Shown here piece after piece: positions 1-41,812 of a stretch of 41,812 nucleotides of DNA. Each line of letters starts with the position of its first letter. Within the stretch, counting starts at the first letter, position 1. The notes under the pieces were generated by a model. The model saw only the letters and a list, made by a program, of their open reading frames with translations, was not told the DNA's origin and did not search any database. The stretch comes from Pseudomonadota bacterium (GTDB taxonomy: Bacteria; Pseudomonadota; Gammaproteobacteria; Burkholderiales; Burkholderiaceae_D), in contig JARXKM010000011.1 of assembly GCA_030272785.1 (NCBI GenBank), positions 1 through 41,812 of the forward strand, given 5' to 3'. Position numbers and translations under genes: made by a program.

Positions 1-383
1 TGATCACCTTCATCATGTTCGAGGCGGCCTACTACTGCGAGATCATGCGCAGCGGGATCGGCTCGATCGCGCGCGGCCAGGTGTGGGCCGGCCAGGCCCT
101 CGGCATGAACTATTGGCAGACCATGAGCCATGTCGTGCTGCCGCAGGCATTTCGCAACATGATCCCCTTGCTGCTGACCCAGACCATCGTGCTGTTCCAG
201 GACGTCTCGCTGGTGTACGTGCTGTCGATCCCCGATTTCGTCGGCGCCGCCAGCAAGGTCGCCCAGCGCGACGGCCGCCTGGTGGAGATGTACAGCTTCG
301 TGGCGCTGGTGTATTTCATCCTTTGCCTGGCGCTTTCGGCGCTGGTGCGGCGCCTGCATCAGCGCGTCGCGATTATCCGCTAG
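1..383 (+). CDS. gltK: Glutamate/aspartate ABC transporter permease GltK (3' part only)
   Basis: The reading frame is open from base 3 and the 5' part of the gene lies outside the window. The 126 visible residues are the C-terminal part of a polar amino-acid ABC permease. They contain the EAA loop that docks on the ATPase (EAAYYCEIMRSGIGS through GQALGMNYWQTMSHVVLPQA), then PLLLTQTIVLFQDVSLVYVLS and a final membrane helix. From memory of the E. coli protein, these stretches match GltK better than other permeases of the family. It would form the inner-membrane channel with GltJ and be driven by GltL, encoded 27 bp downstream. The upstream part of the operon (binding protein, GltJ) is presumably just outside the window. 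Confidence 0.9.
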   Translation, partial: ITFIMFEAAYYCEIMRSGIGSIARGQVWAGQALGMNYWQTMSHVVLPQAFRNMIPLLLTQTIVLFQDVSLVYVLSIPDFVGAASKVAQRDGRLVEMYSFVALVYFILCLALSALVRRLHQRVAIIR

Positions 384-410
384 TGCCCACTTGTGAATTT
401 GGAGAAGAAA

Positions 411-1136
411 ATGATTGAACTGAAGGACATCAGCAAATGGTACGGCCAGTTCCAGGTGCTCGACGGCTGCACGACCAAGGTCGGCAAGGGCGACGTGATG
501 GTCATCTGCGGCCCCTCGGGCTCCGGCAAATCGACCTTGATCAAGACCGTCAACGGCCTCGAGCCGTTCCAGCAAGGCGCGATCACGGTCGACGGCGTGT
601 CGGTCGGCGACCCCAACACCAATCTGTCGAAGCTGCGCGCGCGGATCGGCATGGTGTTCCAGAATTTCGAGCTGTTTCCGCATTTGTCGATCCGCGAAAA
701 CCTCACGATCGGCCAGATCAAGGTGCTCAAGCGCAGCGCGGACGAGGCCAACGCCAAGGGCCTGAAGTACCTCGACCGGGTCGGCCTGAGCGCGCAGCAG
801 GACAAGTTTCCCGGCCAGCTCTCGGGCGGCCAGCAGCAGCGGGTCGCCATCGCCCGGGCCTTGTCGATGGACCCGATCGCGATGCTGTTCGACGAGCCCA
901 CCTCGGCGCTCGACCCGGAAATGATCAACGAGGTGCTCGACGTGATGGTCGGCCTGGCGCAGGAGGGCATGACGATGATGGTGGTCACCCACGAGATGGG
1001 TTTCGCCAAGCGGGTCGCCAACCGCATCGTCTTCATGGACCAGGGAAAAGTCATCGAGGACTGTACCAAGGACCAGTTCTTCGGCACCCAGCGCTCCGAT
1101 CGCGCGCGCGACTTCCTCGCCAAGATCATTCATTGA
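411..1136 (+). CDS. gltL: Glutamate/aspartate ABC transporter ATP-binding protein GltL
   Basis: A 241-residue ABC ATPase, the same length as E. coli GltL. Visible motifs are Walker [10 protein letters not shown] (about 34-42), the Q-loop region [13 protein letters not shown], the signature LSGGQQQ, Walker [14 protein letters not shown] and the switch His in [10 protein letters not shown] chose the ATG at 411 because GGAG lies 10 bases upstream. An in-frame GTG at 393 would add six residues (MNLEKK) that the family lacks. It energises uptake of glutamate/aspartate through GltJK in the cytoplasmic membrane. It lies 27 bp after gltK and 34 bp before gdhA, so the three genes are probably one transcript that imports glutamate and then deaminates it. 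Confidence 0.93.
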
Positions 1137-1170
1137 ACACCATTTTCAACACCAATCAAGGAGTCACCGC

Positions 1171-2457
1171 ATGACCAGCCAACACGAAGTGCCATCCTAC
1201 CTGCTCCCCAAGGAAAACAACCCGTGGAGCGTCTACCTCGAGCAGGTCGACCGCGTCACCCCGCACCTGGGCGGCCTGGCGCGCTGGGTCGAGACGCTCA
1301 AGCGGCCCAAGCGGGTGCTGATCGTCGACGTGCCGATCGAGCGTGACGACGGCACCATTGCCCACTTCGAGGGCTACCGGGTGCAGCACAACATGTCGCG
1401 CGGGCCGGGCAAGGGCGGGGTACGGTTCCACCAGGACGTGACGCTGTCCGAAGTGATGGCGCTGTCGGCCTGGATGACGGTCAAGAACGCAGCGGTGAAC
1501 GTGCCGTACGGCGGCGCCAAGGGCGGCATCCGGGTCGACCCGAAGACCCTGTCGCAGGGCGAGCTGCAGCGCATGACGCGCCGCTACACCAGCGAGATCG
1601 GCATCATCATCGGGCCGAACAAGGACATCCCGGCGCCCGACGTCAACACCAACGAACAGACCATGGCGTGGATGATGGATACGTACTCGATGAACCAGGG
1701 CGGCACCGCGACCGGCGTGGTCACCGGCAAGCCGATTTCGCTGGGCGGCAGCCTCGGACGGCGTGACGCTACCGGTCGCGGCGTGTACGTCGCCGGCTGC
1801 GAGGCGGCCCTCAAGCTCGGCATGCCGATCGCCGGCGCAAAGGTCGCCGTGCAGGGCTTCGGCAATGTCGGCGGCATCGCCGCCCGGCTGTTCGCCGAAG
1901 CCGGCGCGCTGGTGGTGGCGGTGCAGGACCACGGCGGCGCGATCGTGCATGAGGGCGGGCTCGACGTGCCGGCCTTGCTGGCGCACGTGGCCGAGACGGG
2001 CAGCGTGGCGGGGTTTGCCGGTGCCGAGGACCGCATCGCGCGCGAGCGCTTCTGGGGCGTCGATTGCGACATCCTGATTCCGGCCGCGCTCGAGCAGCAG
2101 ATCACCGTCGACAACGCCGACCAGATCCGCGCGCGCATCATCCTCGAAGGCGCCAACGGGCCGACCACGCCGGAAGCGGACGACATCCTGCACGCAAAGG
2201 GCGTGCTGGTGGTGCCGGACGTGATCGCCAACGCGGGCGGCGTCACCGTCAGCTACTTCGAATGGGTGCAGGACTTCTCCAGCTTTTTCTGGAGCGAGGA
2301 CGACATCAACGCGCGCCTGACCCGCATCATGCACGACGCCTTCGCGGCGGTCTGGCAGGTAGCGCAGGACAAGCAGGTGTCGCTGCGGACGGCGGCGTTC
2401 GTGGTGGCGTGTACCCGCGTGTTGCAGGCGCGCGAGGTGCGCGGCCTGTATCCATAA
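1171..2457 (+). CDS. gdhA: Glutamate dehydrogenase (Glu/Leu/Phe/Val family)
   Basis: A 428-residue protein of the Glu/Leu/Phe/Val dehydrogenase family, which interconverts glutamate with 2-oxoglutarate plus ammonia in the cytosol. The substrate domain has the conserved [13 protein letters not shown] block (about 111-123) with the catalytic lysine, preceded by [11 protein letters not shown]. The Rossmann domain has QGFGNVGG (about 227-234), followed by an acidic/hydrophobic region ([11 protein letters not shown]) consistent with NAD use. [12 protein letters not shown] and [16 protein letters not shown] are also typical of the family. The start has AAGGAG 7 bases upstream. Its place directly after gltKL suggests a catabolic role in using imported glutamate. 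The cofactor preference is inferred, not seen. Confidence 0.93.
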
Positions 2458-2534
2458 TGCGCGGCAGCGCGCAGCGGCGCAACAGGGCAGGACTGGAATG
2501 CTGAAATAGGCAACAACGCAGGCAGGGAAGGGAA

Positions 2535-2566
2535 GCCGGCACCGCCCGCGCGGGGCGATGCCGGGT
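2535..2566. terminator. GC-rich hairpin between convergent gdhA and TonB receptor
   Basis: CCGGCA at 2536-2541 pairs with TGCCGG at 2559-2564, and an inner GCCC/GGGC stem closes a GCGC loop. It lies between two convergent genes. There is no U tract on either strand, so it may be only a transcription barrier or a mRNA 3'-end stabiliser. Confidence 0.4.
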
Positions 2567-2583
2567 ACATCACATTACAACGT

Positions 2584-5289
2584 TCAGAAGTCGTACGTCA
2601 TGCGCAGGTTGAACGAGCGGCCGATCGGACTGGCGGCGCTGCTCAGGTAACCGAACGTGTAGCCGCTGTGGTTGGTCACTGGCGGCTTTTCATCCAACAG
2701 GTTGGTCACGCCGGCGACGATGGCGATGTGCTTGAAACCCTTGTAGGTGGTGGTCAGGTTCCATACCTTGTACGGCTCGATGTCGCGGAAATACTGGGCT
2801 GCCACCAGGTTCTGGTCGTGGTAGCCCGAGTTGTAGTTCTGCGTCAGCTGCGCACCCAGGTTGCCATAGTTCCAATTCAGGCGCAGGGTGTGCTTCCAGC
2901 GGAATGTCAGGATCGGCAGGCTGCTGGTGGTGCCGTTGCTGGCGACGCCAAAGCGGCCGATGTTCGAGACGTAGTCGCCGCCTTTTTCCAGCTGGTTGTC
3001 GAACTGGGTCAGGTAGGTGCCGTCAAGCTGCACCTTGAAGTTGCCGGCCGCGGTTTGCGGGAAAGCGTAGGCACCCGAGACGTCGATACCGGCCGCTTTC
3101 TGCCCACCCAGGTTCATCGTGACGTTCTTGATGTAGTTGAGGGTGCCGTCGGAATTGCGCACGAACAGCGGCGCGTATTTGACCGGATCGGCGAAGTAGA
3201 CCTGCTCGGGCAGGTTGGCCAGCATGTCGGTCATGCGGATGTTCCAGTAATCGAACGACAGCGTCATGTTCTTGGTCGGTTCGACCACCATGCCGAGCGT
3301 GAAGCCTTTCGATTTTTCCGGAATCAGGTCGGCGTTGCTGCCGGTCTGCTTGGGCAGCGCGACGTTGCACACCGCCGAGGCGACGTAGCCGGGCAGTGCC
3401 TTGCCGCTGCCGGCGACGGCCGGCGTGGCGCTTGGGCACAGCACCGGATCGTCCCATTTCGCGCTGGTGGTGGTGGTGGCGCCCGGCAGGCGGTAGCCGT
3501 AGCGGTCGAACAGGGTCGGCGCGCGGAAGCCGGTGTTGGCCGAGCCGCGGAACATCAAGGTCTTCATCGGCTCAAAGCGGAAACTGGCCTTCGGATTGAT
3601 GGTGTTGCCGAAGTCGCTGAAATGGTCGTCGCGAATTGCCAGGTCGAGGTCGAGCTGCTTGGTGATCGGAATATCGAGTTCCGCAAACAGCGCCGCCACG
3701 TTGCGCGCGCCCTGGCCATGCGATGGGCTCGAGCCGGCGTAGGTGACGATCGAGGTGATATCGAGCTTGGTGTCTTCGGTGGTATCGCGGTGGAAGTCGG
3801 TACCGACCGCCAGCGACATCGCGCCGCCGGCCAGCTGGGTCAGCGCGCGGGTGACGGTCAGGTCGGCGCCGGCGAAGGTGCTCTTCGAGGTGCGGTTGCG
3901 CACGCCGTCGGCGCCGATCGACTTCAGGTAGGCCAGGCCGGTCGCATCCTGCAGGGCGAACGGATTGAGCGAACCGTTGGCCAGGCCGGTGATCAGGCCC
4001 GGACCGCTGACGTAGCCCGATTGGTAGTAGTTGTCGCGCGCGCTGCTGCCGTACACCAAGCCGGCCTTGTAGTCCCACTCGCCGACGCGGCCCTCGTCAT
4101 TGACCGCCAGGCGCTGGTTGATCTGCACGTCCTTGGTCGTGGCCAGGCCGAGGTCGGCCACGCTCCAAGTGACGATCAGCGGTTCGCCTTTCAGGGTGCT
4201 CACCGCCGGCGTGCCGCCGCTGGCGCCCGGATACCACTTGCTGGTCGACGGCAGCGTGGCGCTGATGCCGTTGGCAGCCAGGCTGGTGGTCGGATTCTTG
4301 GTGCCGAGGATGTATTCCTGGCCGCGCAAATAGTCGATGCTCAGGGTATGGTCGTCCGAGAACCGCTTGGTGCCGCGCGCGTAGAACGTCACCTGCTGGT
4401 TGGCGTACAGCGCGGTGCCGTATTCGCTGGCGTTGAGGATACAGGTGCTCTTGGCGCCCTGGATCGAGTATGGCGCGGCGCAGCCGGCGTTGTAGAGCGG
4501 GTTGGCGGCGGTCTTGTTGGCGGTGGTGGTGAAGTTGGCTGGCATCGCATAGCCGCCGCTGCCCAGGGCCGGAGCGCGCCCGATGCTGGTCAGCAGGTCG
4601 ACCGAGCTTAAGTCGGCACGGTCGGAGGCGGCTAGCCGGCTGCGGCGGTGCGCGTCGAGCGTGCCGTACAGGTTCCAGCCGTCGCTGGCCAGGTTACCCT
4701 TGCCGAAGGTGAGGGTGGCGCGCTGTTCGTCGCCGCCGCCCTTTTTCTCCGGCTGGATGTATTGCGCCGTGACGGATGCGCCGTCGAACGAATTCTTGGT
4801 GATGAAGTTGACCACGCCGCCGATCGCGTCGGAGCCGTAGATCGACGAAGCGCCGTCGCGCAGGATCTCGACGCGCGACAGGGCGCTCATTGGAATGACG
4901 TCGAGGTTGGCGTAGCCGTCGGCGATCGCCTCGTTGGCCAGGCGGCGGCCGTTGAGCAGGACCAGCGTGCGGTTCACGCCCAGGCCGCGCAGGTTGATGT
5001 TGGTGCCCGAACCGGCGTTCGACGGCGCCAGCGAGGCCGATTGCGGCAGTGCCATCATGACGTCGGCCAGCGTGGTCATGCCGCGCTGCGCGAATTCTTC
5101 GGCCTTGATGGTGGTCACCGGCAGCGCCGCTTCGGTGGCCAGGCGCTTGATGCTCGAGCCGGTCACTTCGACCCGCTGGATCGGCGCGTCGGCCTGTTGT
5201 GCGTGCGCCTGGCCCATCATCGTCAGCACCGCGAGGGTGATCGATGACAGTACCAGTTTGGACGGCAAGGTATGGGATGGACGTTTCAT
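2584..5289 (-). CDS. TonB-dependent outer-membrane receptor
   Basis: A 901-residue TonB-dependent receptor. It has a Sec signal peptide (cut near residue 30, ...MGQAHA|QQ) and a TonB box-like segment QRVEVTGSSIKR. The plug domain follows (about 50-170, with NINLRGLGVNRTLVLLNGRR and RVEILRDGASSIYGSDAIGGVVNFIT). The rest is a long beta-barrel ending in NLRMTYDF, with the terminal Phe expected by the Bam machinery. The barrel region SANTGFRAPTLFDRYG is typical of the family. The start is supported by AGGAG 9 bases upstream. The substrate cannot be read from sequence. Its position beside pectinases, and a leader element shared with the polygalacturonase gene, suggest uptake of pectin oligomers (inference). 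Confidence 0.92.
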   Translation of the reverse strand: MKRPSHTLPSKLVLSSITLAVLTMMGQAHAQQADAPIQRVEVTGSSIKRLATEAALPVTTIKAEEFAQRGMTTLADVMMALPQSASLAPSNAGSGTNINLRGLGVNRTLVLLNGRRLANEAIADGYANLDVIPMSALSRVEILRDGASSIYGSDAIGGVVNFITKNSFDGASVTAQYIQPEKKGGGDEQRATLTFGKGNLASDGWNLYGTLDAHRRSRLAASDRADLSSVDLLTSIGRAPALGSGGYAMPANFTTTANKTAANPLYNAGCAAPYSIQGAKSTCILNASEYGTALYANQQVTFYARGTKRFSDDHTLSIDYLRGQEYILGTKNPTTSLAANGISATLPSTSKWYPGASGGTPAVSTLKGEPLIVTWSVADLGLATTKDVQINQRLAVNDEGRVGEWDYKAGLVYGSSARDNYYQSGYVSGPGLITGLANGSLNPFALQDATGLAYLKSIGADGVRNRTSKSTFAGADLTVTRALTQLAGGAMSLAVGTDFHRDTTEDTKLDITSIVTYAGSSPSHGQGARNVAALFAELDIPITKQLDLDLAIRDDHFSDFGNTINPKASFRFEPMKTLMFRGSANTGFRAPTLFDRYGYRLPGATTTTSAKWDDPVLCPSATPAVAGSGKALPGYVASAVCNVALPKQTGSNADLIPEKSKGFTLGMVVEPTKNMTLSFDYWNIRMTDMLANLPEQVYFADPVKYAPLFVRNSDGTLNYIKNVTMNLGGQKAAGIDVSGAYAFPQTAAGNFKVQLDGTYLTQFDNQLEKGGDYVSNIGRFGVASNGTTSSLPILTFRWKHTLRLNWNYGNLGAQLTQNYNSGYHDQNLVAAQYFRDIEPYKVWNLTTTYKGFKHIAIVAGVTNLLDEKPPVTNHSGYTFGYLSSAASPIGRSFNLRMTYDF

Positions 5290-5359
5290 GAAGCTGTCTC
5301 CTGCAAATTATCGATAGTTGAAAGAGCGCCTACCTCTTAGGGGTGGCTCAGGTTCAGGG

Positions 5360-5419
5360 CACCTCGCGTACCCTGCGCCACTGCGACGAGGGCCGGCAGT
5401 CAGGCTGCGGCCGAGGTCG
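5360..5419 (-). ncRNA. Candidate structured leader RNA, copy 1 (receptor 5' UTR)
   Basis: On the minus strand this is the 5' leader of the TonB receptor gene, downstream of the promoter at 5489-5517. It can fold as a three-way junction. P1 is ACCUCG with CGAGGU (forward 5412-5417 with 5361-5366). P2 is GGCCG-CAG with CUG-C-CGGCC. P3 is CUC...GGG plus CGC-AGUG-GCG. A second copy at 12505-12561 precedes a polygalacturonase gene and shows paired changes in P2 and P3. I do not recognise it as a known riboswitch class. It could alternatively be a dispersed repeat. Confidence 0.45.
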
Positions 5420-5488
5420 AATGTGGTCAATAATTCAAAGACTGTTGCTCTGGCGGTGGCCGCCAAACGCGCAAGTAGGTGAGCAGTA

Positions 5489-5517
5489 ATCTTATGTCAT
5501 ACGATGTCATATCACAA
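5489..5517 (-). promoter_or_regulatory. Sigma70-like promoter of the TonB receptor gene with internal operator
   Basis: Reading the minus strand, TTGTGA (-35, forward 5512-5517) and TAAGAT (-10, forward 5489-5494) are separated by exactly 17 bp. The spacer and its edge contain a palindrome of form TGnCAT-N3-ATGnCA (forward 5495-5509), so a bound repressor would block polymerase. The expected start near 5482 gives a leader of about 190 nt that carries the candidate structured RNA. This operator differs from the TGG-N5-CCA sites found elsewhere in the region. Confidence 0.55.
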
Positions 5518-5747
5518 GGACTGGATTACCACGGTGGCGGTTTTTGCCACAAAACACCACACTAATTGGCGACGATTGTGCTTGCGGGGGCGATTTACGC
5601 GTATTTACTTGAGGTATGACAACTGATAACCGCCACGGTGAGGATTTTTCTGTCCAATTTCCCATCGTTATCAGCAGCTGCGCACGGTGCTTTCGGCAAG
5701 CGGGGGCAGTGCCCCAGCGAAATTGCTGAAGTGAGCGCAGCAGGACG

Positions 5748-5804
5748 TTGCACTTTGGCCGGGTGCTGACTATACTCGTGTTCGTTGTACGATGACGTAT
5801 AACG
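5748..5804 (+). promoter_or_regulatory. Promoter and palindromic operator of the SMP-30 operon
   Basis: TTGCAC (5748-5753) and TATACT (5771-5776) are separated by 17 bp, a good sigma70 promoter. A 22-bp near-perfect palindrome follows at 5783-5804, with half-sites CGTTGTACG and CGTATAACG around a 4-base centre. It covers the expected transcription start, the typical position for a repressor site. The stretch between this and the receptor promoter (5518-5747) holds no gene that I can see. It contains one isolated GTATGACA (5614-5621) resembling half of the receptor operator. Confidence 0.6.
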
Positions 5805-5833
5805 TGGACGAATTAAATCTGCTAGGGGTTAAC

Positions 5834-6724
5834 GTGAATATTGATCGCATCGGCGCCATCGCCTGCCTGGTGGGCGAAAGCCCGCTGTGGTGCGCCCGCC
5901 GCGCGCTGTGGTACTGGGTCGACATTGCGGCGCGCAAGGTGTGGCGCTTCGATCCGGCCACCGGCGCGGCGCGCGCCTGGCAGACCGACGAAATGGTCGC
6001 CTGCATCGCCCTCGACGACGCCGGTACGCTGATCGCCGGCATGGAGAGCGGGATTTTTCGCCTGCGCCTGGCCGAGGACGGCCCGTCGGTCGATGCCGAA
6101 CGGCTGGCCGCGCCGGCCGAAAGCATGGCCGGGATGCGCTTCAATGACGGCCGCTGCGATCGCCAGGGCCGCTTCTGGAGCGGCACCATGGCGCTCGACA
6201 TGACGCACGCGCCGGCGCTCGGCAAGCTGTATCGCTACACGGCAGGGCAGCCGCTGTCGGCGCCGCTGGTCGACGCGCTGGTGACGCAAAACGGGCTGGC
6301 CTGGTCGCCCGACGGCCGTACCATGTACCTGTCCGATTCGCATGCGTCGCGTCGCGTGGTGTGGGCGTTCGACTACGACACCGACAGCGGCACCCCAAGC
6401 CGGCAGCGGGTGTTTGTCGACATGACGCAGCATCCGGGACGTCCCGACGGCGCCGCCATCGACGTCGACGGTTGCTACTGGACCTGCGCCAACGACGCTG
6501 GCCAGCTGCACCGCTTTACTCCGGCCGGAAAGCTGGACCGCTCGATCGCGCTGCCGCTCGCCAAGCCGAGCATGTGCAGTTTCGGCGGCGCCGGCATGGC
6601 CAGCATGCTGGTGACGTCGATCAGCGCCGGCGCGCCTGCCGGCGACACGCTCGCCGGCGCGGTGCTGATGCTCGATCCGGGTGTGGCCGGCATGCCTGAG
6701 CGACGCTTCGCCGGCGCTGCCTGA
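5834..6724 (+). CDS. SMP-30/gluconolactonase-family sugar-acid lactonase
   Basis: A protein of about 296 residues of the SMP-30/LRE (COG3386) six-bladed propeller family. It hydrolyses sugar-acid lactones with a divalent metal. Visible metal-site segments are GESPLW near the N-terminus, FNDGRCD, NGLAWSPDG and PDGAAIDVDGCYW. I prefer the GTG at 5834, which has AGGGG 5 bases upstream. The in-frame ATG at 5792 lies inside the operator and almost on the predicted transcription start. In this context the likely substrate is galactarolactone made by uronate dehydrogenase, as known for SMP-30 lactonases in hexuronate pathways. An arabino- or galactonolactonase is also possible because the next gene is an aldose epimerase. 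Confidence 0.82.
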   Translation: MNIDRIGAIACLVGESPLWCARRALWYWVDIAARKVWRFDPATGAARAWQTDEMVACIALDDAGTLIAGMESGIFRLRLAEDGPSVDAERLAAPAESMAGMRFNDGRCDRQGRFWSGTMALDMTHAPALGKLYRYTAGQPLSAPLVDALVTQNGLAWSPDGRTMYLSDSHASRRVVWAFDYDTDSGTPSRQRVFVDMTQHPGRPDGAAIDVDGCYWTCANDAGQLHRFTPAGKLDRSIALPLAKPSMCSFGGAGMASMLVTSISAGAPAGDTLAGAVLMLDPGVAGMPERRFAGAA

Positions 6725-7621
6725 ATGCGTACCGTCACGTTGGAAAACGCGCTGCTGCGCGCCGAGATCGTGCCCGAGATCGGCGCCGCGCTGGCGCGCC
6801 TCGACGCGATCGGCGCCGGTGCGCCGGTGCCGGTGCTGCGCCCTTTCGAATTTTCCGGCCAACTGCCGCGGCCGAACCAGCTGGCGTGCATCGCGCTGCT
6901 GCCCTGGTCGAACCGGCTGGCCGGCGGCTTCGATTGCGACGGCCGCAGCTACCGCATCGCGCCCAACCGCGCCGGCGATCCCTACCCGATCCATGGCGAG
7001 GGCTGGCTGCTGCCCTGGCAAGTCGACCGGCAATCCGCTACCCATGTGTCGCTGCTGCTCGAACAATCCGGCGGCGCGCCGTTCTGCTACCTGGCACGGA
7101 TCGACTATGCGCTGTGCGGCGCCAGCCTCGCGGTGACGTTGGCGGTGACCAACACCGGTGCCTGCGCGCTGCCGTTCGGACTGGGCCTGCATCCGTGGAT
7201 GCCGCGCAGCGCCGCGGCGACCTTGCGCGCCCCGGCCGGCGCGGTGTGGCTGAACGGCGCGGACCGGCTGCCGGCGCAGGCCGTGGCGGTGCCGGCGGCA
7301 TGGCGTTTTGCGCAGGCGAGCGGGTTGCCGGCGACACCGGTCGATAACGTTTTTGCGGGCTGGGACGGCTGCGCCGACATCGACTGGCCGGATCGCGGCA
7401 TCACGCTGCGTATCGAGGCCGATGTCGCCCGCTATATCCTGTATGCGCCCGAAGGCGGCGACTTCTTCTGTTTCGAGCCGGTCGACCACCTGATCAACGC
7501 CCACAACCTGCCCGGCGGGCCGGTCGCCAACGGCCTGACGATGCTGGCGCCCGGCCAGCAGTTGCGGCGCCAGTTTACCTTCAGCGTCGCGCAGCGGGAA
7601 CGGGAGCGGGCGCCATGCTGA
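6725..7621 (+). CDS. Aldose 1-epimerase (galactose mutarotase-like)
   Basis: A 298-residue aldose 1-epimerase-family protein. It would interconvert the alpha and beta anomers of a sugar, or of a uronic acid, in the cytosol. Expected catalytic positions are present: His in HGEGW (about 90), His in GLHPWMP (about 156) and Glu in FEPVDHLINAHNLPGG (about 251). Its ATG directly abuts the TGA of the SMP-30 gene (6722-6724), and its own stop overlaps the next start in ATGCTGA, so the three genes are translationally coupled. Pairing a mutarotase with a lactonase fits oxidative sugar catabolism: anomer to lactone to open acid. The sugar itself cannot be told from sequence. Confidence 0.85.
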   Translation: MRTVTLENALLRAEIVPEIGAALARLDAIGAGAPVPVLRPFEFSGQLPRPNQLACIALLPWSNRLAGGFDCDGRSYRIAPNRAGDPYPIHGEGWLLPWQVDRQSATHVSLLLEQSGGAPFCYLARIDYALCGASLAVTLAVTNTGACALPFGLGLHPWMPRSAAATLRAPAGAVWLNGADRLPAQAVAVPAAWRFAQASGLPATPVDNVFAGWDGCADIDWPDRGITLRIEADVARYILYAPEGGDFFCFEPVDHLINAHNLPGGPVANGLTMLAPGQQLRRQFTFSVAQRERERAPC

Positions 7622-8031
7622 GGCCATCGAGCGCGCGGCGCCTCGTCAACCTGCGCAGCCTGGTTGCCGCCTTCGCCGGCCGCGATATCGGCCGGTCGGG
7701 CGTGGCGGCGTTGCTCGGCTGCTCCCTGTCGGCGTCGCGCAACTACCTCGCCGAACTGCTCGACGCGGGTGTGGTGCATTCCCAGCCGGTCAGGCAAAGC
7801 GATGGCGGTGGCGACCGTATCCAGTACCGGCTGAGCGCCGATCCGCGCGCCGTGCGCGACTTCCTCGCCAGCCTGGCCGTGCCGGACGGCGCCGCCGATT
7901 GCAGGGCCGCCGATCCTGCGCGCATCCAGCGCATGTGGCGCGACGCCGATTTCTTCCTCGCCGCCGGCCATGCGCCGGCGCGCCGCGATCCGCTGGTGGC
8001 CGCGCTGTTCGGCGCGGCCGGTCGCTCCTGA
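7615..8031 (+). CDS. Small HTH-domain protein, unrecognised family
   Basis: A 138-residue basic protein that I cannot assign to a named family. Residues about 10-60 (VNLRSLVAAFAGRDIGRSGVAALLGCS followed by LSASRNYLAELLDAGVVHSQPV) read as a helix-turn-helix or winged-helix fold. They suggest a DNA-binding N-terminus followed by a short wing (GDRIQYRLSAD). The C-terminal half is Ala/Asp/Arg-rich, with a conserved-looking MWRDADFFLAAGHAPARRDPLVAALFG. The start overlaps the stop of the epimerase gene by 7 bases, so it is cotranslated with two sugar enzymes. It could be a dedicated local regulator, possibly for the palindrome at 5783-5804 (inference). The operon ends 15 bp from the convergent DUF4861 gene. 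Confidence 0.65.
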   Translation: MLRPSSARRLVNLRSLVAAFAGRDIGRSGVAALLGCSLSASRNYLAELLDAGVVHSQPVRQSDGGGDRIQYRLSADPRAVRDFLASLAVPDGAADCRAADPARIQRMWRDADFFLAAGHAPARRDPLVAALFGAAGRS

Positions 8032-8046
8032 CGCCGGCGATCTGCG

Positions 8047-9267
8047 CTAGTTCGCGCCTGACAGGCTCACCGTCACCGGCGCGCGCACGCGTGCCGACTC
8101 GGCCGCCACATAGCGCGTCCAGTCCTGTTCGGTCGCAAAATCGCCCGACCTGGTCCACGCCGCGCCGACGTAGTAGCGCAACGCCTTGCCGGCGCTGACC
8201 GGCGCGAGCATCAGCGCGTTGCGCGCGTCTTCCGCGTACGCTTGCGCGGCCGCCGCTGGCACGATGACGGCGGTGCCGAACGCGCCGTTGGTTCGCTGCT
8301 CGACCCACTGGATCAGCGCCGCATCGCCGGCCGGGCGGGTGAAACTGACCTTCGCCTCCTGGCCCTTGTCGGTCGGCGCCTTGTTCAGGCCGACGGCCAC
8401 CGTCAGCTGTTTCGGTCCGGTGAAAGAAAAGGTGCTGTCGATCTGGTCGAAATAGTGGCCCGCGTCGACCGTGAAACGCTTCAGTTCCGAGACCTTGACG
8501 CCGGCCGCGTCCCAGCTGTCGTAAGTGAGCTCGAAGATCGCGCGCACCGGCCCGTTGGCCAGCACTTTCCAGGTGCTGTAGTTGGCGCCCGCATGCAGCG
8601 CCTTGCCGTCCCACACGCCGGTGCCGCCGTTGCCGCGCGTGGTGCCGACGTTGTACATGTCGATGCCTTCACCCTCGTCGTGATGGTAGTGGTCATGGCC
8701 CTTGTTGTACCAGCGGTCGACGATCGGGTAGGGAACCCGCTTGAACCAGATGTCCATCCCGCTCGTCACCAGCACCTCCTTGCCGGAGCCGGGCGGCGCC
8801 GGCGCGGCAAGGGCCGGGCCGTAGGTGCGGTGGGCAACCTTGTCGTTCTCCCACGCGAAGTCGTCGAGCCGTTCCGGCACGTAGCGGGCGAACACCTTGG
8901 TCGGGAACGCCGGCGACACCACCGTGGTCTTCTCGACGGTGAAGCTGGCGCTCTTTTCGCCGGCGGCGAAATCATGCTGGAAAATGAGCTCGCCGTAGGC
9001 CACGCCTTCGCCGCGCGGATCCTTCTTCTCCGGTGCCACATTGGTCACCTGGTACGGCAACTGATTGCCGGCCGCATCCTTGACCGCGATCTGCTGCAGC
9101 AGCGCGCCCGGCAGGTGCTGGTTGACGCTGGCCCAGGGGATGGTGATGGTCTCGGCCGGGCGTGCCAGCCCGTTGGTATTGGTGACGGCCACGGTCAGCC
9201 GTTCGGCCGCGCTGGCAAAGCAAGTGGCGCCGGCGGCGGCGGCAAGCAGGAGGAGGCGGATGGTCAT
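8047..9267 (-). CDS. DUF4861-family secreted protein of the pectin operon
   Basis: A 406-residue protein with a Sec signal peptide (cut near residue 20, ATCFASA|AE). It matches my memory of DUF4861: LTVAVTNTNGLARPAETITIPW at the N-terminus and KVFARYVPERLDDFAWENDKVAHRTYGPAL in the middle. WYNKGHDHYHHDEGEGIDMYNVGTTRGNGGTGVWDGKAL is a His/Asp-rich segment that could bind metal or form an active site. This family is often found in polysaccharide utilisation loci near GH105 and pectinase genes, and its activity is not known to me. It is the last gene of the gntR-GH28-GH28-DUF4861 series, 27 bp after the second GH28 gene. Secretion and context suggest a role on rhamnogalacturonan or oligogalacturonides (inference). 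Confidence 0.75.
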   Translation of the reverse strand: MTIRLLLLAAAAGATCFASAAERLTVAVTNTNGLARPAETITIPWASVNQHLPGALLQQIAVKDAAGNQLPYQVTNVAPEKKDPRGEGVAYGELIFQHDFAAGEKSASFTVEKTTVVSPAFPTKVFARYVPERLDDFAWENDKVAHRTYGPALAAPAPPGSGKEVLVTSGMDIWFKRVPYPIVDRWYNKGHDHYHHDEGEGIDMYNVGTTRGNGGTGVWDGKALHAGANYSTWKVLANGPVRAIFELTYDSWDAAGVKVSELKRFTVDAGHYFDQIDSTFSFTGPKQLTVAVGLNKAPTDKGQEAKVSFTRPAGDAALIQWVEQRTNGAFGTAVIVPAAAAQAYAEDARNALMLAPVSAGKALRYYVGAAWTRSGDFATEQDWTRYVAAESARVRAPVTVSLSGAN

Positions 9268-9294
9268 TGCGGATGCCTTATCAAAAATCGCGGC

Positions 9295-11160
9295 CTAGGC
9301 CGACAGGGTGGTGTTGTGGACGCGGCCGGCGATCGTCACGTTTTTCAAGGTCAGGCCTTTCACGTTGTACAGGTAGTAGGGCTGCGCGGCGTTGGCGGGC
9401 GTGCCGAAATCGCAGTCGCTGATGGTGACCTCGCTTACTGGCAGGATCGCCGGTCCCGGTTGCGGTCCGTTGTAGTCGAACGCCACCGGGCCGAGCACCA
9501 CGATCGCCTGGAAGCACGACAGCTGCTTGCCGCCCTTGGTCACATTGCCGACCTTGACGTTCGAGATGTGGACGTTCGACACCACCGGCGGGCGGGTGCG
9601 CACGTTGTCGGCGCGCGGCGAATAATCGCAGTCGAAGGTGATGACCGCGCCGGCCGCCACCGCGACGGTGCTCGCGGCAATCGGCGAGCCTGGCAGCGAC
9701 GCGTAAAACGATGGGCTGGTCTGCACGCCGTTCGGGATGCTGACGTTGCGCACGTAGAAATTGCGCAGGTAGCCGCCGCGATTCATGTTCGTCTTCAGGC
9801 GGATCGCGGTGTTGAGCGGGTTGGTCGCCCAATTGATGTTCTGGAATACCAGGTCCTGCGCGAACACGTTCTGGATCCCGCCCGCCATCTCGCTGCCCAG
9901 GGTCACCGCGCCGTGGCCGCTCTGCATCGTGCACTTCTGGATCACGATGTTCTGCGACGGTCCGTATTGCGTGTCGAGGTCCTTGCCCGACTTGATGGCG
10001 ATGCAGTCGTCGCCGGTATCGAAGGTGCAGCCTTCGACCAGCACGTAGTCGCACGATTCCGGATCGAAGCCGTCGCTGTTCGGCCCCAGGCTGTTCGCAT
10101 ACACGTTGCGGATCACGATGTTGCGGCAGTGGACCGGGTGATGCTGCCAGAACGGCGTCTTGGTCACCTGGTAGCCCTGCAGCAGCACGTTGGTGCAGCC
10201 GATCAGCTGGATCATCGGCGGGCGCAGGAAGTGGCCGAGGCCGAACACTCGGCGCGCCACCGGCACGCCCGCTTCGGACAGCGCCGGCAGGAAGTTCTCG
10301 TCGGCGCGCCAGTCGGCGCCGTTGCCCTCGATCAGGCGGCGCTGGGCGTCGTCGAGCTGCGGCGCGAGCGCGGCCAGCGAGGCCGGATTGAGCGGGTTCG
10401 GCGTGCGCTGCGACAGCTTGTTCTTGCTGTAGTTCGGCGTCGAGCCCTGCGCCACCGCGTCGATGGTCTTGTTCTTGCCTTTCCAGGTCCACCAGCAGTC
10501 GCCGCTGCCTTCGAACGGCACGCCACCCTGGCCGTCGAGGATGCTGGTCCAGTCGTCGCCGGTGAGCGCGATATTGTCCTGGCCGTGCGCGTACACCATC
10601 GACGAGAAGTTCAGGCAGTCGTTGCTCTGCCAGCGCGACAGCACCAGCTTGCCGTTGGCGCCGCAGGCGTAGTCGCCGTGCCTGGCGTAGTCGGCCGGAT
10701 TGTTGCTGAAGTAGACGTGGGCGCCCGCCTTCAGGTGCACGTTCACGTTCGACAGCAGCACGATCGGGCCGGCGCAGTACCAGTCGCCGGCCGGGATCAC
10801 GACGCGCCCGCCGCCGGCCTGGTGACAGGCCGCGATCGCCGCTGCGAAGCCGGCGTAGCAGTCTTTCGCGCCCGGCGCCGGCGTCGGCATCTGGGCCTGA
10901 TCCTCGAACGAGTGCCAGGCTTTCACCGTCACCAGCTGGCATGGCGCGGCGCCGAACTCGGTCACCAGGTAGTCGACCTGGCGGAACGACACCGGCTTGG
11001 CCAGGCGGTCGATGATGGCCTGTGCCTGCAGCCACGGGTCGCCCGCGCTGGCGGCCGCCGCCGCTGCCGCCGCCGCTTTCGCAACGGGCGTGAAAGCCAG
11101 TCCGGCGGCGCCGAACGCCTGGAGCACGCCGCGGCGTGTCGAATCGATAGTGTCTCGCAT
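9295..11160 (-). CDS. GH28 polygalacturonase (exo-type-like), Tat-exported
   Basis: A 621-residue GH28 right-handed beta-helix enzyme that would hydrolyse alpha-1,4-galacturonan. The family motifs are GPNSDGFDPES (about 360), TGDDCIAIKSGKD (about 383), SGHGAVTLGSE (about 416) and RLKTN (about 453). They supply the three catalytic Asp residues, the His and the Arg/Lys pair. The long N-terminal extension and the GPNSDG variant resemble exo-poly-alpha-galacturonosidases. The start at 11160 puts a twin-arginine signal at the N-terminus (STRRGVLQAFGAA), followed by an unusual run of about 11 alanines. A longer frame exists to 11217 but overlaps the preceding gene. It follows the other GH28 gene by 8 bp. 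Export through Tat suggests folding in the cytoplasm. Confidence 0.88.
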   Translation of the reverse strand: MRDTIDSTRRGVLQAFGAAGLAFTPVAKAAAAAAAAASAGDPWLQAQAIIDRLAKPVSFRQVDYLVTEFGAAPCQLVTVKAWHSFEDQAQMPTPAPGAKDCYAGFAAAIAACHQAGGGRVVIPAGDWYCAGPIVLLSNVNVHLKAGAHVYFSNNPADYARHGDYACGANGKLVLSRWQSNDCLNFSSMVYAHGQDNIALTGDDWTSILDGQGGVPFEGSGDCWWTWKGKNKTIDAVAQGSTPNYSKNKLSQRTPNPLNPASLAALAPQLDDAQRRLIEGNGADWRADENFLPALSEAGVPVARRVFGLGHFLRPPMIQLIGCTNVLLQGYQVTKTPFWQHHPVHCRNIVIRNVYANSLGPNSDGFDPESCDYVLVEGCTFDTGDDCIAIKSGKDLDTQYGPSQNIVIQKCTMQSGHGAVTLGSEMAGGIQNVFAQDLVFQNINWATNPLNTAIRLKTNMNRGGYLRNFYVRNVSIPNGVQTSPSFYASLPGSPIAASTVAVAAGAVITFDCDYSPRADNVRTRPPVVSNVHISNVKVGNVTKGGKQLSCFQAIVVLGPVAFDYNGPQPGPAILPVSEVTISDCDFGTPANAAQPYYLYNVKGLTLKNVTIAGRVHNTTLSA

Positions 11161-11168
11161 GGTCTGTC

Positions 11169-12446
11169 TTATTGATTGGTGAGTGTGGTCGGGAAGGGGG
11201 CGAAGCGCGCGCCGCAATCGATGCCTGCCTGGCCGGGCGGATTGAACTGGCCGCTGACGCGGGCAAACTCGGCCTGCACATCGGGCTTGCCGGCGACGGC
11301 GACGTCGCGCAGCGCGAGCAGCAGCGGGTGCTGCTCGTCATACCCCTGCAGGAACACCTTGCCGGCGGTGGTGCTGTGCACGCGCTCCATCGTGATGCCG
11401 GCGTACGACGGAATCAGCGCGCCGGGCGGCTGCGGTTCGTAGTGGGTGCCGATGAAGATCGGCGCCTTGACGTTGCGCAGGCAGACGTTGCGGTACACGA
11501 TGCCGCGCACCTCGCCGCCGCGCGTGTCGTTGCTCTTGATGCGCAGGCCGGCGGTGGTGCCGTCCATGTCCAGATCGTCGACCAGCACGTTGCGCACGCC
11601 GCCGTTGGTCTCGCTGCCGATCGACATGCCATGGCCGCTGTAGAAATGGTTGTGCAGGATCGAGATGTTTTCGGTCGGCCCGTTGTTGCCGGCCTTGACC
11701 GCCACGTTGTCGTCGCCGGTGCGGATGAAGCTGTGGGCGATCGTCACGTTGCGCGACGAGATCGGGTCGATGCCGTCGGTGTTGCGCGCGTCGTGCGGCG
11801 TGTCGATGCGCACGCCCCAGGCGGTGAAGCCGTCGACCCGGTTCAGCGTGACGTGGAAGTTGGGCGAATTGCGCAAGGTGATGCGGTGCATGGTGAATTC
11901 GCGCGCGCCGTTCACCTCGATCAGGCGCGGCACGTTCTGGCGCCCTTTTTCCTTCTGCGCGCGGCGCGCGATCTGCCACCACGATTCGGTTTTGCCGTCG
12001 ATCAGGTGGCCGCCCTGGCCGTCGATCTCGCCGTCGCCCATGATGCCGGCGCCGGCGACGCCGTCGGCGGTGATCAGGGGCCGGCAGCCGCGGCCCAGCG
12101 CGTCGATGGTGCCGCAGGTGCCGGCGCCGCGGTCATACGCTGTCGGATCGGTGCTGGCGTACAGCGTGACGCCGGCGTCGATCGCCAAGGTCACGCCGGC
12201 GCGCATCATCAAAGGACCGGTGGTGAAGGCGCGCTGGCCATTGGCCGGCGCCAGGTGCAGCGCATGGCCGCTCGCGCATTGGTCGAGCGCCGCCTGGATG
12301 CGCGCCGCGTCGTTCGCCTGGGTGGACGCCGGCGTCAGCACCGCGCACGCCGGCGGCATCACCGGTTCGGTGACGCTGCGGCTGTCCTGGGCCTGGGTGG
12401 CGCCGCACAATGCCAGCAAGGCAAGTGCGGAAAATGGCAGTTTCAT
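11169..12446 (-). CDS. GH28 polygalacturonase, Sec-exported
   Basis: A 425-residue GH28 enzyme with a Sec signal peptide (MKLPFSALALLALCGATQAQ). The GH28 motifs are all present between about residues 220 and 310: NTDGIDP, TGDDNVAVKAG, SGHGMSIGSE and RIKSN. These include the three Asp, the His and the Arg/Lys needed for hydrolysis of polygalacturonate. I took the start at 12446, where the signal peptide begins. The frame is open further upstream, but that part coincides with the candidate structured leader. A CATCCC/GGGATG hairpin lies just before the start codon (forward about 12453-12478) and could limit ribosome access. It is the first pectinase after gntR, with a 145-bp gap. Confidence 0.9.
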   Translation of the reverse strand: MKLPFSALALLALCGATQAQDSRSVTEPVMPPACAVLTPASTQANDAARIQAALDQCASGHALHLAPANGQRAFTTGPLMMRAGVTLAIDAGVTLYASTDPTAYDRGAGTCGTIDALGRGCRPLITADGVAGAGIMGDGEIDGQGGHLIDGKTESWWQIARRAQKEKGRQNVPRLIEVNGAREFTMHRITLRNSPNFHVTLNRVDGFTAWGVRIDTPHDARNTDGIDPISSRNVTIAHSFIRTGDDNVAVKAGNNGPTENISILHNHFYSGHGMSIGSETNGGVRNVLVDDLDMDGTTAGLRIKSNDTRGGEVRGIVYRNVCLRNVKAPIFIGTHYEPQPPGALIPSYAGITMERVHSTTAGKVFLQGYDEQHPLLLALRDVAVAGKPDVQAEFARVSGQFNPPGQAGIDCGARFAPFPTTLTNQ

Positions 12447-12504
12447 GGATATGCATCCCCGTGATGATCGGCTGGGATGGCCGGGCCGGCCACCTCGAAA
12501 GGAA

Positions 12505-12561
12505 CACCTCGCGTGCTCCGTGCCGCTGCAGACGAAGGCCACGCGCAGGTGGCCGAGGTCG
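12505..12561 (-). ncRNA. Candidate structured leader RNA, copy 2 (polygalacturonase 5' UTR)
   Basis: On the minus strand it folds like the element at 5360-5419. P1 is ACCUCG/CGAGGU (forward 12554-12559 with 12506-12511). P2 is GGCCAC/GUGGCC. P3 is UUC/GGA plus UGC-AGCG-GCA. Compared with copy 1, a G-C pair becomes A-U in P2 and C-G pairs become U-A in P3, while the bases CGUC, GCAG and ACGCGAGGUG are kept. It sits between the gntR stop and the polygalacturonase start, 58 bases before the latter. Confidence 0.45.
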
Positions 12562-12591
12562 CAGGCGGGGTAGGAAAATTGCGTGTACTGC

Positions 12592-13290
12592 TTAGCCGCG
12601 CGAAAAGGTGCGGGTGACCCGTTCAAGGTGCGCCCGCATGGCTTTCTTCGCTTCGGCCGGGTTGCGCGCGGCGATCGCCTCGACGATGCGGCGATGGTCC
12701 GCCAGCGTCTCGAGGCGCAGTTCTTCGGTCTGAAAATGCTCCTTCAGCTTGTGCCACAGGTGACCGCGCTGATCCCACAGGTAGCCCATCACGCCGACCA
12801 GCGCGCTGTTGCCGGTGGCGCGCGCGATCGCCAGGTGGAAGTTGCGGTCGGCCTGCTCGTTGCTCGACTTGTCGGCGTGCTGGAGCTCCATCTCCTCGAC
12901 GGCGCGCAGAATCGCGTCGACCGCGCTGTCGGTGGCCATGCGCGCGGCGATCGCCGCCACTTCGGCCTCGATCAGGCGGCGCGCCGAGAGCACCTCGAAC
13001 GGGCCGGGTCCGGCTTCCGGCAGGGCCTCGTCGGACTCGGGCGCTTCGCTGACGTAGACGCCGGAACCGCCGCGCACTTCGATCACGCCGCCCAGTTCGA
13101 GCGCGAGCAGCGCTTCGCGCAGCGAGGCGCGGCTGACGCTCAGGTGGATGGCCAGGTCGCGCTCGGACGGCAGCCGTTCGCCCGGCCCGATTGACTGTTC
13201 GCGGATTAGCGCCTGGATGCGGTCGGCGACCACCCGGTACAGGCGCGGTTCCTGGCTGACTGGTTCGTTCGGCGGAGCTATTTTCTTCAT
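12592..13290 (-). CDS. GntR/FadR-family (FCD domain) transcriptional regulator
   Basis: A 232-residue GntR regulator. The N-terminal winged helix (about 15-80) reads ERLPSERDLAIHLSVSRASLREALLALELGGVIEVRGGSGVYVSE. The C-terminal FCD domain (about 95-225) includes ARRLIEAEVAAIAARMA, the metal/ligand-site-like NFHLAIARATGNSALV, and DHRRIVEAIAARNPAEAKKAMRAHLERV. It is most likely a repressor that senses a hexuronate or a pathway intermediate. It is divergent from garD-udh and shares with it one operator embedded in two opposed promoters at 13317-13358. The same operator pair precedes the GH105 gene and the CE12/CE8 operon, so I infer autoregulation and control of the pectin genes. The exact ligand is not readable. 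I see no strong ribosome binding site. Confidence 0.88.
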   Translation of the reverse strand: MKKIAPPNEPVSQEPRLYRVVADRIQALIREQSIGPGERLPSERDLAIHLSVSRASLREALLALELGGVIEVRGGSGVYVSEAPESDEALPEAGPGPFEVLSARRLIEAEVAAIAARMATDSAVDAILRAVEEMELQHADKSSNEQADRNFHLAIARATGNSALVGVMGYLWDQRGHLWHKLKEHFQTEELRLETLADHRRIVEAIAARNPAEAKKAMRAHLERVTRTFSRG

Positions 13291-13316
13291 TATGTTGGAT
13301 GTCGTGTTGTCGGTTT

Positions 13317-13358
13317 ATTGTAAAGTGGTTAGGCCACTTTTACAATGTGGACTAGCCA
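13317..13358. promoter_or_regulatory. Overlapping divergent gntR / garD promoters with paired GntR-type operators
   Basis: Plus strand: TTGTAA (13318-13323), 17 bp, TACAAT (13341-13346). Minus strand: TTGTAA (13340-13345), 17 bp, TACAAT (13317-13322). The -35 of one promoter is therefore the -10 of the other. The shared spacer holds operator TGGTTAGGCCA (13326-13336). A second site TGGACTAGCCA lies at 13348-13358, over the expected garD transcription start. The centres are 22 bp apart, two helical turns. Confidence 0.65.
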
Positions 13359-13426
13359 AATATTTTTTTTAATGGCATACTGGTTTCGTCAAGCTTATAG
13401 CATCAACCCCGCATAAGGAAGCAATC

Positions 13427-15019
13427 ATGACCACTGCGCCGCTCGCCGCCGCCGTCTCAGCGCCAACACCATCGCCATCGCCTATGCCGCGTTACATCCG
13501 CATGCACGACAACGACAACGTCGCCATTGTCGTCAACGACGGCGGCTTGCCGGCCGGCGCCGTGTTCGGCGACGGCCTGGTCCTGCGCGAAGCGGTCCCG
13601 CAGGGGCACAAGGTGGCGCTGGTCGACATCGCCGCCGGCGCGCCGGTGTTGCGCTATAACGTCGCCATCGGCACCGCCGCGCGGGCGCTGGCGGCCGGCA
13701 GCTGGATCGCCGAGGCCGAGGTGGTGATGCCGGCCGCGCGCGGGCTGGAGAACCTGCCGGTCGGCACCCGCGGCCAGCAGGCGCTCGAGCCGCTTGAAGG
13801 CTACACCTTCGAGGGATATCGCAATGCCGACGGCAGCGTCGGCACCCGCAACATCCTGGCCATCACCACCACGGTGCAATGCGTGGCCGGCGTCGTCGAA
13901 CATGCGGTCGCCCGCATCAAGGCCGAGCTGCTGCCGAAGTACCCGAACGTCGACGACGTCGTCGGCCTCGAACATACCTACGGCTGCGGCGTCGCGATCG
14001 ACGCGCCGGGCGCCGAGATCCCGATCCGCACGGTGCGCAACATCAGCATGAATCCGAATTTCGGCGGCCAGGCGATGCTCGTCAGTCTCGGTTGCGAGAA
14101 GCTGCAGCCGGCGCGCCTGTTCCCGAAAGGCTCGATCCCGATCGCCAACAACGGCGGCGAAGTCGCCCACGTCTGCCTGCAGGACCAGGCCCACGTCGGT
14201 TTCATGTCGATGGTCGCCTCGATCATGCAGACGGCCGACCGGCAGCTGGCCCAGCTCGACCTGCGCCGGCGCGAAACCTGCCCGGCGTCGGAGCTGGTGG
14301 TCGGCATGCAGTGCGGCGGCAGCGACGCGTTTTCGGGCGTCACCGCCAATCCCGCGCTCGGTTTCGCCACCGACCTGCTGGTGCGCGCCGGCGCCACCGT
14401 GATGTTCTCCGAAACGACCGAGGTGCGCGACGGTATCGACCAGCTGACCGCGCGCGCCGCCAGCCCGGCGGTGGCCGAGGCGATGATCGCGCAGATGGCC
14501 TGGTACGACGCCTACCTCACGCGCGGTGGCGTCGACCGCAGCGCCAACACCACGCCCGGCAACAAGAAGGGCGGCCTGTCGAACATCGTCGAGAAGGCGA
14601 TGGGATCGATCGTCAAGTCGGGCAGTTCGGCCATCTCTGGCGTGCTGGCGCCGGGCGAAAAGCTGACCCGCAAAGGCCTGATCTACGCCGCCACGCCGGC
14701 CAGCGATTTCATCTGCGGCACCCTGCAGCTGGCCGCCGGCATGAACCTGCACGTGTTCACCACCGGCCGCGGCACGCCGTACGGGCTGGCGGCGGTCCCG
14801 GTGATCAAGGTGGCCACCCGTACCGAACTGGCCAAGCGCTGGCACGACCTGATGGATCTCGATGCCGGCACCATCGCCAGCGGCGAGGCGAGCATCGCCG
14901 ACGTCGGCTGGGAACTGTTCCACATGCTGCTCGCCGTGGCCAGCGGCCGCAAGACCTGGGCCGAACAGTGGAAGCTGCATAACGCGCTGGTGCTGTTCAA
15001 CCCGGCGCCGGTGACCTGA
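13427..15019 (+). CDS. garD: Galactarate dehydratase GarD
   Basis: A 530-residue UxaA/GarD-family dehydratase. It converts meso-galactarate to 5-keto-4-deoxyglucarate. I favour GarD over altronate dehydratase because, from memory, many blocks match the E. coli enzyme (523 residues) closely. These include [99 protein letters not shown] and the C-terminus FNPAPVT. The SAF-like domain is N-terminal. The start has AAGGAA 8 bases upstream. It is followed 47 bp later by udh, whose product supplies galactarolactone, so this two-gene operon covers the oxidative galacturonate route. It is controlled from the shared divergent promoter with gntR. Confidence 0.93.
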
Positions 15020-15066
15020 ACGGCGCGGCGCACACGACCTTCTTTCGACCCTCACATTTGACGACC

Positions 15067-15894
15067 ATGACAACTGACACCATAGCCAAGCCATTCCATC
15101 GAATTTTGCTGACCGGCGCGGCCGGCGGCCTGGGGCGCGTGCTGCGCGAGCGGATTGGCGCCTGGGCCGAAGTGGTGCGCCTGTCCGACCTGCGCGTCGA
15201 GTCGCTCGGCGCGGCGCGCGCGGGCGAGGAAATCGTCCAGTGCGACCTGGCCGACAAGGCCGCGGTGCTGGCGATGATGGACGGCGTCGACGTGGTGCTG
15301 CACTTTGGCGGCCTGTCGACCGAATACGCGTTCGAGGACATCATGCAGGCGAACATCCTCGGCACTGCCAACCTGTACGAGGCTGTGCACAAATGCGGCG
15401 CCAGGCGGGTGGTGTTCGCCAGTTCGAACCACGCGGTGGGCTTCTACCGCACCACCGACGTGATCGACGCCGACGCGCCGACCCGGCCCGACACCTTCTA
15501 CGGTGTCAGCAAGTGCTTCGGCGAGTCGCTGTCGCGCTACTACTACGACCGGCTGGGCATCGAGACGGTCTGCGTGCGCATCGGCTCGTCGTTCCCGGAG
15601 CCGCAGAACCTGCGCATGATGACCACCTATTTCAGCTACGACGACCTGGTCGAATTGCTGCGCTGTTCGCTGTTCGCGCCGCGCGTCGGGCACACCATCG
15701 TGTTCGGCCAGTCCGATAATCCGGGCAGCTGGTGGGACAACACCAAGGCCGCCCATCTCGGCTTCAAGGCGCGCGACAGCTCGACGCAATTCGCGCACCT
15801 GTTCCCGGCCAGCGCCGACTATCCGCCGGCCGGCGACGTCGCCACCACGTTCCAGGGCGGCGCTTTCCTGCTCAACGGACCGCAGTACAAGTAA
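15067..15894 (+). CDS. udh: NAD-dependent uronate dehydrogenase
   Basis: A 275-residue short-chain/extended Rossmann dehydrogenase. It would oxidise D-galacturonate (or glucuronate) to the aldarolactone with NAD. Seen motifs are TGAAGGLGRVLRERI near residue 15, the DGVDVVLHFGGLSTE block, the Ser of FASSNHAVGFY and the catalytic YGVSK. SDNPGSWWDNTKAAHLGF is characteristic of bacterial Udh as I recall it. I prefer the ATG at 15067; an in-frame TTG at 15058 is also possible, and neither has a strong ribosome site. It is the second gene of garD-udh and is followed by a clear terminator. Its product would feed the lactonase and then GarD. Confidence 0.92.
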   Translation: MTTDTIAKPFHRILLTGAAGGLGRVLRERIGAWAEVVRLSDLRVESLGAARAGEEIVQCDLADKAAVLAMMDGVDVVLHFGGLSTEYAFEDIMQANILGTANLYEAVHKCGARRVVFASSNHAVGFYRTTDVIDADAPTRPDTFYGVSKCFGESLSRYYYDRLGIETVCVRIGSSFPEPQNLRMMTTYFSYDDLVELLRCSLFAPRVGHTIVFGQSDNPGSWWDNTKAAHLGFKARDSSTQFAHLFPASADYPPAGDVATTFQGGAFLLNGPQYK

Positions 15895-15915
15895 AACGCA
15901 TCGACCAGTAAAAGC

Positions 15916-15946
15916 AAAGGGCCGCGTGCGAACGCGGCCCTTTTTT
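15916..15946 (+). terminator. Rho-independent terminator after udh
   Basis: GGGCCGCG (15919-15926) and CGCGGCCC (15933-15940) form a perfect 8-bp stem with loop TGCGAA. Three A/T pairs extend it, and TTTTTT (15941-15946) follows. It closes the garD-udh operon 22 bp after the stop codon. Confidence 0.92.
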
Positions 15947-16008
15947 GCGCATCGAGCGATGCGGACGCCTGCGCAAAGGGTCTCGGCGCCCCTGCTCAGG
16001 CCGGGCCG

Positions 16009-17403
16009 CTATTCCGATTTGGGCCGCGCGGCGCTGTTTGGCCGGTAGTGGAACGTGCGCAGCTTGCTTTCGATCGTCAGCGCCGGATTGCCGATCAACT
16101 TGATCATCTCGGCGCCCGCCAGCAAGGTCGGGCCGTAGCCGTGCAAGGCATCCACGCTGGTCGGGCGGTGATAGTAGTACACCTGGTCGCTGGCGAAGGT
16201 GGTGCCGACGCAGGTGCCTTCGACCTGGCCGCGTTCGTTGATGCGCGCCGACAGCGCATTCCAGCCGGCTTGCGCGATCGAGCCGTACGTGGCCGGGCTG
16301 ATCCAGCCCTGGTTGATCGCGTGCGCAAAGGTGTAGACGAAGATGGCGCTGGCGGAGGTCTCGAGGTAGGAGTCGTTACGGTCCAGCATCTGGTGCCACA
16401 AGCCTTCGCCGGACTGGTATTGTGCGATGCCGCGCAGCGAAGTGCGCAGCTGGGCCAGCACCTTCGGATAACCAGGGTGGGATTTCGGCAGCACGTCGAG
16501 CAGGTCCGACATCGCCAGCACCGCCCAGCCGTTGGCGCGGCCCCAGTAGAACTGTGGCGCGTCCGGATTGTTGGCGTTCCAGCCGTGCGTGTAGAGGTTC
16601 AGCTGCGGATTGAACATGTAGTGCGACATGCGCAGCACGTTGCCGACCGCATCGTCGAAATACTTGCGCTGGCCTGTCATGTGGCCCAGTTCGGCCAGCG
16701 CCGGCACGCCCATGTACATGTCGTCGGCCCACAGCGACCAGTCCTGCGGGCGGTTGCGCGCCAGCGTGCCGTCCTTGAGGCGTGCCTGGCCGGTAGACAC
16801 CCAGGCGCCGCAGACCGCGATCTGGGCCGACAGGTCCGGGCCGATGCCGGCGAAGCGCGCGCGGATCATCGCCGCGCACATCGAGCCGGCATCGTCGAGC
16901 GACTGCGGCTTGAGCATGCGCGCGAAGCTGTTGGCGCGATCGAGCTTGAAGCGCTGCTCCTGCGCGCGGAAGTACGGCAGCGCGTCGTTAAGGAACGTCA
17001 GGTGGCGTTCGGTCATGGCGGTGAAGCGCGCGTCGCCGGTGACGGCGCGCGCGCGCAGCAGGCCCGCGTGCACCACGCCCATTTCGTAGACCATGATGCC
17101 GAAGTCGCCCTTGCTTGGCTCGACGATGGCATCGGCCACCGGCGTGGCCATGTCGGTGATCGCTGCGCCGCCCTGCTTGTGCACCACCCGGGTCGGCGTG
17201 ACGCTGTCGAGGTAACCGCGGATGCGTTCGAGCGACGCGGTGATCTCGGCCACCGCCGGCATCTTGTACGGCACCGGGTAACTGCCTTCGCCCGGATCGC
17301 CGGGATGCTTGCTGTCGGCAATCGGCAGCGGGCCGGCGGCGTGCGCCAGGCTGGAACAGGCGGCCAGCATGGCGGCGCACAGCAGGTTCTTGGGAAAATG
17401 CAC
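16009..17403 (-). CDS. GH105/GH88-type unsaturated glycuronyl (rhamnogalacturonyl) hydrolase
   Basis: A 464-residue secreted alpha/alpha-toroid hydrolase of the YteR/YesR type. It removes the unsaturated galacturonosyl group left at the non-reducing end by pectate or rhamnogalacturonan lyases. Supporting blocks are NRPQDWSLWADDMYMGVPALAELG (the Asp of DDMYMG fits the catalytic position), MSHYMFNPQLNLYTHGWN, FYWGRANGWAVLAMSDLLDVLP and GLWHQMLDRNDSYLETSASAIFVY. The N-terminus is a signal peptide containing LAAC, so it may be a lipoprotein anchored at Cys16, or be cut after AHA. GGAG lies upstream of the ATG. It has its own promoter with the paired operators at 17435-17476. No lyase gene is in the window, so its substrate supply lies elsewhere. 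Confidence 0.87.
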   Translation of the reverse strand: MHFPKNLLCAAMLAACSSLAHAAGPLPIADSKHPGDPGEGSYPVPYKMPAVAEITASLERIRGYLDSVTPTRVVHKQGGAAITDMATPVADAIVEPSKGDFGIMVYEMGVVHAGLLRARAVTGDARFTAMTERHLTFLNDALPYFRAQEQRFKLDRANSFARMLKPQSLDDAGSMCAAMIRARFAGIGPDLSAQIAVCGAWVSTGQARLKDGTLARNRPQDWSLWADDMYMGVPALAELGHMTGQRKYFDDAVGNVLRMSHYMFNPQLNLYTHGWNANNPDAPQFYWGRANGWAVLAMSDLLDVLPKSHPGYPKVLAQLRTSLRGIAQYQSGEGLWHQMLDRNDSYLETSASAIFVYTFAHAINQGWISPATYGSIAQAGWNALSARINERGQVEGTCVGTTFASDQVYYYHRPTSVDALHGYGPTLLAGAEMIKLIGNPALTIESKLRTFHYRPNSAARPKSE

Positions 17404-17434
17404 GGTGTCTCCGACGAGTGTTTTTAGTCAGGTC

Positions 17435-17476
17435 ATTCTAAAGTGGTCTGACCAAGTATGCAATGCGGACTAACCA
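17435..17476 (-). promoter_or_regulatory. GH105 gene promoter with paired GntR-type operators
   Basis: On the minus strand, TTGCAT (forward 17458-17463), 17 bp and TAGAAT (forward 17435-17440) form a sigma70 promoter. The spacer contains the perfect inverted repeat TGGTCTGACCA (17444-17454). A second site, CGGACTAACCA (17466-17476), is just upstream of the -35 box. The centres are 22 bp apart, as at gntR. Confidence 0.65.
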
Positions 17477-17514
17477 AAATGAAGTAAAATTCACCCGCTA
17501 GTTGCCTCCCCTCA

Positions 17515-17619
17515 CCCCAGGGGTCAGTGCCGGCATTCGTACACGGCCACATCGGTAGCGGGAACGTAGCGCCCGCCACTGCAGGGCTCGTGTACGAATG
17601 CCGGCACTGACCCCCGGGG
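17515..17619. repeat. Long inverted repeat, possible palindromic mobile element (MITE-like)
   Basis: A perfect 25-bp inverted repeat (17520-17544 and 17590-17614) extends to 30-bp arms with one mismatch (17515-17544 and 17590-17619). It encloses 45 bp that can fold further. There is no open frame of its own and no U tract. It lies between the GH105 promoter and the 3' end of the pectin methylesterase gene. It resembles a non-autonomous palindromic repeat and could also end transcripts from the right. I see no clear target duplication. Confidence 0.6.
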
Positions 17620-17630
17620 TGGCTGGCCCG

Positions 17631-20036
17631 TCAGTTGTTCGCCGGCGGCGTCGGGTTCCAGCCTTTGCCGTGGTCGAATCCGCGGAATACCTGTGCACGC
17701 GCGCCGAACTGTTCGCCGGCCTGGGCCGCATCGAGCCGCACGCCGCCGACGCGCGCCGCCAAGTCGAGTCGCCGGCCCGCCAGGTCCATGCTGCCGTACT
17801 CGCGCCAGCCGCTGGCCGCGCTCGACACCGCCGGATTCGGCGCCGGCTGGCGCTGCACGCCCGCGCCAGCCCAGCCGACCGGGTTCATGTGCACGTCGAT
17901 CCGGCAGTCGATGTAGCTGACGTTGTCCCAGGTGCCGGCGGTGCCGGGGCTGCGCGCCAGGTAGGTGGCGCCCGCCGGCACGTCGTTGCCGGCTGGGCCG
18001 GGGCCATGGGTCAGGCGGCTGTTGAGGAACACGAAACCCGGATCGTCCGCCGCCACCGTGCGCGCCTGCACCACGTAGCCGCCGCTATCCGGATTGGCGC
18101 TGTCGCCGACGCTGCGGATCTCGCTGTCCTCAAACAGGGCGGCGTGGTTATAGCCCCAGATGAAGTCGACGTTGCCGGCGATGAGCGTGCGGTAGAACCA
18201 GGCGTAGCCCTTCACCTGGACAGTGTCCTGCTCGCTAAGAAACGTGGCGTTGGTAGCGACCAGGCGTCCCTCCGGGCTGTTGAAGTACAGCGTTTCGGCC
18301 TGCGGCGCGGCGCTGGCGGCGCGCCGGCTGGTGTTCACCAGGGTCAGGCTGTCGAGCGTGAGCAGGTCGGCGTCCTCGATCAGCATCAGCGCCCGTCCGC
18401 CGCTGGCCGATGGCGAATCGGCGGCCTGCGCGCTGCCCGAATCGGCGTTGATGCCGTCGTTGTTGGTCGCGTGGATGACGACACCGTCGCGGCTTTCGCC
18501 ACGCAGGGTGACGCGGTCCTTGCCGCGCAGGTAGAGCAATTCCTCGTAGCGGCCGTTGGCCACCCGGATGGTCACCGGCGCGGCGCGCGGCAGGGTGCGC
18601 ATGGCGTGGTTGAGGGCGCCCTGCACGGTGCGGAAATCGGCCGGGCCATCGTCGTCGACCGTCAAGCTGCGCAATGTCGGCACGGCGGCACGGGTGCGAA
18701 AGCGCCAGCCGGCCTGGCGGCCAAGGCCGGCGAACGGCTGTCCGCCCAGCTGCGCGCCGACCACCACGCCGGCGTCGACGGCCACGTAGTAGTCGGTGCC
18801 GTAGGCCAGCCGTGCGGTGTGCGGCCGGATCGTCAGGCCATCGCCGTCGATGCGGATCAGGGTGGTGCGCACCACACGCTGGAGCGGCTGGCCGGGAAAG
18901 CCGATCGCGTCCACTTCGGCGCCGACCCGGATCACGTCGACCAGGGCGTTGTCGGCGGCGCGGAAGATCCGCACCGAGCCGCCGCTGCCAAGCGCGGCGG
19001 CGCCGTCGAAGCGGATCCGCAGCAGCGTATCGACCGGCACGCCGGCCTCGCGCGGACGCGGCGCGAGCCGCTGCGCCGGCGCATGGGCCAGCGCCGGCGC
19101 GGCAAAGGCCGGGCCGACCGTCACGCCGATCGCCGCCGCCAGGTTATGGTCGGCCGGGTTGACCAGCGTGACGACGACGCTGCCGGGGCGATGCGCGCGC
19201 AGCACCAGCGCGCCGCCGTCGACGCCAACGCTGGCCACCGCGGGGTCGCTCGAGGATGCCGCGAAGGGCAGGGCGGTGACGCCGCCGCCGGCGAACGCGC
19301 TGACCGGCAAGCGCTGCGCAGCGTCGCCCGCCTGCGCGCTGACGCGGCCGGTCATGCGGGCCAGCGCGATGCGGCCGGGATGCAGCGCCGCGCCGATCCG
19401 CATGTCGTCGATGTCGACACTGCCGCCTTCGGCCAGCACGCCGGCCTGGCCGCCCGGCTGCTGCGGGACCGCCGCGCCGGTCACGCGTTCGCCGTCCAGG
19501 TAGACCGTCAGCGCCGCGCCGGCCAGTTCGAGCCGCAGCGTGTGGAAAGCATCGGCCGCTTCGCTGTCGCGGCCGACCTTCTTCAGCTGCACCAGCGCGC
19601 CGTCGCGCATCGCCACCAGTTCGATCGTCACGCGCTTGCTGCCCGGCGCGTAGCTGATGCCGGCGCCGATCCAGTTGCGCTCGTCGATATGGCGCGCCAG
19701 CAAAAACGCGCGCCGGCTGTTGACGGGCGCGACCGCCGTGGCGGACGGGCGCAGGCGCGCCTCGACGAAGTAGTCGCCCCGCGTCAGCGCGGCGGTTTCG
19801 CCGGCCGCCACCAGCAGACGCGTGCCGGCGCCGGCCTGCAGCAAGTGGTTCGCCGTGCCGGACTCGCTGCGCACCAGCGGCGTCGCGGTGCCGCCCGCCT
19901 GCCAGCGCGCCGCGCCGTTTTCAAAATCGTCGCACCAGCCGGCGCCGCCCGGGCAGCCGCCGGCCACCGGCGCGGCCTGCGCGTGCAGCGCGGCCGCGGC
20001 GCACAGCATGACGGCGATGGTGTGCTTGCCGATCAT
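17631..20036 (-). CDS. Multidomain secreted pectin methylesterase (CE8)
   Basis: About 801 residues. A signal peptide (MIGKHTIAVMLCAAAALHAQA) is followed by a LamG/concanavalin-like domain (about 25-195) and a bacterial Ig-like stretch (about 200-290). Next comes a Big_5/SbsA-like domain (about 300-430, PREAGVPVDTLLRIRFDGAA). The C-terminal catalytic CE8 beta-helix starts near 440 (LTVDDDGPADFRTVQGALNHA). The catalytic region has LSEQDTVQVKGYAWFYRTLI, then GNVDFIWG, giving the two Asp residues 20 apart as in the family. It removes methyl esters from pectin so that GH28 enzymes can act. I chose the ATG at 20036 (GGAAG 8 bases upstream); ATG 20051 is possible. It is cotranscribed with the acetylesterase gene 21 bp upstream. 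Confidence 0.88.
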   Translation of the reverse strand: MIGKHTIAVMLCAAAALHAQAAPVAGGCPGGAGWCDDFENGAARWQAGGTATPLVRSESGTANHLLQAGAGTRLLVAAGETAALTRGDYFVEARLRPSATAVAPVNSRRAFLLARHIDERNWIGAGISYAPGSKRVTIELVAMRDGALVQLKKVGRDSEAADAFHTLRLELAGAALTVYLDGERVTGAAVPQQPGGQAGVLAEGGSVDIDDMRIGAALHPGRIALARMTGRVSAQAGDAAQRLPVSAFAGGGVTALPFAASSSDPAVASVGVDGGALVLRAHRPGSVVVTLVNPADHNLAAAIGVTVGPAFAAPALAHAPAQRLAPRPREAGVPVDTLLRIRFDGAAALGSGGSVRIFRAADNALVDVIRVGAEVDAIGFPGQPLQRVVRTTLIRIDGDGLTIRPHTARLAYGTDYYVAVDAGVVVGAQLGGQPFAGLGRQAGWRFRTRAAVPTLRSLTVDDDGPADFRTVQGALNHAMRTLPRAAPVTIRVANGRYEELLYLRGKDRVTLRGESRDGVVIHATNNDGINADSGSAQAADSPSASGGRALMLIEDADLLTLDSLTLVNTSRRAASAAPQAETLYFNSPEGRLVATNATFLSEQDTVQVKGYAWFYRTLIAGNVDFIWGYNHAALFEDSEIRSVGDSANPDSGGYVVQARTVAADDPGFVFLNSRLTHGPGPAGNDVPAGATYLARSPGTAGTWDNVSYIDCRIDVHMNPVGWAGAGVQRQPAPNPAVSSAASGWREYGSMDLAGRRLDLAARVGGVRLDAAQAGEQFGARAQVFRGFDHGKGWNPTPPANN

Positions 20037-20057
20037 CTGAAGCGCTTCCATACGCAA

Positions 20058-20819
20058 TTACTTGAGCGACGCGGCAACAGCGGGGATCAGGCGCACCAGT
20101 TCGTGCGCCACCATGGCGGAGAACAGCTCGGCGCCTTTCGGGCCCAGGTGAGTGCGATCGAACGCACTCTTCGGCGTGCCCTGCGGTTCGGCGCTGGCGC
20201 CGGTCGCCGCGGCCTGCCTCGGCGGCTCCATCGCCAGCGTGTCGGCTTCCTGCTGGCCCATTTTCTGGACCGCGTCGGCGCTGAGGGTGTTCAGGTCGAG
20301 CAGCGCCACCTTCTGCGCCTGCGCGACCTTGCGGGTGGCCTGCGACCACGGCGCCAGGTCGTCCTTCAAATAGGCGCCATTGAAGCTGCGCCGCGTCAGC
20401 GGGGTCACCATGACCGCTACGCCGCCGAGCTGCTTCACTTCGCTCGCATAGCGCGCCATGTTGGCGGGGAACTCGGTCACCAGGTCGGTGGAGCGGCCCG
20501 GCTTGCCCGGCTGATCGTTGTGGCCGAACTGCACCAGCACGTAGCTGGCGCGGTAGCCGGCGCCGTCCTTGAGCAGCTTTTCCACTTCATCCCAGCGGCC
20601 TTCGGCACGGAAGCTGGCGGAGCTGCGGCCGCCGCGCGCCAGATTGATGCAGCGCGTTTCCGGCTGGAACCGCGCGCACAAGGCGTCACCATAGCCGGAG
20701 CGGGTCGCCATGGTCGAATCGCCGACCAGGATCACGCGGATCGGCAGCACCGGTTCGGCGGCGTGCAGTGTGATGGTAAACAGGCCGGACAGGAGGAGGC
20801 AGGTCAGCTGGCGTTTCAT
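20058..20819 (-). CDS. SGNH-type rhamnogalacturonan/pectin acetylesterase (CE12-like)
   Basis: A 253-residue GDSL/SGNH hydrolase with a signal peptide (MKRQLTCLLLSGLFTITLHA). The catalytic Ser is in LVGDSTMA (about 35), the oxyanion Gly in NLARGGRSS, the Asn in VQFGHNDQPGK and the Asp/His pair in FDRTHLGPKG (about 219-222). GHND and the large insert VMVTPLTRRSF match CE12 rhamnogalacturonan acetylesterases. It would remove acetyl groups from pectin in the periplasm or outside. The start at 20819 was chosen because the longer frame (to 20882) runs through the promoter. It is the first gene of an acetylesterase-methylesterase operon driven from the promoter at 20854-20894. Confidence 0.88.
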   Translation of the reverse strand: MKRQLTCLLLSGLFTITLHAAEPVLPIRVILVGDSTMATRSGYGDALCARFQPETRCINLARGGRSSASFRAEGRWDEVEKLLKDGAGYRASYVLVQFGHNDQPGKPGRSTDLVTEFPANMARYASEVKQLGGVAVMVTPLTRRSFNGAYLKDDLAPWSQATRKVAQAQKVALLDLNTLSADAVQKMGQQEADTLAMEPPRQAAATGASAEPQGTPKSAFDRTHLGPKGAELFSAMVAHELVRLIPAVAASLK

Positions 20820-20853
20820 GAGGTCCCTGGGTAAGTGCAGTGGCAATTCCTCG

Positions 20854-20894
20854 ATTCTATAGTGGCCTGTCCAGTTGTGCAATTGGACAGACCA
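20854..20894 (-). promoter_or_regulatory. CE12/CE8 operon promoter with paired GntR-type operators
   Basis: On the minus strand, TTGCAC (forward 20877-20882), 17 bp and TAGAAT (forward 20854-20859). The spacer holds TGGCCTGTCCA (20863-20873). A second site TGGACAGACCA (20884-20894) sits directly upstream of the -35 box. The centres are 21 bp apart. The layout is the same as at the gntR and GH105 promoters. Confidence 0.65.
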
Positions 20895-21210
20895 CTTTTT
20901 TTGTAACGCGCTGGCCGCGTCGCCGACGCCTGCGCGCGTCGGCTCGCTGCATTGCGTGGAGCGCGCAACCGATGCGACGTTGGTATTTACGCGCGAGCTT
21001 GATATTAATATTTCGCCACTAGAATGGTTCTACTGAGCATATTAACAAACGTCAATGCTGCCGGCATTCGCTCGCGATAACACTTTTCAAATACTTTATT
21101 GAGCGACCCCAACGGTGAATTTCTGGCAAGGTTTTACCATGAATGGCGCGCTGAACAATATTAGCGCAGTCAAAAAGTAGACCCGGAAATAATGCAAGAA
21201 GGATAAAATA
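20895..21210. other. AT-rich intergenic stretch before asnB, no gene seen
   Basis: This 316-bp stretch is clearly richer in A and T than its surroundings, mostly after 20980. It has small inverted repeats (for example GCGCT/AGCGC around a 10-base loop near 21150-21170). I see no convincing open frame. A TTGATA/TAGAAT pair near 21008-21034 has only a 15-bp spacer, so I do not call a promoter. Confidence 0.4.
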
Positions 21211-23097
21211 ATGTGCGGAATTAGCGGTATCGTTCATAAAAATGGCACGCCAGTTGTTCCCGCTGATATTCGCGCAATCAATGATCTGATTGCACACCGC
21301 GGCCCGGACGGACAAGGCCTGTTTTTTGCCAATAACCTGGCGCTTGGCCATCGGCGCCTGGCGATACTCGATATATCATCCGCCGGACACCAGCCGATGC
21401 ATTATCGCGACCGCTACGTGATCACCTTCAATGGCGAGATATACAACTACCTCGAATTGCGCGCGCAGCTGCTCCAGTACGGCTATGAATTTACCTCGAA
21501 AACCGACACCGAAGTTATTCTGGCGGCGTACGACAAATGGGGCAGCGATTGCGTCAATCGCTTTAACGGCATGTGGGCGTTCGCCCTGTACGACAAACAG
21601 CAGGAGCAGATATTCTGCAGCCGCGACCGGTTTGGCGTGAAGCCGTTTTATTATTCGGACGGCGCCGAGCATTTCGTATTCGGATCGGAGATAAAACAGC
21701 TACTCGCCGCCCGCAACAGCGCCGCCGTCGCGAATATGCGGATCGTCCGCGATTTCCTGGTCGAAGGTTATCACGGTCATACCCATGAAACTTTTTTCAA
21801 CGGAATACACCACCTGCGCGCCGGACATAATCTGATCTTTTCGCTCAGGACCAACAGCTTTCGCGAGGTGAAATATTACTCATTGAAGATCCGCGACGGC
21901 CTGCCGCAACTCGATGCCACTGCCGCCACCGACATGTTCCTGGCCGATTTCAAACGCGCCATCAATTACGAGCTGCGCTCGGACGTCAGCGTCGGCGTCT
22001 GCCTCAGCGGCGGCCTCGATAGCTCGAGCATCGCCGGACTGTCCTCGAAGATATACAACGCCGCCGCGATGGGCAAGATGCAGGCCATCCATGCGAAATC
22101 GTCGGAAAAGGCCATGGACGAGAGCGCCTACGCGGAGGCGGTGGCGAAACGCTCCGACATCGCGCTGTCGGTCATCGAACCGACCGCGGCTGAATTCATC
22201 GACGCCATCGACGAGGTGGTGTATTTTCAGGAGGAGCCGTTCGCGACGCCGTCGATTTTCATGCAATATTTCGTGTTCGAGAAGGCCAAGCAGCTCGGCT
22301 GCAAGGTGATGCTCGACGGCCAGGGCTGCGACGAACTGCTGCTCGGCTACGAGCGCTATTATTCGGCGCACTTGCGCTCGATGCCACTCTGGCGCGCCAT
22401 CAGGGAGCTGTTCCTGATCGAGCACAATTCGCGCCTCTCGCTGCGCGAGATTCTCGCCAACCTGGTGTACTTCTCGGTCTCCGGCATCCGCATCAAAAAT
22501 CTGCAACGCAAATTCCGCTTTCTGAAACCGGAATACACCCGGGATTTTCCAAATATCGCGCGGCTGACCAACGGCGTGCGCGACATCCGCGACATGCAGA
22601 AAATGGAAATCGAATCGTTCCAGCTGCCCCATCTGCTGCGCTACGTCGACCGCAATTCGATGCGCCATTCGATCGAAGCGCGCGTGCCGTTCCTCGATCA
22701 CCAACTGGTCGAAACCTGCTTCGGCATCGGCAACCAGCTGAAAATCAAGAATGGCTGGACCAAGCATGTGCTGCGGGTGGCGATGCATGGCCAGGTCGAC
22801 CGGAACATCCTGTGGCGCAAGATCAAATTCGGTTTCGAAGCTCCGGAAGCTTCCTGGATCCACGAGGTGCGCTCCAGCATGGAGCAGGCGATCAATGGCT
22901 CACCGCTGTTGACCGAGATGTGCGCGCATCGGCTCGATTTCAGCAAGCTCGACCGCTCCACCTTCTGGAAGCTCTACAGCATCGCCAAATGGGAAGCGGT
23001 CTACGCGGTCCAGGTCCATCCAGAGGGCAGCAGTGCCAGCTTGCGGCTGCGCACACATGCCGCCGCGCCGCCGGGCTGCGCGCCCGAGCCGGCCTGA
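21211..23097 (+). CDS. asnB: Asparagine synthase (glutamine-hydrolysing)
   Basis: A 628-residue AsnB-family enzyme that makes asparagine from aspartate, ATP and glutamine. The N-terminal glutaminase domain starts MCGISGI, with Cys2 as nucleophile. It continues with NDLIAHRGPDGQG, LGHRRLAILD and ITFNGEIYNYLELR. The synthetase domain has the PP-loop VCLSGGLDSSSIAGL (about 265-280), then YFQEEPFATPSIFMQYFVFEKAK and MLDGQGCDELLLGYERYY. AAGGAT is 6 bases before the ATG. The first third uses more AT-rich codons (AAT, AAA, ATA) than the neighbours, and the gene stands alone. That suggests separate acquisition, or membership of the surface-polysaccharide/peptide-associated AsnB subgroup. Its link to the pectin genes, if any, is not visible. 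Confidence 0.9.
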   Translation: MCGISGIVHKNGTPVVPADIRAINDLIAHRGPDGQGLFFANNLALGHRRLAILDISSAGHQPMHYRDRYVITFNGEIYNYLELRAQLLQYGYEFTSKTDTEVILAAYDKWGSDCVNRFNGMWAFALYDKQQEQIFCSRDRFGVKPFYYSDGAEHFVFGSEIKQLLAARNSAAVANMRIVRDFLVEGYHGHTHETFFNGIHHLRAGHNLIFSLRTNSFREVKYYSLKIRDGLPQLDATAATDMFLADFKRAINYELRSDVSVGVCLSGGLDSSSIAGLSSKIYNAAAMGKMQAIHAKSSEKAMDESAYAEAVAKRSDIALSVIEPTAAEFIDAIDEVVYFQEEPFATPSIFMQYFVFEKAKQLGCKVMLDGQGCDELLLGYERYYSAHLRSMPLWRAIRELFLIEHNSRLSLREILANLVYFSVSGIRIKNLQRKFRFLKPEYTRDFPNIARLTNGVRDIRDMQKMEIESFQLPHLLRYVDRNSMRHSIEARVPFLDHQLVETCFGIGNQLKIKNGWTKHVLRVAMHGQVDRNILWRKIKFGFEAPEASWIHEVRSSMEQAINGSPLLTEMCAHRLDFSKLDRSTFWKLYSIAKWEAVYAVQVHPEGSSASLRLRTHAAAPPGCAPEPA

Positions 23098-23209
23098 CAG
23101 CCGCGCGCTGCGCAGCGATTTGCGCGCACTGGCCGATTCTGTTAGTCACCGCACAGTCCCACCGTTGCTCTTCCTATATCTTTTGAATTCAGGGGCGGCT
23201 TTGACGCAG

Positions 23210-23239
23210 CGCAGGCCAATTTCGCGCCTGCGTTTGTTT
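23210..23239 (+). terminator. Probable terminator after asnB
   Basis: CGCAGGC (23210-23216) and GCCTGCG (23226-23232) form a 7-bp perfect stem with a 9-base loop, followed by TTTGTTT. It lies 113 bp after the asnB stop and before the next gene. Confidence 0.5.
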
Positions 23240-23323
23240 GAAGACGCTATCGGGGAAGAATGATGGGGTGAAGAGCAGGACAGCTTCACGCCGTGCAGCT
23301 CACACATTTACAGGGAAGACATC

Positions 23324-23779
23324 ATGGATAATCAGAAATCGAACGACGGCAGTGGCCGCGACACCGGCCGTGACGGCGCCGGCAGCAGCATGGGCAAGGA
23401 CCTCGCCGGCAGCACCGGCGGCACCGGCGGCACCGGCAGCACGGTCTTCGACAAGGCCAAGGACATGGCCAAGGACATGGCGAAAGACCTGCCGTCCAGC
23501 GCCGCCGACATGCACAAGACGATCGACAAGGCGGCCGACGCTGCCCAGCCGATGGTCGACCGTCTCGCCAGTTCGGCGCACGCCGGCGTCGACAAGGTGT
23601 CGGGCGCGCTGGCCGGCGCCACCAGGGGCATGGACGAGAAGACCCGCCAGGTGACCGATGCGGCGCGCAATTTCGCCGATACCGGCCGCGAGTATGTCCG
23701 CACAAGCCCCGCCACGTCGATCCTGGCCGCGCTCGGCGCCGGCTTCCTGCTGGCCAAAATCTTCGGCGGCCGCCGCTAA
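23324..23779 (+). CDS. DUF883/ElaB-YqjD-like tail-anchored protein
   Basis: A 151-residue protein. It has a hydrophilic Gly/Ser/Asp-rich N-terminus (with GGTGGTGST) and an amphipathic middle with KDMAKDMAKD repeats and long Ala-rich helices (about 45-125). A single C-terminal membrane segment, SILAALGAGFLLAKIFGGRR, ends in arginines. This architecture matches the DUF883 (ElaB/YqjD) family, whose members anchor in the inner membrane and in E. coli bind ribosomes in stationary phase. It is followed by a polytopic membrane protein gene and a 24-residue membrane peptide gene, which looks like an envelope or stress cluster. The function here is inferred only from the family. Confidence 0.72.
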   Translation: MDNQKSNDGSGRDTGRDGAGSSMGKDLAGSTGGTGGTGSTVFDKAKDMAKDMAKDLPSSAADMHKTIDKAADAAQPMVDRLASSAHAGVDKVSGALAGATRGMDEKTRQVTDAARNFADTGREYVRTSPATSILAALGAGFLLAKIFGGRR

Positions 23780-23921
23780 CCAGGTCGCGTCGACCAGGTC
23801 TGCATTCCGGTCGGTCCCTGGACCGACCGGCGTGTTTTCGCTCGCCAAAAATTCACCAAAAATAATATCAGGAGGGATCAGGCAAGCTCAGCCAGTTGGA
23901 TCTGAATCCTACCACTCCCCC

Positions 23922-24812
23922 ATGGGCGGCGATGCCGAGGCCCAACGCTGCGGCGTATCGTGGGGCGCGATTTTCGCGGGGGCGGCCGCCGCGGCGGCGC
24001 TCTCGCTGGTGCTGTTCATTCTCGGCTCCGGGCTCGGCCTGGCGTCGGTGTCGCCCTGGTCGTACACCAGCGCGGCGGCGATCGGCGTGTCGACCATCCT
24101 GTGGATCTCGTTCACCCAGCTGGCGGCATCGGCGGTCGGCGGCTACATGGCCGGCCGGCTGCGTACCAAATGGACCAGCCTGCATACCGATGAGGTGTAT
24201 TTCCGCGACACTGCGCACGGCTTGCTGGCCTGGGCGGTCGCCACCTTGCTGACCGCGATGCTCGCGGGCGGAGCGCTGCGCGCGGCCCTGAGCGGGGCGA
24301 TCGACGCCGGCGCCGGCGTGGCGAAAGTGACCGCGCTCGCCGGTGCGGGCGCCGCGGCCGGCGCCGCCAAAGAAGGTGCCGACAACGGACTCAATCCGGT
24401 CGACTATTTCTCCGACATGCTGCTGCGTAGTGACAAGCCGGGCAGCGACGCCGGCAGCGCCAGCAGCCGTGCCGAAGTGGTCCGTATCGTTGCCACCGCC
24501 GTCCAGGCGGGCAACCTGGCGCCGGGCGACCGCGCTTACCTGGCGCAGTTGGTCGCCACCCGCACCGGGCTGCCGCTGCCCGAGGCCGAGAAGCGCGTCG
24601 ACGACGTCTACGCCAAGGTCAGCACGACAGTGGCGAATGCCAAGGCGAAGGCCAAGGAAGCGGCCGACACGGCGCGCAAAGCCACCGCCGGCGCCGCCTT
24701 GTGGATGACCGTCGCGCTGATGTTGGGCGCCTTCGTGGCCAGCTTGTGCGCCACCTACGGCGGCAAACTGCGCGACGACGTGCGCGCACCGCTGGCAGCG
24801 CGCCGTCGTTAA
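23922..24812 (+). CDS. Polytopic inner-membrane protein, uncharacterised
   Basis: About 296 residues from the first ATG. The N-terminus MGGDAEAQRCGVSWGAIFAG leads into about five hydrophobic segments: ALSLVLFILGSGLGLASV, IGVSTILWISFTQLAASAVGGYMAG, LLAWAVATLLTAMLAGGALRAAL, VTALAGAGAAAGAA and WMTVALMLGAFVASLCATYGG. The signature AGRLRTKWTSLHTDEVYFRDTAHGLLAWA occurs in a proteobacterial membrane-protein family known to me only as hypothetical. A cytoplasmic-looking loop contains a predicted coiled region (VYAKVSTTVANAKAKAKEAADTARKA). The start is uncertain: a strong AGGAGGG (23870-23876) lies 45 bases before this ATG with no start codon at the right distance. Confidence 0.7.
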   Translation: MGGDAEAQRCGVSWGAIFAGAAAAAALSLVLFILGSGLGLASVSPWSYTSAAAIGVSTILWISFTQLAASAVGGYMAGRLRTKWTSLHTDEVYFRDTAHGLLAWAVATLLTAMLAGGALRAALSGAIDAGAGVAKVTALAGAGAAAGAAKEGADNGLNPVDYFSDMLLRSDKPGSDAGSASSRAEVVRIVATAVQAGNLAPGDRAYLAQLVATRTGLPLPEAEKRVDDVYAKVSTTVANAKAKAKEAADTARKATAGAALWMTVALMLGAFVASLCATYGGKLRDDVRAPLAARRR

Positions 24813-24839
24813 GCCTTCACCAACTACAGGAGAAACCCC

Positions 24840-24914
24840 ATGCGCTCTATCCTTTTGTGGATGATTGGTATCCCGATCCCCATCATCATTCTGATTGCCC
24901 TGTTCGCCCATTGA
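24840..24914 (+). CDS. 24-residue single-pass membrane peptide
   Basis: A tiny open frame with AGGAG (24828-24832) 7 bases before the ATG. It encodes MRSILLWMIGIPIPIIILIALFAH across 24 codons, split here as MRSILLWMIG and IPIPIIILIALFAH. Nearly the whole peptide is one hydrophobic helix with an IPIP kink and a positively charged N-terminus. It starts 27 bases after the previous membrane-protein gene and is followed by a terminator, so it looks like the last gene of the same transcript. I recall similar short peptides as unnamed proteins in Burkholderiales. Its function is unknown; a small partner of the upstream membrane protein is possible. Confidence 0.7.
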   Translation: MRSILLWMIGIPIPIIILIALFAH

Positions 24915-24922
24915 TGCTTCCC

Positions 24923-24950
24923 ACGCCAGCCGCATTGCTGGCGTTTTATT
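24923..24950 (+). terminator. Rho-independent terminator after the small membrane-protein cluster
   Basis: ACGCCAGC (24923-24930) pairs with GCTGGCGT (24937-24944) around CGCATT, followed by TTTATTT. It lies 8 bases after the 24-residue peptide gene. Confidence 0.8.
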
Positions 24951-25328
24951 TGGTGCGGCGCATGCCTGCGCACCAGCATGGTGCGCAGGCAGAATTTCCC
25001 GGTTGGGCGGTCGAAAAAAACCACATAAACCTGCTTTTGAGAAATTATTTCGGTCACCGGGCGCCGCGGCCTATTGAATCGCGCCATTCCCCGGTATCCT
25101 TTATGTACGGAAGCAGTTGCACGTGGCCTACCCGCACCGTGTTGACCGCGCTTCATTGGTCGCTCAGCCGAACCGGCTGCAGAGACTGATCGGGGCCTGT
25201 CCACGGACCAGCGGTCCGCCAGCGTCACGCGCGTCATTATTACTTCCATCCTGCGTATTGCCCGCTTGACGGCGCTCGCGTGGCCATTCCATATCGCGCC
25301 CGACAGTGCAACCCATCGAGAATTTCAC
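24951..25328. other. Intergenic stretch before the chemoreceptor gene, with two hairpins
   Basis: This interval holds no gene I can support. An 11-bp perfect hairpin (24964-24974 with 24980-24990, loop AGCAT) and a smaller one (CGGACC 25204-25209 with GGTCCG 25213-25218) are visible. I looked for a sigma28-type flagellar promoter upstream of the chemoreceptor and did not find a convincing one. Confidence 0.4.
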
Positions 25329-27029
25329 ATGCTCAAGAACCTGACCATCAAAACACGGCTTGCCTTTGTCATCGGGCTGCTCTGCTTCATCGCCCTCGCG
25401 GTCGGCGCGCTGGGCCTGCACAATCTGAGCGTGACCAACGACGCGCTCAAGACCGTCTACAACGACCGCCTCGTCGCGGTGGGGCAATTGAGCGAGGCGC
25501 TGACGATGATCCAGGAAAATCAGAGTGCCTTGTCGAAGGCGGCCAGCGGCACGCCGGAGCAACTGCCAGCCATAGTGGGCGAGGTCGAACAGCGCATCGC
25601 GCTCACCACGGCGAAATGGGGCGAGTACATGGCCACCTATCTGACGCCGCAAGAGAAAGTGCTGGCGCAATCGTTTGCCGACAGCCGCAAGAAATTTGTC
25701 GAGCAAGGCCTCAGGCCGGTGATGGCGGCATTTCGCGCCAAGGACATGCCGGCGGCGGTGGCGCTGGTACACGGCGTCCTGGGCGAGACCTATGTGCCGG
25801 TGCGCGACAACATGAAGGCGCTCGTCCAGTTGCAGCTCGACGTCGGCAAGAGCGAATACGAGGCCGCCATCGTGCGCTTCGAATCGGCCAAATTGGTGGC
25901 GATCGGGCTGTCCGGCTTCGGCCTGCTGGCCGGCATCGTGATCGGCGTCTGGCTGATCGGCGGCATCACGCGTGCGCTGGCCGAAGCGCTGCGCGTGGCC
26001 AACAGCGTGGCGGCCGGCGATCTGACCGAACGAATCCGCATCGACTCGAACGACGAGATCGGCCAGCTGCTGACGGCGCTGCAGAAAATGAACGCCGGCC
26101 TGGTCGAGATCGTCTCCGAGGTGCGCGGCGGGACCGACCTGATCGCCACCGCCTCGAGCGAGATCGCGGCCGGTACCCAGGACCTGTCGAGCCGTACCGA
26201 AGAGCAGGCCAGTTCGCTGGAAGAGACCGCCTCGTCGATGGAAGAACTGACTTCGACGGTGCGGCAAAACGCCGACAACGCGCGCCAGGCCAATGCGCTG
26301 GCCGAAACGGCGTCGACCGTCGCCTCGCGCGGCGGCAGCGTGATCGGCCAGGTCGTCGACACGATGGGCGAAATCAACAATTCGGCGCGCAAGATTGTCG
26401 ACATCATCGGCGTGATCGACGGCATCGCCTTCCAGACCAATATCCTCGCGCTCAATGCCGCCGTCGAAGCGGCTCGCGCCGGCGAGCAGGGCCGCGGCTT
26501 TGCGGTCGTCGCCAGCGAGGTGCGCAACCTGGCCCAGCGCTCGGCCGCCGCGGCCAAGGAAATCAAGTCGCTGATCGGCGACTCGGTCGAGCGGGTCGAT
26601 GCCGGCAGCAAGCTGGTCAACGAAGCGGGCAGCACCATGCACGACATCGTCGAGAGCGTGCGGCGGGTCACCGACATCATGGCCGAAATCAGCGCGGCGA
26701 GCCAGGAGCAGACCTCGGGCATCGACCAGATCAACCAGGCGATCACCCAGATGGACCAGGTCACCCAGCAGAATGCGGCGCTGGTCGAACAGGCGTCGGC
26801 GGCGTCGGAAGCGATGCAGGACCAGGCGGCCAAGCTGGCGCTGGTGGTGAGCGTCTTCAAGCTCGATGCCAGCCGGGTCGCCGCGCCACCGCGCGTGGCG
26901 GCGCCGGCGCCGCAGCGCGCCATCGCCATCAAACCGCGCCAGGGTAAGGCAGCCGCGCCGGGGCGGATCGCGGCGGCGACACCGCGTGCCACGGCGACCG
27001 GCGGCGCCGATGATTGGGAAGAGTTCTGA
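25329..27029 (+). CDS. Methyl-accepting chemotaxis protein (Tar-type architecture)
   Basis: A 566-residue chemoreceptor. TM1 is at about 9-31, followed by a periplasmic four-helix-bundle domain (about 32-187, 4HB_MCP type). TM2 is about 188-210 ([22 protein letters not shown]), with HAMP to about 265. The cytoplasmic signalling domain has methylation helices ([21 protein letters not shown]) and the hairpin tip [39 protein letters not shown]. The C-terminus ends DDWEEF, an xWxxF tether for CheR/CheB. An Ala/Pro-rich linker joins it to the bundle. I start at the ATG 25329, not the in-frame TTG 25266, because residue 1 then directly precedes TM1. The ligand is unknown; pectin-derived acids would fit the neighbourhood but this is speculation. 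Confidence 0.93.
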
Positions 27030-27098
27030 CGCGCGCGTCGCCTCGTGAGGCCGGTATCGGCCGTCATCCGGGCGTGTGCCGCCGGTCGCCTCAGCGTC

Positions 27099-27767
27099 TC
27101 AGCGCACGCTCTGCATCACGAACGTCGCCTGGCGGCAGCTGTTGGCCGAGCGCTTGATTTCGCTCGGCCCGCAGCTGGTCGATGCGCCGCGCTTGTCATA
27201 GCAGGCGTGGATCTCGTTGAGGAAGCGGCCGCCGCCGCCGCAGAACGGCAGCACGGCGTTGTCGGCCAGGCGCGGATTGGCCGAGCGGAACGCCTGCACG
27301 AACTGCGCGTAGCCGATGCGCAGCGGCTGCGCGGGGCGCTGGTAGGGCACCGGGATGGCCAGCTGGTCGCGCAGCCGGGCCGACAAATCGAAGTATGCGG
27401 CCGGATTGAGCCCGGAGCAGGTGCCGTGCTTCTGCCATTCATGGCCGATCATCTTCGGCGACGGATACAGCGCGGCGTACTTGTCGCGGTCCTGCGCCGG
27501 CAAGCGCTCGCTCGAGCATTCTTGCGGATACCCCTTGGCATACTGCGGCCACAACCCGTGCATGACGAAGCCGTTCTGGCGTCCGCGCGCGCACTGGTTC
27601 GGATCGTCGTGGGTGGCGCAGAACGACGGCGACCAGCTCAGCGCCACCGCGTAGTAATCGAAGCGCCCAGGTTCGCCGTCGCCGCGGCCGTGGCGCGCCG
27701 ATTGGGCGTTGACGCCGGCGCTGGCGCACAGCAGCGCTGCGAGCAGCAGGGTTCGGGTAGGGGACAT
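27099..27767 (-). CDS. Ribonuclease T2-family (RNase I-like) secreted endoribonuclease
   Basis: A 222-residue protein with a signal peptide (MSPTRTLLLAALLCASAGVNA). Both catalytic segments of RNase T2 are present: CAS I GFVMHGLWPQYA and CAS II GHEWQKHGTCSGL. They supply the two active-site His residues and the Glu and Lys. Six to eight Cys residues fit disulfides in the periplasm. It would cleave RNA non-specifically to 2',3'-cyclic nucleotides for scavenging, like E. coli RNase I. It is convergent with the chemoreceptor gene (69-bp gap) and divergent from the FecR-like gene. A small inverted repeat CGTTA/TAACG (27832-27848) lies in the divergent interval. Confidence 0.92.
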   Translation of the reverse strand: MSPTRTLLLAALLCASAGVNAQSARHGRGDGEPGRFDYYAVALSWSPSFCATHDDPNQCARGRQNGFVMHGLWPQYAKGYPQECSSERLPAQDRDKYAALYPSPKMIGHEWQKHGTCSGLNPAAYFDLSARLRDQLAIPVPYQRPAQPLRIGYAQFVQAFRSANPRLADNAVLPFCGGGGRFLNEIHACYDKRGASTSCGPSEIKRSANSCRQATFVMQSVR

Positions 27768-28015
27768 GGCGCTCCTGGCGTGAGTGAATCGGCGCTCGCC
27801 GATGAATAGTGATATCTGGAAAGGTTCTTCGCGTTACATTTTATAACGAGATGCGGTCGGCACCGCTTGCCGGTCGAACGTTAACCGCGGAACAGGACAG
27901 CGTCTCGCAGCTTGGTACGCTGACGTACAGATATTTCTTTCACGCAGGTGCAGGATAGCCGCACCCCGACGCGGCCGCAGCGTGCCGCATGCCCCAACTT
28001 TTTATGCGAGGCAAT

Positions 28016-30601
28016 ATGACTTCCCCCATCCCTTTCAAGCGCATCGCCCTTGCCGGCCTCGGCGCCGCCCTGTTGTCGGCCAGCGCCGCCGCGCTGGCCG
28101 ATCCGCCGGCGCGCGTCGCCCGGCTGGCCTATGTCAACGGGCCGGTCAGTTTCGCCCCGGCCGGCGACAACAACTGGGAAAGCGCCGCGCTGAACCGGCC
28201 GCTGATCCCGGGCGACCGCTTGTGGGTCGAAGCGGGCGCGCGCGATGAAGTGCAGGTCGGCGGCGCCGCGCTGCGCATGGGCGGCAATACGCTTGTCACC
28301 TTGCTCAACATGGACGACCGCACCACCCAGCTGCAGCTGTCGCAGGGACGCCTGAACGTGCGGGTGCGCCAGTTGCGCCCGAACGACGTGTTCGAGATCG
28401 ACACGCCGAACCTGGCGCTGACGATCCGCCAGCCAGGCGACTACCGGATCGAAGTCGACCCGGCCGGCAACGCGACGATGGTGGCGGTGCGCAGCGGCCA
28501 GGCCGAAGCCTACGGCGACGGCAACGCCTACCGGCTCGGCACCGGCCAGGCTTTCCGCTTTGCCGGCACCGACCTGCGCGACGCCCGGTACGCGCGGCCC
28601 GAACTGAACGACGAATTCGACCGCTGGTCGGCCGCGCGCGAGCAGCGCATCGAACGCGCCAACGCCGCCCGCTACGTCTCGCGCGACCTGGTCGGCTACG
28701 AGGACCTCGACGAGCAGGGCACCTGGCGCAGCATGCCCGATTACGGCAATGTCTGGATGCCGCAGCACGTCGCGCGCGACTGGGCGCCGTACCGCGACGG
28801 CCACTGGTCGTACGTGCAGCCGTGGGGCTGGACCTGGATCGACGATGCGCCGTGGGGCTTCGCGGTATCGCACTACGGCCGCTGGTCGCGCTTCCCCGAT
28901 GGCTGGGGCTGGGTGCCCGGTCCGCGCGCGGCCAGTCCGGTGTATGCGCCGGCGCTGGTGGCCTTCGTCAGCATCGGTGCGGGCGCGTATGCCCAGCGCG
29001 AGCGTCCGGTGGCCTGGTTCCCGCTGGCCCCGCGCGAAGCGTACCGGCCGGCGTACCGCGCCAGCCCGACCTACGTCACCAACATCAACATCACCAACAC
29101 GACCTTCGTGCGCAACCAGGTGCCGCGCGACGACAACCGCGCCAATTACGTCAATCGCCATGTGGGCGGCGCGGTGACGGCGGTGCCGGCCACGGCGTTC
29201 GTGCATGCGCAGCCGGTGTCGCGGGCGGCGCTGGCATTGCCGATGGCGGCGCTGGCGGCCGCGGCGATCGCCCATAACGCGCCGGTCGCCCCGGAGCGCG
29301 ACAACATGCGCGGCCACGGCAATCCGGCCCACCAGCCGCCGCCGGCCTTGATGGCGCGGCAGGTGCTGGCGAAGACGGCGCCACCGCCGGCCTTCAGTCA
29401 CGCGCCGATGCCGGGCCGCGCGCCGGCCGACGCGCAGCAGGCAGCGATGCCGGCGCCACGCGTGCTGCCGCACGATCGGCACGGTGACGCCCGCCAGTTG
29501 CGCGAAGTGCCGGCGCAGCCGCAAGGTATCGCGGGGATGCACGCTCAGCAGGGCGTGCCGGCGCCGATGCCGCAGCCGCGCGACGCCGGTTCCGAGCGGC
29601 CCGGCGACGCACGCATGAACGGCGGCCAGCACGGCGCCGCGCCAGGCCAGGGCAGGCCGCAGCAGCATGTCGACACGCTGGCGCCAGCAGCCATGCCGGC
29701 GCCGATGCCCCAGCATGGCGGCGACCGGATGGTGCCGCCGCCACGGGCGAACGTGCCGGCCGCGCTGCCTGAGCATGGCGGCAATCGCATGCCGCCTCCG
29801 CAGGCGCATGCGAACCCACCGATGCAGCAGCAGCCGGTTGCCGCCCCTCCGGGCGCCAACCCGGTCAATGTGCAGCGCGATGAGATGCGCCAGGAGCGCG
29901 GACATCGCGAGCGTGATCCGCGCGGTATGCCGCAGCCGCCAGTTGCGGCGACCGTCGCCGCGCCCCCCGCCGCCGACCCGGTCAATGCGCCGCGCGACGA
30001 GATGCGTCAGGAGCGCGGACATCGCGAGCGTGATCCACGCGGTATGCCGCAGCCGCCAGTTGCGGCGACCGTCGCCGCGCCCCCCGCCGCCAACCCGGTC
30101 AATGCGCAGCGCGACGAGATGCGCCAGGAGCGCGGACATCGCGAGCGTGATCCACGCGACATGCCGCAGCCGCCAGTTGCGGCGCCGGTCAACGCCAATC
30201 CTGCCAACGCGCAGCGCGACGACATGCGTCAGGAACGCGAGCATCGAGAACGTGGTCCGCACGGCATGCCGCCACAGCAGGCCCGTCCCGAGGCGCATGC
30301 CGTAGCGCCGCCGGCAGCGGCCCAGCCGGTGGTGCAACATCCTGCTGCGCTACCGCCACCGCCACCGCCGGCGCCGGTGGCGCGTCCGCCCGAGCCGCCC
30401 AAGGCCAAGCCTGAGCAAGCGCACGCCGCGCCGGCGCCAGCACCGGCGCCGGCACCGGCGGCGCGGCCGCCCGAACAGCCCAAGGCCAAGCCCGAGCAAG
30501 CGCATGCCGCGCCACCGGCAGCGTCGGCGCCCGAGCATGGAAAAGGTAGCGAGGGGAAGAAGGATGATCGGCACCATCGCGATCATCCGGAGCAAAACTA
30601 G
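28016..30601 (+). CDS. FecR-domain / DUF6600-like secreted protein with long proline-rich repeat tail
   Basis: About 861 residues. A signal peptide (ends SAAALA|DPP) is followed by a FecR-like domain (about 35-180: VSFAPAGDNNWESAALNRPLIPGDRLWVEAGARDEVQVGG and later EIDTPNLALTIRQPGDYRIEV). Next is a Trp/Tyr-rich segment (about 225-340: YGNVWMPQHVARDWAPYRDGHWSYVQPWGWTWIDDAPWGFAVSHYGRW) as in DUF6600 proteins. The last 500 residues are low-complexity Pro/Ala/Gln/Arg and include a 39-residue tandem repeat (29879-30280) and a later PKAKPEQAHAAP duplication. No transmembrane segment follows the signal peptide, so it is periplasmic or surface exposed. I took the ATG at 28016 (GAGG 6 bases upstream) since it gives a clean signal peptide. 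Its role is unknown. Confidence 0.78.
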   Translation: MTSPIPFKRIALAGLGAALLSASAAALADPPARVARLAYVNGPVSFAPAGDNNWESAALNRPLIPGDRLWVEAGARDEVQVGGAALRMGGNTLVTLLNMDDRTTQLQLSQGRLNVRVRQLRPNDVFEIDTPNLALTIRQPGDYRIEVDPAGNATMVAVRSGQAEAYGDGNAYRLGTGQAFRFAGTDLRDARYARPELNDEFDRWSAAREQRIERANAARYVSRDLVGYEDLDEQGTWRSMPDYGNVWMPQHVARDWAPYRDGHWSYVQPWGWTWIDDAPWGFAVSHYGRWSRFPDGWGWVPGPRAASPVYAPALVAFVSIGAGAYAQRERPVAWFPLAPREAYRPAYRASPTYVTNINITNTTFVRNQVPRDDNRANYVNRHVGGAVTAVPATAFVHAQPVSRAALALPMAALAAAAIAHNAPVAPERDNMRGHGNPAHQPPPALMARQVLAKTAPPPAFSHAPMPGRAPADAQQAAMPAPRVLPHDRHGDARQLREVPAQPQGIAGMHAQQGVPAPMPQPRDAGSERPGDARMNGGQHGAAPGQGRPQQHVDTLAPAAMPAPMPQHGGDRMVPPPRANVPAALPEHGGNRMPPPQAHANPPMQQQPVAAPPGANPVNVQRDEMRQERGHRERDPRGMPQPPVAATVAAPPAADPVNAPRDEMRQERGHRERDPRGMPQPPVAATVAAPPAANPVNAQRDEMRQERGHRERDPRDMPQPPVAAPVNANPANAQRDDMRQEREHRERGPHGMPPQQARPEAHAVAPPAAAQPVVQHPAALPPPPPPAPVARPPEPPKAKPEQAHAAPAPAPAPAPAARPPEQPKAKPEQAHAAPPAASAPEHGKGSEGKKDDRHHRDHPEQN
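29879..30280 (+). repeat. In-frame tandem repeat, 117-bp unit, within the FecR-like gene
   Basis: Units begin at 29879, 29996 and 30113 (each with DEMRQERGHRERDPRG/D, then MPQPPVAA). A shortened third unit leads to a diverged fourth at 30218. The first two spacings are exactly 117 bp (39 residues), and the copies are nearly identical at DNA level, which points to recent expansion. Each unit has a charged RQERGHRERDPR block and a proline-rich block. Confidence 0.9.
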
Positions 30602-30617
30602 GCGGCGTGTCCGACGC

Positions 30618-31523
30618 CTATCGATCCGTCCGGTCGACGGCCTGCCGTTGCTGCTCTCTGTCTGCCAACAGGTCAACGAAGGCGCGCACCTTTGCCGGAC
30701 GAAAGCGCGCTGTCGGGAAAACCGCATGGATGCCGCCGGAAGGCAGTCGCCATTGCGGCAGGACCGCGATGAGGCGCCCTGCGGCGAGCTCGTCGGCGAT
30801 GGCAAAATCCGGCAACACGGAGAGCCCCGCGCCATGGCACACGGCTTCCCGTACCGCCAGTGTCGCATCGAGAGAAATGGACGACTGCACATGCACGACT
30901 TGGGATTCGCTTTCGTTGAGCGAGAAGTTCCAGTTTAGCGGAGCACGCAAGGCGCTGTTGGCGACGAACGGCAGCGTGGCAATGTCTTCCGGGCGGGTGA
31001 GCCGTGCCACTTGCGAGGCCATGCTGGGTGAGGCAACCAGCAATTGCCTGAAGGTCCCGATTTTGCGCGCCTGCAGGCCGGTCTCCGCCAGCCAGCCAAC
31101 TCGGATTGCCAGTTCGATATTGCTGGACATGATATTCAGTGTCTGGTCGCTCAGGATGGCGTCGACTTTGCAGGCCGGATACCGCTGCGTGTAAGCGGCG
31201 ATGACCGGTACGATCACGCCGACGCCGTAGTCGAAGGGTGCCGTCAGCCGCAGCGTGCCTGACGGCTCTGCCGATCCCTCGGCCAGTTCGTCGAAGGCAT
31301 CCTCGGTCTGGCGCAGGATCATGGCGCAGCGCAGGTAAAAGGCTTGCCCCGCTTCGGTGGGCTGCACCTTGCGCGTGGTGCGAACCAGCAGCGAGGTCCG
31401 GAACTCGTTCTCCAGCCGTGCGACCTGTTGGCTGACCACTGCCTTGGTGACGCCGAGGCGCTCCGCTGCCGCAGTGAACGAACCGGTCTCCACGACGGCG
31501 GCGAAGTAGGCCAGGCGTCGCAC
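30618..31523 (-). CDS. LysR-family transcriptional regulator
   Basis: About 301 residues from the preferred start. The HTH is at about 1-60 (LAYFAAVVETGSFTAAAERLGVTKAVVSQQVARLENEFRTSLLVRTTRKVQPTEAGQAFY). It is followed by the substrate-binding domain (GTLRLTAPFDYGVGVIVPVIAAYTQRYPACKVDAILSD). I prefer the GTG at 31523, with GGAGG about 10 bases upstream, because LysR proteins start just before this helix. The ATG at 31574 would add 17 residues and would put the promoter-proximal inverted repeats inside the gene. It is divergent from the metallo-beta-lactamase-fold gene, the usual arrangement for a LysR regulator and its target. It ends 16 bp from the convergent FecR-like gene. Confidence 0.88.
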   Translation of the reverse strand: MRRLAYFAAVVETGSFTAAAERLGVTKAVVSQQVARLENEFRTSLLVRTTRKVQPTEAGQAFYLRCAMILRQTEDAFDELAEGSAEPSGTLRLTAPFDYGVGVIVPVIAAYTQRYPACKVDAILSDQTLNIMSSNIELAIRVGWLAETGLQARKIGTFRQLLVASPSMASQVARLTRPEDIATLPFVANSALRAPLNWNFSLNESESQVVHVQSSISLDATLAVREAVCHGAGLSVLPDFAIADELAAGRLIAVLPQWRLPSGGIHAVFPTARFRPAKVRAFVDLLADREQQRQAVDRTDR

Positions 31524-31558
31524 ATTTCCCAGGCCTCCGAGGCCACGTTCAGCTTGAT

Positions 31559-31595
31559 TGTATGTTTTTAGCATACATTATGTTTAGCATGTATG
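31559..31595. promoter_or_regulatory. Inverted repeats between LysR and its divergent neighbour
   Basis: TGTATG (31559-31564), CATACA (31572-31577) and ATGTATG (31589-31595) form two overlapping dyads. The interval is AT-rich (31559-31640). This is the expected place for a LysR binding site controlling both genes. I cannot tell which dyad is the recognition site. Confidence 0.45.
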
Positions 31596-31739
31596 TATTT
31601 ATGAGTCAATCGATAGTGTGTACATTATCAGCATTGGCGGCATGCCGACCTCGATTGTCGAAGCCGGCGCATGCGATCCGGAGGCACTGCCTGAGCCCCG
31701 GCAATTCCTGTTCATTTAACGTTAAAGAAGACTAGCCCG

Positions 31740-32639
31740 ATGACAACGAGAAGAGACGTGATCAAAACTGTAGCCGCCGCGAGTGTCGCGACGGCCATCC
31801 TGGGAGTGAAGAACGCAATGGCTGCTAATACTCAACTGACATGGAAGCATTTTCCCGCCGGCGAGCACGGCTTTTTTCGTGCGCCGGTACTGATTTCCGG
31901 CGCGCGTGAAGCCATTCTCATCGATGGTGGCTTTACCCTTCCCGACGGCAAGGCGCTCGTCGAGGCCATCCAGGCCTCTGGCAAGCACCTCACGACCATC
32001 TACATCAGCCAGAGCGATCCCGACTACTACTTCAGCCTCGCGCCGATCAAGGCGGCGTTCCCCGAGCTGAAGGTGATCGCCGCATCGGCCACGATCGCCG
32101 CCATCAAGGCCAACGTGGAAAAGAAGCTGGCGACCTGGGGCCCTCAGCTCAAGGAAAACGGTCCCCAGTCGCTGACGGACATCGTGATGCCCGAAGCGTT
32201 CGACGGCCGCACCCTCGCGCTGGAAGGCCAGACCATCGAGATCGCCGATGTCGACGGTCTGGCCAACCGCCGCTATATCTGGGTGCCTTCGCTCAATGCC
32301 ATCTTCGGCGGCGTGTTGCTGTTCTCGGACGTGCATGTTTGGACCGCTGACACACAGGGCGCCGCGGCCCGCGCGGCGTGGGTGAAAGCGCTCGAGGCCA
32401 TGGCAGCGCGCAAGCCCGCCGTGGTCGTTCCTGGCCACATGGCGCCCGCCGCCGCGGTGGACGCATCGGCCATCGCCTACACACGCGACTATCTGCTCGC
32501 TTTCGAGGAGGAGCTTGCGAAGGCTGCGGATAGCGCCGCCCTGATCGCCGCCATGACCAGGCGCTATCCGAACGCCGGCTTGAGCGTCGCCCTGCAGATC
32601 GGCGCCAAGGTCGCCAAGGGCGAGATGAAGTGGGGTTGA
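31740..32639 (+). CDS. Metallo-beta-lactamase-fold protein with altered metal site, Tat signal
   Basis: A 299-residue protein with a twin-arginine signal (TRRDVIKTVAAASVATAILG). The fold is the metallo-beta-lactamase type: ILIDGGFTLPDGKALVEAI, then the segment that is normally HxHxDH, a later FSDVHVW, and VVVPGHMAP. In the key motif I read ISQSDPDYYF, so the two first His ligands are replaced by Ser and Ser and the final His by Tyr, while one Asp remains. The later His residues are kept. The enzyme may therefore bind one metal or none. A whole subfamily may share this change. It is divergent from a LysR gene and followed by an 11-bp hairpin. The substrate is unknown. Confidence 0.78.
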   Translation: MTTRRDVIKTVAAASVATAILGVKNAMAANTQLTWKHFPAGEHGFFRAPVLISGAREAILIDGGFTLPDGKALVEAIQASGKHLTTIYISQSDPDYYFSLAPIKAAFPELKVIAASATIAAIKANVEKKLATWGPQLKENGPQSLTDIVMPEAFDGRTLALEGQTIEIADVDGLANRRYIWVPSLNAIFGGVLLFSDVHVWTADTQGAAARAAWVKALEAMAARKPAVVVPGHMAPAAAVDASAIAYTRDYLLAFEEELAKAADSAALIAAMTRRYPNAGLSVALQIGAKVAKGEMKWG

Positions 32640-32683
32640 GGCGATGAACAGTGTGTGAAACATGCAGCTTGATGCGGTGAGAC

Positions 32684-32712
32684 CGGCGGCGCCAACTGGA
32701 CTGGCGCCGCCG
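32684..32712. terminator. Hairpin between convergent MBL-fold and RND genes
   Basis: CGGCGGCGCCA (32684-32694) pairs perfectly with TGGCGCCGCCG (32702-32712) around a 7-base loop. It lies between two convergent stop codons (32639 and 32722). There is no U tract, so the terminator role is likely but not certain. Confidence 0.5.
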
Positions 32713-32721
32713 CGGTGCAGG

Positions 32722-35700
32722 TCAACCGTGCTTTTTCAGCTCGACGACAGCCGGCGCCGGCTGCGCAGGTGGTTGACGGCGCAGCCGCTGCATGCCGCGC
32801 TTGAACAGGTGTTCGAGGTCGTCGATGTAGGTGAACACGGCCGGCACCACCAGCAGACTGAGTAGCGTGGAGGTGATCAGGCCGCCGATCACCACGATCG
32901 CCATCGGCGAACGGAAGCTCGGGTCGGCACCCCATCCGAGCGCCAGCGGCATCATGCCGGCGCCCATCGCGATGGTGGTCATGATGATCGGCCGGCTGCG
33001 CTTGTGGCAGGCGTCGACCAGCGCATCGAAGCGGTTCATGCCGTCCTGGCGCGCCAGGATCGCGTAGTCGACCAGCAGGATCGAGTTCTTCGTCACGATC
33101 CCCATCAGCATGATCAGGCCGATCATCGACGGCATCGACAGCGCGCGCCCGGTCAGCAGCAGCGCGACGATGGCGCCGCCGATCGACAGCGGCAGCGCCG
33201 CCAGGATCGTGAACGGCTGCATGAAGTCCTTGAACAGCAGCACCAGCACGCCGTAGATGCACAGCACCCCGATCAGCATCGCCACGCCGAAGCTGGCGAA
33301 CAGCGCGGCCATTTCCTGCGCGTCGCCCAGTTCGGCGATCTTCACCGACGCCGGCAGCGCCATCATGGCCGGCAGCGCGCGCGCTTCGGCATTGACTTCG
33401 CCCAGCGAGCGGCCCGACAGCTCCACTTCGAGCGTGACGTTGCGGCTGCGGTTGAGACGGTCGATCTGGGCCGGTCCGCTTTCCATCGTGATCGCCGCCA
33501 CGTTGGCCAACATCACCGGGCCGTTCTTGCCGGGCACCGTCAGGCGGCCGATGGCCGCCAGGTCGGCGCGCACCGCGTCGGGCAGCTTGACGCGGATCGG
33601 CACCTGGCGGTCCGACAGATTGAGCTTGGTGAGCGCGGTGTCGTAGTCGCCGGCGGTGGCCACCCGCACCGTCTCGCCGATCGCCACCGCGGTCACGCCG
33701 AGGTCGGCGGCCTTGGCGAAATCGGGCCGCACGATGATCTCGGGACGCACCAGCGAGGCCGACGAACTGACGTTGCCGATGCCCTTGAGCGTGCGCATTT
33801 CGCGTTCTACCTGCTGGGCCGCCGCGTTCAGCGCCACCGCGTCTTCGCTGCGCAGCACCAGCTGCATCTTCACGCCGGTGTCGGCCGGGCCGACGGTGAA
33901 GCGTGCACCCGGAATCGCATCGAGCTTGGCGCGGATGGCGCGCTCGATGGTGTTGAGCGACTCCTTGCGCTGGTTGCGATGCACCGTGGTCAGGGTCAGC
34001 ACGGCGCGGCGCGCCTCGGCCGATGCGCCGGGGGCGAAGGCGTCGCCGCTGGAGCCGCCGCCGATCGAACTGAACACGCCGGTCACGCCCGGCACCTGCA
34101 TCGCCGCCAGGCGCGCCTGCTCGGCGACGACGTGCGTTTCAGCCAGCGTCGAGCCCGGCGGCAGTTCGAGGTTGACCATCGTCTGCGAGCGGTCGGCCGG
34201 CGGCACGAAGCCGGTCGGCAGCAGCGGCACCAGCGCGATCGAGCCGCAGAAGAACAGGCCGGAAGCGATCGCCGTCACCAGTCGGTGCTTCAGGCACCAC
34301 TTCATCGCGCGCATGTAGCGCTGCATGATCCAGCCGTCTTTTTCCTCGCGGTGCGCGGTCGGCTTGAGCAGGTAGGCCGCCATCATCGGCGTGAGCAAAC
34401 GCGCCACCAGCAGCGAGGCCAGGATCGCCAGCACCGCGGTCCAGCCGAACTGCTTGAAGAACTTGCCGGGGATGCCGCCCATGAAGGCGGTCGGCAGGAA
34501 CACCGCCACCAGCGCGAACGTGGTGGCGATCACCGCCATGCCGATTTCGTCGGCCGCCTCCATCGCCGCCTGCATCGGCGACTTGCCCATGCGCAGGTGG
34601 CGCGAGATGTTTTCGATCTCGACGATCGCGTCGTCGACCAGCACCCCGACCACCAGCGCGAGCGAGAGCAGGGTGACGGTATTGAGCGTGTAGCCGAACA
34701 GGTACTGGCCGAGGAAGGCGGGCAGCACCGACAGCGGCAGCGCGGCCGCCGCCACCAGCGTGGCGCGCCAGTCGCGCAGGAACCACCACACCACCAGCAC
34801 CGCCAGCAGCGCGCCTTCGTACAGCAGCTCCATCGAGCCGCTGAAGTTCTCCTGCACCGGATTGGCGTTGTCGATCACTTCCTTGAGGGCGATGTTGGCG
34901 TGCTCCTTCTGCAGGTCGGCGATCGCCGCGCGCGCGCCTTTGGCGACATCGATTTCGCTGGCGCCCTTGGTGCGGAAGATCTCGAAGCCGACCACCCGCT
35001 TGCCGTCCTGCTCGGCCAGCGAGCGCGGCTCGGCGACGGTGTCGGTCACGTTGGCGATCTGGTCGAGCCGCACGCGCCGGCCGTCGGCCAGCGGAATGTC
35101 GAGCGCGGCCAGTTCGGCCGCCGTCTGCACGGTGCCGATGGTGCGCACCGACTGCTCGGCGCCGCTGATGTCGCCGCGTCCGCCCGGCGCCTCGCGCTGC
35201 ACGCTGCGCAGCTGGCGCGAGACGTCCACCGCCGCCACCTTCAGCGCCGCCATGCGCGCGTCGTCGAGTTCGACCCGCACCTCGCGGTAGACGCCGCCGA
35301 CGCGCTTGACCGCGCCCAGGCCCGGCACGCTGAGCAAGCGCTTGGAGACGGCGTTGTCGACGAACCAGCTCAGTTCCTGGTCATCGAGCTTGGCGTCGCC
35401 GCGGTTCGGCGTGGCCGTCGCGATGAAGGTCATTACCACGCGCCCGGCGGTGGTGGCCTTGGTGACGGTCGGATCGCGCATTTCGGCCGGCAGGTCGGCC
35501 TTGACGCGGGCGACCGCATCGCGCACGTCGTTGACCGCTTCCGAGATGTCCTTCTCGAGGATGAATTCGACGGTGATGGTGGCGACGCCGTCGAGCACCT
35601 TGGTGCCGATGTTCTTGACCCCCTGCAGGGTCGCCACCGAGTCCTCGATCTTGCGCGCGACCTCGGTTTCCAGCTGGGCCGGCGCGGCACCGTCGAGCGC

Positions 35701-35847
35701 CGCCGTGACGATCACCAGCGGCAGTTCGATGTCGGGGAAATCCTGCACCTTGTTGGCCTTGTAGGCGAGCAGCCCGGCCAGCGACAGCAGGATGAACAGC
35801 ATGATCGCCGGCACCGGGTTCTTGATCGAGAGAGCGGAAAAATTCAT
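32722..35847 (-). CDS. RND efflux pump inner-membrane transporter (AcrB/MexB-like, HAE1)
   Basis: A 1041-residue RND transporter, the length usual for the family. TM1 starts at FSALSIKNPVPAIMLFILLSLAGLLAY. The proton-relay motif in TM4 is present as ALVVGVLVDDAIVEIENISRHL with the paired Asp. GFVPPADRSQTMVNLELPPGSTL opens the second half, and the C-terminal TM11 region has GIVTKNSILLVDYA. It would form a homotrimer that exports hydrophobic or amphiphilic compounds with the MFP and OMF proteins encoded next to it. AAGGAAG is just upstream of the ATG, and the gene starts 9 bp after the MFP stop. The substrate range cannot be told from sequence. Confidence 0.94.
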   Translation of the reverse strand: MNFSALSIKNPVPAIMLFILLSLAGLLAYKANKVQDFPDIELPLVIVTAALDGAAPAQLETEVARKIEDSVATLQGVKNIGTKVLDGVATITVEFILEKDISEAVNDVRDAVARVKADLPAEMRDPTVTKATTAGRVVMTFIATATPNRGDAKLDDQELSWFVDNAVSKRLLSVPGLGAVKRVGGVYREVRVELDDARMAALKVAAVDVSRQLRSVQREAPGGRGDISGAEQSVRTIGTVQTAAELAALDIPLADGRRVRLDQIANVTDTVAEPRSLAEQDGKRVVGFEIFRTKGASEIDVAKGARAAIADLQKEHANIALKEVIDNANPVQENFSGSMELLYEGALLAVLVVWWFLRDWRATLVAAAALPLSVLPAFLGQYLFGYTLNTVTLLSLALVVGVLVDDAIVEIENISRHLRMGKSPMQAAMEAADEIGMAVIATTFALVAVFLPTAFMGGIPGKFFKQFGWTAVLAILASLLVARLLTPMMAAYLLKPTAHREEKDGWIMQRYMRAMKWCLKHRLVTAIASGLFFCGSIALVPLLPTGFVPPADRSQTMVNLELPPGSTLAETHVVAEQARLAAMQVPGVTGVFSSIGGGSSGDAFAPGASAEARRAVLTLTTVHRNQRKESLNTIERAIRAKLDAIPGARFTVGPADTGVKMQLVLRSEDAVALNAAAQQVEREMRTLKGIGNVSSSASLVRPEIIVRPDFAKAADLGVTAVAIGETVRVATAGDYDTALTKLNLSDRQVPIRVKLPDAVRADLAAIGRLTVPGKNGPVMLANVAAITMESGPAQIDRLNRSRNVTLEVELSGRSLGEVNAEARALPAMMALPASVKIAELGDAQEMAALFASFGVAMLIGVLCIYGVLVLLFKDFMQPFTILAALPLSIGGAIVALLLTGRALSMPSMIGLIMLMGIVTKNSILLVDYAILARQDGMNRFDALVDACHKRSRPIIMTTIAMGAGMMPLALGWGADPSFRSPMAIVVIGGLITSTLLSLLVVPAVFTYIDDLEHLFKRGMQRLRRQPPAQPAPAVVELKKHG

Positions 35848-35856
35848 GGTGCTTCC

Positions 35857-36996
35857 TTATTTGGCCGCGACGGCGGCGCCGGCCTGCACGTTGCGCACCA
35901 GGTCGCCGTCGTTGAGGAAGCCGGCGCCGCCGACCACCACCAGTTCGTCCGGCTTGAGGCCGCCGATCACTTCGATGCGGTCGGCCAGCCGGCGCCCGGT
36001 CTGCACCTTGAGCTGGCTGACGCGCTGGTCGGCGTTGAGCCGGAACACGTAGCTGAAGCCGTCGCGCACCACCACCGACTGCTGCGGCACCGTCATCGCG
36101 TCCGACGTGCCCAGCTCGAACTGGCCGCTGGCGAACATGCCGGCCTTGAACGGCGCGTTCGGCCCCATCGTCGTCGGCAGGTCGACGTACACCAGCGCCG
36201 AGCGGGTCTGCGGATCGATGGTCGGCGCGATCATGCGCACGCGCCCGGTCAACTCGGCGCCGTTGGCTGCCTTGACGACGGCGGTGGTGCCCGGCTTGAG
36301 GCGCGCCAGGTCGGCGGCAATGACTTCGGCGCGCCACTCGAGGCGGCCCTGGCGGATCATCCGGAACAGTTCGGTGCCGACGCCGACCACCGAGCCGACG
36401 GTGGCGGCGCGCGCCGAGATCACGCCGCTGTCGGGCGCCACCACCTGGGTGTATTTCAGGCGCAGCTGCTGCGCCGACAGGGTCGCCTGCGAGGCGGCGA
36501 TGCGCGCGTTGGCGGTCTGCTCGGCCGTCATGTACTGGCTGATCTGCTGCGCGCTGAGCGCGCCGGAGGTGGCCAGCGTGCGCGCGCGCGCGGCGTTGGC
36601 CGCCGCTTCGGCCGCATTCGCGCGCGTCTCCTGCAGCGCCGCGCGCGCCTGCGCCACGTCGGCGTTGATGCTGTCGGCCGAGAATACCGCCAGCACCTGG
36701 CCTTTTTTCACCACGTCGCCGACGTTGACGCGCACATCGGTCAGGCGAAAGCCGCCGGTCTCGCTGCCGATGATCGCTTCCTGCCAGGCGGTGACGTTGC
36801 CGTTGGCGGCCAGCTTGATCGGCAGGCGCGCCGGCGACGCCCGCACGCTGGTGACGGTTAGCGCCGGCTTCGGCGCGGCGGCCTTCTTGTCGTCGGCGGC
36901 GCTCGACTTCGGCGCGGCCAGCAGGGCCGCCGCCGCGCACGCGGCGAGCACGCCCATGACGATGGCGGAGGCAGGGGTGAGGAGCAGTTTTTTCAT
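35857..36996 (-). CDS. RND efflux membrane-fusion (periplasmic adaptor) protein
   Basis: A 379-residue HlyD/AcrA-family adaptor. The signal region carries VLAAC at residues 16-20, so it is probably a lipoprotein anchored in the inner membrane. The barrel-sandwich domain begins GSETGGFRLTDVRVNVGDVVKKGQVLAVF and is paired after the coiled hairpin by YTQVVAPDSGVISARAATVGSVVGVGTELFRM. The alpha-helical hairpin (ALQETRANAAEAAANAARARTLATSGALS) and the distal beta-barrel domain follow in the usual order. It links the pump to the outer-membrane channel. It is the third gene of the tetR-OMF-MFP-RND operon, starting 72 bp after the OMF stop. Confidence 0.93.
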   Translation of the reverse strand: MKKLLLTPASAIVMGVLAACAAAALLAAPKSSAADDKKAAAPKPALTVTSVRASPARLPIKLAANGNVTAWQEAIIGSETGGFRLTDVRVNVGDVVKKGQVLAVFSADSINADVAQARAALQETRANAAEAAANAARARTLATSGALSAQQISQYMTAEQTANARIAASQATLSAQQLRLKYTQVVAPDSGVISARAATVGSVVGVGTELFRMIRQGRLEWRAEVIAADLARLKPGTTAVVKAANGAELTGRVRMIAPTIDPQTRSALVYVDLPTTMGPNAPFKAGMFASGQFELGTSDAMTVPQQSVVVRDGFSYVFRLNADQRVSQLKVQTGRRLADRIEVIGGLKPDELVVVGGAGFLNDGDLVRNVQAGAAVAAK

Positions 36997-37068
36997 GGTG
37001 TTGATTCCGTGGTCGGTTCGGTACGATCGATGCTCATGGTCGGCGCCAGCGTCAGTGTCGGCATCGGG

Positions 37069-38457
37069 TCAGTTGCGGGCCGCGCCATGCCAGCCGCCGC
37101 CGGCCGCGCGGTACAGCGCGACCCAGGCAGCATTGCGTTCGCGCTGCAGCGTGACGACGTTGTCCTCGGCGGCCAGCCGGGTGCGCCGCACGTCTTCGAG
37201 CTGCAGCAGGCTGGCCAGGCCATTCTTGTACAGGTCTTCGGTGGCGCGGAACGAGTAGCGGTAGCCTTCCAGCGCCACCTGGGCGTCGTCGCTGCGCTCG
37301 GACGTGCTGCGCAGGTTGACCAGCGCCTCCTCCACTTCGCGCACCGCCTGGCGCACCACCGCGCGGTAGCTGACCACGGCGTGGTCGTAGCGCGCCCTGG
37401 CCGCGTCGACGTTGGCGCCGCGCCGGCCGGCGTCGAACACCGGCAAGGTCAGCGCCAGCGGACCGATGCTCCAGGTGGCGAGGTGGGTGTTGTCGCCGCC
37501 GCTGCGGAAATTGGCCGCGCCGACCGAGCCTTGCAGCGCCAGGCGCGGATAACGGTCGGCCTGCGCGCTGCCGACCTCAAAGCTGGCCGCCGCCACTTCG
37601 CGCTCGGCGTTGAAGACGTCGGGACGCTGCGCCAGCGTGGCGGCCGGCAGCGCGCTGATCTCGATCGGCGTGACTGGCGTGGCGGCGCTGGCGGCGATGC
37701 GCTGGCGCAGCTGCGGCTCCGGCAGCGCCGTCAGCACCACCAGCGCCTTGACGTCCAGCTCGCACAGCGCGCGCTGCTGGGTGGCGCGGCTGTGGCCCTC
37801 GGCGGCGCTGGCGCGCGCCAGCGCCGCGGTGGCCGGCGACTGGAAGCCGGCGTCGGCCGAGAGCTGGGTCAGGCGCGCGGTGTCGGCGCGCGAGGCGGCG
37901 TCCTGTTCGGCCACCGCCTGCAATTGTCCGCAGGCGCGCAGCGCGTAATACTGGTTCGCCACTTCGGCGGCGACGGCGACGCGCGCCTCGTGCCAGCCGG
38001 CCTGCGCGCCGGCCAGGCGCGCCTCGGCGGCGTCGCGCTCGCTGCGCCGCGCGCCGAACAGGTCGATTTCCCACGCGGCCTGGAACGCCGCCTGCGAGGT
38101 GGTGCCGGCCGGCAGCGCGCTTTGCTGGCTGGTGCGGCTGATGCTGGCCGCCGCGTCGACCGACGGCAGCAGCGCCGCGCCGGCCGCCACGCGCTGCGCG
38201 CGCGACTGCGCGATGCGCGAACCGGCCGCCGAAACGGTCGGGCTGGCCGCCTGCGCGGCGTCGATCAGCTGCACCAGCAGCGGGTCGCCCTGGCGCTGCC
38301 ACCAGTTGGCCAGGTCGGTCAGGCTGGCGTTGTGGGCGGGCGCGGCGTACCACTGCGCGGGCGCCTGGGCGCTCACCTGCGGCGCCGGCGGCGCCAGCGC
38401 GCAGGCGCACAGCGCGAGCGGCGCGGCGGCGGTCATCAAGGTCTGGACTATCTTCAT
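37069..38457 (-). CDS. Outer-membrane efflux lipoprotein (NodT/OprM-like)
   Basis: A 462-residue TolC-superfamily channel subunit. The signal MKIVQTLMTAAAPLALCACALAPPAP contains a lipobox (LCAC), as in OprM and CusC. The two OEP repeats are visible as ANWWQRQGDPLLVQLIDAAQAASPTVSAAGSRIAQSRAQ and later RAVVRQAVREVEEALVNLRSTSERSDDAQVALEGYRYSFRATEDLYKNGLASLLQLEDVRRTRLAAE. The frame is open far upstream (to 38817), but that part runs through tetR. I start at 38457, where the signal peptide begins and overlaps the tetR stop in ATGA. It would form the trimeric outer-membrane duct of the efflux pump. Confidence 0.92.
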   Translation of the reverse strand: MKIVQTLMTAAAPLALCACALAPPAPQVSAQAPAQWYAAPAHNASLTDLANWWQRQGDPLLVQLIDAAQAASPTVSAAGSRIAQSRAQRVAAGAALLPSVDAAASISRTSQQSALPAGTTSQAAFQAAWEIDLFGARRSERDAAEARLAGAQAGWHEARVAVAAEVANQYYALRACGQLQAVAEQDAASRADTARLTQLSADAGFQSPATAALARASAAEGHSRATQQRALCELDVKALVVLTALPEPQLRQRIAASAATPVTPIEISALPAATLAQRPDVFNAEREVAAASFEVGSAQADRYPRLALQGSVGAANFRSGGDNTHLATWSIGPLALTLPVFDAGRRGANVDAARARYDHAVVSYRAVVRQAVREVEEALVNLRSTSERSDDAQVALEGYRYSFRATEDLYKNGLASLLQLEDVRRTRLAAEDNVVTLQRERNAAWVALYRAAGGGWHGAARN

Positions 38458-39179
38458 GCTTGCTTCTTTCGTGGCGGTGTTTTCCTGGGTGCCTGCGCGG
38501 CGGCCTGGCGCGCCTGCAGCGCTTGTTCGGCATTGACCATCGCCTCGGCGTAGTCGACCAGGCGCGCCATCCAGGTGTCGATGGCGGCGTCGCTGCCGAG
38601 CAGCTGCGGCGTCAGCTGGTCGATGACGTCGCGCGTGACCATCATCTGGATCGCCAGGCCGACCACGCAGAAGGCCAGCCGGGCGATGTCGTCGCCTGGC
38701 TCGGCGATGCCCATGTGGCGGCCCAGCACCAGCACCAGGCCGGCGTGCGCCGGCTTGATGCCATGGTCGATTTTTTCGAGCCACAGGCCGGTCGGTTCGA
38801 GCATCTCGCGATACCACAGGCGCATGCCAAGGCGTGCCTTGTCGCCTTGCTTGAGCCGGCCGAGCAGATTGGCGTAGAACGCCTGCAACGAGGCGCGCAG
38901 CGGCAGGCCGGGCGCGGTGAAGGCACTCAGGTCGTCCGACTGGCGGGCTTCGTGTTCGGTGAACGCGGCGCGGTACAAGCCGGCCTTGTCGCCGAAGTAG
39001 TAGCTGATCGAGGCGACGTTGGTGCCGGCGGCGAGCGCGATCTCGCGCGTCGAGGTGGTGGCGAAACCGTGTTCGGCGAACAGGCGCATCGCCGCCAGCA
39101 GCAGCCGCTCGCGCGACTGGGCGCCGTCCGAGCGGGTTTTCCTGGTCTCGTCGGCAAGATGGGGATTCAATGGTTCCAT
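38454..39179 (-). CDS. TetR-family regulator of the efflux operon
   Basis: A 241-residue TetR protein. The N-terminal HTH reads RERLLLAAMRLFAEHGFATTSTREIALAAGTNVASISYYFGDKAGLYRAAF. The C-terminal part (LGMRLWYREMLEPTGLWLEKID, then FCVVGLAIQMMVTRDVIDQL) resembles the CerR/DUF1956-type ligand domain. It is the first gene of the efflux operon and its stop overlaps the OMF start by 4 bases, so the repressor is cotranscribed with its likely targets. The 168-bp divergent interval holds inverted repeat AACGG...CCGTT (39222-39226 with 39239-39243), a possible operator. The last residues are Lys/Arg/Pro-rich. Confidence 0.9.
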   Translation of the reverse strand: MEPLNPHLADETRKTRSDGAQSRERLLLAAMRLFAEHGFATTSTREIALAAGTNVASISYYFGDKAGLYRAAFTEHEARQSDDLSAFTAPGLPLRASLQAFYANLLGRLKQGDKARLGMRLWYREMLEPTGLWLEKIDHGIKPAHAGLVLVLGRHMGIAEPGDDIARLAFCVVGLAIQMMVTRDVIDQLTPQLLGSDAAIDTWMARLVDYAEAMVNAEQALQARQAAAQAPRKTPPRKKQA

Positions 39180-39274
39180 TGCACGATTACACCACAGATA
39201 CCAATCGAGCGATATAACTAAAACGGTTGATTGAATTGCCGTTACATTTACTTACAATTGAAACACGGCACCCC

Positions 39275-39303
39275 TTAGTACGACGGGTGGGCTGGGATAT
39301 AAA
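39275..39303 (+). promoter_or_regulatory. Probable promoter of the DUF1800/DUF1501 operon
   Basis: TTAGTA (39275-39280), 17 bp, TATAAA (39298-39303). The -10 is good and the -35 is weak. The expected start leaves a leader of about 37 bases that includes a small GCCGG/CCGGC hairpin (about 39312-39327). Confidence 0.4.
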
Positions 39304-39347
39304 TACTGCGTGCCGGGTTTTTCCGGCTTTCGCTCAACGGGGCTGAC

Positions 39348-40964
39348 ATGAAAAAACAAACAATATCCGTCGTCGTCATCGGCGCCTTGCTGTGCGCCGT
39401 GTTGCCGGCCCGCGCCGCCGCGCCCGGCACCGCGCTGACCCCCGAACAACAGGCCGTGCATGTGCTCAACCGGGTCGCCTTCGGCCCCAAGCCGGGCGAC
39501 ATCGAGCGCGTCACGCAGATGGGCGTGCAGCGCTACATCGAGGCCCAGCTGCATCCCGAAGCGCTCGCTTATCCGGCCGCCCTGACCGAGCGCCTGGCCG
39601 CGCTCGAGACAGTCAACCGCAGCGCCGGCGATGTGGTCGGCCAGTACGCCGAACTGCAGAAACAGGTGCGCGACGAAGACGAGGGCGCGAAGCAGAAGCG
39701 GCGCCTCGCCGTCACCACCATCGCGATGCAGGCGGCCGAGGCGCGCCTGGTGCGCGCCATCGACAGCCCGCGCCAGCTCGAAGAAGTGATGGTCGATTTC
39801 TGGTACAACCACTTCAACGTGTTCGCCGGCAAAGGCATCGACCGCGCGCTGGTGCCGAGCTACGAACGCGACGCGATCCGGCCATACGTGCTCGGCTCGT
39901 TCCGCGACCTGCTCGGCGCCACCGCCAAGCACCCCGCCATGCTGTACTACCTCGACAACTACCTGTCGACGTCGGCCGACTACACGCCCGGCAAGCTGCG
40001 CGGCGCGCTCGGCGCGCTGGTGCCGAACGCGCCGAAGGCCAAGGCGCGCGGCCTGAACGAAAACTTCGCCCGCGAGCTGATGGAACTGCACACGCTCGGC
40101 GTCGACACCGGCTACGTGCAGAAGGATGTCACCGAACTGGCGCGCATGCTGACCGGCTGGACCTACGACCAGCGCGCGCTGGTGCGCAACAACCAGACCT
40201 TCCGCTTCGACGCCCAGCGCCATGACCAGGGCGTCAAGCACTGGCTGGGCCGCGACGTACCGCAGCAGGGGCAGCAGGAAGGCGAGATGGCGCTCGACGT
40301 GCTGGCCATGCATCCGGCCACCGCGCACCACCTGAGCTACAAGCTGGCGCAGTATTTTGTGCAGGATAATCCGCCGCCGGCGCTGGTCGACCGGATGGCC
40401 CGCACCTACCTCGACTCGAAGGGCGACATCCGCGCGGTGCTCGGCACCCTGTTCGCCAGCGCCGAATTCATGGCGCCGGCGGCGCTCGGCGCCAAGTTCA
40501 AGACGCCGTACCAGTTCGTCGTCTCGGCCGCCCGCGCCAGCGCCGCGCCGGTGCTCAACGTCGCACCGCTGCTGGGCACCATGACCGGGCTCGGCATGCC
40601 GCTGTACGGCTGCCAGACGCCCGACGGCTACAAGAACACCCAGGACGCGTGGCTCAATCCGGATGCGCTGACGCGCCGCATCACCTTCGCCACCGCGCTG
40701 GCGGCTGGCCGGCTGCAGCTGGCGACCCGCCCCGTCGCCATCGCCACGCCGCGCCAGATCAACGCCGCCATGGACGCGGCGATGACGGTGCCGTCGGCCG
40801 CGGCCACGGTCTCGGCACCGGCCATGCCGGCGCTCGATGCGCTGCAGCTGCAAGCCACCCTGGGCGGCGCGATTTCACCGCGCACCCTGAGCACGGTGGC
40901 GGCCAGCGCCGAACCTCTGCGCGCGGCGATGCTGCTCGGCAGTCCCGATTTCATGCAGCACTAA
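39348..40964 (+). CDS. DUF1800-family secreted protein
   Basis: A 538-residue DUF1800 protein with a signal peptide (MKKQTISVVVIGALLCAVLPARAAA). Typical blocks are HVLNRVAFGPKPGDIERVTQMGVQRYIEAQLHPE near the N-terminus, MVDFWYNHFNVFAGKG, NENFARELMELHTLGVDTGYVQKDVTELARMLTGWTYD, and LAQYFVQDNPPPALVDRMARTYLDSKGDIRAVLGTLFAS. From family knowledge, DUF1800 genes are almost always paired with DUF1501 genes, as here (19-bp gap). The biochemical role is not established; a sulfatase-like partner system has been suggested for DUF1501. The C-terminal 100 residues are Ala-rich. Confidence 0.88.
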   Translation: MKKQTISVVVIGALLCAVLPARAAAPGTALTPEQQAVHVLNRVAFGPKPGDIERVTQMGVQRYIEAQLHPEALAYPAALTERLAALETVNRSAGDVVGQYAELQKQVRDEDEGAKQKRRLAVTTIAMQAAEARLVRAIDSPRQLEEVMVDFWYNHFNVFAGKGIDRALVPSYERDAIRPYVLGSFRDLLGATAKHPAMLYYLDNYLSTSADYTPGKLRGALGALVPNAPKAKARGLNENFARELMELHTLGVDTGYVQKDVTELARMLTGWTYDQRALVRNNQTFRFDAQRHDQGVKHWLGRDVPQQGQQEGEMALDVLAMHPATAHHLSYKLAQYFVQDNPPPALVDRMARTYLDSKGDIRAVLGTLFASAEFMAPAALGAKFKTPYQFVVSAARASAAPVLNVAPLLGTMTGLGMPLYGCQTPDGYKNTQDAWLNPDALTRRITFATALAAGRLQLATRPVAIATPRQINAAMDAAMTVPSAAATVSAPAMPALDALQLQATLGGAISPRTLSTVAASAEPLRAAMLLGSPDFMQH

Positions 40965-40983
40965 GAAGAAGCGGAGAACAACC

Positions 40984-41812
40984 ATGCAACGCAGAGACTT
41001 CCTCAATTCGATGGCGCTGGGCGCCAGCCTGGTGATACCGGTCAGCCGCAGCGCCTGGGCCGCCACCACCGACAACCCGACCAAGCAGAAACTGGTGGTG
41101 GTGATGCTGCGCGGCGCCGCCGACGGGCTCAACGTGGTGGCGCCGGTCGGCGACCAGAACTACCTGCGCCTGCGCCCGACCATCGGCCTGGCGATGCCCG
41201 GCGTCGAAGGCGGCGCGCTCGACCTGGACGGCTACTTCGGCATGCATCCGGCGCTGGCGCCGCTGCAGCCGCTGTGGCAGCAGAAGAAGCTCGCCTTCGT
41301 GCACGCCAGCGGCTCGCCCGACATCACCCGTTCGCACTTCGATGCGCAAGACTACATGGAGTCGGCCACGCCTGGCCGCAAGAGCACCCCCGACGGCTGG
41401 ATGAACCGGCTGGTGGCGACGTTGCCGGGCGCCTCGACGCCAAGCCGCGCGCTGAGCATCGGCCCGGTGATGCCGCGCATCCTGGCGGGCCGCTCGGCGG
41501 CGATCAACCTGCCCAACGGCGCCGCCGGCACCAAGGCGAACATCCTCGACCGGCCGGCCATCGGCACCGCCTTCGACCAGATGTACGCCGACAATGCGCG
41601 CTTCGGCCGCGCCTACCAGGACGGCAAGAGCGCGCACAAGGAAGTGATGGATGCGTCGGCCAACGGCGAGATGAAGATGGCCGACGGCGGCGCGCCGCTG
41701 CCGAACGGCTTTCCGGACGACGCCGCGCGGCTGGCCACGCTGATGCGCAACGATCCGAAGATCCAGCTGGCGTTCGTCGCGCTGGGCGGCTGGGACACCC
41801 ACGCCAGCCAGG
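40984..41812 (+). CDS. DUF1501-family protein (3' end outside the window)
   Basis: A frame that starts at the ATG 40984 and is still open at the window edge (276 residues visible). The N-terminus MQRRDFLNSMALGASLVIPVSRSAWA is a twin-arginine signal. It is followed by KLVVVMLRGAADGLNVVAPVGDQNY, FGMHPALAPLQPLWQQKKLAFVHASGSPDITRSHFDAQDYMESATPG and GGWDTHASQ at the edge. These match DUF1501, an alkaline-phosphatase-like family with a likely metal site in HFDAQD and the later WDTH. GGAG lies 7 bases upstream of the start. The pair with the DUF1800 gene is probably one operon. Confidence 0.88.
   Translation, partial: MQRRDFLNSMALGASLVIPVSRSAWAATTDNPTKQKLVVVMLRGAADGLNVVAPVGDQNYLRLRPTIGLAMPGVEGGALDLDGYFGMHPALAPLQPLWQQKKLAFVHASGSPDITRSHFDAQDYMESATPGRKSTPDGWMNRLVATLPGASTPSRALSIGPVMPRILAGRSAAINLPNGAAGTKANILDRPAIGTAFDQMYADNARFGRAYQDGKSAHKEVMDASANGEMKMADGGAPLPNGFPDDAARLATLMRNDPKIQLAFVALGGWDTHASQ

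Follow-up and report, generated by a model that had tools for sequence, protein, structure and literature searches.

A candidate cis-regulatory leader RNA of the pectin regulon in Oxalobacteraceae, perhaps a metabolite-sensing riboswitch

Results

The window analyzed here, a stretch of 41,812 nucleotides, contains a pectin locus in which two sites on the minus strand, at 5360-5419 (copy A) and 12505-12561 (copy B), have a core in common. Copy A lies 65 nt ahead of the start codon (at 5289) of a TonB-dependent receptor gene (2584-5289, minus strand; Pfam Plug and TonB_dep_Rec β-barrel), and copy B lies 53 nt ahead of the start (at 12446) of a GH28 polygalacturonase gene (11169-12446, minus strand; Pfam Glyco_hydro_28, E value of 2.4e-59). 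A preliminary description of this DNA had placed both elements in front of genes for secreted or outer membrane proteins. Upstream of copy B, by about 20 nt, is the stop codon of a GntR/FCD regulator gene (12592-13290, minus strand), whose best NCBIfam resemblance is to UxuR and then to ExuR, both below the cutoff. The same locus holds a galactarate/altronate dehydratase-family gene on the plus strand (13427-15019; Pfam GD_AH_C, GD_AH_second, and SAF). In a search with model R2, the window's genes for the cytosolic pathway lacked the element. A PDB search with the receptor protein returned general TonB receptors only, which do not indicate a substrate, and a comparison of copy A with plasmid DNA gave no match.

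The shared core was found where it had been described, but the element exceeds the length given for it: P1 reaches upstream with its 5′ strand, to 5430 in copy A and to 12572 in copy B, and the 3′ strand of P3 extends downstream past the core, to 5355 and 12500, respectively. As whole leaders, copy A (5355-5430, minus strand) and copy B (12500-12572, minus strand) score 74.6 and 63.0 bits with model R2, each over 73 of 73 model positions; both belong to the training set of the model. When the patterns of the conserved ends were joined (ACCTCGGCC..ACGCGAGGT), exactly two matches were obtained in the 5.4-Mb genome and none with the reversed pattern. A diverged third copy stands on another contig (G000:C63:45665-45737), ahead of a second GH28 gene.

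The proposed fold of the core, a three-way junction closed by an ACCUCG/CGAGGU stem, did not hold up. The minimum-energy fold of core A contains this stem but no junction, that of core B contains neither, and the isolated cores fold no better than shuffled sequences (z of −0.23 for copy A and −0.44 for copy B). Across 75 relatives the stem shows no covariation: two-sided changes occur in none of its six pairs, its covariation score equals that of shuffles, and its second and fourth pairs are broken in 14 and 19 of the 75 copies. On a protein tree it accumulated 11 breaks and no double changes.

The fold that the relatives support is instead an imperfect hairpin, P1/P2, interrupted by a CYC/YUC internal loop, and behind it a second hairpin, P3, which bears the cap ACGCRAGGU. 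In copy A, P1 (5378-5426) pairs CCA (5426-5424) with UGG (5380-5378), as read from alignment A7, the third P1 pair being A-U here versus G-C in most copies. P2 (5385-5418) consists of GAC (5418-5416) with GUC (5387-5385), a CUC/CUC internal loop, and GGCC (5412-5409) with GGCC (5394-5391), and P3 (5356-5374) of AGGGUAC (5374-5368), the loop GCGAG (5367-5363), and GUGCCCU (5362-5356); both were read from the sequence and recur in the minimum-energy structure of copy A with its flanks. In copy B, whose pairings were read from the sequence, P1 (12523-12568) joins CCG (12568-12566) to CGG (12525-12523) and UGC (12563-12561) to GCA (12529-12527); P2 (12531-12560) joins GAC (12560-12558) to GUC (12533-12531) and, across a CUC/UUC internal loop, GGCC (12554-12551) to GGCC (12540-12537); and P3 (12501-12519) is made of GGAGCAC (12519-12513), the loop GCGAG (12512-12508), and GUGUUCC (12507-12501). 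With flanks included, both cores fold better than shuffles (z of −2.10 for copy A and −2.22 for copy B); the minimum-energy fold of flanked copy A is the revised P1/P2/P3 arrangement, and that of copy B is a different fold.

This secondary structure is backed by compensatory changes that exceed shuffle and slid-partner controls. Alignment A7 was drawn from 128 matches to model R1 (74 from A5 and 54 from A6), from which nine rows were removed by hand (both L140 rows, which are a second view of L129, together with L137, L141, L142, L143, L145, L135, and L138). Of the remaining 119, 78 were kept as shorter than 85 nt and not near identical, and 75 of these were aligned, leaving aside L069, L133, and the plus-strand L129 match. 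In these 75 rows, 88.6% of cells pair in the supported fold, compared with 78.5% after shuffling and 32 to 48% with slid partners, and two-sided changes occur in 15 of its 20 pairs. Compensatory cells number 162, against 54.0 (standard deviation, 7.1) in shuffles. The selection of well-formed rows biases all of these counts toward the fold. A second alignment, of named loci (71 good and 4 weak, giving 70 distinct rows), involved no hand-picking but was fitted to the model, and it holds 91 compensatory cells versus 39.5 after shuffling. The signal also recurs on a tree of receptor proteins, built independently of the RNA: parsimony over 46 leaders yielded 38 pair-keeping double changes versus 1 to 5 with slid partners. 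The same tree shows 41 pair-breaking changes, 21 of them in inner P1 (columns 13-15/59-61), which is paired in only 41 to 43 of 75 copies. C19, the GGC strand between P2 and P3, and the ACGC and AGGU that flank a single R are invariant in all 75. G-U pairs are common; for example, a pair in P3 is U-G in 40 of 75 rows of A7 and in 43 of 70 named-locus rows. This fits an RNA rather than a DNA dyad. In free ensembles P1 and P3 seldom form in GH28 leaders (median of 0.02 each), nor does P1 often form in receptor leaders (median of 0.06).

Two further pairings were tried and set aside. A competing helix, in which the YUC strand would pair with the 5′ side of P3 and which was guessed to act as a switch, is 73% paired (slid versions, 26 to 65%), but its support is marginal, its covariation score being matched by 40 of 500 shuffles and its paired percentage by 71 of 500; it was not adopted because P3 accounts better for those columns. 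A pseudoknot between CGAG of the P3 cap and a 3′ YUCG strand is 91% paired, with covariation equal to that of shuffles.

The leader RNA is conserved and taxon restricted. With model R2 (E value of ≤0.001), 80 of the 392 genomes searched in the window's family carry it, at 1 to 5 copies per motif genome, and no convincing match came from 399 genomes of the same order outside the family. All 71 well-scoring named loci come from Oxalobacteraceae or from metagenome-assembled genomes labeled only to family or order, and the named genera that carry the element are Duganella, Massilia, Undibacterium, Rugamonas, and Pseudoduganella. Four named loci that match R2 weakly (L160, L183, L209, and L211) were left out of later counts, and five gave no R2 match (L163, L179, L184, L190, and L212); all nine are outside the family. 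GH28 is encoded in 78 of the 80 motif genomes versus 68 of 312 others (Fisher P of 1.8e-38, with the kinship of the genomes ignored).

Nor are the copies scattered without regard to strand or gene context. After deduplication, 134 of 141 lie ahead of a same-strand pectin-use gene, and in 136 a same-strand gene of a recognized type (in two cases a porin) begins within 420 nt, classification being confined to same-strand downstream genes that resemble a fixed set of reference proteins. The genes are receptors (84 copies), pectate lyases (19), short secreted PEP-CTERM-type proteins (16), GH28 enzymes (12), porins (2), and one each of a CE12-like esterase, a GH43 enzyme, and a TAT-type GH28 enzyme; five are unclassified. 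In one of these five (L085), the element is strong and the gene encodes a different type of TonB receptor. The other four (L137, L141, L143, and L145) are weak matches that we take to be false, and the true set is therefore nearer 137 than 141. The two porin matches (L135 and L138) have a degenerate 5′ half and score 34 to 35 bits, and L204, whose locus ends at the element, is not counted. One divergent gene pair (L129/L140) has two copies, one per gene. Behind the short-protein leaders a pectate lyase gene then follows in 15 of 16 cases, the 16th locus ending at 663 nt.

Most receptor leaders (76 of 83) come directly after a same-strand gntR homologue of the ExuR/UxuR-like type, sometimes about 19 to 29 nt away. 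Overall, a same-strand gntR stands roughly 14 to 327 nt upstream in 80 of 134 leaders (distances are approximate for A5 and A6 loci), and none precedes the other 54, which include all PL1 and short-protein leaders and 10 of the 12 GH28 leaders. A separate sequence, an operator-like palindrome (TTGGTCNGACCAA), lies upstream of all 16 short-protein copies, accompanied by TAGAAT in 15; such sites are not enriched at receptor (4 versus 4.3 expected), GH28 (1 versus 0.7), or pectate lyase (1 versus 0.9) leaders. Downstream of P3, another stable hairpin is frequent in receptor leaders (median z of −2.15 in the first 40 of 83) and GH28 leaders (−1.96; n = 12), and it is less marked in the other classes (median z of −0.96 to −1.6).

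Masking of the Shine-Dalgarno sequence as a read-out received no general support. In a set of 66 leaders from A7, only 6 of the 43 receptor leaders had their predicted exposure changed by more than 0.2 when the fold was forced (the median difference was 0.016); the same held for 4 of 9 GH28 leaders and for none of 14 others. No terminators were seen by eye in the leaders inspected, and neither approach revealed a clear expression platform.

Discussion

We read the leader as a new cis-regulatory RNA candidate that belongs to the pectin regulon and is perhaps a metabolite-sensing riboswitch. That it is a cis-regulatory leader of no known class had already been suggested in the preliminary description, and covariation beyond controls, the same-strand gene context, and the lack of an Rfam match all speak for that view. 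The element is probably a switch for genes of pectin breakdown and uptake. Whether it represents an undescribed class of cis-acting leader RNA, some 60 to 90 nt long, that serves the pectin/galacturonate regulon of Oxalobacteraceae by binding a pectin-derived metabolite is a proposition that we regard as evenly balanced. More tentatively, and with somewhat less confidence than that, the leader may constitute a riboswitch of a new class, with a sugar acid derived from pectin as its ligand (galacturonate, galactarate, 5-keto-4-deoxyglucarate, or 2-keto-3-deoxygluconate) and with outer membrane uptake and secreted pectinases under its control.

In such a scheme, the RNA would be part of the transcript, either at the start of the mRNA or in the stretch that separates the regulator gene from the receptor gene, and its invariant bases would make one tertiary fold in which a GNRA-like P3 loop packs on P1/P2. 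This fold would bind a small metabolite of pectin breakdown, e.g., galacturonate, galactarate, or a keto-deoxy acid, and the genes for uptake and extracellular degradation would thereby respond at the RNA level, besides responding to the GntR-type regulator. Rho-dependent termination, mRNA decay, and translation are candidate read-outs. The occurrence of the element in one family only counts against this scheme, since a sugar acid so common might be expected to have a riboswitch of wider distribution. So do the want of a clear expression platform, the rarity of P1 and P3 in free ensembles, the unremarkable folding of the isolated cores, the pair-breaking changes on the tree and the incomplete pairing of inner P1, the lack of the element at the cytosolic pathway genes, and the degenerate 5′ half of the two porin matches.

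Alternatively, the leader may be bound by a protein or a small RNA (sRNA), the P3 cap and the GGC strand being recognized by a trans-acting regulator, whether repressor or activator, of the whole pectin set, which we consider unlikely, albeit less so than the other alternatives. The same element on many scattered transcripts of one regulon is what a trans factor needs, the longest invariant run sits in one hairpin cap, whose R could pair with U of an sRNA, and the want of a clear expression platform fits as well. However, conservation extends across P1, the internal loop, and P3, more than a single protein or sRNA site would call for, and P3 on its own is not enriched: of 40 matches to the P3 pattern in 10 genomes, 27 were full elements and 13 were others, versus 18 in the reversed control. 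Moreover, no RNA-binding gene was noticed adjoining the copies among the selected neighbors scanned.

It is improbable that the element is simply a processing site or stabilizer that sets a stable 5′ end, for example, to express the receptor above a possibly cotranscribed gntR. The 76 of 83 receptor copies behind a same-strand gntR would suit such a role, as would the further hairpin behind P3 in receptor and GH28 leaders; stabilization, however, does not require an invariant ACGCRAGGU, GGC, and C19, and 54 of 134 leaders have no preceding same-strand gntR at all. Least credible, and already disfavored, is a DNA operator or mobile palindromic repeat mistaken for RNA, a reading to which P3, also a near-dyad in DNA, and the several copies per genome in some species lend a little color. 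Against it, stem sequences vary while pairing stays, with many G-U pairs; copies are few (1 to 5 per genome), and 136 of 141 have their recognized same-strand gene within 420 nt; the divergent pair has one copy for each gene; and a distinct operator-like palindrome lies upstream of all 16 short-protein copies.

Were the metabolite-sensing reading true, an RNA sensor of plant cell wall breakdown would stand beside the GntR-type protein sensor. Ligand discovery and a reporter test are immediately feasible, since the element combines small size and strong conservation with occurrence in named species, and since the single pathway to which it is tied is well understood and offers few candidate ligands. 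If a ligand were found, the list of riboswitches would gain a sugar acid sensor, through which the use of plant polysaccharides by soil and freshwater bacteria could be read.

With regard to known systems, Rfam 15 gave no match at gathering score for the window and 13 locus sources, and a search with relaxed settings yielded no match around copy A and only two weak, unrelated ones around copy B. Neither Rfam nor the literature searched contained an RNA element in control of a pectin or hexuronate regulon, and the motifs of a 2017 survey of 224 candidate RNAs, compared through Rfam only, gave no match. The Burkholderiales-1 candidate motif (Weinberg 2010, PMC2864571) is listed for the same bacterial order, is marked as uncertain, and bears no Rfam number in the table passage that names it. 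What it shares with our leader on this footing is the order, and the two may or may not be identical.

The hexuronate transcription factors ExuR and UxuR (GntR-FCD) belong to the same regulon, and the gene for a homologue directly precedes 76 of 83 receptor copies. They are, however, DNA-binding proteins, and the operator-like site found here differs from the RNA element. ANTAR-target dual-hairpin RNAs and mini-ykkC/guanidine-II RNAs have two consecutive hairpins in a leader, with paired hexaloops or ACGR loops. The pectin leader, compared with them through Rfam only, resembles these RNAs in its two consecutive hairpins but differs in having a conserved cap, GCRA(G), on the second hairpin only. 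From metabolite riboswitches, the leader aptamers of Rfam, it is set apart by the lack of an Rfam family match, by its confinement to one bacterial family, and by a ligand and expression platform that are as yet putative. Like them, nevertheless, it occupies a leader, has stems that covary and bases in loops and linkers that do not vary, belongs to a functionally coherent regulon, and in some species is found several times per genome, on separate transcription units.

Results

Both minus-strand leaders announced in the preliminary description were recovered, copy A (5355..5430) before the TonB receptor gene and copy B (12500..12572) before the GH28 gene. Their shared core stood, but not their extent; the element is longer than reported, an extra conserved upstream strand pairing with the linker. 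A pattern joining the conserved ends occurred twice in the 5.4-Mb genome and never in its reversed control, and blast added a third, diverged copy (contig C63, ahead of a second GH28 gene). The window is a pectin locus, with genes for a GntR/FCD regulator, GH28, a DUF4861 protein, the TonB receptor, a member of the galactarate/altronate dehydratase family, an NAD-dependent epimerase/dehydratase-family protein (which we take to be uronate dehydrogenase; Pfam gives only Epimerase), GH88, a pectinesterase and a GDSL esterase that we label CE12. The DUF4861 gene (8047-9267) sits between the GH28 and receptor genes.

A degenerate pattern drawn from the three copies found 11 places in 8 of 145 genomes of the window's family (GTDB Burkholderiaceae_D), against 1 place in the reversed control; all 11 share a common anatomy, with a start codon 42 to 77 nt downstream. 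R1, a covariance model from 11 sequences, was run at E≤0.1, which lets in chance matches, and reported 120 of the 392 family genomes; 92 regions from its matches were aligned together with the earlier loci. The search for relatives foreseen in the preliminary description was productive: R2, a model from 75 sequences, matches 80 of the 392 family genomes (E≤0.001); these span 8 of 44 genera and carry 1 to 5 copies each. In the window's own genome it returned exactly the three copies below E 1e-6, the next best match lying at 6.8. Across 399 genomes of the order, searched under stricter filters that lose weak matches, strong matches fell in two only, both family members; nine others (E 0.008-0.037) were fewer than chance would give at E≤0.05.

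When 84,980 species genomes were scanned for an exact pattern, 81 stretches came up, 80 of them taken as loci; the pattern derives from members, and diverged relatives elsewhere can escape it. R2 matched 71 of the 80 at E≤1.2e-8, in Duganella, Massilia, Rugamonas, Pseudoduganella, Undibacterium and MAGs labelled Oxalobacteraceae, Burkholderiaceae or Burkholderiales. Duganella and Undibacterium were checked to be placed in Oxalobacteraceae, to which Massilia, Rugamonas and Pseudoduganella also belong. The other nine loci (Amycolatopsis, Mycobacterium, Nocardioides, Pandoraea, a Rhodocyclaceae MAG, an Acidobacteria MAG and others) had a weak R2 match or none and were taken for chance. Since the models were grown stepwise from their own matches, members' bit scores are not independent evidence; covariation and gene context are.

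The revised fold consists of P1, P2 with a CYC/YUC internal loop, and a hairpin, P3, capped by ACGCRAGGU. In A7, an alignment of 75 distinct leader sequences with rows partly chosen by hand, it pairs 88.6% of cells, versus 78.5% when shuffled and 32-48% when slid; two-sided changes occur in 15 of its 20 pairs, and compensatory cells number 162 against 54.0 shuffled (sd 7.1). P2 varies from GAC/GUC to GAG/CUC, GAA/UUC and AAC/GUU, and P3 from GGAGUAC/GUGCUCC to CAGGAUAC/GUGUCCUG and CGGCAUAC/GUGUGCCG. P1 is weak on its inner side, where columns 13-15 pair with 59-61 in 41-43 of the 75 sequences. The result recurs in the named loci, where the alignment is fitted to the model. By parsimony on a receptor-protein tree, built without the RNA, 46 leaders show 38 pair-keeping double changes versus 1-5 for slid partners. 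Pair-breaking changes total 41, and 21 of these fall in the weak inner P1. The ACCUCG/CGAGGU stem once proposed to close a three-way junction is not borne out, with 0 double changes and 11 breaks on this tree. Invariant in 75/75 are C19, GGC (64-66), and ACGC and AGGU flanking one R; GCRA in the cap is a GNRA tetraloop sequence and, we infer, docks on P1/P2.

The minimum-energy fold with flanks is the revised fold for copy A and differs for copy B. Receptor leaders combine a weak P1 (0.06) with a strong P3 (0.96) in the free ensemble, and in GH28 leaders both are weak (0.02 each). Weak stems would fit an element whose folding depends on a partner; they are also expected from poor thermodynamic prediction.

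As anticipated, copies lie upstream of TonB receptor (84) and pectinase genes (GH28, 12) among 141 deduplicated leaders. A Pectate_lyase_4 protein follows in 19 and a short secreted protein in 16, with rarer targets being CE12-like (1), GH43 (1), TAT-type GH28 (1), porins (2) and unclassified (5). Five further regions from the R2 search all have pectate lyases downstream, four of them new (L250 is the same site as L142). A gntR homologue lies directly upstream on the same strand in 76 of 83 receptor leaders (median ca. 77 nt, minimum ca. 19), and homologues of the window's dehydratase, presumed dehydrogenase, GH28 and esterase genes recur around receptors in the named loci. Start codons of receptor genes lie a median of 63 nt beyond the element; the corresponding medians are 51 for GH28 and 152 for the pectate-lyase type. 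GH28 occurs in 146 of 392 family genomes: 78 of 80 with the motif versus 68 of 312 others, uncorrected for genome relatedness. The two motif genomes lacking it are G087 (a porin match, after gntR) and G183 (a short secreted protein, where the contig ends). The weak porin match L135 lies directly behind a PfkB kinase gene, whose best resemblance, below cut-off, is to 2-keto-3-deoxygluconate kinases. In Massilia horti (L167, L168, L229, L238), the RNA stands ahead of four different units in one species: secreted protein/pectate lyase, TAT-type GH28, GH43 and CE12-like esterase.

The short secreted protein (ca. 180-210 aa, function unassigned) is encoded between RNA and pectate lyase in L097, L223 and similar loci; the lyase gene comes next in 15 of 16 loci, the sixteenth being too short. 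One such protein, when scanned, carried a PEP-CTERM motif slightly below the Pfam cut-off. It is possible that the protein is a surface partner of the lyase.

Discussion

The G-U-rich compensatory stems, together with strand and position, support a leader RNA. So does the divergent pair L129/L140 (G329:C1:226375-226814), where receptor and secreted-protein genes lie back to back, each with its own RNA copy. Operator-like DNA is also present: the palindrome TTGGTCNGACCAA (≤3/12 mismatches) lies upstream of all 16 short-protein copies (L097, L100, L101, L103, L104, L106, L110, L113, L087, L105, L116, L129, L133, L142, L223, L232), ca. 1 being expected, with TAGAAT a few bases beyond it in 15; upstream of other leader classes it is not enriched. 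Lying upstream of the element, palindrome and TAGAAT suggest, for this class, that transcription begins upstream of the RNA and that control by a DNA-binding regulator is separate. In the window, palindromes of this type lie at 17443-17455 (upstream of the GH88 gene) and 20883-20895 (upstream of the GDSL esterase gene), and a third was picked out by eye at 13325-13337 (gntR-dehydratase gap); the first two are by number within chance, as many arising in 17 of 100 shuffles. Perhaps these are operators of the ExuR/UxuR-like regulator. Inspection by eye shows one more conserved segment, around CACGTGGGTACGGATC, in pectate-lyase leaders L108, L115, L119, L123 and L126; it sits downstream of the element, some tens of nucleotides before the start codon, and is perhaps a second promoter or element.

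Forcing the fold of the leader RNA shifted Shine-Dalgarno exposure by >0.2 in 6 of 43 receptor, 4 of 9 GH28 and 0 of 14 other leaders, and the leader sequences inspected by eye showed no U-run terminator. Given these few shifts and no such terminator, the read-out might be Rho, decay or something else. A further hairpin downstream of P3 is frequent in receptor and GH28 leaders and less clear in other classes.

The preliminary description recognized no known class, and Rfam 15 gave no match at gathering score for the window or 13 further locus sources; a relaxed-E search found nothing around copy A and two unrelated weak matches around copy B. Literature listings on riboswitches and RNA motifs with pectin, galacturonate, 2-keto-3-deoxygluconate, TonB, Duganella, Massilia and candidate structured RNAs held no description of it. 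That the element is a metabolite-sensing riboswitch is a putative assignment for which the chances are evenly balanced. PMC2864571 lists an uncertain motif, Burkholderiales-1, for which its main text gives no details. Judged without that motif, the element is almost certainly real and a new candidate cis-regulatory RNA class linked with pectin use.
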